Positions 1-64,000 of a stretch of 64,000 nt of DNA are shown here, one piece after another. The position numbers were made by a program, and so were the translations under genes. A model generated the notes under the pieces. It had not been told where the DNA came from and searched no databases. It saw nothing but the letters and a program-made list of their open reading frames with translations. How positions within the stretch are numbered: the first letter of the stretch is position 1; the number at the start of each line of letters is the position of its first letter. The DNA lies in contig CP040556.1 of NCBI GenBank assembly GCA_013378335.1, forward strand, positions 186,001 through 250,000. Reading direction: 5' to 3'. The stretch comes from Streptococcus sanguinis (GTDB taxonomy: Bacteria > Bacillota > Bacilli > Lactobacillales > Streptococcaceae).

Positions 1-532
1 CTTGTACCAAGAAACCACCTGCAACTTTGACTTTATCATTTTCATTCAAGAGGACATTGAGACCAACAGCAGAAGGAGTTTGTTGGCTTTCGGTCAGGTA
101 GAAGGCTAGGTCCTCGCCAATTTCCCCAGAGATGAGAGGGGTCATTGAGTTATACGGGTTGCCCGTACCATAGTCTGTGATGACGAGGAATTCTCCTTGG
201 CCTACAAAAGGACCAACTAGAACCTCACCGGTGGCAGTCTTTTTTATATCTACACCGGGATTCTGTACATAGCCTTTGACATTGCCCTCGGTATCTGCCA
301 CTGTGATGATAGCGCCTAGTGAGCTGGTCCCGAGGACCTTGACGGTAATCTTGGTCTGGCCTTTTTCATTTGCAGCTAAAATTTGACTGGCAATCAGTGT
401 GCGGCCAAGTGCAACGGTAGAGCTTGCTTGAGTTTGATGTTTTTCTTGAGCGGTCCGAACCGTCTCTGTGCTATCCAGCACGTAAGCGCGGAAAGAACCA
501 TTTTCTGAGATAGTTTTGATAATTTTGTCCAT
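1..532 (-). CDS. hslO: Hsp33 redox-regulated chaperone, N-terminal part
   Basis: This is the first 177 codons of Hsp33, a cytosolic holdase chaperone switched on by oxidation. The start is the ATG at 532 (read leftward), and the gene runs off the left edge. The protein begins [20 protein letters not shown] and continues with the Hsp33 core pattern ([13 protein letters not shown], then [17 protein letters not shown]). The C-terminal CxC...CxxC zinc switch lies outside the window, so it cannot be checked. A purine-rich stretch (AAAAGG) precedes the start closely. The IS at 585-2136 lies directly upstream with its transposase pointing toward hslO, so any original upstream promoter is displaced and read-through from the IS is possible. 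Confidence 0.93.
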
Positions 533-558
533 ACCTTTTATTTTAACACAAAATGGAA

Positions 559-584
559 AAACAAGCGCGAGGATGCGCTTGTTT
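559..584. repeat. Hairpin repeat flanking IS copy 1, left side
   Basis: A 26-bp near-palindrome (AAACAAGCGC, 6-nt loop, GCGCTTGTTT) abuts the left end of IS copy 1. The same 26 bp recurs at the right end (2137-2162) with a single loop difference (A at 573, C at 2151). Together they look like a target-site duplication made of a whole terminator-type hairpin. Confidence 0.8.
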
Positions 585-2136
585 CAGACCGTAGACAAAC
601 ATTCCAAATAGTGTTTGTCTTTTTCTGTTTGTCAGGCTAAAATTTCATCTTTTGATTTCATCTTTTGATAGCATAATGGTCATTTGAACAAAATAAAAAG
701 GCTTCCCCACCCTCATTTTTACTAGTTTTTTGAGATTCAAACACGCCAAAGTAAGCCCAACCTTATCTTCCATCTTGGACTTGCCTTTCTCTCTTGTATA
801 ACGGAGGTTGTGGTATTCTTTAGCTGTCCCAAAGAGCCGCTCAATGGTTTCTTTGCGCTTCTTATAGAGCTCCTTCATCCCTCTTTGGTGTCGAATCTCT
901 TCACAACATTCAAGCGCATCTTTCCATACATGTCTTGTGATGACTTTCTGCTGATTCTGGCTCTGGGTACAAACAGATAATAGGGGACAGGCGACACATA
1001 CTGTTGAATCACTCTTATACTCACGGTAGCCTGCTCGGGTCGTCGTGCGATAGGTTAACACTTGGTTCTCTGGACAGAGGTAACAGTCATAATAGGAATC
1101 ATAAACAAAATCATTGGGCCTTAAGTTCCCTTTTACACCCTTGGGGCGGGTATAAGGGAAGACAGGGGTAATCTCTCTGTCTAACAAAAATTTTGCAATA
1201 CTTGGGGTTTTATAACCTGCATCTGCGATGAGATAGGTTGGATGAAAAGGCTCAATCTTGGCAAAAAGGGCAGGGAAAGCCTGACTATCATGAACATTTC
1301 CTGCTTCAACCGTATAAGCCAAGGCCCAACCATGCTTATCACACGCTACTTGGGCAGAATAGGCAAAGACTTCCTTGTGTTCCCCCTTGTGGAACCAACC
1401 ACTCTCAGGATCTGTCCTTGAGATTTTCTTTTCCTTAGCCTCGCTTTCTTTTGCGGGCTTTAAGGGCTTTTTTTCGTGTTTTCTCCTATCTAAATCAATC
1501 TCAACTTCCAATTGCTCACTCATAAATGTAGCTTGTTGGGCAACCATTTCCTTATGATACTTGTGGCTGTTGGCTGCCGCTTTAATATGGGTTCCATCCA
1601 CAAATATCTCAGAAGGATCAATCAAACCAGCACATAAAGCTTGATGGAGTACGTGTGAAAATATCTCAGTAATCAGTGCTTTATCTTGAAAACGACGGCT
1701 GTAATTCTTTCCATATGTGGTAAAATGAGGCACCTTGTCATCCAAGCTTAGTCCAAGAAACCAACGATAAGCTACGTTTACTTCTATGTCTTTAATGGTT
1801 TGGCGCATGGAGCGAATGCCATAAAAACATTGAATCAAAGGAATTTTGACCAACATGACGGGATCTAGACTGGGACGACCCTGATCTGGGCTATAGGTTT
1901 CTTCAACCAAGTCATAGATAAAGTCAAAATCAACCTCCGCTTCCAATTGGCGAAGAAAGTGATCTTCTGGGACCAATTCGTCTATCGTATAGAAGCCATA
2001 TTGGCAGCGATTATAATCAGATTTTTCTTTGTGAAACATAGGGAGCACCTCACAACTGTTCTTACCTCTATTATACGACTTTACAAAAAGAAAAGCCCTT
2101 AGAAACTTCTGTTCTTAGGACTTTGTCTTCAATCTG
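585..2136 (-). mobile_element. IS1182-family insertion sequence, copy 1
   Basis: This complete 1552-bp element is bounded by imperfect 16-bp terminal inverted repeats (CAGACCGTAGACAAAC at the left; CAGATTGAAGACAAAG when read inward from the right; 12 of 16 match). A second copy of exactly the same length lies inverted at 57494-59045 and encodes an identical transposase. The borders were set by comparing the two copies: sequence identity stops at these bases. An internal hairpin (GACAAACA...TGTTTGTC) lies next to the transposase-distal end. Both copies sit between duplicated hairpins, described under the findings. Confidence 0.93.
645..2039 (-). CDS. IS1182-family transposase (copy 1)
   Basis: A 464-residue DDE transposase starting MFHKEKSDYNRCQYGF. 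The start is the ATG at 2039, which has GAGGTG placed as a ribosome binding site; an upstream in-frame GTG would put the start inside that site. Family features are visible: an N-terminal helical region with GRPSLDPVMLVK, the DDE-type core (EIFVDGTHIKAAAN, later YLIADAGYKTP), an insert with cysteines (CYLCPENQ, CVACPLLSVC), and a C-terminal ERLFGTAKEYHNLRY segment. The reading frame is intact and identical in sequence to the other copy, so the element may still be active or has moved very recently. Confidence 0.95.
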   Translation of the reverse strand: MFHKEKSDYNRCQYGFYTIDELVPEDHFLRQLEAEVDFDFIYDLVEETYSPDQGRPSLDPVMLVKIPLIQCFYGIRSMRQTIKDIEVNVAYRWFLGLSLDDKVPHFTTYGKNYSRRFQDKALITEIFSHVLHQALCAGLIDPSEIFVDGTHIKAAANSHKYHKEMVAQQATFMSEQLEVEIDLDRRKHEKKPLKPAKESEAKEKKISRTDPESGWFHKGEHKEVFAYSAQVACDKHGWALAYTVEAGNVHDSQAFPALFAKIEPFHPTYLIADAGYKTPSIAKFLLDREITPVFPYTRPKGVKGNLRPNDFVYDSYYDCYLCPENQVLTYRTTTRAGYREYKSDSTVCVACPLLSVCTQSQNQQKVITRHVWKDALECCEEIRHQRGMKELYKKRKETIERLFGTAKEYHNLRYTREKGKSKMEDKVGLTLACLNLKKLVKMRVGKPFYFVQMTIMLSKDEIKR

Positions 2137-2162
2137 AAACAAGCGCGAGGCTGCGCTTGTTT
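2137..2162. repeat. Hairpin repeat flanking IS copy 1, right side
   Basis: Partner of 559-584, with 25 of 26 bases identical. On this side the hairpin is followed by a T run (TTTTTT at about 2158-2165), so it has the form of a rho-independent terminator reading rightward. Confidence 0.8.
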
Positions 2163-2221
2163 TTTGGGGTTAGGAAGAATTTTAAGACTAAAAATAGTAT
2201 AATAAAACAAAGGGGGCTAGC

Positions 2222-3040
2222 ATGAACCAATCTTTGAAAGCGGCAGTCTATGGTTTGGCTGTAGCTGATGCATTAGGAGTTCCGTATGAATTTTTAACCC
2301 GAGGCAGTTTTAAAGCGATTGAGATGGTGGGCTATGGCAGCCATCAGCAACCAGCTGGTACTTGGTCAGATGATACCAGCCTTGTTTTAGCGACCTGTGA
2401 TTCTATCAGGGAAAAAGGTAAGATTGACCCTGCCGATATGCAGCAGAGGTTTAAAAATTGGCTCTTCGAGGGAGCATACACACCAGATGGTCTGACTTTT
2501 GATGTAGGAAATGCGACTCGCGAAGCTTTGACAAGGGGACACGGTCTATCTGATGAATATTCCAATGGAAATGGTTCTTTGATGCGGATTCTGCCCCTAG
2601 TCTTTACGGCAGCTGGTCCGTCTGATATTGAAGCTGTTTCCAGTATTACACATGCCCATGCGACTTCCATAGAGGCCTGCCAGCTTTATGTGGATATTGC
2701 TCGTAGGCTCTTAAAAAGCCAGCAACTATCGGAAATACTATCAGACTTAGAGACTAGCACGACCTATACTCGTTTGCAAACTTTAGCAGAGCTGACAGAG
2801 ACTGATATTCGTTCTAGTGGCTATGTGGTGGATACCTTGGAAGCAGCACTGTGGTGTCTGCTAACTAGCACTTCTTATCCGGAAACTGTCCTGAAAGCTG
2901 TTAATTTGGGCGATGACACTGATACAGTAGCAGCAGTTGCTGGCGGCTTGGCTGGTATTATCTATGGTTTGGAAGGGATTCCTGACAACTGGTTAGCCCA
3001 GCTGCGCAATAAAGAACTGTTGGAAAGTTGCTTGTTTTAA
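2222..3040 (+). CDS. ADP-ribosylglycohydrolase family protein
   Basis: A 272-residue protein of the ADP-ribosylglycohydrolase (DraG/ARH-like) fold, predicted to remove ADP-ribose from proteins or small molecules using a binuclear Mg site. Metal-binding acidic motifs are visible at both ends: SDDTSLVLATCDSI near residues 50-63 and LGDDTDTVAAVAGGLAG near residues 230-246. A TATAAT at 2198-2203 and a strong AGGGGG ribosome site precede the ATG. It stands alone between the IS and the convergent telA-like gene. The substrate cannot be told from sequence. Confidence 0.88.
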   Translation: MNQSLKAAVYGLAVADALGVPYEFLTRGSFKAIEMVGYGSHQQPAGTWSDDTSLVLATCDSIREKGKIDPADMQQRFKNWLFEGAYTPDGLTFDVGNATREALTRGHGLSDEYSNGNGSLMRILPLVFTAAGPSDIEAVSSITHAHATSIEACQLYVDIARRLLKSQQLSEILSDLETSTTYTRLQTLAELTETDIRSSGYVVDTLEAALWCLLTSTSYPETVLKAVNLGDDTDTVAAVAGGLAGIIYGLEGIPDNWLAQLRNKELLESCLF

Positions 3041-3089
3041 AGGGATAATCGGAAGACAGGACTGTATTGATCATTTAAAAAGTAAAACA

Positions 3090-3116
3090 GTAAAAGAGCC
3101 ATCTAGGCTCTTTTAC
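3090..3116. terminator. Bidirectional terminator between convergent genes
   Basis: A perfect 11-bp inverted repeat (GTAAAAGAGCC, loop ATCTA, GGCTCTTTTAC) lies between the plus-strand glycohydrolase gene and the minus-strand telA-like gene. A-rich and T-rich arms give a U run in both directions. Confidence 0.85.
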
Positions 3117-4373
3117 TTATTCTGTAGTTAATTCTTTCTGGGCTTCCTTGCCTTGGTCCAACAGGGCTTGGATAATCTTTTGATCACGCAGTTTGACAGA
3201 GTTGTTGATGGTCTCTGCAGATTGGATAACAGTGGCTTCTAGCAGAGCGCGTTTTTCCCGTCCTTTATCAATGGCTTCGATAATGCCTTGATTTTGTGCG
3301 ACAAGGCTTTCTGCCAGCTTAGTGACAGACTCAACAGCAATAGTAGGACTTTGGGAAATCCGCTCCAGCTGAGGAATGACTTCCTTGCTCGTTTCGGCGA
3401 GCATTTGCAGGGCAGCGTTATTGGCATTCGAGATGGCGTCAGCTACCTGACCAGACTTCATCGATTGCTGGAGAATGCCTAACTGGGCGATAGACAGTTT
3501 CATCGTTGGAATGGTATTGCGACGGAGCATTCCAAGTTTTTGGCGCATATCAGAGGAAACCTTGACCAGATTACGCATTTGAGGAGTCGTCGCCCAAGCT
3601 ACATAGAGACGGCTGACATATTCAGTATGTTGCTGCTCTAAGGTATTGACCACCTCTGTCATTCGGGCTAATTCTTGCGATTTGACTTGGTAGTCAACGG
3701 TTGTCATATCTAACTGAGCAACTTCAGCCTGCAGTTTGAGCGCTCGATTGCCAGATTCTTGCTGAGCAGCTTCGATAAAGGAAATAACTCCGACTAGGTT
3801 TTCAATCGATTTGGTATTGTCCTCAATCAGCATTTCAGCAGAAACAATATTGCGAGCCAGAACATCTTCTTGCTTGACAACGGTTGCAGCCATGCCGTCC
3901 ATTTTCTGCTCGATATTTTGTGAGTCAAAATAGAATTCTTGAAGAGTGTTTTTGCTCTGTTTGAAGAGTTTTTCCAGAAAATTAGGCTTCTTGTCCAATT
4001 CTGCTACTTGAGCATCCTTGTATTTTGCGACAAAGCCATTGAGTTCTTTGTTGGTGTTTTTTAAGAGCTCATCTACCTGGGGAATTTGTAATTTTTTCTG
4101 CTCGGCCAAGATACGATTGACAGTACCGTTGACTTCTTCTACAGCAGATTGGCCAAAGTCCAGCAAGGCATTTTGGTCCGATACGAAATTATCCACCAGC
4201 TGTGGAGCTTTAGCCGTAATCGCACTCTGTTGCTCAGGAGTCAGTTTTTCCAGAAAAGATAGCTGGCCATTTTCTTGAGTCGTATTGGCTTCGATGATTT
4301 CTGTTGTTTTGTCGCTTTTGCTGATGGCATTGTTAGCAATTTTATCAATGTCAAAATTAAATTCTTGGCTCAT
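3117..4373 (-). CDS. telA: TelA-family toxic anion resistance protein
   Basis: A 418-residue, highly helical, soluble protein of the TelA (tellurite/toxic anion resistance) family. The family is recognised from its overall pattern, including the central block IEAAQQESGNRALKLQAEVA and a long coiled-coil body. There is no signal peptide or membrane segment. In firmicutes these genes are often paired with an XpaC-like gene, as here: the upstream partner ends only 24 bp away, so the two are probably one minus-strand operon. The family is linked to envelope stress tolerance, but its biochemical role is unclear. The stop codon touches the stem of the terminator at 3090-3116. Confidence 0.85.
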   Translation of the reverse strand: MSQEFNFDIDKIANNAISKSDKTTEIIEANTTQENGQLSFLEKLTPEQQSAITAKAPQLVDNFVSDQNALLDFGQSAVEEVNGTVNRILAEQKKLQIPQVDELLKNTNKELNGFVAKYKDAQVAELDKKPNFLEKLFKQSKNTLQEFYFDSQNIEQKMDGMAATVVKQEDVLARNIVSAEMLIEDNTKSIENLVGVISFIEAAQQESGNRALKLQAEVAQLDMTTVDYQVKSQELARMTEVVNTLEQQHTEYVSRLYVAWATTPQMRNLVKVSSDMRQKLGMLRRNTIPTMKLSIAQLGILQQSMKSGQVADAISNANNAALQMLAETSKEVIPQLERISQSPTIAVESVTKLAESLVAQNQGIIEAIDKGREKRALLEATVIQSAETINNSVKLRDQKIIQALLDQGKEAQKELTTE

Positions 4374-4397
4374 AGTTTCTCCTTTGGTTTATCTAGC

Positions 4398-5243
4398 TTA
4401 AAGGCCAGTGTCTGTTTGCTTTTCTTTGTCTAAGATACGCAGGCTAATGTCAAAGTCCCTCAAATCAGCTTCATTTAACTGACGCAGCGCTTCGTCTAGG
4501 TCCAAGTCAAACTGCTCTATAGCTGCTTTGGCCTTGGCTAGCCGCTCCTCTGCATTGTAAAAATCTTTGGGAGAAGCTTTGATTTTGAGGTAGCCTTCTA
4601 AAATATCTTCGTAGTGCTCCATCTGGGACTGATGAATGGCAGTCAGCTCTTCCTTATTGTTGCTTTCGGATTGAGAGATTTTTTGAAGAATGGCCTCATG
4701 GTCAATCTGAATATTGCGAACCGTAGCGACCAATTCTGGGGCTAGCTCTTCTAGACTAGTTTTCTTAGGCTGCGCTTCTTTTCGTTTTTTCTCTTGTTCA
4801 ATCTTTTTCAGTTGTTCATCGATTTCATCGGTGACAGTACGAATTTTGGTCTGGATTCGTTGGTAGACGGAAGTAGGGATTTCTCCGCGTAGGTCGTTAG
4901 CAGCATTTTTGATATAGGTTAGCTGGGGAAGAATTTCTAGAGCTAAATTCTGATAGCTTTCTTGGTCCCCATCTTCTTGGTAGCCTTCCAATTCTTTAAT
5001 GCGGCGGTCAGCATGACCAATTTCTGATTTCAAATCTTCAATACGGCCAATGCTGGCTTGCTTTGCTTCAATCCGAACTTTTTTCTGGCTTTGGTAGCGA
5101 TAGATTCCGTAACCAATAGCCCCCAGAATAGCTATGGGAATTAGATAGCTTGCTACAGCTCCAGAACCAAATACAAATACAAGTATCCAAATCCAGCTAA
5201 ACCATTCTGGTTGCTGGTTGGAATCATCATTTCTCCTCGACAT
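4398..5243 (-). CDS. XpaC-like membrane protein
   Basis: A 281-residue protein resembling the XpaC family (5-bromo-4-chloroindolyl phosphate hydrolysis protein). A short charged N-terminus (MSRRNDDSNQQPEW) is followed by a hydrophobic region at about residues 15-47 that could form two membrane passes, then a long charged helical cytosolic part with coiled-coil character and the motif NDLRGEIPTSVYQRIQTKI. It lies just upstream of telA on the same strand, which is the usual pairing. The name of the family reflects a plate phenotype; enzymatic activity of this protein is not shown. Confidence 0.75.
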   Translation of the reverse strand: MSRRNDDSNQQPEWFSWIWILVFVFGSGAVASYLIPIAILGAIGYGIYRYQSQKKVRIEAKQASIGRIEDLKSEIGHADRRIKELEGYQEDGDQESYQNLALEILPQLTYIKNAANDLRGEIPTSVYQRIQTKIRTVTDEIDEQLKKIEQEKKRKEAQPKKTSLEELAPELVATVRNIQIDHEAILQKISQSESNNKEELTAIHQSQMEHYEDILEGYLKIKASPKDFYNAEERLAKAKAAIEQFDLDLDEALRQLNEADLRDFDISLRILDKEKQTDTGL

Positions 5244-5478
5244 GGACTTTTCTCTTTCTTCTCAATGTGATATCTCTATTTTAACATAAAAGCTGGTTTT
5301 TGAAGGATAAAGATTGAAATGATTTTATATATTCAGACCATTTTTTATATTTGCTTAATTCAGAAAGACATTTGATTCCTCTCAATAAAGCAAGCGTTGT
5401 TTCCAGAACGAAAATTTCTTCGTTCCTCTCAAGTATTCAAACAAAAATCGCAAGATAACTCCCGCGATTCTCGTCTTA
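5244..5478. other. Intergenic region, xpaC-like to gshAB
   Basis: AT-rich spacer of 235 bp between two minus-strand genes. It contains the gshAB terminator (5441-5470), a second small inverted repeat (GAACGAA...TTCGTTC near 5406-5425), and presumably the promoter of the xpaC-telA pair. No gene is seen. Confidence 0.5.
5441..5470 (-). terminator. Terminator of gshAB
   Basis: Read on the minus strand: stem AATCGC, 12-nt loop, GCGATT, then TTTGTTT. It lies 9 bp beyond the gshAB stop codon. Confidence 0.7.
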
Positions 5479-7734
5479 TCAGTCCATTTCTGGGAAAAGT
5501 TTGGCTAGTATTTTCGGAGTAATGCTTTGTCCCGGTCCTTCAGCACAATAAGTGTGCATATACATAGAGGGGTTGAAGTTGAGCTCGATGCAGGTGCAGT
5601 TGGGATTTTCCTTTGTGGAAATAGCAGAGCTGTCAGGTATGATAAGGTCAACGCCACAAGCCCAAGCTCCCATAGCCTTTGCCATGTCAGCAGCAAGTTC
5701 CTTATAAGATGGGTGCATGCTGTCTGTGACATCGATCGAGTCTCCACCAGTAGAAATGTTGGAATTGCGCCGCAAGTCAACCTTGACTCCAGTAGGCAGG
5801 ATATCATCTGGTCCATAGCCTTGCTGCTCCAGCATAAGCAGTTCAATGTCGCCCAGTTCAATGATTTCAAGCGGTGAACGATGATCTCGGCCCCTCAGCG
5901 GATTGTCATTTTTGATGGCAATCAATTCCCTCACGGTATGTTGACCGTCTCCGACGACATTGGCCGCCACTCGCAACAGGACCGCCTCACACTGACCGTC
6001 TAAGACAAAGAAGCGGTACTCCGTTCCTGCGATAAATTCTTCCACTAAGACGGCAGCGTCTTCTGAAAAAGCAATCTCCAAAGCCTTGCGATAAGCTTCC
6101 AGACTAGCTGGTTCTTGGAAAATAGAAATGCCCAGTCCGAAGTTGGTTGACTTGGGTTTGACAACAATTTGTCGGTTCTTAATCAAAGGGTAGTAGGCCA
6201 GTCCCTCTTCAAGAGAAGAAAACTCTGCTCCAGCCGGAACGGGAAAGTCAGCTGCTGCCAAAATCTTTTTGGTGACTGTTTTATTGGCCATGGCCAGAGG
6301 GATGACATAGTTATCCTTGGAGGTCATATTGCCGTTCTTGACATATTCCACATGGTGACCATGCCAAAGCTTGAGAAATTGATCGTTTTCATCTAAGATG
6401 TCGATACTCAACCCCTTCTGAATAGCATCAAAGAGCAGCATCTGAGTGGATAATTCCATATTTTCATAGCCTTTGAGGGCATAAGGAGCTGTCCAAGCGT
6501 AATGGTGATACTCTTCCGCTTTGTCTAGTCCAAAGGCTATTAAGGAATCCTGCTGAATATGAGTCAGGAGCTGGCCAGATAGGGTTAGCTGAGGATTTAG
6601 TAGTGCTTCTTTAAGCTGCTGAAGCAAGCTTTGGTAGTATGTCGGCAGTTCAAAATGCTGGATGAGCTCTTCCATGGCTTGGAGAAGTGCTGAGCTGTCT
6701 GCCTCATCTGGCAGGGCAGTCAGCGGGTGGCTACAAGCAATTTTTTGGTTCAAGTCGTGGGCAGCTTTTAATGCCGCATCAACATTTTCAACATCATCTA
6801 GCCAGAGCAGGCTCAGTAAAAAGAGATGGACAGTATCTAAGGCCTCTTGGCTGATGCCTAGATGGTCAAAAGGATTGAGATCGAAGCAGCGGAATTCCAG
6901 ATAGGTGATACCCTGCTCCAGATAGGCACGATTGTGCTTCTGTCCACGGAAGCGAACGGCTGAGTAAAATTCTTTTTCAGCACTGAGCTCGCCTGACCGA
7001 ACGTAGTTTTCAATATCAGTTACATATTGCTCCAAAGAAGCGTAAGAAACTTTAATGTTCTCGTCATTGACATAGCCATAGTCGCTGTTACGAAAAGAGC
7101 GGATAGGCTGGGAAATTTCCTGACTGTAGAAGCCAGCTTCTGCCAAAGGGGCTGCCCCGTAGAGATAGGTTAAAATCCAGCGGAAACGCAGAAAATTTTG
7201 AGCTAGCTTGAGATAGAGGTCATTTTTAAAGTCCTTGAGTGAATGGTGAGAGCTGGCTTGAAAGAGAGCGGTGACCAGATCTTTTCCTAGCTCCATGTTG
7301 TAGTGGATACCGGAGATGGCCTGTAGTTTTTTGCTATATTTTTTCGCTAACCCCTCTCGGTAGTGGCGTTCGTAGTCGTTTTCCAGACGGGCGATGACAA
7401 TCTCTTCTTCAGTCAGCCGTGGTGGCATGGACAGGGGCCACAGGCGTTCTCTCTGGTCAATCGAGCGGCCTGCCACATCGCTGATAGCTCCCAGTAAGCG
7501 CCGTGCTTCCTTAGTCGAGTGAGCGATAGGTGTAATTAGTTCTAGTTGTTGCTCGCTGAAGTCTGTTTGGATGGTCGGGTGGAAATTGCGGGAACCAAGC
7601 TGACTCGGATGAGCAGTTTGAGCTAAGTGTCCATCAGTTGTCACCCGCAGATTTTCCCTCTCCAGACCAAAGGTCGCTTGGAGAATAGGGCTTGATGTAT
7701 CCAGTTTCTGCAGTAATTGATTAATCGTCATCAT
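5479..7734 (-). CDS. gshAB: Bifunctional glutamate-cysteine ligase / glutathione synthetase
   Basis: A 751-residue fusion enzyme that makes glutathione in two ATP-dependent steps, typical of streptococci. The N-terminal part (about residues 1-430) is a GshA-type glutamate-cysteine ligase (FGLERENLRVTTDGHLAQ, ITPIAHSTKEARRLLG, YLEFRCFDLNPFDHLG). The C-terminal part (about 480-751) is an ATP-grasp domain (VVKPKSTNFGLGISIF, VLVEEFIAGTEYRFFVL, and the metal-binding ELNFNPSMYMHTYC). Length fits the family. Two ATGs stand at the start (7734 and 7731); either could be used. It stands alone and is divergent from purA. It should support resistance to oxidative stress. Confidence 0.96.
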   Translation of the reverse strand: MMTINQLLQKLDTSSPILQATFGLERENLRVTTDGHLAQTAHPSQLGSRNFHPTIQTDFSEQQLELITPIAHSTKEARRLLGAISDVAGRSIDQRERLWPLSMPPRLTEEEIVIARLENDYERHYREGLAKKYSKKLQAISGIHYNMELGKDLVTALFQASSHHSLKDFKNDLYLKLAQNFLRFRWILTYLYGAAPLAEAGFYSQEISQPIRSFRNSDYGYVNDENIKVSYASLEQYVTDIENYVRSGELSAEKEFYSAVRFRGQKHNRAYLEQGITYLEFRCFDLNPFDHLGISQEALDTVHLFLLSLLWLDDVENVDAALKAAHDLNQKIACSHPLTALPDEADSSALLQAMEELIQHFELPTYYQSLLQQLKEALLNPQLTLSGQLLTHIQQDSLIAFGLDKAEEYHHYAWTAPYALKGYENMELSTQMLLFDAIQKGLSIDILDENDQFLKLWHGHHVEYVKNGNMTSKDNYVIPLAMANKTVTKKILAAADFPVPAGAEFSSLEEGLAYYPLIKNRQIVVKPKSTNFGLGISIFQEPASLEAYRKALEIAFSEDAAVLVEEFIAGTEYRFFVLDGQCEAVLLRVAANVVGDGQHTVRELIAIKNDNPLRGRDHRSPLEIIELGDIELLMLEQQGYGPDDILPTGVKVDLRRNSNISTGGDSIDVTDSMHPSYKELAADMAKAMGAWACGVDLIIPDSSAISTKENPNCTCIELNFNPSMYMHTYCAEGPGQSITPKILAKLFPEMD

Positions 7735-9321
<1,587 letters not shown>

Positions 9322-9329
9322 AAAAGTCA

Positions 9330-9359
9330 GCACAAGGAAATTGCTTCTTGTGCTTTTTT
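9330..9359 (+). terminator. purA terminator
   Basis: Stem GCACAAG / CTTGTGC with a 10-nt loop, then TTTTTT, 9 bp past the purA stop. Confidence 0.9.
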
Positions 9360-9374
9360 GTAAGAAAACTTTAT

Positions 9375-9407
9375 CTTAAGATTCATTTAAGATATATATT
9401 TTATACT
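9375..9407 (+). promoter_or_regulatory. CiaR-type csRNA promoter
   Basis: CTTAAG-ATTCA-TTTAAG matches the CiaR direct repeat TTTAAG-N5-TTTAAG with one mismatch. It is followed after exactly 10 bp by TATACT (9402-9407). The second csRNA locus at 30616-30648 has the same geometry. Confidence 0.85.
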
Positions 9408-9413
9408 AATGAC

Positions 9414-9500
9414 ATAAACAAAGACCTCCTAACTTTGTTTAAAAATCCTAAACTTTTTTCATAATAATCTCCTGAAAGTCACCCCAGTGGTGGCTTTTAC
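9414..9500 (+). ncRNA. CiaR-controlled small RNA (csRNA), copy 1
   Basis: A transcript of about 87-93 nt is predicted from the promoter at 9375-9407 to a terminator at 9475-9497 (AAAGTCACC / GGTGGCTTT, then U-rich). The body carries ACAAAGACCTCCTAACTTTG, a small stem presenting an anti-Shine-Dalgarno ACCTCCTAA, followed by a single-stranded AATCCTAAACTTTTTT-type segment. The same body occurs almost unchanged at 30655-30748. This architecture matches the csRNAs of streptococci, which are activated by the CiaRH two-component system and pair with ribosome sites of target mRNAs. Targets were not determined here. The exact 5' end is estimated from the -10 position. Confidence 0.85.
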
Positions 9501-9526
9501 TTTTTCTGAGAAGTGCGGCTGGCTTG

Positions 9527-9535
9527 TGGTATAAT
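9527..9535 (+). promoter_or_regulatory. tadA extended -10 promoter
   Basis: TGG-TATAAT, an extended -10, about 34 bp upstream of the tadA start. It places transcription start near 9542 and so rules out a start codon at 9524. Confidence 0.65.
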
Positions 9536-9568
9536 GAGATAGACGACTATAGAATTAGAAAGACAATG

Positions 9569-10036
9569 ATGAATTATACGATTGAAGAAAAAGAAGCATT
9601 CATGCGAGAAGCTTTGAAGGAAGCGGAGATTGCTCTGGCTCATGATGAAATTCCCATCGGATGTGTCTTGGTCAAAGAGGGGAAGATTATTGGCCGCGGT
9701 CACAATGCACGTGAGGAGCTGCAACGGGCTGTTATGCATGCGGAAATTATGGCTATCGAAGAGGCGAATCGGCATGAAAATAGCTGGCGCTTGCTGGATA
9801 CAATGCTTTTTGTGACCATTGAGCCATGTGTCATGTGTAGTGGAGCTATTGGCCTAGCGCGCATTCCCCATGTGGTTTACGGAGCAGCAAATCAAAAGTT
9901 TGGAGCAGCTGGCAGTCTTTATGATATTTTGACAGATGAGCGCCTTAACCACCGTGTAGAGGTGGAGACTGGCGTTCTCCAAGAAGAGTGCGCTCAAATC
10001 ATGCAGGAATTTTTCAGACAGAGAAGGAAAAAATAA
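9569..10036 (+). CDS. tadA: tRNA-specific adenosine deaminase
   Basis: A 155-residue zinc enzyme that converts adenosine 34 to inosine in the tRNA-Arg anticodon. Zinc and catalytic motifs are present: HAEIMAIEEA (HAE) and PCVMCSGAI (PCxxC). The second of two tandem ATGs (9566, 9569) is chosen, giving MNYTIEEKEAFMREALKEAE; earlier codons fall in the promoter region. The ribosome site is weak (AGAAAG). The small SRP RNA gene follows immediately, an arrangement known from other streptococci. Confidence 0.94.
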   Translation: MNYTIEEKEAFMREALKEAEIALAHDEIPIGCVLVKEGKIIGRGHNAREELQRAVMHAEIMAIEEANRHENSWRLLDTMLFVTIEPCVMCSGAIGLARIPHVVYGAANQKFGAAGSLYDILTDERLNHRVEVETGVLQEECAQIMQEFFRQRRKK

Positions 10037-10073
10037 AATTAGCCAAAATCAAAAGTTTGTGTTATACTAATTA

Positions 10074-10150
10074 GTGGAGCAACAGTTTTGCGTGAAGCGG
10101 GTCAGGGGAGGAATCCAGCAGCCCTAAGCGATGTAAACTGTGTGCTCTTT
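10074..10150 (+). ncRNA. ffs: Small SRP RNA (4.5S-type)
   Basis: The conserved SRP Alu-less RNA core is readable: GTCAGGGGAGGAATCCAGCA with the following GCCCTAAGCG, forming the domain IV hairpin that binds Ffh. Outer pairing GCAACAGTTT with AAACTGTGTGC closes the rod. TATACT at 10063-10068 supplies the -10, and a T run (10148-10152) ends the transcript. Length of about 77 nt fits the short streptococcal form. It acts in co-translational targeting of membrane proteins. Confidence 0.95.
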
Positions 10151-10166
10151 TTCTATGCCTCTTAAC

Positions 10167-10484
10167 GAATCAAGCCTGAAAGGAGCAGATGAATCTTAGA
10201 GCAATGGATGCAGTTTTTCCCATAAGGGAAAAATCTGTAAACCGGATAGAGTCTTTTAGTGAATTAAGTCCAAAGGACACAAAAGAACTTAGGTACATTG
10301 ACGCAGTTTGAGCGAAGCGAGAACTACGTTCCGATGTTGAATGAATCAAGCCTGAAAGGCACAGATGAATTTTAGAGCAATGGATGCAGTTTTTCCCATA
10401 AGGGAAAAATCTGTAAACCGTATAGAGTCTTTTAGTGAATCAAGTCCGAAGGAGGCAGATGAGTTTAGAAGTATTGATGCAGTT
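10167..10484. repeat. 176-bp tandem duplication of a two-part repeat
   Basis: This otherwise gene-free stretch holds two tandem units with period 176 bp (10167-10342 and 10343-10484, the second truncated). Each unit has two half-units (94 and 82 bp) that both start GAATCAAGYCYGAAAGG-like and pass through GGATGCAGTTT-like sequence, so there are four diverged copies of a basic module. The first half of each unit contains the perfect hairpin TTTTTCCC-ATAA-GGGAAAAA. A 63-codon frame at 10365-10556 reads through the second unit but has no convincing start and is not preserved in the first unit. I do not recognise the element. Confidence 0.75.
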
Positions 10485-10579
10485 CAATTTACATGTTGGT
10501 TTTTTAAATTTTTAGTAGAACTTTATAAAGAATTTACTCGCAAGAAATGGCAATAGCTAACCTCGTTTTTATAAGATAT

Positions 10580-10594
10580 ATGCAAACGATTGCT
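10580..10594. promoter_or_regulatory. cre site (CcpA) upstream of pgi
   Basis: ATGCAAACGATTGCT matches the cre consensus WTGNAANCGNWNNCW at every fixed position. It lies about 80 bp upstream of the pgi -35, so the direction of control is not obvious. Confidence 0.75.
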
Positions 10595-10646
10595 CTCAGT
10601 CATGTCCTAGGATTATCTTATTTAGTAAAATAGTATGGAATAAAAA

Positions 10647-10661
10647 ATGTAAACGTTTTAA
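10647..10661. promoter_or_regulatory. Second cre-like site upstream of pgi
   Basis: ATGTAAACGTTTTAA fits the cre consensus with one mismatch and ends 14 bp before the pgi -35. An upstream position like this is typical of CcpA activation rather than repression. Confidence 0.55.
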
Positions 10662-10675
10662 AATAGTAAAAGCAC

Positions 10676-10704
10676 TTGCTTATTTTTTCTTAAAGCGTTA
10701 TCAT
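10676..10704 (+). promoter_or_regulatory. pgi promoter
   Basis: TTGCTT, 17-bp spacer, TATCAT, ending 28 bp before the pgi start. A GGAGG ribosome site follows. Confidence 0.7.
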
Positions 10705-10732
10705 AAGAGAAAAGAACAATTGGAGGACAAAC

Positions 10733-12082
10733 ATGACACATATTAAATTTGACTACTCAAAGGTACTAGATAAGTTTGTAGCACCACATGAAATAGATTA
10801 TATGCAGCCTCAAGTGACTGCAGCGGATTCTGCTCTGCGAAATGGAACAGGTCCTGGGGCAGAAATGACTGGCTGGTTGAACTTACCTGAAGAATACGAC
10901 AAAGATGAATTTGCTCGTATTCAAAAGGCTGCTGCTAAAATCCAATCTGATAGTGAAGTATTGATCGTAATCGGTATTGGTGGTTCCTATTTAGGTGCTC
11001 GTGCAGCTATCGATTTCTTGAATAATTCATTTGTAAACTTGCAAAGCAAGGAAGAACGTAAGGCACCTCAGATCCTCTATGCTGGAAACTCTATCTCTTC
11101 AAGCTATTTGGCTGATTTGGTGGACTATGTATCAGACAAAGATTTCTCTGTCAATGTTATTTCTAAGTCAGGAACAACAACAGAACCTGCTATCGCTTTC
11201 CGTGTATTCAAAGAGCTCTTGGTTAAAAAATATGGTCAAGAAGAAGCTAATAAACGGATTTATGCAACTACAGACCGGGTCAAAGGAGCAGTTAAGGTTG
11301 AAGCGGATGCTAATGGCTGGGACACTTTTGTAGTGCCTGATAGCGTGGGTGGTCGTTTTACAGTACTGACAGCAGTAGGGCTTTTGCCAATCGCAGCAGC
11401 GGGTGCTGATATCAGCAAGTTGATGGAAGGAGCAAATGCAGCACGTGAGACTTATGCTTCTGACAAGTTGGCTGAAAATGAAGCTTATCAATATGCAGTT
11501 GTACGCAACATCTTATACCGTAAAGGTTATCTAACAGAAGTTCTAGCTAACTACGAACCATCTCTGCAGTACTTTTCAGAGTGGTGGAAGCAGCTGGCAG
11601 GTGAATCAGAAGGTAAAGACCAAAAAGGTATCTACCCAACTTCTGCTAACTTTTCAACAGACTTGCACTCTCTTGGACAATTTATTCAAGAAGGTACTCG
11701 TATCCTCTTTGAAACAGTTATTCGTGTAGATAAGCCACGCAAAAATGTGCTGATTCCTGAATTAGCAGAAGACTTGGACGGCCTAGGCTATCTGCAAGGA
11801 AAAGATGTTGATTTTGTTAATAAGAAAGCAACGGATGGAGTTCTACTAGCACATACAGACGGTGGAGTACCGAATATGTTTGTGACTTTGCCTGAGCAAG
11901 ATGAGTTTACGTTGGGATATACCATTTACTTCTTTGAATTGGCTATTGCTCTTTCTGGTTACTTGAATGGAATCAATCCGTTTGACCAGCCAGGAGTTGA
12001 AGCTTATAAGAAAAACATGTTTGCTCTTCTTGGGAAACCAGGTTTTGAAGAGCTTGGTGCAGAACTGAATGCACGTCTTTGA
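10733..12082 (+). CDS. pgi: Glucose-6-phosphate isomerase
   Basis: A 449-residue cytosolic enzyme interconverting glucose-6-phosphate and fructose-6-phosphate. PGI signatures are present: [35 protein letters not shown], the catalytic Glu region [16 protein letters not shown], and the Lys near the C-terminus ([17 protein letters not shown]). Length is normal for the short firmicute type. The ribosome site TTGGAGG lies 7 bp before the ATG. Two cre sites upstream suggest control by CcpA. It is transcribed alone, with a strong terminator at 12113. Confidence 0.97.
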
Positions 12083-12112
12083 TTCTCATATATTTTGAGT
12101 TCATTCAGAATA

Positions 12113-12147
12113 AAAAAATCCACAAGTTAATTTCTTGTGGATTTTTT
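12113..12147 (+). terminator. pgi terminator
   Basis: Stem AAAAATCCACAAG / CTTGTGGATTTTT with a 7-nt loop, followed by further T residues. Confidence 0.9.
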
Positions 12148-12175
12148 AGTATAATCCTCTTAATTAGTTTATTAT

Positions 12176-12196
12176 TTTTTTGAACAGTTCAAAAAA
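12176..12196. promoter_or_regulatory. Inverted repeat upstream of the sorbitol operon
   Basis: TTTTTTGAAC-A-GTTCAAAAAA is a perfect 10+1+10 palindrome lying about 30 bp upstream of the -10 of srlD. Its position suits an activator site, possibly for the PRD regulator encoded at 13089-14954. No gene end precedes it that would need a terminator, since the pgi terminator is separate. Confidence 0.55.
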
Positions 12197-12214
12197 GACT
12201 GTCTTAATTATTTT

Positions 12215-12232
12215 ATGAAAGCGCTGTATAAT
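12215..12232 (+). promoter_or_regulatory. srl -10 overlapped by a cre-like site
   Basis: TATAAT at 12227-12232 has a poor -35 (TTAATT at 12204). The cre-like ATGAAAGCGCTGTAT at 12215-12229 (one mismatch) overlaps it. A weak -35 with an upstream palindrome fits an activated promoter, and cre over the -10 fits repression when glucose is present. Confidence 0.6.
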
Positions 12233-12264
12233 TGCCTTGTAAATAAAATTTGAGAGGTATCAAA

Positions 12265-13065
12265 ATGAATGATTGGTTAAACATAAAAGGCAAAACAGTT
12301 CTTGTAACAGGCGCTTCATCTGGTATTGGCAAGGCAATCGTTGAAGAATTGCTGGAATTAGGTGTTAATGTAGCGAATTTTGACCTTAGTGACAATGATT
12401 TACGTCATCCGAATCTATTGTTTGTAAAAGTTGATGTAACTTCTCGTTCTGAAGTAGAAGCAGGTGTTGCTAAAATTGTTGAAAAATTTGGCAATATTGA
12501 TGCTGTGGTTAATAATGCAGGGATTAACATTCCTAGATTATTAATTGATGCTGAAAATCCTAAAGGTCCTTATGAACTAGATGATGAGACATTCGAAAAA
12601 GTAACGATGATTAACCAAAAGGGCTTGTATTTGGTTAGTCAGACTGTAGGACGGATTCTAGTGAAAAATGGAAAAGGTGTGATTGTGAATATGGCATCTG
12701 AAGCAGGCCTAGAAGGTTCTGAAGGACAAAGCGCTTATGCTGCAACGAAAGCTGCAGTATATAGTTACACTCGTTCATGGGCGAAAGAGCTTGGTAAGCA
12801 TGGTGTTCGTGTGGTGGGAGTTGCTCCAGGAATTATGGAAGCTACAGGACTTCGAACACTTACTTATGAAGAAGCGCTTGCCTATACACGAGGAAAGACT
12901 GTCGAAGATATTAGAGCTGGATATGCTTCAACTTCAACAACACCATTAGGTCGGAGTGGTAAACTACGGGAGGTAGCCGACCTCGTTGCTTTCTACATTT
13001 CAGACCGTTCTAGCTATATTACAGGTGTAACTACAAATATTGCCGGAGGTAAGACTCGCGGTTAA
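12265..13065 (+). CDS. srlD: Sorbitol-6-phosphate 2-dehydrogenase
   Basis: A 266-residue short-chain dehydrogenase that oxidises sorbitol-6-phosphate to fructose-6-phosphate with NAD. SDR features: VLVTGASSGIGKAIVEEL (nucleotide site), VVNNAGINIP, and the catalytic Ser...YxxxK (MASEAGLEGSEGQSAYAATK). The start at 12265 (MNDWLNIKGK) is chosen for its GAGAGG ribosome site; an earlier in-frame TTG overlaps that site. It is the first gene of a complete sorbitol PTS operon, which supports the assignment over other SDR roles. Confidence 0.9.
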   Translation: MNDWLNIKGKTVLVTGASSGIGKAIVEELLELGVNVANFDLSDNDLRHPNLLFVKVDVTSRSEVEAGVAKIVEKFGNIDAVVNNAGINIPRLLIDAENPKGPYELDDETFEKVTMINQKGLYLVSQTVGRILVKNGKGVIVNMASEAGLEGSEGQSAYAATKAAVYSYTRSWAKELGKHGVRVVGVAPGIMEATGLRTLTYEEALAYTRGKTVEDIRAGYASTSTTPLGRSGKLREVADLVAFYISDRSSYITGVTTNIAGGKTRG

Positions 13066-13088
13066 AATAATGAAGGTGAGGAAGAGAG

Positions 13089-14954
13089 TTGACTTTAGTA
13101 AATCGATGGTATAACATTTTGGAAAAAATGGTCTCGCAGCCGACTTATTCCTTGGTAGATATGCGTTTAGAGTTGGATATTAGTATGCAAACCTTGCAAA
13201 AGAGTATCCAACAATTAAATGATGTTTTAGCTCCTAATATACAGATTATCTCAAAGGATGATCAGCTATTATTGGAAGTATATGACTATACAGAGTTGGA
13301 AAAAATTTTATCTGGTAGTTTAAAAAAGGAAAGTGACTTTAATTCTTCCAGTAAAAGAATTGCCTATTTGCTAAAACGTTTAATTGAGTCAACCTCCCCT
13401 CTTCTTATTGACGATTTGGCAGAGGAAGTAGGCGTTAGTAGAAGTACGCTTAATAAGGATTTGAAACAGGTCAAGTCTTTAGCAGAGAAATACTTCATCA
13501 CAATTTCAGGAAAGCCTAATCGAGGATTGGAGATTTTGGGCAGCGAGTTGAATTTACGTTTGCTATATATTCATCAAGTGGCTCCTTACTTTGAAGGAAA
13601 CACTCTAACTGGGGAAACCTCTTATTTTCTGGAGACCTTGGTTCAAGACTATAAAATTCCCAAAGAAACACAGGATCTCCTTCGAAAGACTATTTCTATT
13701 ATAGTGGAGCGCATTCACTCATCTAGGATGTTGGATTGTCCTATTCCTTACTACAGGAATGATTTAACATCGACACTTATGGCTGAGCAGTTAATCTATC
13801 ATATTGAGATGACTTATAAAATTTCTCTAAGTCAGTTTGAGATAGACTTCTTATGTTTTCCGTTTAATGTCCGTTTTATCGATACTTTAAGTAAACCTTC
13901 TTATCACTCTAATCAGCTTACTCAAGTGTTTCACCAGATTGTGCAGAAAGTCAAAGAAAAAATGCTGGTACACTTTGATGAAGCTGAATTGTTCGAAGAA
14001 ATCAAACCTCATCTTGGTTCTTTAATTAATAGACTGATCTTCCATGTGCAAGCTAATGATATATTTCATGGCGAGGTTCAAAATCAATATCCGTTTGCTT
14101 TTGAAATGGCTAAAATAGCTGGAGAAGAACTGACCTCCATTTTTGGTACCGAATTGGAAAAATCTGAAATCGGTTATCTGGCTTTGTACTTTGAAATGAT
14201 TTTAAGAAAGCAAAACTCTGCCGTGAAGGGTTCTCGCAAACAGATAGCTGTAGTCTGCACGACTGGCAGAGGAACTGCTGCGATGATTATTCAGCAGCTC
14301 AGGCGAGTTCTTGGAAATGATGTGGATATCACACAGTATTCTGAAGAGGATTTTAATTTCGATCTTGATCAGGAATACTTTGCCATTTTCACGACAGTGC
14401 CTCTGAAATATCAGAATTCTAAATCCCCAGTAATACAGGTTAATCATCTTTTTGATGATCAATGGCTGCAAGAAGAATGGCAGCGGGCGAATGATTTTCA
14501 CCAAAAAAATCTAGAAACTGTAAGCTTGCGATTTATTTGTTTGAATCCTGAAAAAAATTATCAGCGTTATTTGTTAAAAATGGTAGCTGAGTTAGAGAAA
14601 TTTCAGATGATTGATGCAGATTTTAAAGAACGGATTCTTGAAAGAGAGAGGAAGCAATCAACTGTTTTTGGTGGGGGTATTGCCTTTCCCCATACGATTA
14701 ATAAAGGCTATTCAAAGACAATTTTGATGTTTGGGAAGTTGGAAGAGCCTTATCAAAAAGGTGATGAATTGATTGAATTTATCTTTTTGGTTGCGATTCC
14801 TTCTGAAATTGAAACCAAGATGGAAAGTGAATTACTAGAAGTGTACGACGATATTTTTAGAGTCGCAGGTGAGCCTTCTTTGAAAGAAGCATTGAGAGGT
14901 GTAAACACGGAAGCAGAGTTTTTATCATTTTCTGAGAGCAAAGGAGTATTTTAA
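13089..14954 (+). CDS. PRD-type transcriptional activator of sorbitol operon
   Basis: A 621-residue multidomain regulator. Two N-terminal helix-turn-helix regions (about residues 8-60 and 85-150; LIDDLAEEVGVSRSTLNKDL is a clear HTH), two PRD domains (about 185-290 and 300-400), an EIIB-like domain with a Cys loop (IAVVCTTGRGTAAMIIQQL, near 385-405) and a C-terminal EIIA domain (FGGGIAFPHT, with the phosphorylatable His). Such proteins sense PTS phosphorylation and activate sugar operons. The start is TTG at 13089 with a GGTGAGGAAG ribosome site. It lies 23 bp after srlD and overlaps srlM by one base (TAATG), so it is co-transcribed. Confidence 0.88.
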   Translation: MTLVNRWYNILEKMVSQPTYSLVDMRLELDISMQTLQKSIQQLNDVLAPNIQIISKDDQLLLEVYDYTELEKILSGSLKKESDFNSSSKRIAYLLKRLIESTSPLLIDDLAEEVGVSRSTLNKDLKQVKSLAEKYFITISGKPNRGLEILGSELNLRLLYIHQVAPYFEGNTLTGETSYFLETLVQDYKIPKETQDLLRKTISIIVERIHSSRMLDCPIPYYRNDLTSTLMAEQLIYHIEMTYKISLSQFEIDFLCFPFNVRFIDTLSKPSYHSNQLTQVFHQIVQKVKEKMLVHFDEAELFEEIKPHLGSLINRLIFHVQANDIFHGEVQNQYPFAFEMAKIAGEELTSIFGTELEKSEIGYLALYFEMILRKQNSAVKGSRKQIAVVCTTGRGTAAMIIQQLRRVLGNDVDITQYSEEDFNFDLDQEYFAIFTTVPLKYQNSKSPVIQVNHLFDDQWLQEEWQRANDFHQKNLETVSLRFICLNPEKNYQRYLLKMVAELEKFQMIDADFKERILERERKQSTVFGGGIAFPHTINKGYSKTILMFGKLEEPYQKGDELIEFIFLVAIPSEIETKMESELLEVYDDIFRVAGEPSLKEALRGVNTEAEFLSFSESKGVF

Positions 14955-15451
14955 TGAATTCGCTAATAATTTTTGCAATATTTGCCATGGCGGCTTATGT
15001 TTTCCAAATCTTCCTCGGCTGGCAACAACTAAAAGACTTCAATAAGACCTATACGATACTCAGGAAATTAGGACGCGTAGCTATTGGCAGGAAGCCAGGA
15101 AAAATCAAATCTGGTACGATTGTCATGTTTGCAGTTGATGAGAATGGTCGAGTTCTCAAAGCTAGCAAAATGCAGGGAGTCACTATCTTAGCACGCTTTC
15201 AAAACATGGAAAATTTTGTTGGAGAAGATATCCATTATTTTGATAAGTATAATCCTCTTGTTAGACAGGAAAATAAGTTATTACAAGAAGCTATAGAAGA
15301 TGCTAGAAAGGTTTATCTTTGGCATGAGGCTGGTATTGAGCAAGAGACAAATTCTTCTAATTCTTTTCTGGGATTGGGTTTCTATGCTAATTACTTAAAA
15401 TTATCTATTAAGCAGTTCTTTACAAAAAATAAGAAAAGGAGTTCGTTATGA
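14954..15451 (+). CDS. srlM: Glucitol operon protein GutM/SrlM
   Basis: A 165-residue protein of the GutM family, with an N-terminal membrane segment (LIIFAIFAMAAYVFQIFLG) followed by a cytosolic part. GutM is an accessory regulator of sorbitol operons, and its mechanism is poorly known. It is coupled to its neighbours on both sides: TAATG with the regulator and a 4-bp overlap with srlA. The order regulator-M-A-E-B matches sorbitol operons of other firmicutes. Confidence 0.85.
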   Translation: MNSLIIFAIFAMAAYVFQIFLGWQQLKDFNKTYTILRKLGRVAIGRKPGKIKSGTIVMFAVDENGRVLKASKMQGVTILARFQNMENFVGEDIHYFDKYNPLVRQENKLLQEAIEDARKVYLWHEAGIEQETNSSNSFLGLGFYANYLKLSIKQFFTKNKKRSSL

Positions 15452-15990
15452 ATCACATTACAAAATTTGCAGAGAGTTTTATGAAACTCTTCCAATTGGG
15501 CGGAGAGACATTTATTAGTTGGATGACAAATATTGTGCCGCTGGTCTTGATGCTATTGATTGCAATGAATACACTTATCGCTTTCTTGGGAGAAGAAAAA
15601 GTCAATGCTTTGGCTAAGATTTCCGCAAAGAATCCTATTAGCCGTTATATGATTTTACCTTTTATTTCAGCATTTATGCTGGGAAATCCTATGGCAATCA
15701 GTATGGGACGTTTCTTACCAGAATATTATAAACCTGGTTTTGTAGCAGCCCAGATGCAATTCTGTCACACTTCAAATGGTGTATTCCCTCATATCAATCC
15801 TGGTGAATTGTTTGTATGGATGGGAATCGCGACGGGGATTCAAACTTTAGGTTTAAGTCAGATGGATTTGGCAATTCGTTACATGCTTGTGGGGATTGTC
15901 ATGAACTTTATAAGTGGCTGGGTAACTGATTTTACAACTGCTTATGTTGCAAAACAGCAAGGAGTTACCTTGAGTAAAACGTTTGATTGA
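15448..15990 (+). CDS. srlA: PTS sorbitol (glucitol) transporter IIC component
   Basis: A 180-residue integral membrane component of the glucitol PTS permease. Hydrophobic helices run through most of the length (NIVPLVLMLLIAMNTLIAFL; YMILPFISAFMLGNPMAISM; LVGIVMNFISGWVTDFTTAY). The family pattern FCHTSNGVFPHINPGELFVW is present. It works with SrlE and SrlB to import and phosphorylate sorbitol. The ATG overlaps the end of srlM and has an AAAGGAG site. Confidence 0.93.
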   Translation: MNHITKFAESFMKLFQLGGETFISWMTNIVPLVLMLLIAMNTLIAFLGEEKVNALAKISAKNPISRYMILPFISAFMLGNPMAISMGRFLPEYYKPGFVAAQMQFCHTSNGVFPHINPGELFVWMGIATGIQTLGLSQMDLAIRYMLVGIVMNFISGWVTDFTTAYVAKQQGVTLSKTFD

Positions 15991-16011
15991 TAGGATAGAA
16001 AGAGTGAAATT

Positions 16012-16992
16012 ATGGTATACAAGAGTATAAAAGTTGTTAAAGGAAATGGTGGTTTCGGAGGCCCTTTGGTCATTACTCCTAGTGAAGCTAAGCACAAATT
16101 TATCTATATCACTGGCGGAGGAGAAAAACCAGATATTGTAGATAAAATTGCTGATTTGACAGGTATGGAAGCCGTTAATGGCTTCAAAACTTCTATTCCT
16201 GATGAAGAGATTGCTTTAGCAATCGTTGATTGTGGCGGTACTCTTCGCTGCGGTATTTATCCTAAGAAAGGGATTCCCACTATCAATATTGTTGCGACAG
16301 GGAAAAGCGGTCCTTTAGCTCAGTATATTACTGAGGATATCTATGTATCAGCAGTCGGCCTGGATCAAATTTCAGCGGCTAATGAAGACGAAAAAGCGCC
16401 AACAGTCGTTACTGAGAAGCCAACCTATGATACAAGTAAAAAGATTACAGAACAAAAAGCAGAAACCAGTATTGTGGCAAGAATTGGGATGGGAGCTGGT
16501 AAAGTTGTTGCAACTTTCAACCAGGCTGCTCGTGAAGCTATTCAAACGATGCTCAATACAATCATTCCTTTCATGGCATTCGTTTCTTTGCTGATTGGGG
16601 TCATTCAGGGATCTGGTGTTGGAAATTGGATTGCAAAATTGATGGTTCCTTTAGCTGGGAATATCTGGGGACTCATTTTGATTGGCTTTATTTGTTCTTT
16701 GCCATTTTTATCTCCTCTGTTAGGCCCTGGCGCCGTAATCAGCCAGATCATCGGAACCTTGATTGGTGTTGAAATCGGCAAAGGAAATATTCCTCCCCAA
16801 ATGGCTCTGCCGGCTCTATTTGCCATCAACACTCAAAATGGTTGTGATTTCATTCCTGTAGCACTTGGGTTGTCGGAAGCCAAGGCTGAAACTGTAGAGG
16901 TTGGGGTACCCTCTGTTCTCTACTCACGCTTTCTCAACGGAGTGCCACGGGTGTTAGTAGCTTGGATAGCAAGCATCGGTCTTTATCAATAA
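16012..16992 (+). CDS. srlE: PTS sorbitol transporter IIBC component
   Basis: A 326-residue two-part protein. The N-terminal cytosolic IIB domain (about residues 1-120) contains the phosphocysteine in [17 protein letters not shown] linker rich in charged residues (about 122-150) leads to the membrane IIC part (about 165-326; [39 protein letters not shown]). It receives phosphate from SrlB and passes it to sorbitol during transport. It is the fifth gene of the operon, 21 bp after srlA. Confidence 0.94.
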
Positions 16993-17091
16993 AGCTTGGA
17001 TAGATGAATGCAAACCTAGCATCTATTATGCTAAATTTATCTGTAAGAATAATGTTCATTAACAATTAGAGAAAGGATGAATAGGAATTAT

Positions 17092-17463
17092 ATGAAGAAA
17101 ATTTTTGAAGCTAAAGTAATTCAAGTGGGCCCTGAAGCTCAGAATATGATTCAAGACGCTAATATGCTAATTTTATTTGGAGAAGAAGCTCCAGAAGATT
17201 TAGCAGAGTATTGTTTTAAAATTGATAACAAAGATCTGCTAGGATCAATACAAAAAGGTGGAAAGCTAGTAGTCGATAGTGAAGAATATTTGATTACAGC
17301 TGTAGGAAATGTAGTAGAGAAAAATTTAACTGGACTGGGGCATATCACTATTTCTTTTGATGCTTCAGAAGAAGGCAGTCTTCCTGGAACCCTTCATGTT
17401 GCTGCAGAGAAAGAAGTGGTAATTGTACAAGGCACTACCATTCAGATCTTCGAAGCAGCTTAA
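17092..17463 (+). CDS. srlB: PTS sorbitol transporter IIA component
   Basis: A 123-residue soluble phosphocarrier of the glucitol family, accepting phosphate from HPr and passing it to SrlE. It ends VVIVQGTTIQIFEAA. The start at 17092 (MKKIFEAKVIQVG) is preferred because AGGA lies 5 bp upstream; the ATG at 17077 overlaps its own AAAGG. The glucitol IIA phosphorylatable His is plausibly the one in LTGLGHITISFDA. A 99-bp gap separates it from srlE without an obvious terminator, so it is probably in the same transcript. Confidence 0.92.
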   Translation: MKKIFEAKVIQVGPEAQNMIQDANMLILFGEEAPEDLAEYCFKIDNKDLLGSIQKGGKLVVDSEEYLITAVGNVVEKNLTGLGHITISFDASEEGSLPGTLHVAAEKEVVIVQGTTIQIFEAA

Positions 17464-17511
17464 GTATAAATCCTGTAAATTATTGAAGCAGCAGTCTAAT
17501 TCGAAACGCAG

Positions 17512-17533
17512 CCTCCCTTTGGGGAGGTTTTTT
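17512..17533 (+). terminator. srl operon terminator
   Basis: CCTCCC-TTTG-GGGAGG followed by TTTTTT, 49 bp after srlB. Confidence 0.9.
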
Positions 17534-17560
17534 GATTGAAAGAATAATTTATGTTATAAT
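17532..17560 (+). promoter_or_regulatory. Promoter of the three-paralogue cluster
   Basis: TTGATT, 17-bp spacer, TGT-TATAAT (extended -10). It begins inside the T run of the srl terminator and is about 75 bp upstream of the first paralogue. Confidence 0.7.
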
Positions 17561-17633
17561 GTTGTAAAATTTGTCATTATTTTTCAATATTTTCGCAATA
17601 TGACAAATCAACAAAACTTATAAGGAGAAAACC

Positions 17634-18491
17634 ATGTCAGATAAAGATGGACAAGGTCAAGTGCAAGGGGCTTGGCAAGAAAATCAAACTAGCCAGCCAA
17701 TGCAAGGGAATTTCCAGCAGATTCAGCCGCAAGGATTGCCTGATAAGAAAGGCAATATCGGAAAAGTCATAGGACTTTCAGTTTTTGCTCTTATAATTGG
17801 TCTTTTGATTGGCAGCGGTTCAGCTTATTTTATGGGCAAGCAGGCGCAGACAAATAAGGATATTCAAAGGATTAAACGTTTAAGTAAGGCTCAGGAAGAA
17901 GCCAAAGAAAATGGTGACAGCTTTACTACAGACGGGCAGTCGGTTCAGTTTAATTGGACCTTGAAAGACTTGGGACGATTGAGCTATACAAATGATGAAG
18001 GATTAGGCCTGACGGCTGATCAAATCGTTGAAACTTATGGCTTGGCTAGTTCAGCAGAATATGATCGTAATCGTCTGTTACTCCGATGGGGCCCTTCTGT
18101 CAGGGACAAGGAGCAAAATATTTCTTTTCAATTTGATAAAGTTGACCAGAACTACTATCTGAGGCAAGTGGTAGTTGGAGATTCTTTTAAAGAATATAGA
18201 AAAGGGAAGGAAACGACAGATTGGAGCGTATTATCTCCCAAAGACCTTGAACGTTTGAAAAAAGGAGACAAGGAAACGGGTGAAGGAGGAACAGCTTTAT
18301 CAGAGGTCCTGAAGAAGCACCCTGTTCCGTCAGAAATTGTCATCGCAACCGAACGTGACGTGGATAATAAGATTATCTCCAACCGTCTGATTGCTGAGGT
18401 GACTTATAAAACAGAAGATGGTTATGAATATCTATTGTTTGTAGGCCAGCCAGATGGAAATTTCTTATATATAAAGTCAGAGGAAATGTAA
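17634..18491 (+). CDS. Membrane-anchored protein of unknown function, paralogue 1
   Basis: A 285-residue protein. Residues 1-42 are Gln-rich and probably disordered (MSDKDGQGQVQGAWQENQ), residues 43-68 form one membrane helix (VIGLSVFALIIGLLIGSGSA), and the rest is predicted outside the cell. The outer part has two similar modules: one with LTADQIVETYGLASSAEYD (about 122-140) and one with GDKETGEGGTALSEVLKKHP (about 217-236). This layout resembles BLIP/SmpA-like two-module secreted domains, but I cannot confirm a family. It is the first of three tandem paralogues with the same layout. Confidence 0.75.
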   Translation: MSDKDGQGQVQGAWQENQTSQPMQGNFQQIQPQGLPDKKGNIGKVIGLSVFALIIGLLIGSGSAYFMGKQAQTNKDIQRIKRLSKAQEEAKENGDSFTTDGQSVQFNWTLKDLGRLSYTNDEGLGLTADQIVETYGLASSAEYDRNRLLLRWGPSVRDKEQNISFQFDKVDQNYYLRQVVVGDSFKEYRKGKETTDWSVLSPKDLERLKKGDKETGEGGTALSEVLKKHPVPSEIVIATERDVDNKIISNRLIAEVTYKTEDGYEYLLFVGQPDGNFLYIKSEEM

Positions 18492-18600
18492 GTTTTTAGT
18501 TGTTTAGTTTATCTTTTGTGACTGACTGCTTTCAAAGCATTTCGTTATTAAAAGAGAACGGATAAGACTATTGGAAATAAACAAGAAAGAGGAAAGAAGA

Positions 18601-19506
18601 TTGACAGAAAAGCAATCACAGCATTCTTTTGAGCCTTCAAGGAATGCTCAGTCGCAAGAGGAATTCCCGCATCATTTTCAACCTCAGCAGGGCCATGTTT
18701 CAAGTCCGCAGGGACCGACTCCGCCTTTGGCTAAGAAGAAATCTTGGAAAGGAATCCTAATAGGTGCAGCCCTGCTCTCTCTTGGTCTTGGACTAATCGG
18801 AGGTGGAATCTGGGGCTATGGTATAGGAGTGGCGGATGTCATCAAAGGGGAGTATCCTGTGCTGCATCCTTTGGCTGATGCCGGAGCATCAAAGAGAGAT
18901 CAATCAGATCAGTACATTGACCCAGATACTACTGAATTCAAGTGGGATATTGATAGTTTGTCAGAGTTACGGTTCAATACTATTCAGACAGATACGAATG
19001 GTACTTCTGTGGAAGATATTCTTGATAAATATGGCAAGGCTTTAAAAGGGGAAATCTCTGGCAATAGTCTGGATTTAGAGTGGGGAACGCTTCAAGTTTC
19101 TGATGATGAGGAGGATTGGTCAATTTATTATACAGATCAAACTGCTTCTCTGGATTTTGAGAAGAAAAAAGATGGTTTCTATCTGAATAGCCTTCATATC
19201 TATAATATTCGCTTTGAAGGAAGCAAACATAATGCTGAGGACGAAGCGATGGCGGCTGATTACTTTGAAAAATTGAAAAAAGGCGATGCAAAGACTGGTA
19301 AGGATGGCATTCCCTATAAGGAAGTTTTTAAGGAATATGGCAGTCCGCGAAGTATCTCTATTCGTGTAGATGAAGATTTTAGTGAGAAGACTAGTCGAAC
19401 CATTATGGAGGCGGCTTATGACGCTCCTAATGATGGTACTTATAGATTGTTCTTCGTTCAGCAGGAGGATGGAAACTATCTTTTGTCCACTACTGCCAAT
19501 AAATAA
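18601..19506 (+). CDS. Membrane-anchored protein of unknown function, paralogue 2
   Basis: A 301-residue paralogue with the same plan: a Gln/Pro-rich cytosolic tail (SQHSFEPSRNAQSQEEFPHH), one membrane helix (GILIGAALLSLGLGLIGGGI) and two outer modules (SVEDILDKYGKALKGE; GDAKTGKDGIPYKEVFKEYG). The start is the TTG at 18601: it has AGAGGAAAG at good spacing and gives MTEKQSQ, matching MSDKDGQ and MPEQNKP of its neighbours. An earlier TTG at 18571 lacks this site. The 109-bp gap before it holds no clear terminator. Confidence 0.72.
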   Translation: MTEKQSQHSFEPSRNAQSQEEFPHHFQPQQGHVSSPQGPTPPLAKKKSWKGILIGAALLSLGLGLIGGGIWGYGIGVADVIKGEYPVLHPLADAGASKRDQSDQYIDPDTTEFKWDIDSLSELRFNTIQTDTNGTSVEDILDKYGKALKGEISGNSLDLEWGTLQVSDDEEDWSIYYTDQTASLDFEKKKDGFYLNSLHIYNIRFEGSKHNAEDEAMAADYFEKLKKGDAKTGKDGIPYKEVFKEYGSPRSISIRVDEDFSEKTSRTIMEAAYDAPNDGTYRLFFVQQEDGNYLLSTTANK

Positions 19507-19536
19507 AAGAGAACTCAAATAATAAAAGGAGAAACA

Positions 19537-20550
19537 ATGCCAGAACAAAATAAACCGCAGGAACAATCTGTAGAAGGATTGGCTCCCTATCCGCAGCACA
19601 CCCAACCATCAGACGCAAGACAATTTGCAGCAAGCTCAACTGAGGGGCAGCCTCTTCCTGCTGAAGGAGGAAATCCTGAGATGGCAAATCAAAACCAAGG
19701 TTTCGGAGTTCAACAACCATTTTTCGATGCCCCTCAGCAGCAGATGCCTCAGCAGGATAATTGGGGAAATCCTGCTTTTCAAAAAGAAATTCCTCAGGGA
19801 TTTAATCCAGCTGGACAGAACTTTGCCGGACCACAGCAAGCTGCAAACTTCGCTGGCCAGCCAAGTCCAGAGCCAAAGAAAAATAGTACGGGCAAGCTGA
19901 TAGGATTTTTAGGAATAGGTCTGGCAGCAGGACTGTTTCTTGGAGGTCTTGGCGGCTATTTCCTAAATAATTTTATGGGTGGGGGAAGTGTGCCAAGTCT
20001 GTCTCGAAAGGGACATCAAAGCGATGTTGCTTCTTTTGTGGCTCCATCAAAAGAGGATGTATATGAGTGGGAAGTGAAAGACCTTGAAAAGCTGAGCATT
20101 GTTAGTGCGGATAATGAAGGATTGACCCCTGAACAAGTAGTCAAAGATTTTGGCTTGGCCAGCAGTGTGACGTTTCAGGAAGAAGGGCTCTCATTGTCTT
20201 GGTTACCTGACTCTAGTTATACCACTCTGACCTTTATGAAACACGAGGATGGCAGCTACCATCTTCAGGGTATGAGTATTATGCCCGGTAGTGACGGCTA
20301 TAATAAAAAGGTATCTAGCCAGATTACAGAGAGCTTAAAGATGGGTGATGCGGAAACAGGCGAGGGTGGTTCTTCCTTTAAAGAAGTAATCAAGGAATAC
20401 CCAGAATATCAACATATCTCAGTTTATGGGGATGGTGAATCAGAGCCGAAGATGCTTATAAACTATGAAACCTCTTCAAATAAGGAGATAACTTTGACTT
20501 TTGTACGTCAGGAAAACGGCCAGTATCTACTGAGTGACATTTCTAAATAA
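19537..20550 (+). CDS. Membrane-anchored protein of unknown function, paralogue 3
   Basis: The longest of the three, at 337 residues. The cytosolic Gln/Pro-rich tail is extended (about residues 1-120, with repeated PQQ and FAGPQQ-type segments), then one Gly-rich membrane helix (LIGFLGIGLAAGLFLGGLGG) and two outer modules (LTPEQVVKDFGLASSVTFQE; GDAETGEGGSSFKEVIKEYP). The GDxxTGxxGxxxxEVxKxxP motif is shared by all three proteins. It has an AAAGGAG site 6 bp before the ATG. Function is unknown; an envelope role is an inference from topology. Confidence 0.75.
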   Translation: MPEQNKPQEQSVEGLAPYPQHTQPSDARQFAASSTEGQPLPAEGGNPEMANQNQGFGVQQPFFDAPQQQMPQQDNWGNPAFQKEIPQGFNPAGQNFAGPQQAANFAGQPSPEPKKNSTGKLIGFLGIGLAAGLFLGGLGGYFLNNFMGGGSVPSLSRKGHQSDVASFVAPSKEDVYEWEVKDLEKLSIVSADNEGLTPEQVVKDFGLASSVTFQEEGLSLSWLPDSSYTTLTFMKHEDGSYHLQGMSIMPGSDGYNKKVSSQITESLKMGDAETGEGGSSFKEVIKEYPEYQHISVYGDGESEPKMLINYETSSNKEITLTFVRQENGQYLLSDISK

Positions 20551-20581
20551 AACAAATAAATAAGAGTGCTTATCTCATAAG

Positions 20582-20665
20582 CTGGAAGCTCTGAACGGTA
20601 CGCAAAAGATCAAAATGACCATTGATGCCAACAGTGGGAACATTTTGAACGAAAGAATTAAATAA
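20582..20665 (+). pseudogene. Remnant of a PepSY-domain gene (C-terminal end)
   Basis: A 27-codon in-frame stretch ending in TAA reads LEALNGTQKIKMTIDANSGN and continues ILNERIK. This is the typical last beta-hairpin of a PepSY domain (xKxxIDAxTGxVL). There is no start codon or ribosome site upstream. It probably marks a deleted secreted-protein gene next to the paralogue cluster. Confidence 0.6.
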
Positions 20666-20698
20666 TATCGTTGGTATATAGTTTGGAATTGCTTTGTT

Positions 20699-20727
20699 GG
20701 GCACGGACGAGAGTTCGTGCCTTTTTT
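20699..20727 (+). terminator. Terminator downstream of the PepSY remnant
   Basis: GGCACGGAC-GAGA-GTTCGTGCC with a T6 run. It likely ends the paralogue cluster transcript. Confidence 0.85.
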
Positions 20728-20782
20728 ACAATCCGTGTTCCAAGTAGAGAATTTTATAGGAGTTTTGCAATCCCTTTTTTTG

Positions 20783-20791
20783 TGTTATAAT
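20783..20791 (+). promoter_or_regulatory. dapH promoter (extended -10)
   Basis: TGT-TATAAT, 111 bp upstream of dapH, with a weak -35 (TTGCAA at 20765). The leader of about 100 nt has no recognisable riboswitch. Confidence 0.6.
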
Positions 20792-20902
20792 ATTGTCTAA
20801 TCAAGCTTCTTGGTTTGCTTCAATTGTTCTTAAAATTATTGTGTATTGAGGATAAAAAGCAAACTAAAAGGCTAAACCATTCACGAATCGAGGGAAAAAA
20901 TC

Positions 20903-21601
20903 ATGTCTGCTACTAAAATGAACGCTCAAGAAATTATCAAATTTATCGCTGATGCCAAGAAAAAGACTCCGGTCAAGGTGACCTTTAATGGAGAATTACA
21001 CGGATCGATTCCTTGGTCTGTTGTGAAGTTAGGCAATGTTCTTTTCGGAGATTGGGAAGAAATCAAGCCACTCCTAGTGAACTTAGAGGAAAATAAGACC
21101 TATGTAGTAGAGCAGGATGCCCGCAACTCAGCGGTGCCGCTGTTGGACAAGCGCGACATCAATGCCCGTATTGAGCCGGGCGCTATTATCCGTGACCAAG
21201 TCGAAATTGGTGATAATGCTGTCATCATGATGGGGGCGGTTATCAATATCGGTGCGGAAATTGGTGCTGGGACCATGATTGATATGGGAGCCATTCTGGG
21301 CGGTCGAGCTATTGTCGGCAAAAACAGTCATATCGGTGCTGGTGCGGTTTTGGCAGGAGTCATTGAGCCGGCTAGTGCTGAGCCAGTTCGGGTTGGCGAT
21401 AATGTGCTGATTGGTGCCAATGCGGTTGTTATTGAAGGAGTACAAATCGGCAATGGTTCCGTTGTTGCGGCTGGTGCGATTGTGACCCAAGATGTTCCAG
21501 AAAACGTAGTGGTTGCTGGCGTTCCGGCACGAGTTATCAAGACCATTGACGAGAAGACCCAGCAGAAGACAGCTCTGGAAGATGCCCTGCGTACGCTTTA
21601 A
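20903..21601 (+). CDS. dapH: Tetrahydrodipicolinate N-acetyltransferase
   Basis: A 232-residue left-handed beta-helix acetyltransferase that makes N-acetyl-2-amino-6-oxopimelate from tetrahydrodipicolinate, in the acetylase branch of lysine/diaminopimelate synthesis. The N-terminal domain ([20 protein letters not shown]) is followed by many hexapeptide repeats ([20 protein letters not shown]) and the C-terminal [11 protein letters not shown]. dapL follows directly, which fixes the pathway. Confidence 0.95.
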
Positions 21602-21677
21602 AAATAGCATAAATTTGAATTGATTGGGTGCGGCCCAAAACTTTGACAGGTCTGACATGATTTTAAAGGAAAAAACA

Positions 21678-22811
21678 ATGCTTGATTATCTGAAGATTCG
21701 CCGCGATTTGCACCAGATACCAGAAATCGGTCTGGAAGAATACAAGACTCATGCCTACCTGATGCAGGCCATTGATGGACTGACGGCAGGTCTAGACTTT
21801 GTGGAAATCCGAACTTGGCGGACGGGTATTTTGGTCTTTATCAAGGGAAGTTCACCGGATAAGACGATTGGCTGGCGGACAGATATTGACGGTCTGCCGA
21901 TTGTCGAGGATACAGGACTGGACTTTGCCAGCACTCATGAAGGCCGGATGCATGCCTGCGGACACGATATGCACATGACGGTTGCCCTAGGCCTGCTGGA
22001 GCAAGCTGTGAGCGCTCAACCTACCCACAATCTACTCTTTCTCTTTCAACCTGCAGAGGAAAATGAAGCTGGCGGTATGCTCATGTATGAAGACGGTGCC
22101 TTTGGCGACTGGCTGCCAGATGAATTTTACGGTCTCCATGTGCGACCGGACCTCAAGGTCGGCGATATTGCCACTAACAGAGGAACCCTCTTTGCTGGTA
22201 CCTGTGAAGTCAAGCTGACTTTTAAGGGGAAAGGAGGCCATGCGGCCTTTCCGCATGAAGCCAATGATGCTTTGGTGGCAGCTAGCTACTTTATCACCCA
22301 GGTGCAGACCATTGTCAGTCGCAATGTCGATCCTATCGAGGGAGCAGTTGTAACCTTTGGTTCGCTCCATGCTGGCACGACCAACAATGTCATCGCAGAA
22401 ACGGCCTTTCTGCATGGCACCATTCGGACTCTGACTCAGGAGATGAACCTCTTGACTCAGAAGCGCTTACGGGAAATAGCAGAGGGCATAGCCCAAAGTT
22501 TCGATCTGGAATTGGACTTAGAGCTTAAACAAGGCGGCTATCTGCCTGTGGAAAATCATCCTGGCCTGGCAGACGAATTGATGGACTTTTTCCAAAAGGA
22601 AGAAGGAGTGCAGCTGATTGATATTGCGCCGGCTATGACAGGCGAGGATTTTGGCTATCTGCTCAGTAAGGTTAAGGGCGTCATGTTCTGGCTGGGAGTG
22701 GACAGTCCCTATGCCCTCCATCATCCCAAGATGACACCGGACGAGGCAGCATTGCCCTTTGCTATTGAAAAGATTGGGAAATTCCTAGATTATAAAATCA
22801 ACGAAAGATAA
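21678..22811 (+). CDS. dapL: N-acetyldiaminopimelate deacetylase
   Basis: A 377-residue metal-dependent M20 amidohydrolase that removes acetate in the acetylase route to diaminopimelate and lysine. Motifs: [17 protein letters not shown], the metal site [14 protein letters not shown], the catalytic Glu in [11 protein letters not shown], and [10 protein letters not shown]. The start at 21678 ([13 protein letters not shown]) has AAAGGAAAA upstream; an earlier in-frame reading from 21624 adds residues not seen in the family. It probably forms one operon with dapH, fthC and the rhomboid gene. Confidence 0.94.
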
Positions 22812-22831
22812 GAAAAGGGTGGACGAGCTGC

Positions 22832-23371
22832 ATGAAAAAAGAGCTGAGACAAACTGTACTGAACCGGATGAAGAAACTTTCAGGAAAAGAAAAAGAGCAG
22901 GCAGATAGCTGGCTGACCCAGCGCTTGCTCAGTTCAGCAGCTTATCAAGAAGCTCATGTTATGTCTACCTATCTTTCAATGCCGCATGAAGTCTCAACTG
23001 CAGCCTTTATCAAGCAGGCTCAGTTGGACGGCAAGCGGGTTTTAGTGCCCAAAACCTATGGCCAGGGTCGGATGATATTTGTGGATTATGATGAAAGCCG
23101 CCTGCAAAAGAGCTCTTTTGGCCTTATGGAGCCGACGAGCGAAGAGGCTGTGGAGAAGACGGAGATTGATCTGATTCATGTGCCGGGTGTGGTCTTCAAT
23201 TCACAAGGCTTTCGGATTGGTTACGGTGGTGGCTATTATGACCGTTACCTGGCTGATTTTACAGGAGCATCCATCAGCAGCATCTATAGTTTTCAAAAGT
23301 CTGATTTTGAACCTAATTATCACGATATAGCAGTAAAGGAAGTACTGATTTATGAACTACATCTACGATAA
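22832..23371 (+). CDS. 5-formyltetrahydrofolate cyclo-ligase
   Basis: A 179-residue enzyme converting 5-formyl-THF to 5,10-methenyl-THF with ATP. The substrate-binding C-terminal motif FRIGYGGGYYDRYLADF is clear, and the N-terminus (MKKELRQTVLNRMKKLSGK) fits the family. It starts 20 bp after dapL and overlaps the rhomboid gene by 20 bp, so the group is translationally linked. Confidence 0.94.
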   Translation: MKKELRQTVLNRMKKLSGKEKEQADSWLTQRLLSSAAYQEAHVMSTYLSMPHEVSTAAFIKQAQLDGKRVLVPKTYGQGRMIFVDYDESRLQKSSFGLMEPTSEEAVEKTEIDLIHVPGVVFNSQGFRIGYGGGYYDRYLADFTGASISSIYSFQKSDFEPNYHDIAVKEVLIYELHLR

Positions 23372-24035
23372 AAAATATCCTGTGACCAGTGTTTTGTTAA
23401 TTCTAACAACACTTGTCTTTGTGGGGATGCTTATTTTACGTGGTTTTTCTTATGCTGAAGCACAAACTATCTTTGAATTTGGAGCAGTATTTTCTCCGAC
23501 CATTATCATGTATCCTGCTCAGATATGGCGTCTCTTTTCTGCTATCTTTGTGCATATTGGCTTGGAGCACTTTGTGGTAAATGCTGTTACTCTTTATTTT
23601 ATTGGACGGCAGGCAGAAGATATTTTTGGTTCGCGAAATTTCTTTCTGCTCTATATGATGTCTGGCCTGATGGGAAATATCTTTGTCTTCTTTTTCAGTC
23701 CGGATACTCTGTCAGCAGGAGCCTCTACAGCCTTGTTTGGCCTTTTTGCCTCTATCGTGACCCTGCACTATGTCGTTCGCGACAGCTACATTCAGCAGCT
23801 GGGGCAGTCTTATATGACCTTGATTGTGGTCAATATCATCTTTAGTTTCATGCCCGGTATCAGCCTGGCGGGGCATTTGGGCGGTTTGATTGGGGGCATA
23901 CTCTGCGCTGTCATTCTTCCTGTCAAAGGCTCAAGCAATGCCTTTAAACCTGCTCAGCGCTGGCTAGTCCTGTTTGGTTATCTAGCCTTGGCTGGCCTTC
24001 TGATTTTTCTAGGTTTTCATCATTCTTTGATTTAA
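23352..24035 (+). CDS. Rhomboid family intramembrane serine protease
   Basis: A 227-residue polytopic membrane protease with about six to seven helices. The catalytic serine motif GASTALFGLFAS and the catalytic histidine in SLAGHLGGLIGGI are visible, as is the conserved HIGLEHFVVNAVTLYFIG in an early helix. It starts inside the end of the preceding gene with AAAGGAAG as ribosome site. The substrate is unknown. A strong terminator follows. Confidence 0.93.
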   Translation: MNYIYDKKYPVTSVLLILTTLVFVGMLILRGFSYAEAQTIFEFGAVFSPTIIMYPAQIWRLFSAIFVHIGLEHFVVNAVTLYFIGRQAEDIFGSRNFFLLYMMSGLMGNIFVFFFSPDTLSAGASTALFGLFASIVTLHYVVRDSYIQQLGQSYMTLIVVNIIFSFMPGISLAGHLGGLIGGILCAVILPVKGSSNAFKPAQRWLVLFGYLALAGLLIFLGFHHSLI

Positions 24036-24065
24036 TGAATCTTTAGAAAATAACTGATGAAATAT

Positions 24066-24094
24066 AAAAAAAGAGGTTGAGAAACCTCTTTTTT
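24066..24094. terminator. Bidirectional terminator between rhomboid gene and galU
   Basis: AAAAAAGAGGTT-GAGA-AACCTCTTTTTT serves both convergent units. Confidence 0.9.
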
Positions 24095-24135
24095 ATAGCT
24101 ATAATTTTATTTTTATCGCTGGTTGTTTGAATCAA

Positions 24136-25041
24136 TTATTTTTTCTCTTGTTTTTTCTCTAATGTATGACCCAAGTCAATGATATACTGCTTCAAGGAAT
24201 CTTTGACCTGCGGATGCTTGAGGGCATAGTCGATAGAAGTCTTCATAAAGCCGAATTTGTCGCCAACATCATAGCGATCACCCTTGAATTCGCGAGCGAA
24301 CACGCGCTGCGTCTTGTTAAGAGTATCAATCGCATCTGTCAGCTGAATCTCATTTCCAGCACCGGGAGCTTGATTCTCCAAGATTTCAAAAATTTCCGGT
24401 GTCAGCAGGTAGCGGCCGATAATAGCCAAATCACTCGGTGCATCTTCAGGCTTTGGCTTTTCGACGAAGGTTTCCACGCTGTAGAGACCTTTGACGCCTT
24501 CGCCTTGAGGGGCAATGACCCCGTAAGAGGACACATCATCATGAGGGACCTGCATGACAGCGATAGTAGAAGCATGAGTAGCTTCGTAGTCATCAATCAA
24601 TTGCTTGGTTAGCGGTATAGCCTTATCATTGGTGATATCCATGAGGTCATCACCAAGCATGACAACGAAAGGCTCGTTTCCAACGAAAGCCTTAGCCTGA
24701 AGGACAGCATCTCCCAGTCCGCGTGGATGGCTCTGACGGATGAAGTGCAGACCGATACCAGTGGTTTCATCGACCAATTTGAGCAAGTCGTTCTTGCCTT
24801 TTTCTTTGAGATTGTATTCCAATTCGAAGTTGGAGTCAAAGTGGTCTTCGATTGAGCGTTTTGACTTACCAGTGACAACCAGAATATCTTCAATTCCAGA
24901 TTTGAGAGCTTCCTCAACGATGAACTGGATGGTCGGCTTGTCGACAATCGGCAACATTTCCTTGGCCAGAGCTTTGGTAGCTGGCAGGAAGCGGGTTCCT
25001 AGACCAGCTGCAGGGATGACGGCTTTCTTAACTTTTGACAT
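24136..25041 (-). CDS. galU: UTP-glucose-1-phosphate uridylyltransferase
   Basis: A 301-residue enzyme making UDP-glucose for polysaccharide and glycolipid synthesis. Signatures: [20 protein letters not shown] at the N-terminus, [15 protein letters not shown], and VMLGDDLMD. The start at 25041 ([13 protein letters not shown]) has AGAAAGGA upstream; an in-frame ATG at 25095 lies inside the end of gpsA and is rejected. It forms an operon with gpsA, ending 16 bp before it. Confidence 0.96.
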
Positions 25042-25057
25042 AATCAGTTCCTTTCTA

Positions 25058-26080
25058 TTAGAACGAAGTCCATTCGTTCTCAGCCTTGAATTCATTGTTC
25101 ATGATTTCATAAATGGCATCTTTGATATTACAATTTTGATAAATAACCTTGTAGATAGCTTGTGTAATCGGCATATAAACATCCAGCTCTTGAGCCAGTT
25201 CATAGGCTGCCTTGGTGGTAGAAATTCCTTCAATAACCATGCCCATATTGGCTTCGATATCCGCTAATTTCTCACCGCGCCCTAGAGCATTGCCGGCCCG
25301 CCAGTTGCGGGAGTGGACAGAGGTCCCTGTGACAATCAGGTCACCAACACCTGATAGGCCGCTATAAGTCAGAGGATTGGCTCCTAACTTGACACCTAGA
25401 CGCGTGATTTCGGCCAGACCTCGTGTGATAATAGCTGCCTTGGCGTTGTCACCATAGCCTAATCCATGGAGAGCACCGGCTCCGACAGCGATGATGTTTT
25501 TCAGAGCGCCTGCAGTCTCCACTCCGATAACATCGGTATTGGTGTAGAGGCGGAAGTAGTGATTGCTGAATAGCTCCTGCACATACTTAGCCGTTTCCAG
25601 ATCCATAGAAGCAGCAGTAATTAGGGTAATATCGCGTACAATGGTTTCCTCAGCATGGCTGGGACCTGAGACAACGACAATCTCGCTGCGAAGCTCTGCA
25701 GGGATTTCTTCTTCTAGAATAGTTGAAATCCGTTCGTGAGTATTGGGTTCCAGTCCCTTGGAGGCGTGCATGATTTTCACCTTGTGGTCTAGAGCCTGAG
25801 CTACTTGTTTGGCTACCAGACGGGTTACCTTGGTCGGCACGACAAAAAGCACAGCATCCGCATCTTTTAAAGCTTCTTCTAGGTCATGATAAGCCTTGAT
25901 CTTTTCGTCCAGTACATAATCTTTGAAATAGCGTTTATTGGTATGCTCATCGTTGATTTCGTTGATCTGCTCAGCGATATTTCCCCAAATACGAACCTGG
26001 TGTCCGTTGTCATTTAGCACTTGTGATAAGGCTGTTCCCCAAGAACCAGGACCAATCACAGCAACTCGTTGTTTATCCAT
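25058..26080 (-). CDS. gpsA: Glycerol-3-phosphate dehydrogenase [NAD(P)+]
   Basis: This 340-residue cytosolic enzyme reduces dihydroxyacetone phosphate to sn-glycerol-3-phosphate for lipid synthesis. The Rossmann motif [20 protein letters not shown] is at residues 6-25, the catalytic Lys region is [20 protein letters not shown], and VSGPSHAEE is present. It is the first gene of the gpsA-galU unit, a common streptococcal pair. Confidence 0.96.
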
Positions 26081-26173
26081 ATCTTCTCCTTATGATGAAA
26101 TTCCGAGTCTGAATTTAAATCAGTTTTAGAGTTCTATATCTCATTTTACCATATAATATAAGAAATTTCTTGC

Positions 26174-26201
26174 TTGACATTGTTTTTATCTATGATATAG
26201 T
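26174..26201 (+). promoter_or_regulatory. Promoter of the ABC exporter operon
   Basis: TTGACA, 16-bp spacer, TATAGT with TGA forming an extended -10. It lies 40 bp upstream of the first ABC gene, in the divergent spacer from gpsA. Confidence 0.8.
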
Positions 26202-26240
26202 AAGGAAACTAAGCCAAATATGAAAAAAGTAGGAGGAAGC

Positions 26241-27947
26241 ATGTTTTTTAAAAGTCTATTACGGTATAAATGGTATGCCCTGAGTTCGTTTTTAATGACC
26301 TCATTGATGATTGCCAGCTCTCTTTTACTGCCCTGGTTTTTAAAGCACATCTTAGATGCTCTGCAGGAGCAAAATAGCCAGACCATCTACAGTATGGGCG
26401 GTTGGCTAATTGGCATCGGTTTTGTTGGGCTAGTAGCAGGAGGAATTAATGTGACCTTGGCGGCTTACATTGCCCAGGCTGTCTCATCAGATCTCCGTGA
26501 GGAGACTTTCCGCAAGATTCAGACCTTTTCTTATGCCAATATCGAGGAATTCAACGCCGGTAATCTAGTCGTGCGGATGACGAATGACATTAATCAGATT
26601 CAAAATGTGACTATGATGCTCTTTCAAATTCTTCTTCGCTTGCCAATCCTTTTTATCGGTTCAGTCATCCTGGCCATTGTGACCATGCCCTCTCTCTGGT
26701 GGATTATTTTCTTGCTAATCGTGCTCATAGCTGGTCTGACGGCTGTCATGATGGGCATGATGGGGCCTCGTTTTAAGAAATTCCAAACTCTTTTGGATAA
26801 GATTAATGCCATTGCCAAGGAAAATCTTCGTGGTGTGCGAGTGGTCAAGTCCTTTGTTCGGGAAGAAGACCAGTTTCATAAGTTCAGTCAGGTGTCTGAT
26901 GAGCTTCTGTCAGAGAATCTCTATATTGGTTATGCTTTTTCAATCATTGAGCCGATGATGATGTTGGTCGGCTACAGCTCTGTTTACTTGGCTATCTGGA
27001 CTCTATCTGGCATGATTCAGGCGGAGCCAGGGCTGGTTAGCTCTATCGCTTCTTTTATTGGTTATCTGAGCCAGATTATTTTCACTATCATTATGGTTGG
27101 TTTCTTGGGTAACGGCGTGACGAGGGGGATCATTTCTGTCCGTCGGATCAAGGAAGTATTGGCGACGGAGCCGGCCATGACTTTCCCAGACTCGCCAGAT
27201 GAAGAGCTAGAAGGCAGCCTCAGCTTTGAGCATGTGACTTTTTCCTATCCCAACGATGACGAGCCAATGCTAAAGGATATCAGCTTTGAGGTTGAGCCGG
27301 GGCAAATGATTGGTGTTGTCGGTGCGACAGGTGCTGGTAAATCTACCTTGGCCCAGCTGATTCCCCGTCTTTTTGACCCGCAGGAAGGTTCTGTCAAGAT
27401 TGGCGGCCGGGATCTGCGAGAGCTTAGTCAGGGAACTCTTCGAAAAAATGTTTCTATCGTGCTCCAGCGGGCGATTCTATTTAGCGGGACTATTGCGGAC
27501 AATCTCCGTCAGGGCAAGCTCAACGCTTCACTGCCTGAGATGGAGCGAGCGGCTCGTATTGCCCAAGCCAGTGAATTTATCAGCCGTATGGAAGAGAGTT
27601 TTGACAGTGCAGTGGAGGAGCGTGGCAGCAACTTCTCTGGTGGTCAGAAGCAGCGGATGTCCATTGCCAGAGGTGTTGTCAATAATCCCAATATTTTGAT
27701 TTTAGATGATTCGACCTCAGCCTTGGATGCCAAGTCAGAAAAGCTGGTTCAAGAAGCCTTGAACAAAGAGCTGCAAGGAACGACGACGATTATCATTGCT
27801 CAAAAGATTAGCTCCGTTGTTCATGCAGATAAGATTCTGGTCTTGGATCAGGGACGGCTGATTGGCCAAGGGACGCATGCGGAATTGGTCGCAACTAACG
27901 ATGTTTACCGCGAAATTTACGAAACTCAGAAAGGAAAGGAGGACTAA
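26241..27947 (+). CDS. ABC exporter half-transporter, degenerate-site subunit
   Basis: A 568-residue half-transporter with six membrane helices (about residues 10-300) and a nucleotide-binding domain. The start at 26241 (MFFKSLLRYKWYALSS) follows GGAGG at 5 bp; the ATG at 26220 lacks a site. Walker A is GVVGATGAGKSTLAQL and the signature is SGGQKQRMSIARG. Walker B is ILILDDSTSALD, with Asp where the catalytic Glu is usual, and the switch His is replaced by Gln (IIAQKISS). These changes are typical of the inactive-site partner of heterodimeric exporters. It is paired with the next gene. The substrate is unknown, possibly drugs or peptides. Confidence 0.9.
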   Translation: MFFKSLLRYKWYALSSFLMTSLMIASSLLLPWFLKHILDALQEQNSQTIYSMGGWLIGIGFVGLVAGGINVTLAAYIAQAVSSDLREETFRKIQTFSYANIEEFNAGNLVVRMTNDINQIQNVTMMLFQILLRLPILFIGSVILAIVTMPSLWWIIFLLIVLIAGLTAVMMGMMGPRFKKFQTLLDKINAIAKENLRGVRVVKSFVREEDQFHKFSQVSDELLSENLYIGYAFSIIEPMMMLVGYSSVYLAIWTLSGMIQAEPGLVSSIASFIGYLSQIIFTIIMVGFLGNGVTRGIISVRRIKEVLATEPAMTFPDSPDEELEGSLSFEHVTFSYPNDDEPMLKDISFEVEPGQMIGVVGATGAGKSTLAQLIPRLFDPQEGSVKIGGRDLRELSQGTLRKNVSIVLQRAILFSGTIADNLRQGKLNASLPEMERAARIAQASEFISRMEESFDSAVEERGSNFSGGQKQRMSIARGVVNNPNILILDDSTSALDAKSEKLVQEALNKELQGTTTIIIAQKISSVVHADKILVLDQGRLIGQGTHAELVATNDVYREIYETQKGKED

Positions 27948-27948
27948 G

Positions 27949-29718
27949 ATGCGGACGATTGCATTTTTTTGGCAATATTTTAAGCGTTACAAATTATCCT
28001 TTGTCATCGTGCTCTTGATGATGGTAACAGCGACTGTTTTTCAGGTCCTTTTTCCGGTTTATGTCGGTCAGGCTGTTCAGCATTTGGTTGAGTTGGGCCG
28101 GGCTTTTGCGGAGAAGGGTGAGACTGATCAGATTCTGTCGACTTTTGGCAGCGTCATGGGCAGTGTATTGGTGTCCTTTGTCTGCCTGTCTGTTTCTAGC
28201 TTGATTTACATGCTTTTGATGACCCGAGTTATTGCCCATTCGACCAATGAGATGCGCAAGGGCCTGTTTGGCAAGCTATCTAAGATGACAGTTGCTTTCT
28301 TTGACCGCCATCAGGATGGAGACATTTTATCGCGCTTTACAAGTGATTTGGACAATATCCTGCAGGCTCTAAATGAGAGTATGATCCAGGTTATGAGTAA
28401 TGCCTTGCTCTATCTGGGCCTCGTGATTATCATGTTTGTCCAAAATGTTAGATTGGCCTGGATAACAGTAGCCAGCACACCGGTTGCTTTTCTTCTCCTA
28501 GTGGTTATTGTTAGGCTGGCTCGGAAATACACCAATCTCCAGCAAAAAGAAGTCGGCCGCCTCAATGCTTATATGGACGAAACCATTTCTGGTCAGAAAG
28601 CCGTTATCGTTCAGGGCATGCAGGAGGAGGTCATCAAAGGTTTTATTGAGCAGAATGACCGAGTACGCTCAGCGACCTTTAAAGGCCGAACCTTTTCAGG
28701 CCTTCTCTTCCCAATCATGAACGGGATGAATTTGATTAATACAGCTATTGTTATTTTTGTTGGTTCGGCTGTCTTACTTGGCGATCCTAATATTGAAACG
28801 GCTGTTGCAGTTGGCCTGATTACTACTTTTACTCAGTTTTCCCAGCAGTATTATCAGCCTATCATCCAGATTGCAGCCAGCTGGGGCAGTCTGCAGTTGG
28901 CCTTTACAGGGGCTGACCGGATTCAGGAGATGTTTGATGCGCCGGAGGAAATCCGGCCTGAGAATGCACCTGCTTTCACAGAGCTCACAGACTCCGTGGA
29001 GATTAAGCATGTGGACTTCTCTTATGTAGAAGGCAAGCCTATTCTCAAAGATGTATCTATCTTAGCCCCTAAGGGCAAGATGACGGCTGTTGTTGGCCCC
29101 ACTGGTTCAGGTAAAACGACCATTATGAACCTGCTCAATCGCTTTTATGATGTGGATAGTGGCAGCATTGAGTTTGACGGTCGCGACATTCGGGACTATG
29201 AGCTGGATAGCTTACGGAGCCATGTTGGCATTGTCCTGCAGGATTCGGTGCTCTTTAGTGGCACGATTCGGGACAATATCCGCTTCGGTGTGCCGGATGC
29301 TAGTCAGAAGATGGTCGAAACGGCTGCGCGTGCGACCCATATCCATGACTATATCGAAAGTCTGCCGGACAAATATGATACCTTGGTAGATGATGACCAG
29401 AATATTTTCTCAACTGGGCAGAAACAGCTGATTTCAATTGCCAGAACCCTACTGACAGACCCGCAAGTCTTGATTTTGGATGAAGCGACTTCCAATGTCG
29501 ATACGGTAACAGAAAGCAAGATTCAGCAGGCCATGGAAGCCGTTGTGGCTGGCCGAACTAGCTTTGTCATTGCTCACCGCCTCAAGACGATTCTCAATGC
29601 TGACCAGATTATTGTCCTCAAAAACGGAGAGGTTATCGAACAGGGTAATCATCACCAACTCCTTAAACTCGGCGGCTTCTACTCAGAACTCTATCATAAC
29701 CAGTTTGTGTTTGAGTAG
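27949..29718 (+). CDS. ABC exporter half-transporter, catalytic subunit
   Basis: A 589-residue partner of the preceding half-transporter, starting one base after its stop, with an AAAGGAGG site. Six membrane helices precede the ATPase domain. Walker A is AVVGPTGSGKTTIMNL, Walker B is VLILDEATSNVD with the catalytic Glu, and the switch His is kept (FVIAHRLKTI). Its signature motif is FSTGQKQLISIA (STGQ rather than SGGQ). The composite sites would therefore be one canonical and one degenerate, as known for BmrCD/LmrCD/TM287-288-type exporters. Confidence 0.92.
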   Translation: MRTIAFFWQYFKRYKLSFVIVLLMMVTATVFQVLFPVYVGQAVQHLVELGRAFAEKGETDQILSTFGSVMGSVLVSFVCLSVSSLIYMLLMTRVIAHSTNEMRKGLFGKLSKMTVAFFDRHQDGDILSRFTSDLDNILQALNESMIQVMSNALLYLGLVIIMFVQNVRLAWITVASTPVAFLLLVVIVRLARKYTNLQQKEVGRLNAYMDETISGQKAVIVQGMQEEVIKGFIEQNDRVRSATFKGRTFSGLLFPIMNGMNLINTAIVIFVGSAVLLGDPNIETAVAVGLITTFTQFSQQYYQPIIQIAASWGSLQLAFTGADRIQEMFDAPEEIRPENAPAFTELTDSVEIKHVDFSYVEGKPILKDVSILAPKGKMTAVVGPTGSGKTTIMNLLNRFYDVDSGSIEFDGRDIRDYELDSLRSHVGIVLQDSVLFSGTIRDNIRFGVPDASQKMVETAARATHIHDYIESLPDKYDTLVDDDQNIFSTGQKQLISIARTLLTDPQVLILDEATSNVDTVTESKIQQAMEAVVAGRTSFVIAHRLKTILNADQIIVLKNGEVIEQGNHHQLLKLGGFYSELYHNQFVFE

Positions 29719-29739
29719 AAAGTTGAGACATTTTTCCAG

Positions 29740-29777
29740 ACTCTCGTTTGTGCTTATAATACATTCGAGAGTTTTTT
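29740..29777 (+). terminator. Terminator of the ABC exporter operon
   Basis: ACTCTCG, 19-nt loop, CGAGAGT, then TTTTT. The stem is short but the T run is good. Confidence 0.75.
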
Positions 29778-29899
29778 ATTTGAGAGACATGCAGAGTCTT
29801 TGATAAAAAATTTTTATAAGCAGCTTAAAAAAAATCTATTGGACGACTGAGAAAAGGCGTGGTAAGATATACTATATCAAAATAAGGGGGAATCACGGT

Positions 29900-30589
29900 A
29901 TGTGCAGAACAATTGTTGGAATTTCAGCCAATCTTTGTCCAGTAGATGAAGCTGGAAAGAATATTCACACCTCTGTTTCACGCAAGTTTGTGGACGGCGT
30001 ACGAATGGTTGGTGGCCTGCCGATGGTGATTCCCGTTGGGGATAAAAGTTTAGTTAAGGATTACGTAGAAACCATTGACAAGCTGATTTTGTCAGGCGGG
30101 CAAAATGTTCACCCACAGTTTTATGGGGAAGAAAAGACCATCGATAGTGATGACTACAATATTGTTCGCGATGAGTTTGAGTTGGCACTCTTGAAAGAAG
30201 CCCTACGCCAAAACAAGCCAGTCATGGCTATTTGCCGAGGTCTGCAGCTGGTAAATGTTGCTTTTGGCGGCACTCTCAATCAGCATATCGAAAATCACTG
30301 GCAGGGCTTGCCATTTGGTACTTCGCACTCCATTCGTACGGAGAAAGACAGCGTTGTGGAGCGTTTGTTTGGTCAGGCTAGCCAGATTAATTCGGTTCAT
30401 CGCCAAAGCATCAAGGACTTGGCACCTAATTTCCGCGCGACAGCTTTTGATCCAAGAGACAATACCATCGAAGCAATTGAATCGGTTGACAATCATCGTA
30501 TCATAGGTCTTCAATGGCATCCGGAGTTTTTAATAAACGAAGAAAAGGGCAATTTGGAGCTGTTTCAGTACCTCTTGCAAGAGCTGTAA
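29900..30589 (+). CDS. Class I glutamine amidotransferase-like (peptidase C26) hydrolase
   Basis: A 229-residue gamma-glutamyl hydrolase of the PuuD-like group. The nucleophile Cys is in VMAICRGLQLVNVAFGG, the catalytic His-x-Glu is in IGLQWHPEFLI, and LILSGGQNVHPQFYGE is typical of the family. Likely substrates are gamma-glutamyl conjugates, but neighbours give no pathway. AAGGGGG precedes the ATG. A csRNA gene follows. Confidence 0.88.
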   Translation: MCRTIVGISANLCPVDEAGKNIHTSVSRKFVDGVRMVGGLPMVIPVGDKSLVKDYVETIDKLILSGGQNVHPQFYGEEKTIDSDDYNIVRDEFELALLKEALRQNKPVMAICRGLQLVNVAFGGTLNQHIENHWQGLPFGTSHSIRTEKDSVVERLFGQASQINSVHRQSIKDLAPNFRATAFDPRDNTIEAIESVDNHRIIGLQWHPEFLINEEKGNLELFQYLLQEL

Positions 30590-30615
30590 AAAATAATTTC
30601 ATTTTTTTAAGTTAC

Positions 30616-30648
30616 TTTTAGGAAAATTTAAGATAAGTGTTCTATACT
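30616..30648 (+). promoter_or_regulatory. CiaR-type csRNA promoter, second locus
   Basis: TTTTAG-GAAAA-TTTAAG (one mismatch to the CiaR repeat), then exactly 10 bp to TATACT, the same geometry as at 9375-9407. Confidence 0.85.
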
Positions 30649-30654
30649 AAGAAC

Positions 30655-30748
30655 ATAAACAAAGACCTCCTAACTTTGTTTAGAAATCCTAAAACTTTTC
30701 TTTTTCATAATAATCTCCCTATAAGAACCGCCCAATTGGCGGTTTTTT
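30655..30748 (+). ncRNA. CiaR-controlled small RNA (csRNA), copy 2
   Basis: A predicted RNA of about 94 nt. Its body (ACATAAACAAAGACCTCCTA and the following AACTTTGTTTAGAAATCCTA) is nearly identical to the RNA at 9414-9500. It ends with its own terminator AACCGCC-CAATT-GGCGGTT plus T7 (30726-30748). Terminators of the two copies differ in sequence while the regulatory middle part is conserved, which is the expected pattern for csRNA paralogues. A short reading frame overlapping it on the plus strand is not a gene. Confidence 0.87.
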
Positions 30749-30854
30749 TGCTGGAAAGGCTGAGAAATCTAGATTTTCATCAATTTGATGTCTTTTATGT
30801 TATAATGAGTCACAAGTAGGCCGAGCGAATCGGTCGGTAGATGGAGGAGCAGAG

Positions 30855-31304
30855 ATGTCAAGAGCGGAGCGAGTTATTTTAACAAATATGTGTATGGTTT
30901 ATGATGAGGACCGCATTTTAGTACAAAATAAAGTAAATGATGATTGGACCGGCCTTTGCTTTCCAGGCGGCCATGTTGAAAATCGTGAATCCTTTGTCAA
31001 ATCAGTGATACGGGAAGTCAAGGAGGAAACAGGTCTGACCATCTATGAGCCTAGGTTATGCGGTGTCAAGCAGTTTTATACCGAAAAGGATGAACGTTAC
31101 GTCGTTTTTCTTTACAAAACCAATCGTTTTGAAGGAGAGCTGGTCTCGTCCAGCGAAGGAGAAGTGTTCTGGATTAAACGCGAGGATCTTGATCACCACT
31201 CGCTGGCCTTGAGCTTTAAAGAAATGTATCAAGTTTTCACATCAGATTTGACGGAGCAGTTTACCTATCTGGATAATGGAGAGATCATCAGAGATCTATA
31301 CTAG
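30855..31304 (+). CDS. NUDIX hydrolase (MutT/MutX-like)
   Basis: A 149-residue NUDIX protein with a complete box: GGHVENRESFVKSVIREV followed by KEETGL (Gx5Ex7REUxEExGU). It resembles streptococcal MutX-type 8-oxo-dGTP hydrolases in length and in the N-terminal VILTNMCMVYDED. Substrate assignment is not certain, since NUDIX specificity is hard to read. An extended -10 (TGT-TATAAT, 30801-30806) and a GGAGG site precede it. Confidence 0.9.
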   Translation: MSRAERVILTNMCMVYDEDRILVQNKVNDDWTGLCFPGGHVENRESFVKSVIREVKEETGLTIYEPRLCGVKQFYTEKDERYVVFLYKTNRFEGELVSSSEGEVFWIKREDLDHHSLALSFKEMYQVFTSDLTEQFTYLDNGEIIRDLY

Positions 31305-31309
31305 GGAGA

Positions 31310-31331
31310 ATCGCCAATCGGCGGTTTTTTT
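31310..31331 (+). terminator. NUDIX gene terminator
   Basis: ATCGCC-AATC-GGCGGT followed by T7, just after the stop. Confidence 0.75.
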
Positions 31332-31352
31332 GCTTGTTTTTTACGAATTTAG

Positions 31353-31412
31353 TATAATAGGGACAGCAAAAATAGAAAAGAGAAATACATGAAAATTCGC
31401 GGAATATTCTTC
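31353..31412 (+). other. Orphaned dut-like promoter and start remnant
   Basis: TATAAT at 31353-31358 is followed 30 bp later by ATGAAAATTCGCGGA (31389-31403) and a stop after 8 codons (MKIRGIFF). The real dut gene at 41226 begins ATGACGAAAATTCGCGGATT, sharing the 13-mer GAAAATTCGCGGA. It looks like the old dut promoter and first codons left behind when DNA was inserted. It is now about 9.8 kb from dut. Confidence 0.5.
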
Positions 31413-31508
31413 TAGTTATTCTTACAGCCCTTTTTAAGCTATTAACCCTTGATTGTATAAGGTTTAGAAGAAATTATATATCATACAAGGTATTTAATGC
31501 CCTCTCTT

Positions 31509-31530
31509 AGTCCACAAAAAGGTGAACAAA
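31509..31530. repeat. attL core of the island
   Basis: AGTCCACAAAAAGGTGAACA plus AA, identical to 41131-41152 over 22 bp. Sequences diverge on both sides. Confidence 0.85.
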
Positions 31531-31579
31531 AAAGCCCTAAAAAAGGGCGTGGAAATTATGAGTTCAGCAGGCAAGAACT

Positions 31580-31602
31580 AGCACGGTCAAACGTGCTTTT
31601 TT
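31580..31602 (+). terminator. Rightward terminator at the island left end
   Basis: AGCACG-GTCAAA-CGTGCT followed by T5. It would stop transcripts entering from the orphaned dut promoter at 31353. Confidence 0.75.
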
Positions 31603-31670
31603 AATTGCTTGATGTCATTATACCATATTTTACTTTTTGAATGTAACGTATCTCACTAGGGCATAATACT

Positions 31671-31698
31671 TTGATTGTTAACAAAAATGTTGTATACT
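31671..31698 (+). promoter_or_regulatory. Promoter of the island small RNA
   Basis: TTGATT, 16-bp spacer, TATACT, directly upstream of the structured RNA at 31705. Confidence 0.6.
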
Positions 31699-31704
31699 TT
31701 AAGT

Positions 31705-31771
31705 AAAGAGAATTGATTTCGTACCCCTTGTCCGTTTTCACGGTCGGCACTATAGTCAGTTCTCTTTTTTT
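31705..31771 (+). ncRNA. Candidate island small RNA
   Basis: A predicted RNA of about 67 nt. An outer 10-bp stem (AGAGAATTGA with TCAGTTCTCT, one G-U) encloses a 4-bp inner hairpin (CCGT-TTTC-ACGG) and ends in T7, so the outer stem doubles as terminator. It is antisense-oriented to the ArpU-like gene, whose 3' end lies just to the right at 31780. No open frame is present. Function is unknown. Confidence 0.5.
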
Positions 31772-31779
31772 ATGCTCTG

Positions 31780-32181
31780 TTAATGCTCCCAAACTTGCAA
31801 CTCTCCGCCTCTATGTATCTCAGCAAAGTTAAGTATGCCCATTCGCTTATAAAGGTTGTATTGAGTTATACTATATCCCATCTTTTTGGCTTTCTCTGTT
31901 GCAAATCGTTTCCGGGATTCGGTGAATCTGCAGAAATTCTCAATAAAACACTGACGAGCTGTACAGTGTTCTATGGCGTTAATATCAGCAATACAAATAG
32001 TCAAAGTGTTTTCTATCTGCTCGGCAAACTTTCCCTTGATGATATGAGGCTTTATAATTACTTTCCATGACTTTTCATCTATGCTTATGAAGTTCCATGC
32101 CTGAGCCATTCGATAGGCTCTGCCTAAAAGTTCCATACGCTCGGTTACGTTCTTTGTCGTCCTGCGCGTGTTTAATTTCAA
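31780..32181 (-). CDS. ArpU-like phage transcriptional regulator
   Basis: A 133-residue protein matching the ArpU/late-gene regulator pattern of Gram-positive phages and satellites: a helical body and a C-terminal HTH-like region ending GILNFAEIHRGGELQVWEH. The start is a TTG at 32181, with AGGAG 9 bp upstream; the TTG at 32190 directly abuts that site. It is the last gene of the leftward operon, where such regulators normally sit. In this island there are no late genes after it, so it may act on a helper phage or be vestigial. Confidence 0.65.
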   Translation of the reverse strand: MKLNTRRTTKNVTERMELLGRAYRMAQAWNFISIDEKSWKVIIKPHIIKGKFAEQIENTLTICIADINAIEHCTARQCFIENFCRFTESRKRFATEKAKKMGYSITQYNLYKRMGILNFAEIHRGGELQVWEH

Positions 32182-32205
32182 TATTCTCAACTCCTATTAG
32201 TTCAA

Positions 32206-32709
32206 TCAATTATTTAAGCCATTCATCCAAAGACTATCACCTTTTTTAGTATAGTTCACAAACCTTTGATAATGCTTATAATACCTATCTCGCTTCATGT
32301 ACTTAGGCCGAGTAGGAAAAGAATCGAACATATAGCCGCCACGTTTAGGACTCCAACCTGGCTCTACCTTTCTAGCCTCTCTCAAGGCACGCTCCCAGTA
32401 GTATTGGCAGTCTGTCTTGCTGCGGTTTAGGGTTTGCTTATGTACTTGTTGGCATGATCCGCAACCATAAAGTATGAGCTGCTTATAGAGTATTCTACAC
32501 CGCCGGCCACAAAGAGGGCATAGAAAGAAGTAGCGGCTGCCCCCTTTAGTTCCCGGTATTTTAGTCAAATTAAAGTAATCTTTATCAAAGGTGATACATA
32601 AGTTATCTAAGTCTATTTCTAGCTTTCTGCCGGCTAGTTCAGCTATACCATGGGAGATATTATTGATTTTCATAGGCTTTATAAATGTTTCTATTGCTAA
32701 CTGCTTCAT
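32206..32709 (-). CDS. Zinc-ribbon protein of the island, function unknown
   Basis: A 167-residue basic protein with a zinc-binding module near residues 60-90 (FLCPLCGRRCRILYKQ, then YGCGSCQQ) and a basic Trp/Tyr-rich C-terminal half (KYMKRDRYYKHYQRF). It suggests nucleic-acid binding. I do not recognise a named family. It lies in the replication half of the leftward operon. Confidence 0.6.
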   Translation of the reverse strand: MKQLAIETFIKPMKINNISHGIAELAGRKLEIDLDNLCITFDKDYFNLTKIPGTKGGSRYFFLCPLCGRRCRILYKQLILYGCGSCQQVHKQTLNRSKTDCQYYWERALREARKVEPGWSPKRGGYMFDSFPTRPKYMKRDRYYKHYQRFVNYTKKGDSLWMNGLNN

Positions 32710-32783
32710 TATCTCCCCCTATATAGAAAAACCCAAAACTATTGACTTGATAACAAAAAGGGGATTGTTCCCCTCCCTGTGTT

Positions 32784-33308
32784 TTATTGACCAGAATAGT
32801 CAGCAAGCCCTCTATATTCGCCCTCTATGTCTAACTGTTGGAGCAAGCTAACACTTTCATTACCCAGCAGTTCCAACGTACCTTCAGCAGTCATAAAGTC
32901 CATAGAGATAGGCTTATCAGAAAGCAAACGATCAGCATAGTCTAATAGTTCCAGCTCGTAGTTTGTTACTTTTTCCAGCAAATTATCAAAATCCTCTGAC
33001 TCTTTGAGTTGAAGCACGCGCTCCCGTTTGTAACGTTCTTCAAATGCTTCATCCTCCTCAGGTTGCTTGTAATAGTCTTTGAAGCTGTCACAAATACGCT
33101 TGAAAGTCTCGTTTAGCTTGTTATCCTCCACATACTCAGCTACTAGCGTGCCTTTATCCTTGTAGGTTATTGAGATTACAGGCTGGCAATATGTTCCAGT
33201 CATATATCCCAGTAGCGCGTGACCTGCTGTCTGGGCTGTCTGATAGTCTGCGAAATAGTGAGTAAAAGTAAATGATTTTGCTTTCTCTGAAATAGTTTTT
33301 AGTGTCAT
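32784..33308 (-). CDS. Island hypothetical protein
   Basis: A 174-residue acidic protein with a long charged central helix region (YKQPEEDEAFEERYKRERVL). No motif is recognised. It lies between the DnaC-like gene (23 bp upstream) and the zinc-ribbon gene, so it is probably an early or replication gene. A ribosome site is weak. Confidence 0.55.
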   Translation of the reverse strand: MTLKTISEKAKSFTFTHYFADYQTAQTAGHALLGYMTGTYCQPVISITYKDKGTLVAEYVEDNKLNETFKRICDSFKDYYKQPEEDEAFEERYKRERVLQLKESEDFDNLLEKVTNYELELLDYADRLLSDKPISMDFMTAEGTLELLGNESVSLLQQLDIEGEYRGLADYSGQ

Positions 33309-33331
33309 TTTGTCTGTCTCCGTTTCTTTGA

Positions 33332-34054
33332 TTAAAAATTCCGCTTCATGCGTTTGTCTGTGATACCGGCCATAGTGAATACATTCCCCTCTGACCGTTT
33401 GCCAATCCGACTGACTAGCTTAGGATTGTAGATTTGTGCTAGCTCTTTACCAGTATGATTGGTGTTGACGATAGTCGTTTCTCGCTTGTCAAAGATTTTG
33501 AAAAGAAAAGTCTGCACCCAGTTATTAGCTTCTCGTTTTTGAGAAGTCATGGCGCTTTCTGTTCCTAAGTCATCAATGAAAAGATAGTCAACGGAAGTAA
33601 GAAGCTTTAGGGCATCTTGCTCTGTAAAATCGCTATGTTTATACTGCCATCCTGACTGAATGCGTGTGACTATCTCGGCAATGCTGACAAATAACACGCG
33701 CTTAGCATCTTCTTTGCTATGATAGCCCTCGTTGATTGCTCGAGCAAGGGAGTAGCACAAGTGGCTTTTACCGACACCAGGCGGGCCAGTAATGATAGTA
33801 TTTCCTCGCATACCGTCTAAGTATTGTTTGGCTTGTTTTATGGCAAAATCTTTTGCTGCTTTCTCTTTTGGAGTCTCAGCTTTGAAATTTTCAAAAGTGG
33901 CATTCAAAATTTCATTTGTCACTGTACTATCTCTTTCAAATACTCGATAGGCTTCTAGATTGGCATTGCGTCTTATAGTGGCTATTATGTTTTGATCGAG
34001 TGATTCCATGAAATCAAGTTCAAAATCCTCTTTGCTGTGGTTTAATGATTCCAT
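33332..34054 (-). CDS. DnaC-like helicase loader ATPase
   Basis: A 240-residue AAA+ ATPase of the DnaC/IstB type that would load the host replicative helicase at the island origin. Walker A is IITGPPGVGKSHLCYSLA (about residues 83-100), Walker B is DYLFIDDLGTE, and sensor-like TTIVNTNHTGKEL follows. It lies directly after the replisome organizer, the usual phage replication pair. Confidence 0.88.
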   Translation of the reverse strand: MESLNHSKEDFELDFMESLDQNIIATIRRNANLEAYRVFERDSTVTNEILNATFENFKAETPKEKAAKDFAIKQAKQYLDGMRGNTIITGPPGVGKSHLCYSLARAINEGYHSKEDAKRVLFVSIAEIVTRIQSGWQYKHSDFTEQDALKLLTSVDYLFIDDLGTESAMTSQKREANNWVQTFLFKIFDKRETTIVNTNHTGKELAQIYNPKLVSRIGKRSEGNVFTMAGITDKRMKRNF

Positions 34055-34065
34055 TTTTTTACCTC

Positions 34066-35166
34066 TTAGCCTAGATTTCCACCAAATGGATCAGTAACGT
34101 TTACTGTTTTCTGCGCGTGTCCTTTATCAGCTATATAGCGCTGTTGTTCTTCTTCTTGCTGTGCAACGGTCTTTATACCGTTTTGAGCCCAGTTCTTCAA
34201 GATAGTATTGACATAACCAAAGGAGCGTTTACCATTGTCTGCAGCTTTATCAATAGCTAGTTTAATTAAATCTAGTTCTAGCTTATCTTGTGTGTGGTAG
34301 TCCATTAGCTGCTGATATTGTACTCCGTCAATAACTCCAATTCTAGATTGATAATATTTAGAGATTTCAGCAGAAGCAGCAGAAGATATCTTTTCTCTAT
34401 CTCTTTCTTCTGATTCTATCTCTATCTCTTTCTCTATCTCTTTCTCTATCTCTAACTCTATCTCTGTCTTACACGTAGTTAACGTTGTAAGATTTTCGGA
34501 TAACATTGTAAGATTATTCTTCTTTTCTTTCTGTTCTTTACGGTACTGACGCATATAGGCGGCTTGGTTTGTTTCCTGTTGTACCAAGGCTTTAGCCTGT
34601 GCCATCTCTGCATTGCTATCACTATCAACTTGAATAAGTCCGCACTGTGTGAAATAGCTAAGCGTCATCCGTATATCATCTTCTGACACATCAAGTTTTA
34701 GAGCTAATTCTTCCGCAAGATCGTTGAAGTATCCCTCGTAGTATAAAATACAGTCGCTTTCTAAGCTTTCAAGCATTAAACGGATATAAATAACCGTCAT
34801 AGTATAGCCGCCGGCTATGTTTTTAAGCTTTTTAATAAAAATGTTATCAAAAAACTTTTTATCGACTTTTAGCCAAAAATATACTTTCGTTTTAGCCATT
34901 ATCCACCCCAAAAATATTAGAATATCGCTCACTCTGTAAAAGACTTTTCTAGTGTCCTCTACTGGTGGCTGATAGCGTCTCAATCCGGCACGCTCCCAGC
35001 GCTGCAGCGTCCTAGCTGTGATGCCCAGTTCCTCTTTAATCTGTCGGGGTGTCATTAGTCCTAGCTGTCTAGGCGTGGGCTGATTACTGACTTTTAGAAA
35101 GTCATTGATTAGCTTTAAAATGCCCTGATTTAAGCTATTTTCGCTTTCTTTACTCAGACTGAACAA
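34066..35166 (-). CDS. MerR-like HTH fused to phage replisome organizer
   Basis: A 366-residue frame that looks like two genes joined. Residues 1-88 form a complete MerR-like HTH protein (MTPRQIKEELGITARTLQRW). From residue 90 (MAKTKVYFWLKVDKKFFDN, ATG at 34899) a phage replisome organizer N-terminal domain begins, followed by an acidic repeat (EIEKEIEKEIEIES) and a DnaD-like C-terminus (SRIGVIDGVQYQQLMDYH...SFGYVNTILKNWAQNGI). The junction lies in a run of four G (34906-34909). With five G the HTH protein would end VDNG-stop, overlapping the organizer start ATGGCTAA. GGGGTGG precedes the internal ATG. A 1-base deletion or sequencing error is therefore likely. Confidence 0.7.
   Translation of the reverse strand: MFSLSKESENSLNQGILKLINDFLKVSNQPTPRQLGLMTPRQIKEELGITARTLQRWERAGLRRYQPPVEDTRKVFYRVSDILIFLGWIMAKTKVYFWLKVDKKFFDNIFIKKLKNIAGGYTMTVIYIRLMLESLESDCILYYEGYFNDLAEELALKLDVSEDDIRMTLSYFTQCGLIQVDSDSNAEMAQAKALVQQETNQAAYMRQYRKEQKEKKNNLTMLSENLTTLTTCKTEIELEIEKEIEKEIEIESEERDREKISSAASAEISKYYQSRIGVIDGVQYQQLMDYHTQDKLELDLIKLAIDKAADNGKRSFGYVNTILKNWAQNGIKTVAQQEEEQQRYIADKGHAQKTVNVTDPFGGNLG
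34395..34470. repeat. TCTATC/TCTTTC microsatellite within the replisome organizer
   Basis: Repeated hexamers CTCTATCTCTTT encode the acidic EIEKEIE repeat. Copy number is likely variable. In phages the origin often lies inside this gene, but no classical iterons were seen. Confidence 0.6.
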
Positions 35167-35172
35167 TAACTA

Positions 35173-35511
35173 TCACCCCCTATTCAGAAAGGCCTTATAG
35201 CTCTCTAAATCGGCATTTAAGAGCACGTCAAGGCGGACTTGTTCTTTTTGTACTTGGTTTTTCAAAGGTTTGACTCCGTCTATTAGTTCTGCCTTGCTGG
35301 CTGGGATATAGTAGCCACTGTGAGGGATAAGACGAGCTCCGATAATCGGAATCTTGTATCGAGTTATTAAGTGACTGATTATCTCTTGGACGGCTCGCCT
35401 TTCGATTTTCAAGATATTAGCAATTTCAGCGCCTGTAATGGCATTCTCACCCCCAACCTTGATTAGATTGAGAACTCGCTTATAATTCTCTGGCATAGTT
35501 GTCTGTGTCAT
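35173..35511 (-). CDS. Winged-helix DNA-binding protein of the island
   Basis: A 112-residue protein with an N-terminal winged helix-turn-helix (ITGAEIANILKIERRAVQEI) followed by GARLIPHSGYYIPAS. Similar small proteins precede replication genes in streptococcal phages and satellites. It ends 6 bp before the next gene in the operon. The role is inferred to be regulatory. Confidence 0.65.
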   Translation of the reverse strand: MTQTTMPENYKRVLNLIKVGGENAITGAEIANILKIERRAVQEIISHLITRYKIPIIGARLIPHSGYYIPASKAELIDGVKPLKNQVQKEQVRLDVLLNADLESYKAFLNRG

Positions 35512-35512
35512 T

Positions 35513-35764
35513 TCATACCTCGCTTTTATTTTGTTTTAGGTTTTCAATTTCCTTGCCCATGCTGTGAATGGTTTTCTGTTGTTCTTCCACAATGGCAATT
35601 AGTCTGCCGATATTGGCATTCGTCCTAACAGCAAACTCGCAAACCATGCTGTTGAATGATTCATCATTCTTAGACTTTGCTAGGCTCTTTTTCTGTTCTT
35701 CTAGCTCTTTCATATACTCAGAGAAACTGAGAATATTGTTGTTTGGTTCGAATTTATCGGCCAT
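35513..35764 (-). CDS. Small coiled-coil island protein
   Basis: An 83-residue charged, helical protein (MADKFEPNNNILSFSEYMKE). The start at 35764 is supported by GGAGGG 8 bp upstream; a longer frame from 35797 lacks a site. It overlaps the preceding gene by 11 bp. No family is recognised. Confidence 0.55.
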   Translation of the reverse strand: MADKFEPNNNILSFSEYMKELEEQKKSLAKSKNDESFNSMVCEFAVRTNANIGRLIAIVEEQQKTIHSMGKEIENLKQNKSEV

Positions 35765-36050
35765 TTCTAAAACCCTCCAGCTCCTCAGCATCGTCACACT
35801 CCAAAAGCTGACTAGCTATATCATCAAGCTCGGCAATAATCGTTTCAAAAACCTCGTAGGAAGAGCTTAGATAGTTAGTTGCTAGGTGTGTAAAGGTGAA
35901 TAAATCTTGGTCTTTTGCAAGAGACGATCCAGCTTGAGCCACTTGATCCATTTTTATTGTCTTTAGGATATTAGACAGTCGGCAGCCTAAGCCCTGCAGC
36001 TCTTCGACAGTAAGTTGTACAGTTTTAGTTTGTTCTGTTGTTTTAGCCAT
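35754..36050 (-). CDS. Small acidic island protein
   Basis: A 98-residue helical protein (MAKTTEQTKTVQLTVEELQG). The start at 36050 follows GAGGA at 7 bp; in-frame ATGs further out are rejected. Function is unknown. Confidence 0.55.
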   Translation of the reverse strand: MAKTTEQTKTVQLTVEELQGLGCRLSNILKTIKMDQVAQAGSSLAKDQDLFTFTHLATNYLSSSYEVFETIIAELDDIASQLLECDDAEELEGFRNGR

Positions 36051-36076
36051 TTTTTTGTTCCTCACTTTCATAGTGC

Positions 36077-36211
36077 TTATTTCCCGCATTGTTGGATAAG
36101 TGATTGTTTTTCTTGTTCGCTAACTGTATCAGCTACAAAAAGCACATCTAGTTCTTTAACGTAAAATGCATTACGATTTAGTTTGTTGTGGTCAAAGATT
36201 GAGATTTCCAT
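36077..36211 (-). CDS. Small island protein, 44 residues
   Basis: It starts MEISIFDHNKLNRNAFYVKE with AAAGGAGAC 6 bp upstream, which is the main support for a frame this short. Function is unknown. Confidence 0.5.
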   Translation of the reverse strand: MEISIFDHNKLNRNAFYVKELDVLFVADTVSEQEKQSLIQQCGK

Positions 36212-36224
36212 GTTCTTGTCTCCT

Positions 36225-36440
36225 TTAGTTGTACTTGCGTCCTGCAATCTGAATATAAGCCCCATATTCGGGGTTTAGTTCCTCGGTGGTATATTCTACC
36301 GCCTGAGTGTTTTTCGTCGCTCTGAGGGGCTCTGGTGAGCTCTGAGAGCCTTTTAGATTCCATATCTTCCAAATTAGGAAAAGCAAAAGCAATACAAAGA
36401 CGATTGCTTGCCCTGGCGTCATGTCAATTTCTTGGATCAT
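36225..36440 (-). CDS. Small single-pass membrane protein of the island
   Basis: A 71-residue protein with one membrane helix (AIVFVLLLLFLIWKIWNL, about residues 11-28) and a hydrophilic tail. AAAGGATAAAG precedes the ATG. Membrane-bound early proteins occur in phages and satellites, but no function can be assigned. Confidence 0.55.
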   Translation of the reverse strand: MIQEIDMTPGQAIVFVLLLLFLIWKIWNLKGSQSSPEPLRATKNTQAVEYTTEELNPEYGAYIQIAGRKYN

Positions 36441-36641
36441 AGCTTTATCCTTTTTGAATTGTTTGGCAGTTAGAGATGCCTGCTCTCTGCGGTAGCATTT
36501 TTCAATAGCCTATGTTATAATTTAGCTATAAAATCTTTACTAAAACCCTTTTAATAACAGCTTGCCTGCTTGTTAATTTGTTTTGGTGATAGTGTGAAAG
36601 CCTTGCTGATTTGGTCGTCTGTTAAGGCTTTTTTGTTGCTC
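36441..36641. other. Gap between small membrane protein and Rha-like gene
   Basis: A 201-bp spacer holding one copy of a 29-bp repeat (36542-36570), an 8-bp inverted repeat (AAAGCCTT...AAGGCTTT, about 36597-36632), and a minus-strand frame without a start that reads like protein (LTDDQISKAFTLSPKQINKQ) and stops at 36551. Confidence 0.45.
36542..36570. repeat. 29-bp island direct repeat, left copy
   Basis: Begins AAAACCCTTTTAATAACAGC and ends CTTGCCTGCT. It matches 39941-39969 at 27 of 29 positions. Confidence 0.7.
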
Positions 36642-37271
36642 TCACGCGCCTTGTGGTGCGTTTTCTTTTGGCCTGAATACCATAGACTTGATATCCTGAT
36701 AGCTCATATTTAAGCCAATCATAGCGATAGCCATATCTTCCAAGGCTTGGTATCTGATTAGCTCATCACTGGTTAAGCTATCAATGCCTGTAAGACCGCC
36801 TCGCGCTGCCACTAGTTGCTTTTTATTCATCCCGCTAGTGCCTTTTAGCAAAAGGTTTGTAATGGTGCTATGCGGATGCTTTGGTTTTTGTCCCCAATTC
36901 TCAATGCTGTCATGCAAAGTCTTACGCTTGGGCTTTTCTAAAGCACGCTGCAGCTTAAACTTTGCTAGCTCGTCCCGCATCTCAAAGAATGCTTTGACAA
37001 GATTTGTCTTGAACTCAACAACTTGCGGTGTGTTGTCTAAGTAAGTGATTAGTAGTGTAGCTTGTTGTTCATTTAAACGATAGACCTTTTTAGGTCGTCC
37101 TTTTCCGTCTAATTTATGGATTTCAAATCCATAAAATCCAAACGCCGTAAATCGCTCTTTGTGATTTCTTAGTAGGCGTGTTACAGTGTGGTGTTGTACT
37201 TCAGCACATTCTGCGATTATCTCGCTTGTGGTGTACGGCTCTTTCTTACCGTCCATGTAGACTAGGTTCAT
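36642..37271 (-). CDS. Rha family phage regulatory protein
   Basis: A 209-residue regulator. The N-terminal Rha domain (about residues 1-95) shows TTSEIIAECAEVQHHTVTRL, then KVYRLNEQQATLLITYLDNT and VVEFKTNLVKAFFEMRDELA. The C-terminal half is basic and helical. Rha proteins are anti-repressor-like regulators of lysogeny modules. It is second in the leftward operon after the Cro-like gene. Confidence 0.85.
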   Translation of the reverse strand: MNLVYMDGKKEPYTTSEIIAECAEVQHHTVTRLLRNHKERFTAFGFYGFEIHKLDGKGRPKKVYRLNEQQATLLITYLDNTPQVVEFKTNLVKAFFEMRDELAKFKLQRALEKPKRKTLHDSIENWGQKPKHPHSTITNLLLKGTSGMNKKQLVAARGGLTGIDSLTSDELIRYQALEDMAIAMIGLNMSYQDIKSMVFRPKENAPQGA

Positions 37272-37287
37272 TGGGTACTCCTTTCTA

Positions 37288-37476
37288 TTAACAGTCTTCT
37301 ACTAGCCAATTCATAACTACTTGATAGATGCGCTTAGGTGCGTCATAGTCGCCGTTTTCAACCTTAGTATAGGTCTGTGGTTTAATTCCTAAAAGTTCAG
37401 CAACCGCCTTTTTTGTTTGCTGTTTTTTTGCACGTTTTACACGTACTTTTTCTGCTAGTTCAAGCGTGATCAGCAT
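37288..37476 (-). CDS. Cro-like HTH protein
   Basis: A 62-residue XRE-type HTH protein (KKAVAELLGIKPQTYTKVEN). It is the first leftward gene, facing the repressor, so it fits the Cro position of the switch. The operator at 37496-37512 lies immediately upstream. Confidence 0.75.
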   Translation of the reverse strand: MLITLELAEKVRVKRAKKQQTKKAVAELLGIKPQTYTKVENGDYDAPKRIYQVVMNWLVEDC

Positions 37477-37495
37477 TATGCACTCTCCTTTCTAC

Positions 37496-37512
37496 GGCTT
37501 TTATTGCCGTTA
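37496..37512. promoter_or_regulatory. Switch operator 1
   Basis: ACGGC-TTTTATT-GCCGT is a perfect 5+7+5 palindrome just downstream of the leftward promoter. The same sequence recurs at 37578-37594. Confidence 0.7.
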
Positions 37513-37523
37513 TCTAATCTAAT

Positions 37524-37552
37524 TATACGACATTAAATTACGTAAGTCAACT
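37524..37552 (-). promoter_or_regulatory. Leftward early promoter of the island
   Basis: On the minus strand: TTGACT (37552-37547), 17-bp spacer, TATAAT (37529-37524). It lies between the two operators. Confidence 0.75.
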
Positions 37553-37577
37553 AATTTTGTGTTTTATTGCTCTTTTT

Positions 37578-37594
37578 ATGGCTTTTATTGCCGT
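37578..37594. promoter_or_regulatory. Switch operator 2
   Basis: ATGGC-TTTTATT-GCCGT has one arm base different from operator 1. It lies just upstream of a rightward TATAAT (37602-37607) in front of the repressor gene. A third TTTTATTGC core is at 37562-37570. Confidence 0.65.
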
Positions 37595-37631
37595 TGTAAG
37601 TTATAATTTATTTGAAAGGTAATTTTTGCTT

Positions 37632-38174
37632 ATGAATAGAATTAAAGAATTGAGAGAGAAAAAGGGGTTATCGCAAGACAAATTAGCTAAACAATTAGCA
37701 GTAAACCTAAGAACATTACAACGCTGGGAAAATGATGAAACAGCTATTCGAAAGAAAAATGCTAAAAAGCTAGCAGACTATTTTGATGTATCAGAAAGTT
37801 ATTTACTTGGATATTCTGATATTAAGAATCTGAAAGAAATGGAACATCATTTTTTGCCTGAAGAACATATTGAGGCAAATGAAGAAGAACGCCAAAAAAT
37901 TTATCAGTTAATTGAAGAAGAGAAGTCAGAGTTAGAAAATCTTAACTTAGTTTCTTCTTGTGCTCTAGCTTCATACCACATTAACCAATTATTAGATATC
38001 TTATTGGATATACAAGGGGCGTCCTTAGCAAAGTATGAAAATAAAAAATTGAGAAAGAAAGATTTGATAGCAATTAGCGAACTTTCAAAAGAAATCGATG
38101 GAAATAAATCTGAGGTGTATAACATGCTTGCACAGGCTTCTGAAATTTTAAAAATGATTTCATTAAAATCATAG
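37632..38174 (+). CDS. cI-like XRE repressor
   Basis: A protein of about 180 residues with an N-terminal XRE HTH (MNRIKELREKKGLSQDKLAK; then LRTLQRWENDETAI) and a helical C-terminal part with no peptidase Ser-Lys motif seen. A LexA-like self-cleaving SOS switch is therefore not evident, and induction by a helper-phage protein, as in Stl-type repressors, is possible. An in-frame TTG at 37626 has better spacing (6 bp) to GAAAGG and could be the start instead. Confidence 0.8.
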   Translation: MNRIKELREKKGLSQDKLAKQLAVNLRTLQRWENDETAIRKKNAKKLADYFDVSESYLLGYSDIKNLKEMEHHFLPEEHIEANEEERQKIYQLIEEEKSELENLNLVSSCALASYHINQLLDILLDIQGASLAKYENKKLRKKDLIAISELSKEIDGNKSEVYNMLAQASEILKMISLKS

Positions 38175-38191
38175 AATTTGACAGGAGTAAA

Positions 38192-38245
38192 ATGGGATTG
38201 TCACAGAAGAATTTATACTTTTTCTTATCTGCGCGTGATTTCTAA
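38192..38245 (+). CDS. Possible 17-residue peptide
   Basis: CAGGAG precedes ATG at 38192, and the frame MGLSQKNLYFFLSARDF ends at 38245. It is the only supportable item between the repressor and Fic genes. It may be chance. Confidence 0.25.
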   Translation: MGLSQKNLYFFLSARDF

Positions 38246-38297
38246 AACTTATACAAGTCAGCCATATTAAACACACTAAAGACAGAAAGGAAACTAA

Positions 38298-38966
38298 ATG
38301 ACCTATAAACAAGATTATCTGGATGATATTCTGATCCGTATGGCCTACCATTCCAGTGGGATTGAGGGCAACACTATATCTCTTCCTGAAACGGTCAGTA
38401 TCATCTTGGAAAGCACCTTGCCAGGGAAGCATAAGAGTATCAGAGAGTTCTATGAGATAGAGAACCACAAACAGGCTTTTTCTTTGTTGCTGGATAGCTT
38501 GGCTAATAACGCTCCCTTGACTGTGGGGCTGGTGCAAGATTTCCATGCGCTATTGACAGACCGCCTGCAGCACGATAGAGGACAGTTTAAAACTGTTCAG
38601 AATGCCATCATAGGGGCGGAGTTTAATACAGCTTCACCAGAGGAAACGCCTTTTTTGATGACTCAATGGGCGGACAATACAGCTTATAGGCTGGATATGG
38701 CAAAGAGTGAGCGTGAGATATTAGAGATACTGGCTGATACGCATATCCAGTTTGAGCGTATTCACCCTTTTAGCGATGGGAATGGACGTACTGGCCGCTT
38801 GGTTCTTATGTACTTAGCTATGAAGTACCTAGGCGCTCCGGTCATTATCAGTAAGGATGACAGAGCGGAGTATATGGAGCTTTTAGCTGCTCAAAACATC
38901 CAAGGGCTGGCTAACTTATTGCAGCAGTCACTAGATGACGAAAGGGAGAGAATGAGCCAGTTTTAG
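38298..38966 (+). CDS. Fic family protein
   Basis: A 222-residue Fic-domain protein, predicted to transfer AMP (or a related group) to a target protein. The catalytic motif is complete: HPFSDGNGRTGR (about residues 155-166). An N-terminal SSGIEGNT (about 18-25) matches the inhibitory helix motif (S/T)xxxE(G/N), so it would be self-restrained. The ribosome site is AGAAAGGAAA. It sits in the cargo position between repressor and integrase and points rightward with the repressor, so it may be expressed in the integrated state. A role in phage defence or as a toxin is an inference. Confidence 0.9.
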   Translation: MTYKQDYLDDILIRMAYHSSGIEGNTISLPETVSIILESTLPGKHKSIREFYEIENHKQAFSLLLDSLANNAPLTVGLVQDFHALLTDRLQHDRGQFKTVQNAIIGAEFNTASPEETPFLMTQWADNTAYRLDMAKSEREILEILADTHIQFERIHPFSDGNGRTGRLVLMYLAMKYLGAPVIISKDDRAEYMELLAAQNIQGLANLLQQSLDDERERMSQF

Positions 38967-39068
38967 TGCTGGACTGCTTTTGTACAAAAATAAATTAAAA
39001 CAACCACCGATGAAATCATGATACAAGCTAAGTATCTGAAATTCGTTGGTGGGCATTAGGAGGTTATT

Positions 39069-39803
39069 ATGGGATTTTTTAGCGCACTGTTTGGTAAACG
39101 GGATAAGATAGCACCCAGCAGTTATAGTATTAGGGGAATAGACTATTACACTCCAGAGTATTATAGACTTTTGAGCAGCGACCCTGATATTTCTAAAATA
39201 TACGGCCGAGATCATACTTTCCCAAATTATAGTGATACTTATGTTACTGATGAAAATTTTAAACTTAGAGAACTGCTTTTGTTAGTCTGGTGGGGAAAAC
39301 CAAAGAACGGAAGAAAATCGACTGTCTCTATTCCAAAGTATTTCTTTTCTGACTATAATTTAAACGCAGAGAAACTAACTCGCATTTTCAAGTCAAAAGG
39401 TCTAATTGCTGATGTAGGAGATAAAACCTTACTGACAGAAAAAGGACAAGAGTTATATGAGAAGTACAAAGCGTTGTGGGAAATTCATTCTGTGAAACAG
39501 TATCCGACCAATCTTGATATTGACTTTCCAAATTGGAATAAAGAGCATTTTGAATTGGAACTATACCGGATGGAATTGAAATATTATAAAGCGCACGCTA
39601 AGCATTGTAAGAAAATGATTGACTTTTTCAATTCATTCAATGCCCCTGCTTCTGCACAAGAAATCCAAAACGAGATTAACTACTATGTGAATGACAGGAA
39701 TAGCGACCTTTCCAAAGTCAATGACTATCAAGAGAAAATCGCCATAATGGAAGAAAGAATAAATGATAAAAAAGACAAGCTCGAAACCTTGTCAGGAGAA
39801 TAG
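39069..39803 (+). CDS. Island protein of unknown function
   Basis: A 244-residue protein with a strong GGAGG site. It begins MGFFSALFGKRDKIAPSSYS. The middle part reads like a winged helix (LTRIFKSKGLIADVGDKTLL, then TEKGQELYEKYKALWEI), and the C-terminus is a charged coiled coil (KVNDYQEKIAIMEERINDKK). No known family is recognised. It lies in the cargo region beside Fic. The 102-bp spacer before it contains an 11-bp imperfect stem (CCACCGATGAA...TTCGTTGGTGG). Confidence 0.6.
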   Translation: MGFFSALFGKRDKIAPSSYSIRGIDYYTPEYYRLLSSDPDISKIYGRDHTFPNYSDTYVTDENFKLRELLLLVWWGKPKNGRKSTVSIPKYFFSDYNLNAEKLTRIFKSKGLIADVGDKTLLTEKGQELYEKYKALWEIHSVKQYPTNLDIDFPNWNKEHFELELYRMELKYYKAHAKHCKKMIDFFNSFNAPASAQEIQNEINYYVNDRNSDLSKVNDYQEKIAIMEERINDKKDKLETLSGE

Positions 39804-39940
39804 CTCTATATCTTAAAACGCAATATAAGCTCTTTTAAGCCCTTGTTTTTATCTCTGGTATATTTTATCGACCGACCTTTTAAAATCGAATAGAGAGGCC
39901 ATCTCGTAGCTTCTCGCATGATATAAACCTAATTCAATCT

Positions 39941-39969
39941 AAAACCTTTTTAATAATAGCTTGCCTGCT
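39941..39969. repeat. 29-bp island direct repeat, right copy
   Basis: Partner of 36542-36570. It ends 16 bp before the integrase start codon. It may be a binding site or the residue of a duplicated gene end. Confidence 0.7.
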
Positions 39970-39985
39970 GATGGAAAGGTATATC

Positions 39986-41131
39986 ATGAAAATAGTAGAA
40001 GTCAAAAAGAAAGACGGTAGCAAAGTGTACCGAGCAAGTGTTTATCTGGGAGTGGATCAGGTAACAGGTAAGAAAGTAAAGACTAGTATCACTGGACGGA
40101 CAAGGAAAGAGGTTAAGAGCAAAGCCCAGCACGCGCAGTTTGATTTTAAAACTAATGGATCGACAGTCAAAAAGACAGTACAGGTCAAGACCTACAAAGA
40201 GCTTGCTGCCCTATGGCTAGAAAGTCACAAGCTTACAGTTAGACCGCAAACATTTGCAGTAACCAGGAGGCAAGTTAATCATCATCTTATCCCTGAGTTT
40301 GGGAGTATGAAGATAGATAAGATAACACCTAGCAGCATTCAAGAGTTTATAAATCAGTTAGCTCCTAAACTTGTAAATTTCAAGGAAATCAACTCAATTA
40401 ACAGAAGAATACTGCAGCATGGAGTAACTTTGCAACTGTTGACCTCTAACCCTGCGCGTGATGTGATTCTGCCTAAGAAGCAAAAGAAAGGCAGAGAAGC
40501 TGTTAAGTTCATAGAGCCGGATAACTTAAAGGCGTTTATCGATTACGCTGAAAAACTATCTACAAAGAGTTACAAGCATTATTACCGCTTTGTGGTCTTT
40601 AAGTTGCTACTGGCCACAGGCTGCCGCATTGGAGAGCTAGCAGCCCTGGAATGGTCGGATATTGACCTAAAGGAAAAGACAATCACAATCAGTAAAACCT
40701 ACAGCCAAGAAATTAGGATGATAGGGGAAACAAAGACAAAAGCAGGTACTCGAAAGATAAGCATAGATCCCAAAACTACGCTTATGCTGAGACAGTACCA
40801 GAATCGTCAGCGCCTAATGTTCTTGGAAGTTGGGGCGCGAGCTCCGTCTGTCGTCTTTGCCACTACGGTTAGAGATTATCTGCCAAGGCATTCTCTCCAG
40901 CAGATTATTGACAAGCGTTGCGAGACTTTGGGTATCCCACGATTTACTTGTCACGCTTTCCGCCATACTCATGCTAGTTTATTGCTGAATGCTGGTATCA
41001 GCTACAAGGAGTTGCAATATAGGTTAGGACATTCTAATATATCCATGACCTTAGATGTGTATAGTCACCTCTCCAAGGACAAAGAGAAAGAGGCTGTTTC
41101 ATATTATGAAAAAGCTATAAATAATCTATAA
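39986..41131 (+). CDS. Tyrosine integrase of the island
   Basis: A 381-residue site-specific recombinase. The N-terminal arm-binding region (MKIVEVKKKDGSKVYRASVY) and core-binding SAM-like domain precede the catalytic domain, which has Arg in LLATGCRIGELAALEW, HxxR in HAFRHTHASLLLN, His in LGHSNISMTLDVYSH, and the nucleophile Tyr in DVYSH. The start at 39986 is chosen because GGAAAGG lies 6 bp upstream; the ATG at 39971 overlaps that site. The stop codon ends at the first base of attR. Confidence 0.93.
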   Translation: MKIVEVKKKDGSKVYRASVYLGVDQVTGKKVKTSITGRTRKEVKSKAQHAQFDFKTNGSTVKKTVQVKTYKELAALWLESHKLTVRPQTFAVTRRQVNHHLIPEFGSMKIDKITPSSIQEFINQLAPKLVNFKEINSINRRILQHGVTLQLLTSNPARDVILPKKQKKGREAVKFIEPDNLKAFIDYAEKLSTKSYKHYYRFVVFKLLLATGCRIGELAALEWSDIDLKEKTITISKTYSQEIRMIGETKTKAGTRKISIDPKTTLMLRQYQNRQRLMFLEVGARAPSVVFATTVRDYLPRHSLQQIIDKRCETLGIPRFTCHAFRHTHASLLLNAGISYKELQYRLGHSNISMTLDVYSHLSKDKEKEAVSYYEKAINNL

Positions 41132-41152
41132 GTCCACAAAAAGGTGAACAAA
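41131..41152. repeat. attR core of the island
   Basis: Identical to the 22-bp attL core at 31509-31530. It overlaps the last base of the integrase stop codon and lies 73 bp upstream of dut. Confidence 0.85.
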
Positions 41153-41225
41153 TTTATAAAACAACTTACTTACAAAGGTTATAAACCTTATTAAATCAAC
41201 GTTTGAAAGGATAATAAAAGAAAAT

Positions 41226-41672
41226 ATGACGAAAATTCGCGGATTCGAGCTGATTTCCAGCTTTACAAATGAAGATTTGCTGCCTAAGAGAGAGACAGCT
41301 CACGCAGCTGGCTACGATTTGAAAGTGGCAGAGCGCACCCTCATTGCGCCAGGGGAGATTAAGCTTGTTCCGACTGGTGTCAAGGCCTATATGCAGCCGG
41401 GTGAGGTGCTTTATCTTTACGACCGCTCATCCAATCCTCGTAAAAAAGGCTTGGTCTTGATTAACTCCGTTGGGGTCATTGACGGCGACTACTATGGCAA
41501 TCCTAGAAACGAAGGCCATATCTTTGCTCAGATGAAAAACATCACTGATCAGGAAGTAGTCCTCGAAGTTGGCGAACGTGTGGTGCAGGCTGTCTTTGCA
41601 CCATTTCTGATTGCGGATGGAGATGAGGCAGAAGGTGTGCGGACCGGCGGATTTGGATCGACAGGGCATTAG
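41226..41672 (+). CDS. dut: dUTP pyrophosphatase (dUTPase)
   Basis: A 148-residue homotrimeric dUTPase converting dUTP to dUMP and keeping uracil out of DNA. Motifs: AHAAGYDLKVA, YDRSSNPRKKGLVLINSVGV, GDYYGNPRNEGHIFAQM, and the C-terminal GGFGSTGH. The island ends 73 bp upstream, so its promoter must now lie in the island's right end or the short spacer, which holds AAGGTT-ATA-AACCTT. The AAAGGA site is 14 bp from the ATG, rather far. It is the first gene of a run leading to radA. Confidence 0.95.
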   Translation: MTKIRGFELISSFTNEDLLPKRETAHAAGYDLKVAERTLIAPGEIKLVPTGVKAYMQPGEVLYLYDRSSNPRKKGLVLINSVGVIDGDYYGNPRNEGHIFAQMKNITDQEVVLEVGERVVQAVFAPFLIADGDEAEGVRTGGFGSTGH

Positions 41673-41673
41673 T

Positions 41674-42189
41674 ATGAAAATCATTTTTATCCGCCACGGA
41701 GAGCCAGATTATTCACTTTTGGAAGAGGGTGGCTACACTGACTTTGGACTAGATTTGGCTCCCTTGTCGGCTGCTGGTCGCCAGATGGCGACAGAGGCCG
41801 CTGCTAATCCTTTGTTAGAACAGGCGGAAATTCTAATCTCCTCTTCTGTGACTCGGGCTTTGGAGACGGCCTCCTATTTGATTCGAGACCGCCAACTGCC
41901 GCTTTTTGTGGAGCCTTTGCTGCATGAATGGCAGGTATATGAGAGTGGGATAGAAAAGTTTGAGCAGGCTCGGGAGTTGTTTTTTGAAAATAGTGGTTGT
42001 CTTCCTGCAAGAAGTCCTGTCCAGTATGAAACGGCTGAGCAGATGAAAGCTCGCTTTTTCCGTGCCTTAAGCCAATACAGAGACTACGAGACGGTAGCTC
42101 TTGTAGCCCATCGCATGCTCATCCGCCAGTTTGTGTCTGATGAGCAGATTGATTTTTGCCAGTTTGTTAAATGTGAACTGAAGTTTTAA
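41674..42189 (+). CDS. Histidine phosphatase family protein
   Basis: A 171-residue phosphoglycerate-mutase-like protein. The phosphorylated His is in KIIFIRHGEPDYS at the N-terminus; later Arg (SSSVTRALETASYL) and His (VALVAHRMLIRQF) complete the pocket. The start at 41674 lies one base after the dut stop. It is a conserved neighbour of dut in streptococci. The substrate is unknown. Confidence 0.88.
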   Translation: MKIIFIRHGEPDYSLLEEGGYTDFGLDLAPLSAAGRQMATEAAANPLLEQAEILISSSVTRALETASYLIRDRQLPLFVEPLLHEWQVYESGIEKFEQARELFFENSGCLPARSPVQYETAEQMKARFFRALSQYRDYETVALVAHRMLIRQFVSDEQIDFCQFVKCELKF

Positions 42190-42241
42190 TTTTTCGTTGT
42201 AAAAAGAATCTTAACAAAAGGATTTAGAGATAGAAGAAAAT

Positions 42242-42874
42242 ATGAAAGAATTTAAGAATAAGGACTATGCAATAGAAATTCGTCAGAAAATTCCAGGCTA
42301 TGATGTGATGCTAGATGTGATTTTCCGAGGAGTATTGCTTAGGTTAGCACCCAGTTTAAAAGTCGACAAGGTGTTAGCTTTGGCAAGCCAGACGGATGAG
42401 TTGAATGGTTTGGCATCCTTATTTCCTAAGGCAGGGTTGACGGTTGTGGAGCCAAGTGAGGCGATGCTACAAGAGCTTAAAAGACAGGTTCATCTTCCTC
42501 AAGCGGAGTATCTTAATAGTCAATTTGAAGAAGCAATACTGCCCTCTGCTTATCAGATTTGTTCTTGCTTGCTAGTGTTGCAGTTTGTTGAAAATCCCAG
42601 TTTTTTTCTTCGAAAAATTTATGACTCTTTAAGTGAAGGTGGCCTTCTAATTCTTAGCTTTTTTTCCAACCAGCAACTGGGCTATTGGAAAACACTTGCT
42701 TCTGAATTGGGAGCCAATCAGCAACAAATTCAGCGTACTTATAAGAATCAAGCTAGTTTGATGAATTCCCTCTCGCCTCAAGAAGTTGCAAACCTACTAG
42801 AAGAGGCTGGCTTTACTAATATAGAGCAAGTGTGTCAGGTCTTATCTACTTTTGTTTGGATTATTAGAAAATAA
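42242..42874 (+). CDS. Class I SAM methyltransferase-like protein
   Basis: A 210-residue protein with the Rossmann-type methyltransferase order (VLALASQTDELNGLASLFPK; LTVVEPSEAMLQELK; IYDSLSEGGLLILSFFS). The glycine-rich motif I is degenerate (LASQTDE instead of GxGxG), so SAM binding is uncertain. It lies between the phosphatase and the radA region. Target unknown. Confidence 0.65.
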   Translation: MKEFKNKDYAIEIRQKIPGYDVMLDVIFRGVLLRLAPSLKVDKVLALASQTDELNGLASLFPKAGLTVVEPSEAMLQELKRQVHLPQAEYLNSQFEEAILPSAYQICSCLLVLQFVENPSFFLRKIYDSLSEGGLLILSFFSNQQLGYWKTLASELGANQQQIQRTYKNQASLMNSLSPQEVANLLEEAGFTNIEQVCQVLSTFVWIIRK

Positions 42875-42885
42875 GGAGAATCACC

Positions 42886-43005
42886 ATCGCTAAGAAAAAA
42901 ACGACCTTTGTCTGTCAAAATTGTGAATATCATTCGCCCAAGTATCTAGGCCGCTGTCCTAACTGCGGATCTTGGTCTTCTTTTATTGAGGAAGTAGAGG
43001 AATAA
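42886..43005 (+). pseudogene. Duplicated 5' end of radA (zinc-finger fragment)
   Basis: A 39-codon frame from ATC at 42886 to TAA at 43003. Residues 2-38 are those of RadA, including the whole C4 zinc finger ([20 protein letters not shown]). It has the same AAGGAG at 7 bp as the full gene. The stop is created at the duplication junction. It may be translated into a small zinc peptide, and its stop lies one base before the ATG of the next gene. Confidence 0.75.
42889..43000. repeat. 112-bp direct repeat (radA 5' end), first copy
   Basis: Identical base for base to 43474-43585. It starts GCTAAGAAAAAAACGACCTT and ends GAGGAAGTAGAGG. Confidence 0.95.
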
Positions 43006-43006
43006 A

Positions 43007-43474
43007 ATGGCAGACTATTTATTAGTTGTAGACATGCAGTCAGATTATGTTGCTGTAGGAAAAGCATATCATGAAGAACTGACTGCAGCTGTAAATGACA
43101 AAATTGCTACCTATCCCAGCGACCGAGTTATCTATATTCTCAATCGTTTTTTCTGGGAGAGAAAAGATAGAAAGAAGAAATTTGCGACCGGCTTGCTGGT
43201 TGTATCTTCTCGTATCTTTGAGAAGCGTCGAGCTTCTTGCTTTACTAATCCAGATTTAAAAGATTTTTTAGAGGGAAATGGTGCTAAAAGCATAGAGTTT
43301 ATAGGGGTAGATGGCAATGGCTGTGTCAAGGTTTCCGTTTTGGCAGCTGTCAAGGAGAATTATCAGGTTTCTGTCGATTTGTCTGCTGTCGGAGTTGCCA
43401 ACCAGAAGAAATTTCAAAATACATTGTATAAGTGGCATTCTGTCGGAGTAACCGTAGAAGGAGAATTATTATAG
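43007..43474 (+). CDS. Isochorismatase-like cysteine hydrolase
   Basis: A 155-residue protein of the isochorismatase-like hydrolase fold: N-terminal [11 protein letters not shown] with the catalytic Asp, and a nucleophile Cys in [17 protein letters not shown]. The ribosome site AGAGG is supplied by the end of the duplicated radA fragment, 6 bp before the ATG. It is wedged between exact copies of the radA start, and its stop overlaps the first codons of radA. The insertion looks recent. Substrate unknown. Confidence 0.8.
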
Positions 43475-44832
43475 CTAAGAAAAAAACGACCTTTGTCTGT
43501 CAAAATTGTGAATATCATTCGCCCAAGTATCTAGGCCGCTGTCCTAACTGCGGATCTTGGTCTTCTTTTATTGAGGAAGTAGAGGCTGCAGAAGTCAAGC
43601 ATGCCCGTGTTTCCTTGACGGGCGAAAAGACCCGGCCCATGAAGCTGGCTGAGGTCACTTCGATTGATGTCAACCGTATCAAGACAGAAATGGACGAGTT
43701 CAATCGTGTGCTGGGGGGCGGTATAGTGCCTGGCAGTCTGGTCCTGATTGGTGGAGATCCCGGTATCGGGAAGTCCACCCTGCTTCTGCAGGTATCCACC
43801 CAGCTTTCTCATCAGGGCACAGTCCTTTATGTCAGCGGGGAGGAATCAGCTGAGCAGATTAAGCTGCGGGCGGAACGCCTCGGTGATATTGACAGTGAAT
43901 TTTATCTCTACGCCGAGACCAATATGCAAAATATCCGCACGGAGATTGAGAAAATCAAGCCAGATTTTCTGATTATCGACTCCATTCAGACGGTCATGTC
44001 GCCTGAAATTTCCAGTGTTCAAGGCTCTGTCTCTCAGGTCCGAGAGGTGACAGCTGAGCTTATGCAGCTAGCTAAGACCAATAATATCGCGACCTTTATC
44101 GTTGGTCACATGACCAAGGAAGGAACCTTAGCTGGCCCCCGAACGCTAGAGCACATGGTGGACACAGTGCTTTATTTTGAGGGCGAACGTCAGCACACTT
44201 TCCGTATCTTGAGAGCAGTCAAGAACCGCTTTGGTTCAACCAATGAGATTGGAATTTTTGAAATGCAATCTGGCGGGCTAGTTGAGGTTATCAACCCCAG
44301 CCAAGTCTTTCTGGAAGAACGGCTGGACGGCGCGACAGGCTCTTCCATCGTTGTAACCATGGAAGGGACGCGGCCGATTTTAGCAGAGGTACAGGCTTTG
44401 GTGACACCGACAATGTTCGGCAATGCCAAGCGAACCACGACTGGACTGGACTTTAACCGAGCCAGTCTCATCATGGCAGTTCTGGAAAAGAGGGCAGGGC
44501 TTCTCCTGCAAAATCAAGATGCCTACCTCAAGTCTGCTGGCGGCGTCAAGCTAGATGAGCCAGCGATTGATTTGGCAGTAGCGGTAGCTATTGCTTCCAA
44601 CTACAAGGATCTGCCTACAAATCCTCAAGAGTGCTTTATCGGTGAAATTGGCCTGACTGGTGAAATCCGTCGGGTTAATCGCATCGAGCAGCGCATCAAC
44701 GAAGCAGCAAAGCTGGGCTTCACCAAAGTCTACGCCCCTAAAAACTCTCTGAACGGTCTCAAAGTTCCAGACAATATCCAAGTCATCGGTGTGACGACGA
44801 TTGGGGAAGTCTTAAAGAAAGTATTTTCCTAA
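43471..44832 (+). CDS. radA: DNA repair and recombination protein RadA
   Basis: A 453-residue RecA-like helicase that extends D-loops in recombination and natural transformation. It has an N-terminal C4 zinc finger (CQNC...CPNC), Walker A ([15 protein letters not shown]), the RadA-specific KNRFG ([13 protein letters not shown]), and a C-terminal Lon-like domain. No ATG, GTG or TTG stands at a workable distance from the AAGGAG site (43458-43463). The codon at the right spacing (7 bp) is ATA (43471), preceded by ATT (43468), then [12 protein letters not shown]. The next in-frame ATG would remove the zinc finger. The only upstream candidate (GTG 43432) lacks a ribosome site and lies inside the previous gene. 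Confidence 0.93.
43474..43585. repeat. 112-bp direct repeat (radA 5' end), second copy
   Basis: The copy within intact radA; see 42889-43000. Confidence 0.95.
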
Positions 44833-44906
44833 TAAATTTACTCTGTTTTAGATTGCAAAAATATTTTATTGTTGTTATAATTTAGAAAAACAAGGAGGCA
44901 TTTCTT

Positions 44907-45601
44907 ATGCGATTTTCTATGGATAGTAATATGCAGTTTCCTTTGGTTGAGTTGTCGCTCAATCAAGGAGAAACCGTCTTTATCCAGCGTGGCAGCATGG
45001 TCTACCACACGCCGAATGTGACCCTGAATACTCAGCTCAATGCAAACGGTTCTGGCTTGGGACGTTTTGTCAAGGCTGTGGGGCGTTCGATGGTTTCTGG
45101 CGAAAGTACCTTTATTACCCAAGCGGTTGCCCAGTCTGACAATGGTTACCTTGCTTTGTCACCAGATTCTCCTGGTCAAGTCATTCCTCTTCAGCTAGGT
45201 GAAAAGCAATATCGCCTAAATGACGGTGCCTTTCTTGCCCTTGATGGTACGGCTTACTATACCATGGAGCGCCAGTCTGTTGGGAAAGCACTATTCGGCG
45301 GCCAAGGCGGTCTCTTCGTCATGACAACCCAAGGCCAGGGCACTCTTTTGGCCAATGCTTTTGGATCTATTAAAAAATTGAGCTTCATAACCAGGAAGTA
45401 ACAATTGACAATGCCCATGTAGTAGCTTGGAGCCAGTCTTTGAATTATAATATCCATCTAGAAAATGGCTTCTGGCAGTCTATCGGAACGGGTGAAGGAG
45501 TAGTCAACACCTTCCAAGGTACTGGTGAAGTCTATGTTCAAAGTCTCAATCTTCAAACCTTTGCAGGCTCCCTCAGCAAGTTTATTCCAAGAAGCTCATA
45601 A
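44907..45601 (+). pseudogene. AIM24 family protein gene, frameshifted
   Basis: The first frame (44907-45401) encodes a typical AIM24/TIGR00266 beta-rich N-terminus (FPLVELSLNQGETVFIQRGS) and then runs out of frame after FGSIKKL. From 45380 the other frame continues the family sequence without a gap (ELHNQEVTIDNAHVVAWSQS) to TAA at 45601. The break is at a run of six A (45372-45377); seven A would restore IKKIELHNQE and a protein of about 231 residues. It could be a real mutation, slippage or a sequencing error. Confidence 0.8.
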
Positions 45602-45611
45602 GAAATAAAAT

Positions 45612-45660
45612 TAGGACAGAAGATCAGGCTAGATGCTGGATTTATCTGTCCTATTTTTTT
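45612..45660 (+). terminator. Terminator after the AIM24 gene
   Basis: AGGACAGA, 24-nt loop, TCTGTCCT, then T7-8. Confidence 0.8.
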
Positions 45661-45749
45661 ATAACAAAGCCGACAGCTGACAAATAGCAGAAAAGATGGT
45701 AAGATAATATAAAATTATTTGAATAACAAAGTACTAGTGAGGGGAAAGA

Positions 45750-46247
45750 ATGTCATATTTTGAAAATTTTATGAAGGCCAATCAAGCTTATGTTGATTTG
45801 CATGGAACATCGCATCTGCCGATCAAGCCCAAGACCAAGGTAGCCATTGTAACCTGTATGGACTCTCGGCTCCACGTAGCCCAGGCTCTAGGACTGGCAC
45901 TAGGAGATGCCCATATCTTGCGCAATGCCGGCGGTCGGGTGACGGAGGACATGATTCGCTCGCTGGTTATTTCGCAGCAGCAGCTAGGAACGCGGGAAAT
46001 AGTAGTTTTGCACCATACAGACTGCGGGGCACAGACCTTCAAGAATGAGGAGTTTACAGCCTATCTTCATAAAGAACTAGGTGTCGATGTCAGCAATCAG
46101 GACTTTTTGCCCTTTACAGATGTAGAGGATAGTGTGCGCGAGGATATGGCCTTGCTGCGGCAGTCACCACTGATTCCAGCTGATGTAGAAATCTCAGGAG
46201 CGGTTTACGATGTAGATACTGGTCGAATGACAGTTGTTGAGGAATAG
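45750..46247 (+). CDS. Beta-class carbonic anhydrase
   Basis: A 165-residue zinc enzyme interconverting CO2 and bicarbonate. Zinc ligands are visible: CMDSRLH (Cys, with the Asp-Arg pair) and HHTDCGAQTF (His and Cys). Length fits the short streptococcal type. In related genomes it lies near radA, as here. It supports growth in air. Confidence 0.93.
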   Translation: MSYFENFMKANQAYVDLHGTSHLPIKPKTKVAIVTCMDSRLHVAQALGLALGDAHILRNAGGRVTEDMIRSLVISQQQLGTREIVVLHHTDCGAQTFKNEEFTAYLHKELGVDVSNQDFLPFTDVEDSVREDMALLRQSPLIPADVEISGAVYDVDTGRMTVVEE

Positions 46248-46250
46248 TTA

Positions 46251-46301
46251 GGAAGTCAATTTCTTTGTCTGCACATCGGCATTGAAATTGGCTCCTTTTT
46301 T
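46251..46301 (+). terminator. Terminator after carbonic anhydrase
   Basis: GGAAGTCAATTTC pairs with GAAATTGGCTCC (with mismatches), followed by T6. Confidence 0.65.
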
Positions 46302-46344
46302 ATGTTAAAATAGAGAAACGATTTTAATTAGTTAGGACAATGTT

Positions 46345-47211
46345 ATGATTCTTTCCATTATTTCTCAGGGATTGGTTTGGGCTGTTCTGGGGTTAGGTAT
46401 TTTTATGACCTTCCGGATTCTGGGCTTTCCTGATATGACGACAGAAGGCTCCTTCCCCTTGGGCGGGGCGGTGGCTGTTACCTTGATTACCAAGGGAGTC
46501 AATCCTTTTCTAGCAACAGCAGCGGCTGTTTTAGCGGGCTGTGCAGCGGGTGCAGTGACAGGTCTGCTTTATACCAAGGGGAAAATTCCGACTCTGCTTT
46601 CTGGGATTTTGGTCATGACCTCCTGCCACTCTATCATGCTGATGCTGATGGGCCGTGCCAATCTGGGGCTTTTAGGCAGCAGTAAGATTCAGGATGTTCT
46701 GCCCTTTTCAGGGGAAGTCAATGCCCTCTTGACTGGTTTGATTTTTGTCAGTTTGGTGATTGCTGCCCTGCTCTTTTTCTTGGATACTAAGCTAGGGCAG
46801 GCCTATATCGCGACCGGAGATAATCCGGATATGGCTCGCAGTTTTGGGATCAATACCGGCCGTATGGAGTTGATGGGACTGATTCTGTCAAATGGCTTGA
46901 TTGCTCTGGCTGGGGCGCTGATTGCCCAACAGGAAGGCTATGCGGATGTGTCCCGTGGGATTGGAGTAATCGTTGTCGGTCTGGCCAGTCTTATCATTGG
47001 CGAGGTGCTCTTCCAGAGTCTGACCTTGGCAGAGCGTCTGATCACCATTGTCGTTGGTGCGATTGCCTATCAGTTCTTGATCTGGGGCGTTATTGCTCTC
47101 GGCTTCAACACCAACTATCTCCGTCTTTACAGCGCGGTGATTCTGGCCGTCTGTCTCATGATTCCAACCCTGAAAAATAAATTCTTTAAAGGAGCCAAGT
47201 TAAGCAAATGA
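46345..47211 (+). CDS. ABC transporter permease (TrpY/COG4120-like)
   Basis: A 288-residue polytopic membrane protein with eight or nine hydrophobic segments, of the branched-chain-like permease type used for aromatic amino acid or similar ligands. Family features: FMTFRILGFPDMTTEGSFPL at the N-terminus and ATGDNPDMARSFGINTGRME in a cytosolic loop. It overlaps the ATPase gene by 4 bp. A substrate-binding lipoprotein normally precedes these two genes but is not present here. Confidence 0.85.
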   Translation: MILSIISQGLVWAVLGLGIFMTFRILGFPDMTTEGSFPLGGAVAVTLITKGVNPFLATAAAVLAGCAAGAVTGLLYTKGKIPTLLSGILVMTSCHSIMLMLMGRANLGLLGSSKIQDVLPFSGEVNALLTGLIFVSLVIAALLFFLDTKLGQAYIATGDNPDMARSFGINTGRMELMGLILSNGLIALAGALIAQQEGYADVSRGIGVIVVGLASLIIGEVLFQSLTLAERLITIVVGAIAYQFLIWGVIALGFNTNYLRLYSAVILAVCLMIPTLKNKFFKGAKLSK

Positions 47212-47966
47212 CAGCGATTGTAGAATTAAGAAATGCAACCAAGCTTGTAAAGAGCGGCTTTGATGAAGAAAAAATCATCCTAAATGATGTTTCTTTAGAT
47301 ATTCACGAGCATGATTTTATTACGATTTTAGGTGGAAACGGTGCAGGAAAGTCAACCCTGTTCAATGTCATTGCCGGCACTCTCCCTCTGACCAGCGGCA
47401 GCATTCATATCTTGGGTGAAAATGTCACTCATTTTTCACCAGAAAAGCGGGCCAAGTACCTGTCTCGTGTCTTTCAGGATCCTAAGATGGGAACGGCTCC
47501 GCGGATGACAGTAGCGGAAAATCTTCTTATCGCCAAATTCCGAGGTGAAAAGCGTGGCTTGGTGCCCCGTGGGCTCAACAGTTACAAGGAAGAGTTTCAG
47601 GCGACGATTGAGAAAATCGGCAATGGTCTGGACAAGCATCTGGATACACCGATTGAATTTCTTTCTGGTGGGCAAAGACAGGCCTTGAGTTTGCTCATGG
47701 CAACGCTCAAGCGTCCAGAGCTTTTGCTTCTGGATGAGCATACTGCGGCGCTGGATCCCAAGACCAGTGTAGCCTTGATGGAGCTGACCAATGAATTTGT
47801 CAATCGTGACCGCCTCACAGCCCTCATGATTACCCATCACATGGAGGATGCCCTCAAATACGGCAACCGACTAATCGTTATGAAAGACGGGCAAATTATT
47901 CAGGACTTAAACAAAGATGAGAAAGCCAAGATGACCATTGCGGATTATTATGGCTTGTTTGAATAG
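47208..47966 (+). CDS. ABC transporter ATP-binding protein (COG1101-like)
   Basis: A 252-residue ATPase that energises the adjacent permease. Walker A is LGGNGAGKSTLFNV, the signature is FLSGGQRQALSLLMA, Walker B is LLLLDEHTAALDPKTS, and the switch His is in MITHHMEDAL. All sites are intact. The ATG overlaps the permease stop. Confidence 0.9.
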   Translation: MTAIVELRNATKLVKSGFDEEKIILNDVSLDIHEHDFITILGGNGAGKSTLFNVIAGTLPLTSGSIHILGENVTHFSPEKRAKYLSRVFQDPKMGTAPRMTVAENLLIAKFRGEKRGLVPRGLNSYKEEFQATIEKIGNGLDKHLDTPIEFLSGGQRQALSLLMATLKRPELLLLDEHTAALDPKTSVALMELTNEFVNRDRLTALMITHHMEDALKYGNRLIVMKDGQIIQDLNKDEKAKMTIADYYGLFE

Positions 47967-48161
47967 GCTTGCTCAGAGTTTTGTAAAAACAAGAGAAAGA
48001 ATACGTACTAAATAATGTACGGCTCCCACAAAGTTAGACAAATAATAATCAAAAGTCTCTAGTTCTCTATTAAATAGGACTATGTCCTTTTTCTTCAAAT
48101 TGCCCTAATAGATGAATAAAAACCGCTTGATTGCGGTTTTTTGTTATAAAAATAATCTAAA
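47967..48161. other. Convergent spacer with possible IS remnant
   Basis: A 195-bp spacer. It contains a sequence (about 48020-48045: GGCTCCCACAAAGTTAGACA) resembling an IS3-family element end, a short AGGAC-TAT-GTCCT hairpin with T5 (about 48077-48095) and the shared terminator at 48118-48142. Confidence 0.3.
48118..48142. terminator. Bidirectional terminator, ABC operon and Mga-like gene
   Basis: AAAAACCGC-TTGATT-GCGGTTTTT between convergent genes. Confidence 0.9.
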
Positions 48162-49643
48162 TCACTCATCTAAGCGAATAAACATCATTGCGTTAAGTAA
48201 GGAGATGAGTGCGACCGTATTAATATTATTGGAATAGATCAGTCTCTTGTTCTCAATGGGTGGAATAATAAAATTAGAAATGATGATATCGTAAGGTGAT
48301 TCTTTTAAAGAATCGATTGATAGTTCTAATTCATTCCAAACTTCAAGCTCAAAATTGTTGCTGCAATAATAAGAAAGTGTCTCTGCTACTGATTTTGCAT
48401 GATACTGATCAAAATTACTCATGACTAAAACTTTTAATTTAGGCTGATTTTGTAAAAGATTCAGCACTAAATGTTTGCTATGAGTGATAAAAGTATAGGA
48501 TAGATGGTTGACTTTCATTGGTGTGCTATGGATATCCAAAGTTTCTAGATAATGTTCAATCCCTTTTTTAATATCTGAGACAAATTGAGGGAAAATATTT
48601 TGAAAGTTCTTGATTGTATTCCCTTTTTGATCAAACAGAATAAACTCTGTAGATAGTTCCTGGCGGTGCAGATGTGCTGTATTATGCAAATGCCAAATAA
48701 GATTGTCATTATTGTCTATTTTTAGATTATATTTGCTTTCTATCTGATCAATTAAATCACTTAATAATTGATACGAATTTTTTACATAGCTGTCTGTTTT
48801 TGCGCAGCTCATAAATAGATTTTCATCAATGAAAAACATTTTTTGAAAATAGGAGACAAATAGTTGACCTATCACTTCTTTATTCAAAGAGATATGATAT
48901 TCAGAATCAAAGCTCGCTACAATGTCTTCGATTCCTTCTGCTTGCATGAAAGATTCTAACAATTGATTGTTAAAAGAATCTTTCTCAACTTCCAAGAAAT
49001 GACCAAACTTTATTCGATATAAATTTGTAACTAGGAGCAATTTTAACATTCTTTGAGTTGCGAAGTTGACAGGAAATGCAGTTTCTTTATAGACCAGTGC
49101 TAACAGCTTACACAAAGATTCTACTGAAAAATCTGTAAAGGGCCATTCAAGAAAATAATATTTTTCCGAAAAATATTGTGCAAAAAAATAACGGATATCA
49201 ATCTCATCTCCAGTAATCCGAGCAGGATTGAGACTAATTTTAAAATTATATTGTTTTTTTATGATTTTGTTAATATGACTGATTATACGATAGAGTGAAG
49301 AAGAGCTTATATAAAACTCTTTGCAAATATTCTCAGTTTCATATCCTTCGTTAAAGAAGATGAATTCTAAAATTGAAAAATGGGTTGAATACTTAAAAAA
49401 ATAGTGATAGACCATCTCAATATCACTATCATCGGTGTTAATGATACGTATGCCATTAGTGGACGAGTGAAAAATCAATTGAGGAAACGCAGACTTGACA
49501 TGGGATAAATCATCTTTTACTGAACGTTCTGTACAATTCAATAGTTCAGCCAACTCAGAAATATGAAACCAGCGTTTGTTTTTAAATAGTAGTTCTAATA
49601 GTTCTAATTGTCTGTGGCTCTTTTTAGACAGTAATTCTCGCAT
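48162..49643 (-). CDS. Mga/PRD-like transcriptional regulator
   Basis: A 493-residue regulator of the Mga/AtxA type. It has N-terminal HTH domains (ISELAELLNCTERSVKDDLS at about residues 33-52, and a second near 110-130, ENICKEFYISSSSLYRIISH), central PRD-like helical domains, and a C-terminal EIIB-like part (LKVLVMSNFDQYHAKSVAE). It is divergent from the Gls24 stress operon, across 293 bp, and may control it or be unrelated. Low-GC composition compared with neighbours is noticeable. Confidence 0.82.
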   Translation of the reverse strand: MRELLSKKSHRQLELLELLFKNKRWFHISELAELLNCTERSVKDDLSHVKSAFPQLIFHSSTNGIRIINTDDSDIEMVYHYFFKYSTHFSILEFIFFNEGYETENICKEFYISSSSLYRIISHINKIIKKQYNFKISLNPARITGDEIDIRYFFAQYFSEKYYFLEWPFTDFSVESLCKLLALVYKETAFPVNFATQRMLKLLLVTNLYRIKFGHFLEVEKDSFNNQLLESFMQAEGIEDIVASFDSEYHISLNKEVIGQLFVSYFQKMFFIDENLFMSCAKTDSYVKNSYQLLSDLIDQIESKYNLKIDNNDNLIWHLHNTAHLHRQELSTEFILFDQKGNTIKNFQNIFPQFVSDIKKGIEHYLETLDIHSTPMKVNHLSYTFITHSKHLVLNLLQNQPKLKVLVMSNFDQYHAKSVAETLSYYCSNNFELEVWNELELSIDSLKESPYDIIISNFIIPPIENKRLIYSNNINTVALISLLNAMMFIRLDE

Positions 49644-49936
49644 TAAAATATTATCTTTCTTTATATAGTGTTTTTATTATCAGGCAATTATACCACATTT
49701 TATGCATTTAACCTCGTTTAACAACTCAAAAATATATCTAAAAATGCTGATAAAAGCCTATATAACAAGCAATTCTTATCTTTGCGTATCTATAGTACAG
49801 ATAAACGGAAAGAAAACCAAGTTGAATTATTATGTTTCCAAGTTGGAAAATTATATAATTATGTTAATCAAAAAATAATAGTAAAAAATATTATTAAACA
49901 ATTTTGATTTAGAAAAAATTAGAAAGGAGAATCAAT
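49644..49936. other. Divergent control region, Mga-like gene / Gls24 operon
   Basis: A 293-bp, very AT-rich region. It contains the palindrome and -10 at 49835-49859 in front of the stress operon. No gene was found. Confidence 0.5.
49835..49859 (+). promoter_or_regulatory. Putative operator and -10 of the Gls24 operon
   Basis: TTTCCAA-G-TTGGAAA is a perfect 7+1+7 inverted repeat (49835-49849), followed after 4 bp by TATAAT (49854-49859). The palindrome occupies the -35 to -10 spacer region, so a bound regulator would affect initiation directly. Confidence 0.6.
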
Positions 49937-50176
49937 ATGCTTTGGTCTATTATTGTTGGAGGTCTTATTGGTCTTATTGCTGGATCAATCACTAAAAAAG
50001 GCGGCTCAATGGGCATTATTGCAAACGTTGTTGCAGGTTTAGTTGGTTCTGCTGTCGGTCAGTCACTTTTAGGAACTTGGGGTCCTAGTTTGGCTGGTAT
50101 GGCCTTGCTTCCTTCTATCATTGGTGCAGTTATTGTAGTAGCTGTTGTATCATTTTTTGTAGGTAAAAAGGCATAA
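49937..50176 (+). CDS. GlsB/YeaQ/YmgE family stress membrane protein
   Basis: A 79-residue, very hydrophobic, glycine-rich membrane protein with three helices (MLWSIIVGGLIGLIAGSITK; GIIANVVAGLVGSAVGQSLL; IGAVIVVAVVSFFVGKKA). It is often named transglycosylase-associated protein. It opens a five-gene envelope-stress operon with amaP, a DUF2273 gene, gls24 and a CsbD-like gene. AAAGGAG precedes the ATG. Confidence 0.88.
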   Translation: MLWSIIVGGLIGLIAGSITKKGGSMGIIANVVAGLVGSAVGQSLLGTWGPSLAGMALLPSIIGAVIVVAVVSFFVGKKA

Positions 50177-50232
50177 ATTGTCTTTTTACTTTTCAAAATA
50201 TAATTTAAAATTTAATGATGTGAGGATTCAAT

Positions 50233-50814
50233 ATGTCAAAATCAAGAAAAATACTTTCCCTTATTTTCTGTATTTTAATCTTGACAATTTTGATTCCTGT
50301 TTTGCTGGACTTTCATAAAGTCAGCGGTCTGGGGCTCCAGTTATTTAGCTGGAAGTTATTCACTTGGAAGCAGATTCCTTTTGTGGGCTACTATCTTTCT
50401 AGGTATGTTTTCTGGGGCACTGTGGTTTTAGCAAGCTTAATCTTACTACTGATGTTAGTGATAGTTTTTTATCCTAAGAGACATTTGGAAATTCAGCTAG
50501 CTGATGCGGATGGGAAACTGATGCTGAAAAATTCAGCCATTGAAGGGTTTGTTCGTAGTCTGTTAACAGAACACGGTTTAATTAAAGATCCTACAGTTTC
50601 AGTAAATAGCCGTAAAAATAAATGCATGGTTTTCGTTAAAGGGGCAATCGTTCCTTCGGAAAACATCATCAAAAGAAGTCAGTTGATTCAAGAAGAAATT
50701 GCGTCTGGATTGACAGAATTCTTCGGAATCAATCATAATGTCAAGCTTAAAATCTCTGTCTCAGACTTCAAGCCAAAAGAACCGGCTAAAAAAACTACTA
50801 GTCGTGTAAAGTAA
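50233..50814 (+). CDS. amaP: Alkaline shock membrane anchor AmaP
   Basis: A 193-residue protein with two N-terminal membrane helices (ILSLIFCILILTILIPVLL; VFWGTVVLASLILLLMLVIV) and a cytosolic C-terminal domain related to Asp23. AmaP anchors Asp23/Gls24 at the membrane. It lies 56 bp after the GlsB-like gene and 11 bp before the DUF2273 gene. Confidence 0.88.
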   Translation: MSKSRKILSLIFCILILTILIPVLLDFHKVSGLGLQLFSWKLFTWKQIPFVGYYLSRYVFWGTVVLASLILLLMLVIVFYPKRHLEIQLADADGKLMLKNSAIEGFVRSLLTEHGLIKDPTVSVNSRKNKCMVFVKGAIVPSENIIKRSQLIQEEIASGLTEFFGINHNVKLKISVSDFKPKEPAKKTTSRVK

Positions 50815-50825
50815 GGAAGTAAAAA

Positions 50826-50996
50826 ATGGAATGGTTTAAAAAATATCAATATCCAATCTTGTCTGGATTAGCAGGCATTATTCTAGCGTGTTTTATCCTA
50901 TCCTTTGGCTTCTTTAAGACTCTATTTGTCTTGATTTGCGCTACTCTAGGGGCAGGAATCGGATATTATATTCAAAACAAAAATATATTTAAATAA
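50826..50996 (+). CDS. Small DUF2273-type membrane protein
   Basis: A 56-residue protein, MEWFKKYQYPILSGLAGIIL, with two hydrophobic helices separated by a Lys turn, ending YYIQNKNIFK. AGGAAG lies 8 bp upstream. Its size, topology and position between amaP and gls24 match the DUF2273 proteins of these operons. Confidence 0.8.
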   Translation: MEWFKKYQYPILSGLAGIILACFILSFGFFKTLFVLICATLGAGIGYYIQNKNIFK

Positions 50997-51013
50997 GAAT
51001 AAAGGAGTTTAAC

Positions 51014-51604
51014 ATGTCAAATAAAGATGTTAAAGATGTTGCTAAAAAAGAAGTTGCTCAAGCAGCTCATGAAGTAAAAGGTGAATTGACTTACGATGAT
51101 AAGGTCATTCAAAAAATTATCGGTCTCTCTTTAGAGAAAGTTTCAGGTTTGTTGGCTGTTGACGGTGGATTCTTCTCTAACATAAAAGATAAATTGGTCA
51201 ACTCTGACAATGTCACTCATGGTGTCAATGTTGAAGTTGGTAAAGAACAAGTAGCTGTTGACTTGAATGTAGTGGCGGAATATCAAAAGAATGTTCCAGC
51301 TTTATACAAAGAAATCAAGAAAGTTGTTGTAGAAGAAGTATCTAAGATGACTGATTTGGAAGTTGTTGAAGTAAATGTCAATGTTGTTGATATTAAAACA
51401 AAAGAACAACACGAAGCTGACTCAGTAAGCCTGCAAGATCGTGTAACAGACGTTGCTGAATCAACAGGCGAATTTGCTTCAGAGCAATTCGAAAAAGCAA
51501 AATCTGGCATTAGCGGTGGCTTCTCAGCTGTTCAAGAAAAAGTTGGCGATGGTGTAGAGGCTGTTAAAGACGCTGCATCAAATGAAAAAGCTCGCGTTCG
51601 TTAA
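51014..51604 (+). CDS. Asp23/Gls24 family envelope stress protein
   Basis: A 196-residue acidic soluble protein. The Asp23 domain (about residues 25-130) shows KGELTYDDKVIQKIIGLSLE, then GVNVEVGKEQVAVDLNVVAE. The C-terminal tail is helical and Lys/Glu-rich (EQFEKAKSGISGGFSAVQEK). It is anchored by AmaP and linked to envelope stress and bile or starvation tolerance in related cocci. AAAGGAG precedes the ATG. Confidence 0.92.
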   Translation: MSNKDVKDVAKKEVAQAAHEVKGELTYDDKVIQKIIGLSLEKVSGLLAVDGGFFSNIKDKLVNSDNVTHGVNVEVGKEQVAVDLNVVAEYQKNVPALYKEIKKVVVEEVSKMTDLEVVEVNVNVVDIKTKEQHEADSVSLQDRVTDVAESTGEFASEQFEKAKSGISGGFSAVQEKVGDGVEAVKDAASNEKARVR

Positions 51605-51680
51605 TTCTCTAACCAAGATTAGGAATTCTTAAATTCTTTCATTGCTTTAAAAATTGAAACTAATAACGGAGGTATCAATT

Positions 51681-51884
51681 ATGTCTACAGAAGAAAAATT
51701 CAACCAAGCTAAAGGTTCTGTAAAAGAAGGCCTGGGCAAATTAACTGGTGATAAAAAAACAGAAAAAGAAGGAGCTGCTGAAAAAATAGTTTCTAAAGTT
51801 AAAGAAGTTGCAGTAGATGCCAAAGATGCTGTTGAAGGTGCAATCGAAGGCGTTAAAAACATGGTTAAAAAAGACGATAAATAA
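51681..51884 (+). CDS. CsbD family stress protein
   Basis: A 67-residue CsbD-like protein: [20 protein letters not shown] with the family core EEKxxQAKGxVKExxGKLTGD, then a Lys/Glu/Ala helix. The start at 51681 follows CGGAGG at 8 bp; an earlier in-frame ATG (51654) has no site. It is the last gene before the operon terminator. Confidence 0.88.
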
Positions 51885-51954
51885 GAGAAAAATTGATTTT
51901 CCTTAAAAATAATCTTTCTTAATTCTAGCAGCGGACAAACGCTATATACAGTTT

Positions 51955-51991
51955 AAAGGAGGCCTTACTTTAAGGTCTCCTTTGCTTTTTT
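51955..51991 (+). terminator. Gls24 operon terminator
   Basis: AAAGGAGGCCTT / AAGGTCTCCTTT (one mismatch) with a short loop, then GCTTTTTT. Confidence 0.9.
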
Positions 51992-52032
51992 CCTGCCTTC
52001 TTTTCTGCTTAAAATATTTTTGTATTTTTAAT

Positions 52033-52071
52033 GTGTAAACGCTTGCAAAAATCTAAATAGAGTACTATAAT
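52033..52071 (+). promoter_or_regulatory. Strong promoter overlapped by cre, drives orphan RNA
   Basis: TTGCAA (52043-52048), 17-bp spacer, TATAAT (52066-52071). The cre-like GTGTAAACGCTTGCA (52033-52047; one mismatch) covers the -35, the classic arrangement for CcpA repression. Confidence 0.8.
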
Positions 52072-52077
52072 AGAGTT

Positions 52078-52482
52078 AAGGAAATAGAAAGAAAGGAAAC
52101 CAAATTCATTCGCTTTTAAGTTTACTTTGTTGGTATAGTTGTTTGTAATACATAAGTAGTTGCTTTACTTGACATATTGGTTGAATTGTCAGACAGGCCT
52201 GCTTAGCTTGCCTGATTGTAACGATAGTATAGAAAGTAGAAGCTTTTAGATGGTTTTCAAACTTCGAGAATTCAATCAATAGTGCTTTATTATGCTATAG
52301 AGATTTCCAATGCTAAGATAAAAAGAAAATCATTAGCGGTTGAAGGAATTAAAAGTTTATAAAAAATAATAAAAACGATAAATAGAAAATTGTTATTCAG
52401 TTACACTTTGGATGAACTGATTGCTCTCATACCAGCGAAGTAAACCAGACCTCTAGCCGAGTAAAGCTAGAGGTCGTTTTTT
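52078..52482 (+). ncRNA. Candidate 405-nt noncoding RNA
   Basis: A transcript is predicted from the strong promoter at 52043-52071 to a strong terminator at 52448-52482 (GACCTCTAGC, 8-nt loop, GCTAGAGGTC, T6). I found no frame longer than about 30 codons and none with a ribosome site. Internal stems include ACAGGC...GCCTG (about 52189-52220). It is not SRP, tmRNA, RNase P or 6S RNA as far as I can tell. It lies between the Gls24 operon and the RNase J2 gene, which has its own promoter. A decayed protein gene is the main alternative. Confidence 0.6.
52448..52482 (+). terminator. Terminator of the candidate RNA
   Basis: Perfect 10-bp stem GACCTCTAGC / GCTAGAGGTC followed by G and T6. Confidence 0.92.
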
Positions 52483-52515
52483 GTGGTAGAGGATGCTAAG
52501 AAGGCACGCTTAGCT

Positions 52516-52543
52516 TTGAAAAAACATGAAAAAATGCTATAAT
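52516..52543 (+). promoter_or_regulatory. rnjB promoter
   Basis: TTGAAA, 16-bp spacer, TATAAT with TGC (extended -10). The 118-nt leader that follows has two hairpins: GCAGACC-TTA-GGTTTGC and the palindrome CTTGGCTAGCCAAG. Confidence 0.75.
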
Positions 52544-52667
52544 AGATTGGATGTGCAGACCTTAGGTTTGCAAGACTGTAATTCGACTTGGCTAGCCAAG
52601 GACCGTTAGTAATAAAATAAAGAATTTCTGCTAAAAACGAGATTCTAAAAATTGAATAGGAGAAAAA

Positions 52668-54335
52668 ATGAGCAAGAGCAATATTAAACTGATTGCTTTG
52701 GGCGGCGTACGTGAAAATGGTAAAAACCTCTACGTTGCCGAAGTGGATGATTCCATTTTTGTATTGGATGCTGGGCTGAAGTACCCAGAAAATGAGCAGT
52801 TGGGTGTGGATTATGTCGTTCCCAACATGGACTATTTGTTTGAAAATAAGAAGCGGATTGCGGGTGTCTTTCTGACGCACGGGCACGCAGATGCGATTGG
52901 TGCTCTGCCTAATCTTTTAGCAGATGCGAAGGTGCCGGTTTTCGGATCAGAGTTGACGATTGAGCTGGCTAAGCTGTTTGTCAAAAACAATGATGCGGTT
53001 AAGAAGTTCAATGATTTCCATGTGATTGATGAAAATACCGAGATTGAATTTGGCAAAACCGTGGTTTCCTTCTTCCGGACGACCCACTCGATTCCTGAGA
53101 GTTTGGGAATTGTCATCAAGACCAGAAAAGGCAGCATCGTTTATACAGGTGACTTCAAGTTTGACCAGTCTGCCAGCCCGTCCTATGCGACAGACTTTGG
53201 CCGTTTAGCTGAAATTGGCCGCGAGGGTGTTCTGGCCTTGCTCAGTGATTCAGCCAATGCGGACAGTAGTGTTCAGGTGGCTAGTGAGAGCGAGGTTGGC
53301 AAGGAAATCGAAGATACGATTGCTGACTGGGATGGTCGTGTGATTGTTGCGGCGGTTGCCAGCAACTTATCTCGTATCCAGCAGGTTTTTGATGCAGCTG
53401 CTGAGACTGGCCGCCGAGTAGTTTTGACAGGCTTTGATGTTGAAAACATCGTTCGTACGGCTATCCGCCTCAAGAAGCTGTCCTTGGTGGACGAGCGTCT
53501 CTTGATTAAGCCTAAGGAAATGTCTAAGTTTGAAGACCATGAGTTGATTATCTTGGAGACTGGCCGGATGGGTGAGCCTATCAATGGTCTGCGCAAGATG
53601 TCAATCGGACGTCACCGCTATGTGGAAATCAAGGAAGGCGATTTGATTTACATTGTAACAACGCCTTCTATTGCCAAGGAAGCGGTCGTGGCTCGTGTGG
53701 AAAATATGATTTATCAGGCGGGGGGCATTGTCAAGCTGATTACCCAAAATCTGCGGGTTTCAGGTCACGCAAATGCGCGTGATTTGCAGCTCATGATTAA
53801 CCTGCTGCAGCCTAAGTACCTCTTCCCGATTCAGGGTGAGTACCGCGGTTTGGATGCTCATGCCAAGGCTGCCATGGAAGTCGGCATGCTGCCGGAAAAT
53901 ATCTTCATTCCTAAGCGTGGCAGCATCATGGAATACGACCATGGTGATTTTGTGCCTGCTGGTGCAGTATCAGCTGGAGATGTCATGATTGATGGAAATG
54001 CAATTGGTGATGTGGGCAATATCGTCCTGCGCGACCGCAAGGTCTTGTCTGAAGATGGTATTTTTATCGTGGCACTTACGGTTAACCGTAAGGAAAAGAA
54101 AATCATTTCCAAGGCTAAAGTACACACCCGTGGATTTGTCTATGTCAAGAAGAGCAGAGATATTTTGCGTGAAAGCTCTGACATTATCAATAAAACTGTG
54201 GAAGACTATCTGGCGCAGGACAGCTTTGACTGGGGCGAGCTAAAAGGAGCTGTCCGTGACAGTTTGGCCAAATATCTCTTTGACCAAACCAAGCGTCGTC
54301 CAGCTATTTTGCCGGTTGTTATGGAAGTGCGGTAA
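52668..54335 (+). CDS. rnjB: Ribonuclease J2
   Basis: A 555-residue metallo-beta-lactamase/beta-CASP ribonuclease acting in mRNA decay and RNA maturation, normally in complex with RNase J1. J2 rather than J1 is indicated by altered metal ligands: FLTHGHADAIGALP has Ala where HxHxDH has the last His, and YLFPIQGEYR has Gln where J1 has His. RTTHSIPESLG, YTGDFKFD and LRVSGHANARDLQ fit the fold. The next gene, estA, is also its neighbour in other streptococci. An AGGAGA site precedes the ATG, and the structured leader could allow self-regulation. Confidence 0.92.
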   Translation: MSKSNIKLIALGGVRENGKNLYVAEVDDSIFVLDAGLKYPENEQLGVDYVVPNMDYLFENKKRIAGVFLTHGHADAIGALPNLLADAKVPVFGSELTIELAKLFVKNNDAVKKFNDFHVIDENTEIEFGKTVVSFFRTTHSIPESLGIVIKTRKGSIVYTGDFKFDQSASPSYATDFGRLAEIGREGVLALLSDSANADSSVQVASESEVGKEIEDTIADWDGRVIVAAVASNLSRIQQVFDAAAETGRRVVLTGFDVENIVRTAIRLKKLSLVDERLLIKPKEMSKFEDHELIILETGRMGEPINGLRKMSIGRHRYVEIKEGDLIYIVTTPSIAKEAVVARVENMIYQAGGIVKLITQNLRVSGHANARDLQLMINLLQPKYLFPIQGEYRGLDAHAKAAMEVGMLPENIFIPKRGSIMEYDHGDFVPAGAVSAGDVMIDGNAIGDVGNIVLRDRKVLSEDGIFIVALTVNRKEKKIISKAKVHTRGFVYVKKSRDILRESSDIINKTVEDYLAQDSFDWGELKGAVRDSLAKYLFDQTKRRPAILPVVMEVR

Positions 54336-54351
54336 AAATCTGAACACAAAT

Positions 54352-54383
54352 ACAAGAAAAGTCGGGCTTCGGCTTTTTCTTGT
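54352..54383 (+). terminator. Terminator after rnjB
   Basis: ACAAGAAAAGTC pairs with GGCTTTTTCTTGT. Because the T run lies within the stem, it may be only partly efficient. Confidence 0.5.
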
Positions 54384-54409
54384 CAGGAATATACGAAGGA
54401 GAAATGCGA

Positions 54410-55189
54410 ATGGCAGTGATGAAAATAGAGTATTATTCTGAGGCTTTGGAGATGGAATGGGGTGTCAATGTCCTCTATCCGGACGCAGCTCGTGTTGATA
54501 AGCCGGATGATAGGGATATTCCTGTTTTGTACCTGCTTCATGGTATGAACGGTAACCACAATAGCTGGCTCAAGCGCTCAAATATTGAGCGTCTGGTTCG
54601 CTCGACCAACTTGATTGTTGTCATGCCTAATACCAGCAATGGCTGGTACACCGATACCCAGTACGGTTTTAACTATTACGAAGCCATCGCTGAGGAGCTG
54701 CCCCGGGTGCTCAAGCGCTTTTTCCCAAATATGTCAGATAAGCGTGAGAAGAATTTCATTGCTGGTCTTTCCATGGGCGGATACGGAGCCTTTAAGCTGG
54801 CTCTCAAGTCTAACCGCTTTTCATATGCCGCTAGTCTTTCTGGGGCTTTGAGTTTTCTTGATGCTCGTCCAGATAATGCTGAGATGGCAACGCCAGCCTA
54901 TTGGCGAGGAGTTTTTGGAGACTTTACAGACTGGACCAGTAGCCCTCATTCGCTGGAGAGCCTAGCCAAGCAATCTGATAAAAAGACCAAGCTTTGGGCA
55001 TGGTGCGGCGAAGAGGATTTTCTCTACGAGGCTAATCAGGAGGCAGTAAAAAACCTGCAAGACTTGGGCTTGGAGATTACTTACAGCCACAGTCCAGGTA
55101 AGCATGAGTGGTATTACTGGGAAAAGCAGATGGAGAATGTGCTGGCCTGGCTTCCTATTGACTTCCAGCTGGAAGAGCGCCTGTCGTAA
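54410..55189 (+). CDS. estA: Tributyrin esterase EstA
   Basis: A 259-residue alpha/beta hydrolase of the esterase D type, cleaving short-chain esters. The nucleophile Ser is in [17 protein letters not shown], the oxyanion region is [18 protein letters not shown], and the catalytic His is in [11 protein letters not shown]. The start at 54410 ([13 protein letters not shown]) fits GAAGGAG at 8 bp; the ATG at 54404 is too close to it. Pneumococcal EstA has the same N-terminus as I recall it. Confidence 0.93.
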
Positions 55190-55295
55190 AAATAGACTGT
55201 AAAGTCGTGTTATGCCTTCAGAGTATGATATAATGATTACGTTTGAACATCGGAGTGGGAATAATTCCCCGAAATACAAATAGGAGAATGGAACT

Positions 55296-56753
55296 TTGAC
55301 AAAAGCGATTCGAGTGCGTTATGCACCAAGTCCGACTGGACTTTTACACATCGGAAATGCGCGGACTGCGCTCTTTAACTACCTCTATGCTCGTCATCAT
55401 GGCGGGACCTTCATTATCCGTATCGAGGATACAGACCGCAAGCGCCATGTAGAAGACGGAGAACGCTCACAGCTTGAAAACTTACGCTGGTTGGGTATTG
55501 ACTGGGATGAAAGTCCTGAGACTCACGAAAACTACCGCCAGTCTGAGCGCTTGGATATTTACCAAAAATACGTCAATGAACTCTTGGACAAGGGCTTGGC
55601 TTACAAGTCCTATGTGACTGAGGAAGAATTAGCGGCTGAACGCGAACGTCAGGAAGCAGCTGGTGAGACGCCGCGTTACATCAATGAGTTTCTAGGCATG
55701 TCAGAGGAAGAGAAGGCAGCCTATATCGCTGAGCGCGAAGCGGCGGGCATTATTCCGACGGTTCGTCTGGCTGTCAATGAATCAGGTGTCTATAAGTGGA
55801 ATGACATGGTCAAGGGCGAAATTGAATTTGAAGGCGGCAATATTGGTGGCGATTGGGTTATCCAGAAGAAAGACGGCTACCCAACCTACAACTTTGCTGT
55901 GGTTATTGATGACCATCTGATGGAAATTTCACATGTTATTCGTGGAGATGACCACATTGCCAACACGCCTAAGCAACTCATGGTTTATGAAGCTCTAGGC
56001 TGGGAAGCTCCAGAATTTGGGCACATGACCCTGATTATCAACTCTGAAACAGGCAAGAAACTGTCCAAGCGCGATACCAATACCTTGCAGTTTATCGAGG
56101 ATTATCGCAAGAAGGGCTACCTGCCAGAAGCAGTCTTTAACTTTATTGCACTGCTGGGCTGGAATCCTGGTGGCGAGCATGAGATTTTCTCTCGTCAAGA
56201 ATTGATTGAGCTCTTTGATGAAAAGCGTCTCAGCAAGTCCCCAGCTGCCTTTGACCAGAAGAAGCTGGACTGGATGAACAACGAATACATCAAGAATGCA
56301 GATTTTGACACAATCTTCGCTCTGGCTAAGCCATACTTGGAAGAAGCAGGCCGTTTGACAGATAAGGCAGAAAAGCTTGTAGAGCTCTATAAACCACAAA
56401 TGAAGTCTGTAGACGAAATTGTGCCGCTGACAGACCTCTTTTTTGCGGACTTCCCAGAGTTGACAGATGCGGAGCGTGAGGTCATGGCTGGTGAAACGGT
56501 ACCGACCGTGTTGACAGCTTTCAAAGAAAAGTTAGAAGCTATGTCTGATGCAGATTTTGTGACGGAGAATATCTTCCCACAAATCAAGGCTGTCCAAAAA
56601 GAGATAGGAATCAAGGGCAAAAACCTCTTTATGCCGATCCGAATTGCCGTTTCGGGTGAAATGCATGGACCAGAGCTGCCAGATACGATTTACCTGCTAG
56701 GCCGCGAAAAATCTATCCAGCATATCGAAAACATGCTAAATCAAATTCAATAA
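55296..56753 (+). CDS. gltX: Glutamyl-tRNA synthetase
   Basis: A 485-residue class I synthetase charging tRNA-Glu (and in bacteria lacking GlnRS, tRNA-Gln). HIGH motif: [25 protein letters not shown]-type motif: [14 protein letters not shown]. The start is TTG at 55296 ([15 protein letters not shown]) with AGGAGA 7 bp upstream; the ATG at 55288 is out of frame and too close to the site. An extended -10 (TGA-TATAAT, 55229-55234) lies upstream, with a small GGGAA-TAA-TTCCC stem in the leader. Confidence 0.96.
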
Positions 56754-56757
56754 GATG

Positions 56758-56780
56758 AACCAGCTTTCAAGCTGGTTTTT
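56758..56780 (+). terminator. gltX terminator
   Basis: AACCAGCTT-TC-AAGCTGGTT followed by T4. Confidence 0.88.
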
Positions 56781-56842
56781 ACTTTGCAAATTTTTGTTTT
56801 TATGTCACAATTGTAATAAGAAAATACCTTAAGGAGAGAAAA

Positions 56843-57471
56843 ATGAAAAAATGGATTATCATCTTGATTGGAGGACTAGTAGCCTTACTCGTGCTAGTAA
56901 CCTGTAACCAAAAGAAAGAGCAGACGAATCCTGCTTCCAACAATTCTAAAGCAAGTTCGACTAGTTCTGCATCTTCTAAAAAGTCTGAAAGAGGGACCAA
57001 TTCGAGCGAACTTGATAGTCAAGCGGATAATCAGCAAACTTCTGATACAGGCTCTCAGCAGAATTCGGAAACTGAAGCTGAAAAGTCTGCCAAGGAAACT
57101 AGCAAAGGAGAGAAAGAAACGGCATCAACTTCTAGTTTGGATATGAAGGCTATTACTTCTGGGGATTTTTCCAGCATGATTGGTACTTGGCAGGATACCA
57201 AAGGGAACAGTTATACATTCGATGCGTCAGGTATTGAGTCAGATGTTGCCAAGCTTGAGACAGGAGATTACTCTGGGCCAGATGAAAATGGGATTTACCG
57301 AGCAGGGATTCGTTGGAAAACCAAACCGGTGCTGCCTTTCTTATAATCCCAGCAGGAAAGAGTCTGCCAGCTGGGGAGACTGTCAATGGGACGGATCCGA
57401 CTGATACCAGTCAAGATCGCTTTATCATTACTCAGAGCGTTTCCGAACATCCCGATGTTTTTACCGCATAA
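56843..57471 (+). pseudogene. Lipoprotein-like surface protein gene, frameshifted
   Basis: The N-terminus MKKWIIILIGGLVALLVLVT with C22 resembles a lipoprotein or signal-anchor sequence. A long Ser/Thr/Glu/Lys-rich linker (about residues 30-105) leads to a small domain (FSSMIGTWQDTKGNSYTFDA). At about 57317-57327 the frame breaks and stops at 57346. In another frame the same domain continues (TGAAFLIIPAGKSLPAGETV) to TAA at 57471. One missing base explains it. The domain resembles DUF6287-type modules of streptococcal lipoproteins. Its terminator is where IS copy 2 inserted. Confidence 0.75.
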
Positions 57472-57475
57472 AATA

Positions 57476-57493
57476 GGAGTCTTGACAGACTCT
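57476..57493. repeat. Duplicated terminator hairpin, left of IS copy 2
   Basis: GGAGTCTTGACAGACTCT, an 18-bp target duplication that contains GAGTCT-TGAC-AGACTC. It is identical to 59046-59063. Confidence 0.9.
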
Positions 57494-59045
57494 CAGATTG
57501 AAGACAAAGTCCTAAGAACAGAAGTTTCTAAGGGCTTTTCTTTTTGTAAAGTCGTATAATAGAGGTAAGAACAGTTGTGAGGTGCTCCCTATGTTTCACA
57601 AAGAAAAATCTGATTATAATCGCTGCCAATATGGCTTCTATACGATAGACGAATTGGTCCCAGAAGATCACTTTCTTCGCCAATTGGAAGCGGAGGTTGA
57701 TTTTGACTTTATCTATGACTTGGTTGAAGAAACCTATAGCCCAGATCAGGGTCGTCCCAGTCTAGATCCCGTCATGTTGGTCAAAATTCCTTTGATTCAA
57801 TGTTTTTATGGCATTCGCTCCATGCGCCAAACCATTAAAGACATAGAAGTAAACGTAGCTTATCGTTGGTTTCTTGGACTAAGCTTGGATGACAAGGTGC
57901 CTCATTTTACCACATATGGAAAGAATTACAGCCGTCGTTTTCAAGATAAAGCACTGATTACTGAGATATTTTCACACGTACTCCATCAAGCTTTATGTGC
58001 TGGTTTGATTGATCCTTCTGAGATATTTGTGGATGGAACCCATATTAAAGCGGCAGCCAACAGCCACAAGTATCATAAGGAAATGGTTGCCCAACAAGCT
58101 ACATTTATGAGTGAGCAATTGGAAGTTGAGATTGATTTAGATAGGAGAAAACACGAAAAAAAGCCCTTAAAGCCCGCAAAAGAAAGCGAGGCTAAGGAAA
58201 AGAAAATCTCAAGGACAGATCCTGAGAGTGGTTGGTTCCACAAGGGGGAACACAAGGAAGTCTTTGCCTATTCTGCCCAAGTAGCGTGTGATAAGCATGG
58301 TTGGGCCTTGGCTTATACGGTTGAAGCAGGAAATGTTCATGATAGTCAGGCTTTCCCTGCCCTTTTTGCCAAGATTGAGCCTTTTCATCCAACCTATCTC
58401 ATCGCAGATGCAGGTTATAAAACCCCAAGTATTGCAAAATTTTTGTTAGACAGAGAGATTACCCCTGTCTTCCCTTATACCCGCCCCAAGGGTGTAAAAG
58501 GGAACTTAAGGCCCAATGATTTTGTTTATGATTCCTATTATGACTGTTACCTCTGTCCAGAGAACCAAGTGTTAACCTATCGCACGACGACCCGAGCAGG
58601 CTACCGTGAGTATAAGAGTGATTCAACAGTATGTGTCGCCTGTCCCCTATTATCTGTTTGTACCCAGAGCCAGAATCAGCAGAAAGTCATCACAAGACAT
58701 GTATGGAAAGATGCGCTTGAATGTTGTGAAGAGATTCGACACCAAAGAGGGATGAAGGAGCTCTATAAGAAGCGCAAAGAAACCATTGAGCGGCTCTTTG
58801 GGACAGCTAAAGAATACCACAACCTCCGTTATACAAGAGAGAAAGGCAAGTCCAAGATGGAAGATAAGGTTGGGCTTACTTTGGCGTGTTTGAATCTCAA
58901 AAAACTAGTAAAAATGAGGGTGGGGAAGCCTTTTTATTTTGTTCAAATGACCATTATGCTATCAAAAGATGAAATCAAAAGATGAAATTTTAGCCTGACA
59001 AACAGAAAAAGACAAACACTATTTGGAATGTTTGTCTACGGTCTG
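57494..59045 (+). mobile_element. IS1182-family insertion sequence, copy 2
   Basis: A 1552-bp element of the same length and same ends as copy 1, in opposite orientation. It sits exactly between two 18-bp copies of a terminator hairpin, so the terminator of the upstream lipoprotein gene now appears on both sides. The right copy keeps its T7 run. Confidence 0.95.
57591..58985 (+). CDS. IS1182-family transposase (copy 2)
   Basis: A 464-residue protein identical to the copy at 645-2039. The start is the ATG at 57591, with GAGGTG 6 bp upstream. The element's own TATAAT is at 57555-57560. Motifs are as described for copy 1. The frame is intact. Confidence 0.95.
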   Translation: MFHKEKSDYNRCQYGFYTIDELVPEDHFLRQLEAEVDFDFIYDLVEETYSPDQGRPSLDPVMLVKIPLIQCFYGIRSMRQTIKDIEVNVAYRWFLGLSLDDKVPHFTTYGKNYSRRFQDKALITEIFSHVLHQALCAGLIDPSEIFVDGTHIKAAANSHKYHKEMVAQQATFMSEQLEVEIDLDRRKHEKKPLKPAKESEAKEKKISRTDPESGWFHKGEHKEVFAYSAQVACDKHGWALAYTVEAGNVHDSQAFPALFAKIEPFHPTYLIADAGYKTPSIAKFLLDREITPVFPYTRPKGVKGNLRPNDFVYDSYYDCYLCPENQVLTYRTTTRAGYREYKSDSTVCVACPLLSVCTQSQNQQKVITRHVWKDALECCEEIRHQRGMKELYKKRKETIERLFGTAKEYHNLRYTREKGKSKMEDKVGLTLACLNLKKLVKMRVGKPFYFVQMTIMLSKDEIKR

Positions 59046-59063
59046 GGAGTCTTGACAGACTCT
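59046..59063. repeat. Duplicated terminator hairpin, right of IS copy 2
   Basis: Identical to 57476-57493 and followed by TTTTTT, so this is the functional-looking terminator copy. Confidence 0.9.
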
Positions 59064-59154
59064 TTTTTTCTTGTTTTAAGTCCAGTATATAATATATTGA
59101 TTTTGAATAAAAATCGATAAAACGCTTTTATTTTAATAAATATTAAATTTCCTC

Positions 59155-59183
59155 TTGACATTCGCATTTTCATACAGTAGAAT
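59155..59183 (+). promoter_or_regulatory. argG promoter
   Basis: TTGACA, 17-bp spacer, TAGAAT. Upstream AT-rich segments with TGAATAAAAATCGATAA (about 59104) resemble ArgR boxes, which would fit arginine control, but this is tentative. Confidence 0.8.
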
Positions 59184-59220
59184 GTTTAAAAATAAAATGT
59201 AGAAGGATAGAGGTAATCGC

Positions 59221-60420
59221 ATGGTTAAAGAGAAAGTCATTTTAGCGTATTCCGGCGGCTTGGACACTTCGGTGGCCATTACTTGGCTGGACAAGGATTA
59301 TGATGTAATCGCGGTTTGCATGGACGTGGGTGAAGGAAATGATTTGGATTTCATTCATGACAAGGCGCTGAAAGTTGGCGCTATCGAATCACATGTTATT
59401 GATGTTAAAGACGAGTTTGCGGAAGACTACGTCTTGGTTGCTCTGCAAGGACACACCTTCTACGAACGAAAATATCCTCTAGTGTCCGCTCTGAGCCGAC
59501 CTTTGATTTCTAAGAAATTGGTTGAAATTGCTCACAAGACAGGGGCGACGACTATTGCCCATGGCTGTACCGGAAAAGGAAATGACCAGGTTCGTTTTGA
59601 AGTGGCTATCGCCTCCTTGGATCCCAGTCTCAAGGTGATTGCCCCGGTTCGGGAGTGGAAATGGTCTCGGGAAGAAGAAATCAATTACGCCAAAGCTAAT
59701 GGTGTGCCAATTCCTGCAGATCTGGATAGTCCCTACTCAGTCGATCAAAACCTTTGGGGACGGGCCAATGAGTGTGGTGTCTTGGAAAACCCTTGGAATG
59801 AAGCACCGGAAGACGCCTATGATTTGACGGTTGCACCAGAAGCAGCGCCAGACAACCCAGTCTATGTAAATATTGACTTTGAGGCTGGCGTGCCAGTTGC
59901 TTTAGATGGCAAAAAGATGAAGCTGGCGGACTTGATTCTTGAGCTGAATGACTTGGCAGGACAGCACGGTGTTGGGCGGATTGACCATGTGGAAAATCGT
60001 CTGGTAGGGATTAAGTCTCGGGAAATTTATGAATGCCCTGGTGCAGTGACCCTCTTGGCTGCCCACAAAGAAATCGAGGATCTGACTCTAGTCAGAGAAT
60101 TGGCTCATTTCAAGCCGATTATCGAAAATGAGCTGTCTAATCTCATCTATAATGGCCTCTGGTTTAATCCAGCGACAGAAGCCTTGATTGCCTATCTTAA
60201 GTCCACTCAGCAGGTGGTTAATGGAACAGCTAAAGTGAAGCTTTATAAGGGATCTGCGACAGTTGTAGCGCGTAAGTCTGCTAATTCTCTCTACGACGAA
60301 AGTCTGGCTACCTATACCAGTGCAGATACCTTTGACCAGGATGCCGCGATTGGCTTTATCAAACTATGGGGGCTTCCATCTAAGGTTCACGCAGAGGTTC
60401 AGGCTCACAAGGACAAATAG
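59221..60420 (+). CDS. argG: Argininosuccinate synthase
   Basis: A 399-residue ATP-dependent enzyme joining citrulline and aspartate. The PP-loop is [18 protein letters not shown] at the N-terminus, with [14 protein letters not shown] and [20 protein letters not shown] as family blocks. It forms an operon with argH 14 bp downstream. The IS and its terminator hairpin lie about 160 bp upstream, with an intact promoter between. Confidence 0.97.
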
Positions 60421-60434
60421 AAAGGGGCTTTCCT

Positions 60435-61820
60435 ATGGCGAATCATAAACTGTGGGGCGGACGTTTTGAAGCCTCTCTGGAAGCCTGGGTAGAGGAATTT
60501 GGTGCCAGCATTGGCTTTGACTATCGTCTGGCTCCTTATGATCTGCAGGGCAGCCTAGCCCATGTCAAAATGTTGGGGCAGACAGGAATCATTGCTCCAG
60601 AGGAAGCGGCTACTATTCAGGCAGGCTTGGAAAAGCTGTTGGCACGTTATGAGGCTGGAGAGCTTGAGTTTGATGTGCGTAATGAAGATATTCATATGAA
60701 TATGGAGGCTCTTCTGACCGAGGAGATTGGGCCAGTAGCTGGTAAGCTCCATACGGCTCGCTCCCGTAATGACCAGGTGGCGACAGATATGCACCTTTAT
60801 CTCAAGGATCAGCTCGGTCAGATTGCGGATAAACTCTTGAATTTGCGACAGGTGCTGCTGGACTTGGCAGAAGAGCATGTAGAGACCATCATGCCAGGCT
60901 ATACCCATCTGCAGCATGCTCAGCCGATTAGCTTTGCCCATCATTTGCTGGCCTATTATCAGATGTTCAGCCGTGATAGTCAGCGCTTTGCCTTTAATCT
61001 GGAGCATACGGATTTATCTCCTTTAGGAGCAGCGGCTCTAGCGGGAACAACGTTTCCGATTGACCGGGAGCTGACGGCTGATTTATTGGGTTTCAAAGGA
61101 CTTTACCACAATTCCTTGGATGCGGTAAGTGATCGAGATTTTATTTTGGAGTTTCTATCTAACAGTAGCATTCTCATCATGCATCTGTCTCGTCTCTGCG
61201 AGGAGCTGATTAACTGGTGCAGCTATGAATACGGTTTTGTCAGTCTGTCAGACACCTTTAGCACAGGTTCTTCCATCATGCCGCAAAAGAAAAATCCGGA
61301 CATGGCGGAGCTGATTCGGGGCAAGAGCGGCCGGGTTTATGGCCATCTCTTCAGCCTTCTGACGGTTATGAAATCCCTGCCCTTGGCTTACAATAAGGAC
61401 CTGCAGGAAGACAAGGAAGGCATGTTTGATACAGTAGATACCATCCAGAAGTCGCTGGATATTATGGCGGGTATGCTGTCTAGTATGACTGTAAACAAAG
61501 AAAAAATGCTGGTTTCAACTCAGCAAGACTTCTCCAATGCGACGGAATTAGCTGACTATCTGGCCAAGAAAGGACTGCCTTTCCGGGCAGCTCATGAGAT
61601 TGTCGGAAAGTTGGTGCTGGAATGCAGCAAGGCAGGCTATTATCTACAGGATATCCCGCTGAGCCGCTATCAGGAAGTGTCGTCGCTGATTGAGGAAGAT
61701 ATTTATCAAGCGCTTGAGTCGCAGACCGCTGTACAAAAGCGGAATTCCCTTGGTGGGACGGGATTTGCACAGATCCGTCAGGAGTTAGAACGGGCTAAGA
61801 AACAGCTGGAAAAGGAATAA
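60435..61820 (+). CDS. argH: Argininosuccinate lyase
   Basis: A 461-residue enzyme releasing arginine and fumarate in the last step of arginine synthesis. Superfamily signature: [20 protein letters not shown]. Other blocks: [40 protein letters not shown], and [20 protein letters not shown]. It is translated from an AAAGGGGC site just after argG. Confidence 0.97.
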
Positions 61821-61828
61821 GATATAGG

Positions 61829-61991
61829 GAGAGGCTGGGACAAAAGTCCAACCTCAAATATAAAAAGCGAACAAAACTAGTTTTCTGGTAATCGGAATTC
61901 TGCTTTGTTCGCTTTTCGCATTTAATTATAGATTTGAAAGGCTTAGTAATTAAGATTTTTAAAAATTGAAATCTTTTTGTCCCAGCCTCTC
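61829..61991. repeat. 163-bp nested inverted-repeat element
   Basis: Outer arms are a perfect 17-bp inverted repeat (GAGAGGCTGGGACAAAA at 61829-61845 and its complement at 61975-61991). An inner perfect 13-bp pair (AAAAGCGAACAAA at 61863-61875; complement at 61904-61916) forms a terminator-like hairpin ending in T4. The GAGGCTGGGACAAAA arm is, as I recall, a widespread intergenic repeat in streptococci. It lies between argH and the rnpA promoter. Confidence 0.8.
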
Positions 61992-62046
61992 TTTAAGTGA
62001 ATCGACCTTTTAAATATTTGCAAAAACAGCGTCATAGCAGCTCTTA

Positions 62047-62074
62047 TTGGCATTTTCGAAAAATATGGTATAAT
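62047..62074 (+). promoter_or_regulatory. rnpA promoter
   Basis: TTGGCA, 16-bp spacer, TATAAT with TGG (extended -10), 30 bp upstream of the rnpA start. Confidence 0.75.
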
Positions 62075-62104
62075 AGATATAATTTTGGTGGATGGAGTTG
62101 AGTT

Positions 62105-62464
62105 TTGAGAAAAAACTATCGCGTCAAGAGCGAAAAAGATTTTAATGCGATTTTTAAAAAAGGACAGAGTTTTGCTAATCGAAAATTTGTCGTCTACATG
62201 CTAGAAAAAGAGCAAAAGCATTTTCGGGTTGGAATTTCCGTCAGTAAAAAGCTGGGGAATGCAGTGGTTCGTAATCGTATTAAAAGAAAAATCCGCCATG
62301 TCTTGATGCAGCATCAAAAACAGTTAGTCCAGGCAGACTTCGTCGTTATCGCCCGTAAAGGAGTGGAGGAGCTGGACTACCACCAAGTTGAACAAAATTT
62401 ATTGCATGTGTTAAAAATTGCTAAACTTTATCAGGAAGGATTCATTTGTGAAACAGAAAAGTAA
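62105..62464 (+). CDS. rnpA: Ribonuclease P protein component
   Basis: A 119-residue basic protein that helps RNase P RNA trim the 5' end of pre-tRNAs. The RNR motif region is [20 protein letters not shown], and the N-terminus is [20 protein letters not shown]. The start is TTG at 62105, with GGAG 6 bp upstream. It overlaps yidC by 17 bp. Confidence 0.95.
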
Positions 62465-63263
62465 ATTAGGGATTTTGCTGGTCGCCTCGCTGCTCTTTCT
62501 CACAGCCTGCGGAACCAGTCAAGTAACGGCCGATTCAAATGGCTTCTGGGAGAAGCTGGTCTATTTCTTTGCGGACACCATTCGGTTTCTATCCTTTGGT
62601 GGAAGCAAGGGGATTGGGATTATTCTCTTTACCTTGATTATCCGGACAGTTCTCCTGCCGGTCTTCCAATTCCAGACGACTTCTTCACGCAAGCTGCAGG
62701 AAGTACAGCCGCATATCAAGCAACTGCAGGAAAAGTATCCTGGCAAGGATATGGAGAGCAGAACAGCCTTGGCTGAGGAAACTCAAAAACTCTACAAAGA
62801 AATGGGTGTCAATCCTTATGCCTCATTCATTCCACTCTTTATCCAGATGCCGGTGCTCTTGGCTCTGTTTCAAGCCCTGACTCGGGTTGAATTTATGAAA
62901 ACAGGTCACTTCCTCTGGCTTAATCTAGGAGCGACAGATCCGACCTTTATTCTTCCGCTGTTGGCGGCTCTCTTCACTTTCTTCAGTACCTGGCTTTCAA
63001 ACAAGGCCTTGCCTGAGAGAAATGGCGGGATGACAGTCATGATGTACCTGATGCCAGTGGTGATTTTCTTTTTTGCCCTTTATGCGGCGAGCGGGGTAGC
63101 CCTCTACTGGGCGGTCTCAAATGCTTATCAGGTGGTTCAGACCTTGCTGCTGAGCAATCCTTTTAAAATCATTGCTGAGCGGGAAGCCAAGGAACGGTCA
63201 GAGCGTCAATTGGAACAGAAAAAGAAACGTGCCCTGAAAAAAGCACAGAAAAAGAAAAAGTAA
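62448..63263 (+). CDS. yidC: Membrane protein insertase YidC (Oxa1 family)
   Basis: A 271-residue lipoprotein insertase. The signal peptide [20 protein letters not shown] has a lipobox with Cys (LTAC). The five-helix Oxa1 core follows ([20 protein letters not shown] with the conserved Arg; [20 protein letters not shown]), and a basic Lys-rich tail ends KKALRK-type sequence. The start is GTG at 62448, with AAGGA 7 bp upstream, inside the end of rnpA; an earlier in-frame start at 62418 would extend into the rnpA body. Confidence 0.93.
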
Positions 63264-63294
63264 GTAAGAAGGAGGACTCTTGCAATGGTTATTT

Positions 63295-64000
63295 TTACAG
63301 GAGCAAGTGTTGAAGAAGCAATTCAAAATGGTTTGAAAACGTTGGATATTCCACGTATGAGAGCGCATATTACTGTTATTTCACGTGAGAAAAAAGGCTT
63401 TTTAGGTTTGTTTGGCAAGAAGCCAGCTCAGGTGGATGTCGAGCCGATTGCTGAGACGACAGTTGTCAAGGCCAATCAAAAGGCTGTAAAAGGTGTTCCC
63501 GAAGAGATTAACGCTCAGAATGATCCTGTGCAGTCTGTTAGTGAAGCGACGGTTGATTTGGGCCGTGTGGTAGCTGCCATCAAGAAGGTCGAAGGAGAAG
63601 GCGAAGTTATCTCAGATGAGGTCAAGGCTGAAATTCTCAAAAATGACAAGCAAGCCAATACGATTTTAGAAGAGACTGGCACCATTGATCTTCTCAAGAC
63701 CAACCAAGCTATCGATGAGGCAGTTGCTCAAGCAGAAGCAGACGATAACAAGGTTATCTCTTTTGAACAAGCGGCTAAAGACAAGGCTGAGCCGACAGAA
63801 ACAGAAGAAAGCTCTTTTGCTGATTTAGGCATCCAAGTCGAAGCAGACTACGATATTGAAGAAGTAGTTGAAAACGTAACGAACTATGTTCAGAAAATCG
63901 TTGATGAGATGGATGTTGAAGCGGGTATTTCCAGCAGTCACAACCGCCGGACTATCAACATGCAGATTGATACCAATGAACCGGGGCGCGTGATTGGCTA
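63295..64000 (+). CDS. jag: Jag/KhpB RNA-binding protein, N-terminal part
   Basis: The first 235 codons of Jag (KhpB), cut by the window end. The N-terminal Jag domain is complete (MVIFTGASVEEAIQNGLKTL; EKKGFLGLFGKKPAQVDVEP), then a long acidic linker (about residues 60-185), then the beginning of the KH domain (VTNYVQKIVDEMDVEAGISS, NEPGRVIG). It binds RNA and influences cell elongation in streptococci. A GGAGG site lies 10 bp before the ATG. It follows yidC in the usual order. Confidence 0.93.

Follow-up and report, generated by a model that had tools for sequence, protein, structure and literature searches.

On ordinary DNA the two strand-transfer sites of a DDE transposase lie a fixed distance apart, and for this reason the target duplication is normally short and constant in length. 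Group IIC introns, which are RNA retroelements, insert beside intrinsic terminator hairpins and do not duplicate the hairpin. In the IS1182 family, two staphylococcal elements have been described, in the sections of the papers drawn on here, as using hairpins in another way. IS1272, 1945 bp long with a 548-aa transposase, replaces inverted repeats without target duplication, and in 3 of 13 older copies the target was not an inverted repeat (PMC5678879). TnSha1 deletes the hairpin that it enters; five of its targets are confirmed terminators and one lies in a coding region (PMC4923244). The sections of both papers cite a 2015 review for the targeting of palindromes by some IS1182 members, and Fig. 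13 of PMC5678879 includes a hypothetical pathway b: were the element joined to the 5' feet of a cruciform, a whole stem-loop would be duplicated. IS1182 is also named, in the part of PMC9208149 used here, among the families over-represented between convergent genes.

The DNA analysed here, the window, is a 64-kb stretch covering positions 186001-250000 of a 2.35-Mb chromosome. The genome holds ten full-length copies of one element. Coordinates below are those of the window for the copy under study and for copy 1.

57494-59045, plus strand: IS1182-family insertion sequence, the copy under study, 1552 bp, ends CAGATTGAAGACAAAG ... GTTTGTCTACGGTCTG
57591-58985, plus strand: transposase open reading frame, IS1182-family DDE transposase, 464 aa counted from the ATG
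57476-57493, no strand: target hairpin on the left, 18 nt, without its former T run; single at the empty site in five relatives
59046-59063, no strand: right copy of the target hairpin, 18 nt, followed by a T run on to 59069
57506-57545, plus strand: terminator-like hairpin with T run facing inward, left element end, fold z -2.2
59000-59037, minus strand: terminator-like hairpin with T run facing inward, right element end, fold z -4.96
585-2136, minus strand: copy 1, the element at 100% identity, between divergent genes
559-584, no strand: left target palindrome of copy 1, 26 nt, one mismatch against the right; single in five relatives
2137-2162, no strand: right target palindrome of copy 1, 26 nt

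The transposase is the sole gene of the element. It scores 431.6 bits against the IS1182 model NF033551 (cut-off 270), matches DDE_Tnp_1 and DDE_Tnp_1_6 above the Pfam cut-off, and also matches DUF772. Terminal inverted repeats are present, CAGATTGAAGACAAAG and CAGACCGTAGACAAAC being identical by eye at 12 of 16 positions. Among named genomes, Streptococcus sanguinis and S. cristatus carry the closest full-length relatives, with 92% protein identity, and a Streptococcus of this kind is very probably the host.

As the earlier note had claimed, the element lies between perfect 18-bp repeats: GGAGTCTTGACAGACTCT at 57476-57493 is identical to the sequence at 59046-59063. The right repeat, again as claimed, keeps the T run, which reaches 59069; the left has none. 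The DNA stem of the target is GAGTCT-TGAC-AGACTC, with one non-Watson-Crick position at either edge of the repeat. Seven loci of relatives were compared; five (L130-L133, L135) have a single hairpin and no element, and in the other two (L134, L136) the left side has no alignment. The repeat is thus a true target-site duplication. The note's further statement, that a whole terminator had been duplicated here and that two unrelated hairpins had both been duplicated whole, requires trimming: the hairpin is doubled here (18 nt) and at copy 1 (26 nt, with one mismatch), but the T run stays single, and at 4 of the 10 copies in the genome some outer stem pairs fall outside the duplication. Nor does the assignment of this hairpin to a lipoprotein gene hold in full, for it is downstream of the lipoprotein reading frame but about 130 bp beyond its stop. 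The frame covers 56843-57346 (DUF6287); in relatives a frame seems to reach the hairpin, and in this genome the gene looks broken close to its end.

All ten full-length copies are flanked by direct repeats of 18-26 nt, nine of them perfect and one with a single mismatch, and in every case the centre of the repeat coincides exactly with the centre of a palindrome. At nine, 6 bp or more of stem pair without interruption; at the exception, L003, the stem is 4 bp, with a mismatch further out. In a background sample of 400 kb, all from this genome, a stem of at least 6 bp occurs at about one centre per 1000, and the centring on hairpins is beyond chance. Empty sites for four other copies tell the same story as the first: the 16 relative loci compared all have a single hairpin and lack the element; three of these copies were compared with five relatives each (5/5), while the locus of the fifth copy is found in just one of the five. 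The hairpin was not removed, as it is by IS1272, at these sites, where the hairpin is present once in relatives and twice in this genome.

The window also holds other repeats. A 74-nt repeat at 9385 and 30626 is mostly explained by two genes for Cia-dependent small RNAs (Rfam csRNA; 9413-9500 and 30654-30749) that overlap it. At 10164-10484 and 42873-43585 there are two more pairs of direct repeats, one of 145 nt with 88% identity and one of 128 nt with 97%.

To extend the comparison, we assembled 170 related loci: the 10 of this genome, 79 from named genomes and 81 from a search of genomes of the genus, many of which were the same records as the 79 and were dropped as duplicates. The genus search scored no more than six matches in any genome, so that copy numbers outside this genome are lower bounds; 80 nearly full-length places were taken from it. 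No recognisable pair of ends was found at 39 loci, many of them cut by contig ends; both ends were placed in 131, and removal of 22 with duplicate flanks left 109 unique loci. A duplication of at least 8 nt under a strict rule was present at 82 (8 of them in genomes named other than Streptococcus) and absent from 27, two of which (L067, L205) do show one if the end may shift by one base.

At 79 of the 82 sites, duplication and palindrome have exactly the same centre. The arms are at least 80% paired at 77 sites, against 14 of 16,400 length-matched random windows drawn from the flanks. Among the 79 centred sites, 76 have arms of 7-13 bp and 76 have loops of 3-6 nt. The first base of the duplication is A in 75 of 82 and the last is T in 81. 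Duplication length is 16-38 nt at 81 sites, with a median of 23 and a standard deviation of 3.8; the outlier, an 11-nt duplication at L035, looks like a partly lost copy. The conventional mark of a DDE transposase, a short duplication of fixed length, was therefore not seen among these 82 sites. The earlier note had regarded such duplications, or targets that are not palindromic, as evidence against its proposal. Checked on part of the relatives, lengths vary as just described, and a single one of the 109 unique loci, L184, lacks a palindrome at both ends.

The variable length and its near-constant centring, together with a 47-nt duplication in an Enterococcus plasmid described below, imply that the target is held in a shape other than that of ordinary DNA. 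They also refute random insertion followed by selection as the sole cause. Under that explanation, insertions would fall anywhere and only those at harmless intergenic sites, where hairpins lie, would be retained. Selection may well add to the pattern, since a real coding frame is hit at 1 of 82 sites by our own count, as compared with 12 of 42 background hairpins (stem of at least 9), but it can neither centre 79 of 82 duplications nor give them lengths of 16 to 38 nt, and we regard this explanation as practically dismissed. The coding count deserves a remark: our script flagged three sites, of which L007 (the copy under study, with a spurious overlapping frame) and L008 (copy 1, where the gene starts at 532, outside the site) were reclassified.

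Whether duplication length tracks hairpin length, a check that the earlier note had suggested, has a qualified answer. The two are correlated (Spearman 0.41, p 0.0001, 81 sites), but the duplication is not simply the whole palindrome, at least one further pair lying just outside it at 60 of 82 sites. The correlation is only moderate because duplications often end some pairs inside the palindrome. At some sites, including the copy under study, a non-pairing position lies inside the edge of the duplication, and the foot of the hairpin often falls within an A:T run immediately beyond the outermost G:C pair. In S. ictaluri, two elements at different places (L050, L053) have an identical 24-nt palindromic duplication around them, which may mean that the terminator itself is repeated or that the hairpin travelled along with the element.

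The pairing in the arms bears on the form of DNA that is recognised. Over the 79 centred sites, 720 arm pairs are Watson-Crick, 26 are G:T or A:C and 14 are other, and this predominance of Watson-Crick pairs fits what a two-strand cruciform needs. The target might instead be a hairpin on single-stranded DNA, such as the lagging strand in replication. Other hairpin-directed transposons use single strands, and the specificity for hairpins as such would be accounted for equally; yet the transposase is a DDE enzyme, the duplication of a whole hairpin is most simply obtained by joining on both strands, to either side of it, and few arm positions (26 of 760) hold wobble-type mispairs. We consider a single-stranded target improbable.

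The same association with palindromes appears when each element end is tested singly. A palindrome with its foot at the element end was found at 191 of 209 ends, as compared with 0.9% of 6240 control positions; the 209 are the ends with enough flank, nine others, at loci without a duplication, being too close to a contig end. Even at loci without a duplication, 36 of 45 ends adjoin a palindrome by a stricter score. Different palindromes stand on the two sides in at least nine loci (L034, L042, L044, L060, L095, L096, L153, L171, L210), which is the arrangement that recombination between copies should leave behind. The palindrome score was missed by 18 ends. Eight of these belong to weaker palindromes at the copy under study and at L009, L190 and L198; another eight come one each from loci at which the opposite end passes or nearly does; the last two belong to L184, which alone is a clear exception. 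At chromosome positions 1345907-1345954 (L013), an isolated right end of the element has a palindrome adjoining its outer side.

These results raise the question of whether the element seeks a palindrome or a terminator. Most sites are intrinsic terminators, that is, a hairpin with a T run at the end of a gene. In the measures of T runs and hairpins, targets with stems below 9 (27 of 82) or below 7 (20 of 82) were set aside. A T run follows 46 of 55 targets with stems of at least 9, against 20 of 42 background hairpins by the same measure (p 0.0003), and 73 of 82 sites by a looser measure. T runs are thus commoner at targets than at background hairpins of equal strength, so that something beyond palindromicity counts. 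Nevertheless, two of the copies in this genome are not at terminators. L009 lies without a T run inside a 220-codon reading frame, which is open in the relative that has it. Copy 1 lies between an Hsp33 gene that starts at 532 on the minus strand and an ADP-ribosylglycohydrolase gene at 2222 on the plus strand; as these neighbours point away, no gene ends there. The target is thus a palindrome first, usually but not always a terminator, and both properties matter.

The proposal of the earlier note, targeted insertion into terminator hairpins, is accordingly strongly supported for the hairpin and its duplication, which is centred at 79 of 82 sites, and fails in its strict form on L009 and copy 1. 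Host genes are spared by nine of the ten copies here but not by L009.

Where genes flank the target, they tend to converge: 47 of 81 targets are in convergent gaps, against 29 of 240 background gaps, and just 2 of 81 are between divergent genes. Negative supercoiling is expected to be highest between divergent genes, and so the scarcity of targets there counts against a cruciform. The convergent bias may be due to selection or to a preference for T tracts. Insertions in coding frames and on the promoter side should cost the host most, and selection may for this reason explain part of it; what remains may come from a preference for palindromes in which an A tract, hairpin and T tract follow one another.

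Both the T runs and the convergent bias are also what one would expect if a working terminator recruited the transposase through paused RNA polymerase, an R-loop or single-stranded DNA, and most sites, at gene ends with T runs, agree with such recruitment. It sits poorly with L009, in a frame and without a T run, with copy 1 between divergent genes, and with duplications that centre on the palindrome. Orientation leans towards the direction of the gene, though not significantly (19 same, 10 opposite, p 0.14), and towards that of one-sided T runs (17 same, 8 opposite). Recruitment by a working terminator seems to us unlikely, if less so than a single-stranded target.

The preferred reading, in which a palindrome is recognised as such, must also account for what an insertion does to the terminator. 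Since the element end takes the place of the T run at the upstream copy of the hairpin, that copy should terminate less well. Each element end, however, brings a hairpin of its own. By a fixed rule, inward-facing terminator-like hairpins were found in 68 of 70 elements at the left end and in 68 of 70 at the right, as compared with 91 of 1400 interior windows; no two of the 70 elements share the first 120 nt in the direction read, and one element in two orientations therefore counts twice. With such a hairpin at each end, transcription from either side would meet one within about 50 nt. The end hairpins presumably act as terminators, and the element may thereby insulate itself. The earlier note had attributed insulation to the two duplicated terminators; that cause is ruled out, because the left duplicate has no T run, although the effect is perhaps achieved by the end hairpins.

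Elsewhere on the chromosome, the element's ends occur without its transposase. Two tiny palindromic elements consisting of end sequence only, one of 57 bp (658279-658335) and the other of 44 bp (660780-660823), are the sole matches in the genome to an end-to-end pattern, and a reversed control pattern gives none. They bound a 2545-bp unit (658279-660823; L012, L014, L307) that encodes a 570-aa protein and no transposase. The protein had no Pfam match, and a 456-aa part of it none in Pfam or PADLOC. In five of five relatives the 2545-bp stretch is absent and the hairpin behind an alpha-amylase-family gene is single; in this genome, related hairpins, now somewhat unlike each other, stand on both sides of the unit. 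On the simplest reading, the unit would be one insertion into the terminator hairpin of that gene, moved by a full copy, although two separate events could also have produced the mini-elements.

The regularity extends beyond the genus. A search of the phylum with the family model covered 149 genomes and gave matches in 28, with 40 places taken from the list; a search of plasmid records added elements from the seven records taken. Palindromic duplications were also found with similar CAGA-ended elements in other Bacillota, among them Enterococcus and Staphylococcus arlettae (L275). The Enterococcus duplications are of 47 nt (L273, on the plasmid) and 19 nt (L276), and at a third Enterococcus locus (L274) a palindrome adjoins one end only, another transposon adjoining the other side. 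That relatives in other bacteria behave alike suggests that the landing site is marked by the shape of the DNA and not by its sequence.

When 56 transposases were placed in a tree, the 33 palindrome-duplicators among them all grouped in a single clade of 37 (SH-aLRT 98), whose four further members are without a call. The tree is a quick, unrooted one drawn with a midpoint root; six long branches, none of them a palindrome-duplicator, were flagged in it, and L031 was too short to be included. A separate clade (SH-aLRT 99) is formed by the elements that have GGGGC ends and transposases of 520-560 aa, and no long palindromic duplication was found in those examined. At 14 of their sites, outward complementarity ranges from 2 to 8 of 8 positions, as the best of several choices of end, which is only suggestive of a hairpin-replacing mode. 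We conclude that the duplication of palindromes is a real, strong and clade-wide regularity.

Taken with the empty sites, the palindrome targeting, exact centring, variable length and inward end hairpins that we observe make the following course of events, in our judgement, quite probable. The transposase of this clade would recognise a short palindrome extruded as a cruciform, as the symmetry of the duplications and their variation in length suggest, and would transfer strands at the 5' feet of the hairpins. Gap repair afterwards would double the hairpin, giving a duplication that is centred on the palindrome, takes its length from the hairpin and has no fixed stagger. Intrinsic terminators, above all those with an A tract, hairpin and T tract between convergent genes, are the commonest targets, probably because they make good palindromes and the host is not harmed by an insertion there. 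Finally, the inward end hairpins would replace the T run lost upstream, restoring the stop, and keep outside transcription out.

A broader proposition, to which we would give about an even chance, is that this clade reads DNA shape, that its terminator-like ends restore the lost stop, and that an end of 44-57 bp suffices to mobilise foreign genes with the transposase supplied in trans. If the target is indeed held in another shape, the formation and use of cruciforms in living cells would become directly testable, each insertion being a lasting record of one. The clade also offers a site-selective insertion system that does little damage, and a simple rule by which the exact ends of such elements can be located in genomes.

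Among described systems, IS1548 of S. agalactiae was considered as a precedent and dropped, hairpin duplication not being reported in the portions of its literature consulted. Our searches of open-access literature brought up no report of whole-hairpin duplication; it may be recorded in ISfinder or in subscription papers. Group IIC introns share with the element the intrinsic terminator hairpin as a place of insertion, but leave it single. To judge from the sections of the two papers drawn on here, IS1272 and TnSha1 resemble our element more closely, in their inverted-repeat or terminator-hairpin targets, in the lack of a sequence consensus and in the occasional hairpin within a coding region. 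IS1272, however, removes the hairpin without duplication whereas the element studied here duplicates it, and the two differ in size (1945 bp and 548 aa, as compared with 1552 bp and 464 aa). In size it is the GGGGC-ended clade that resembles IS1272, which is itself absent from our tree. The sections of PMC5678879 examined contain no example of pathway b, and the elements described here would be examples of it. Palindrome targeting is thus already published for the IS1182 family, and hairpin duplication whose length depends on the target represents a distinct variant of it.
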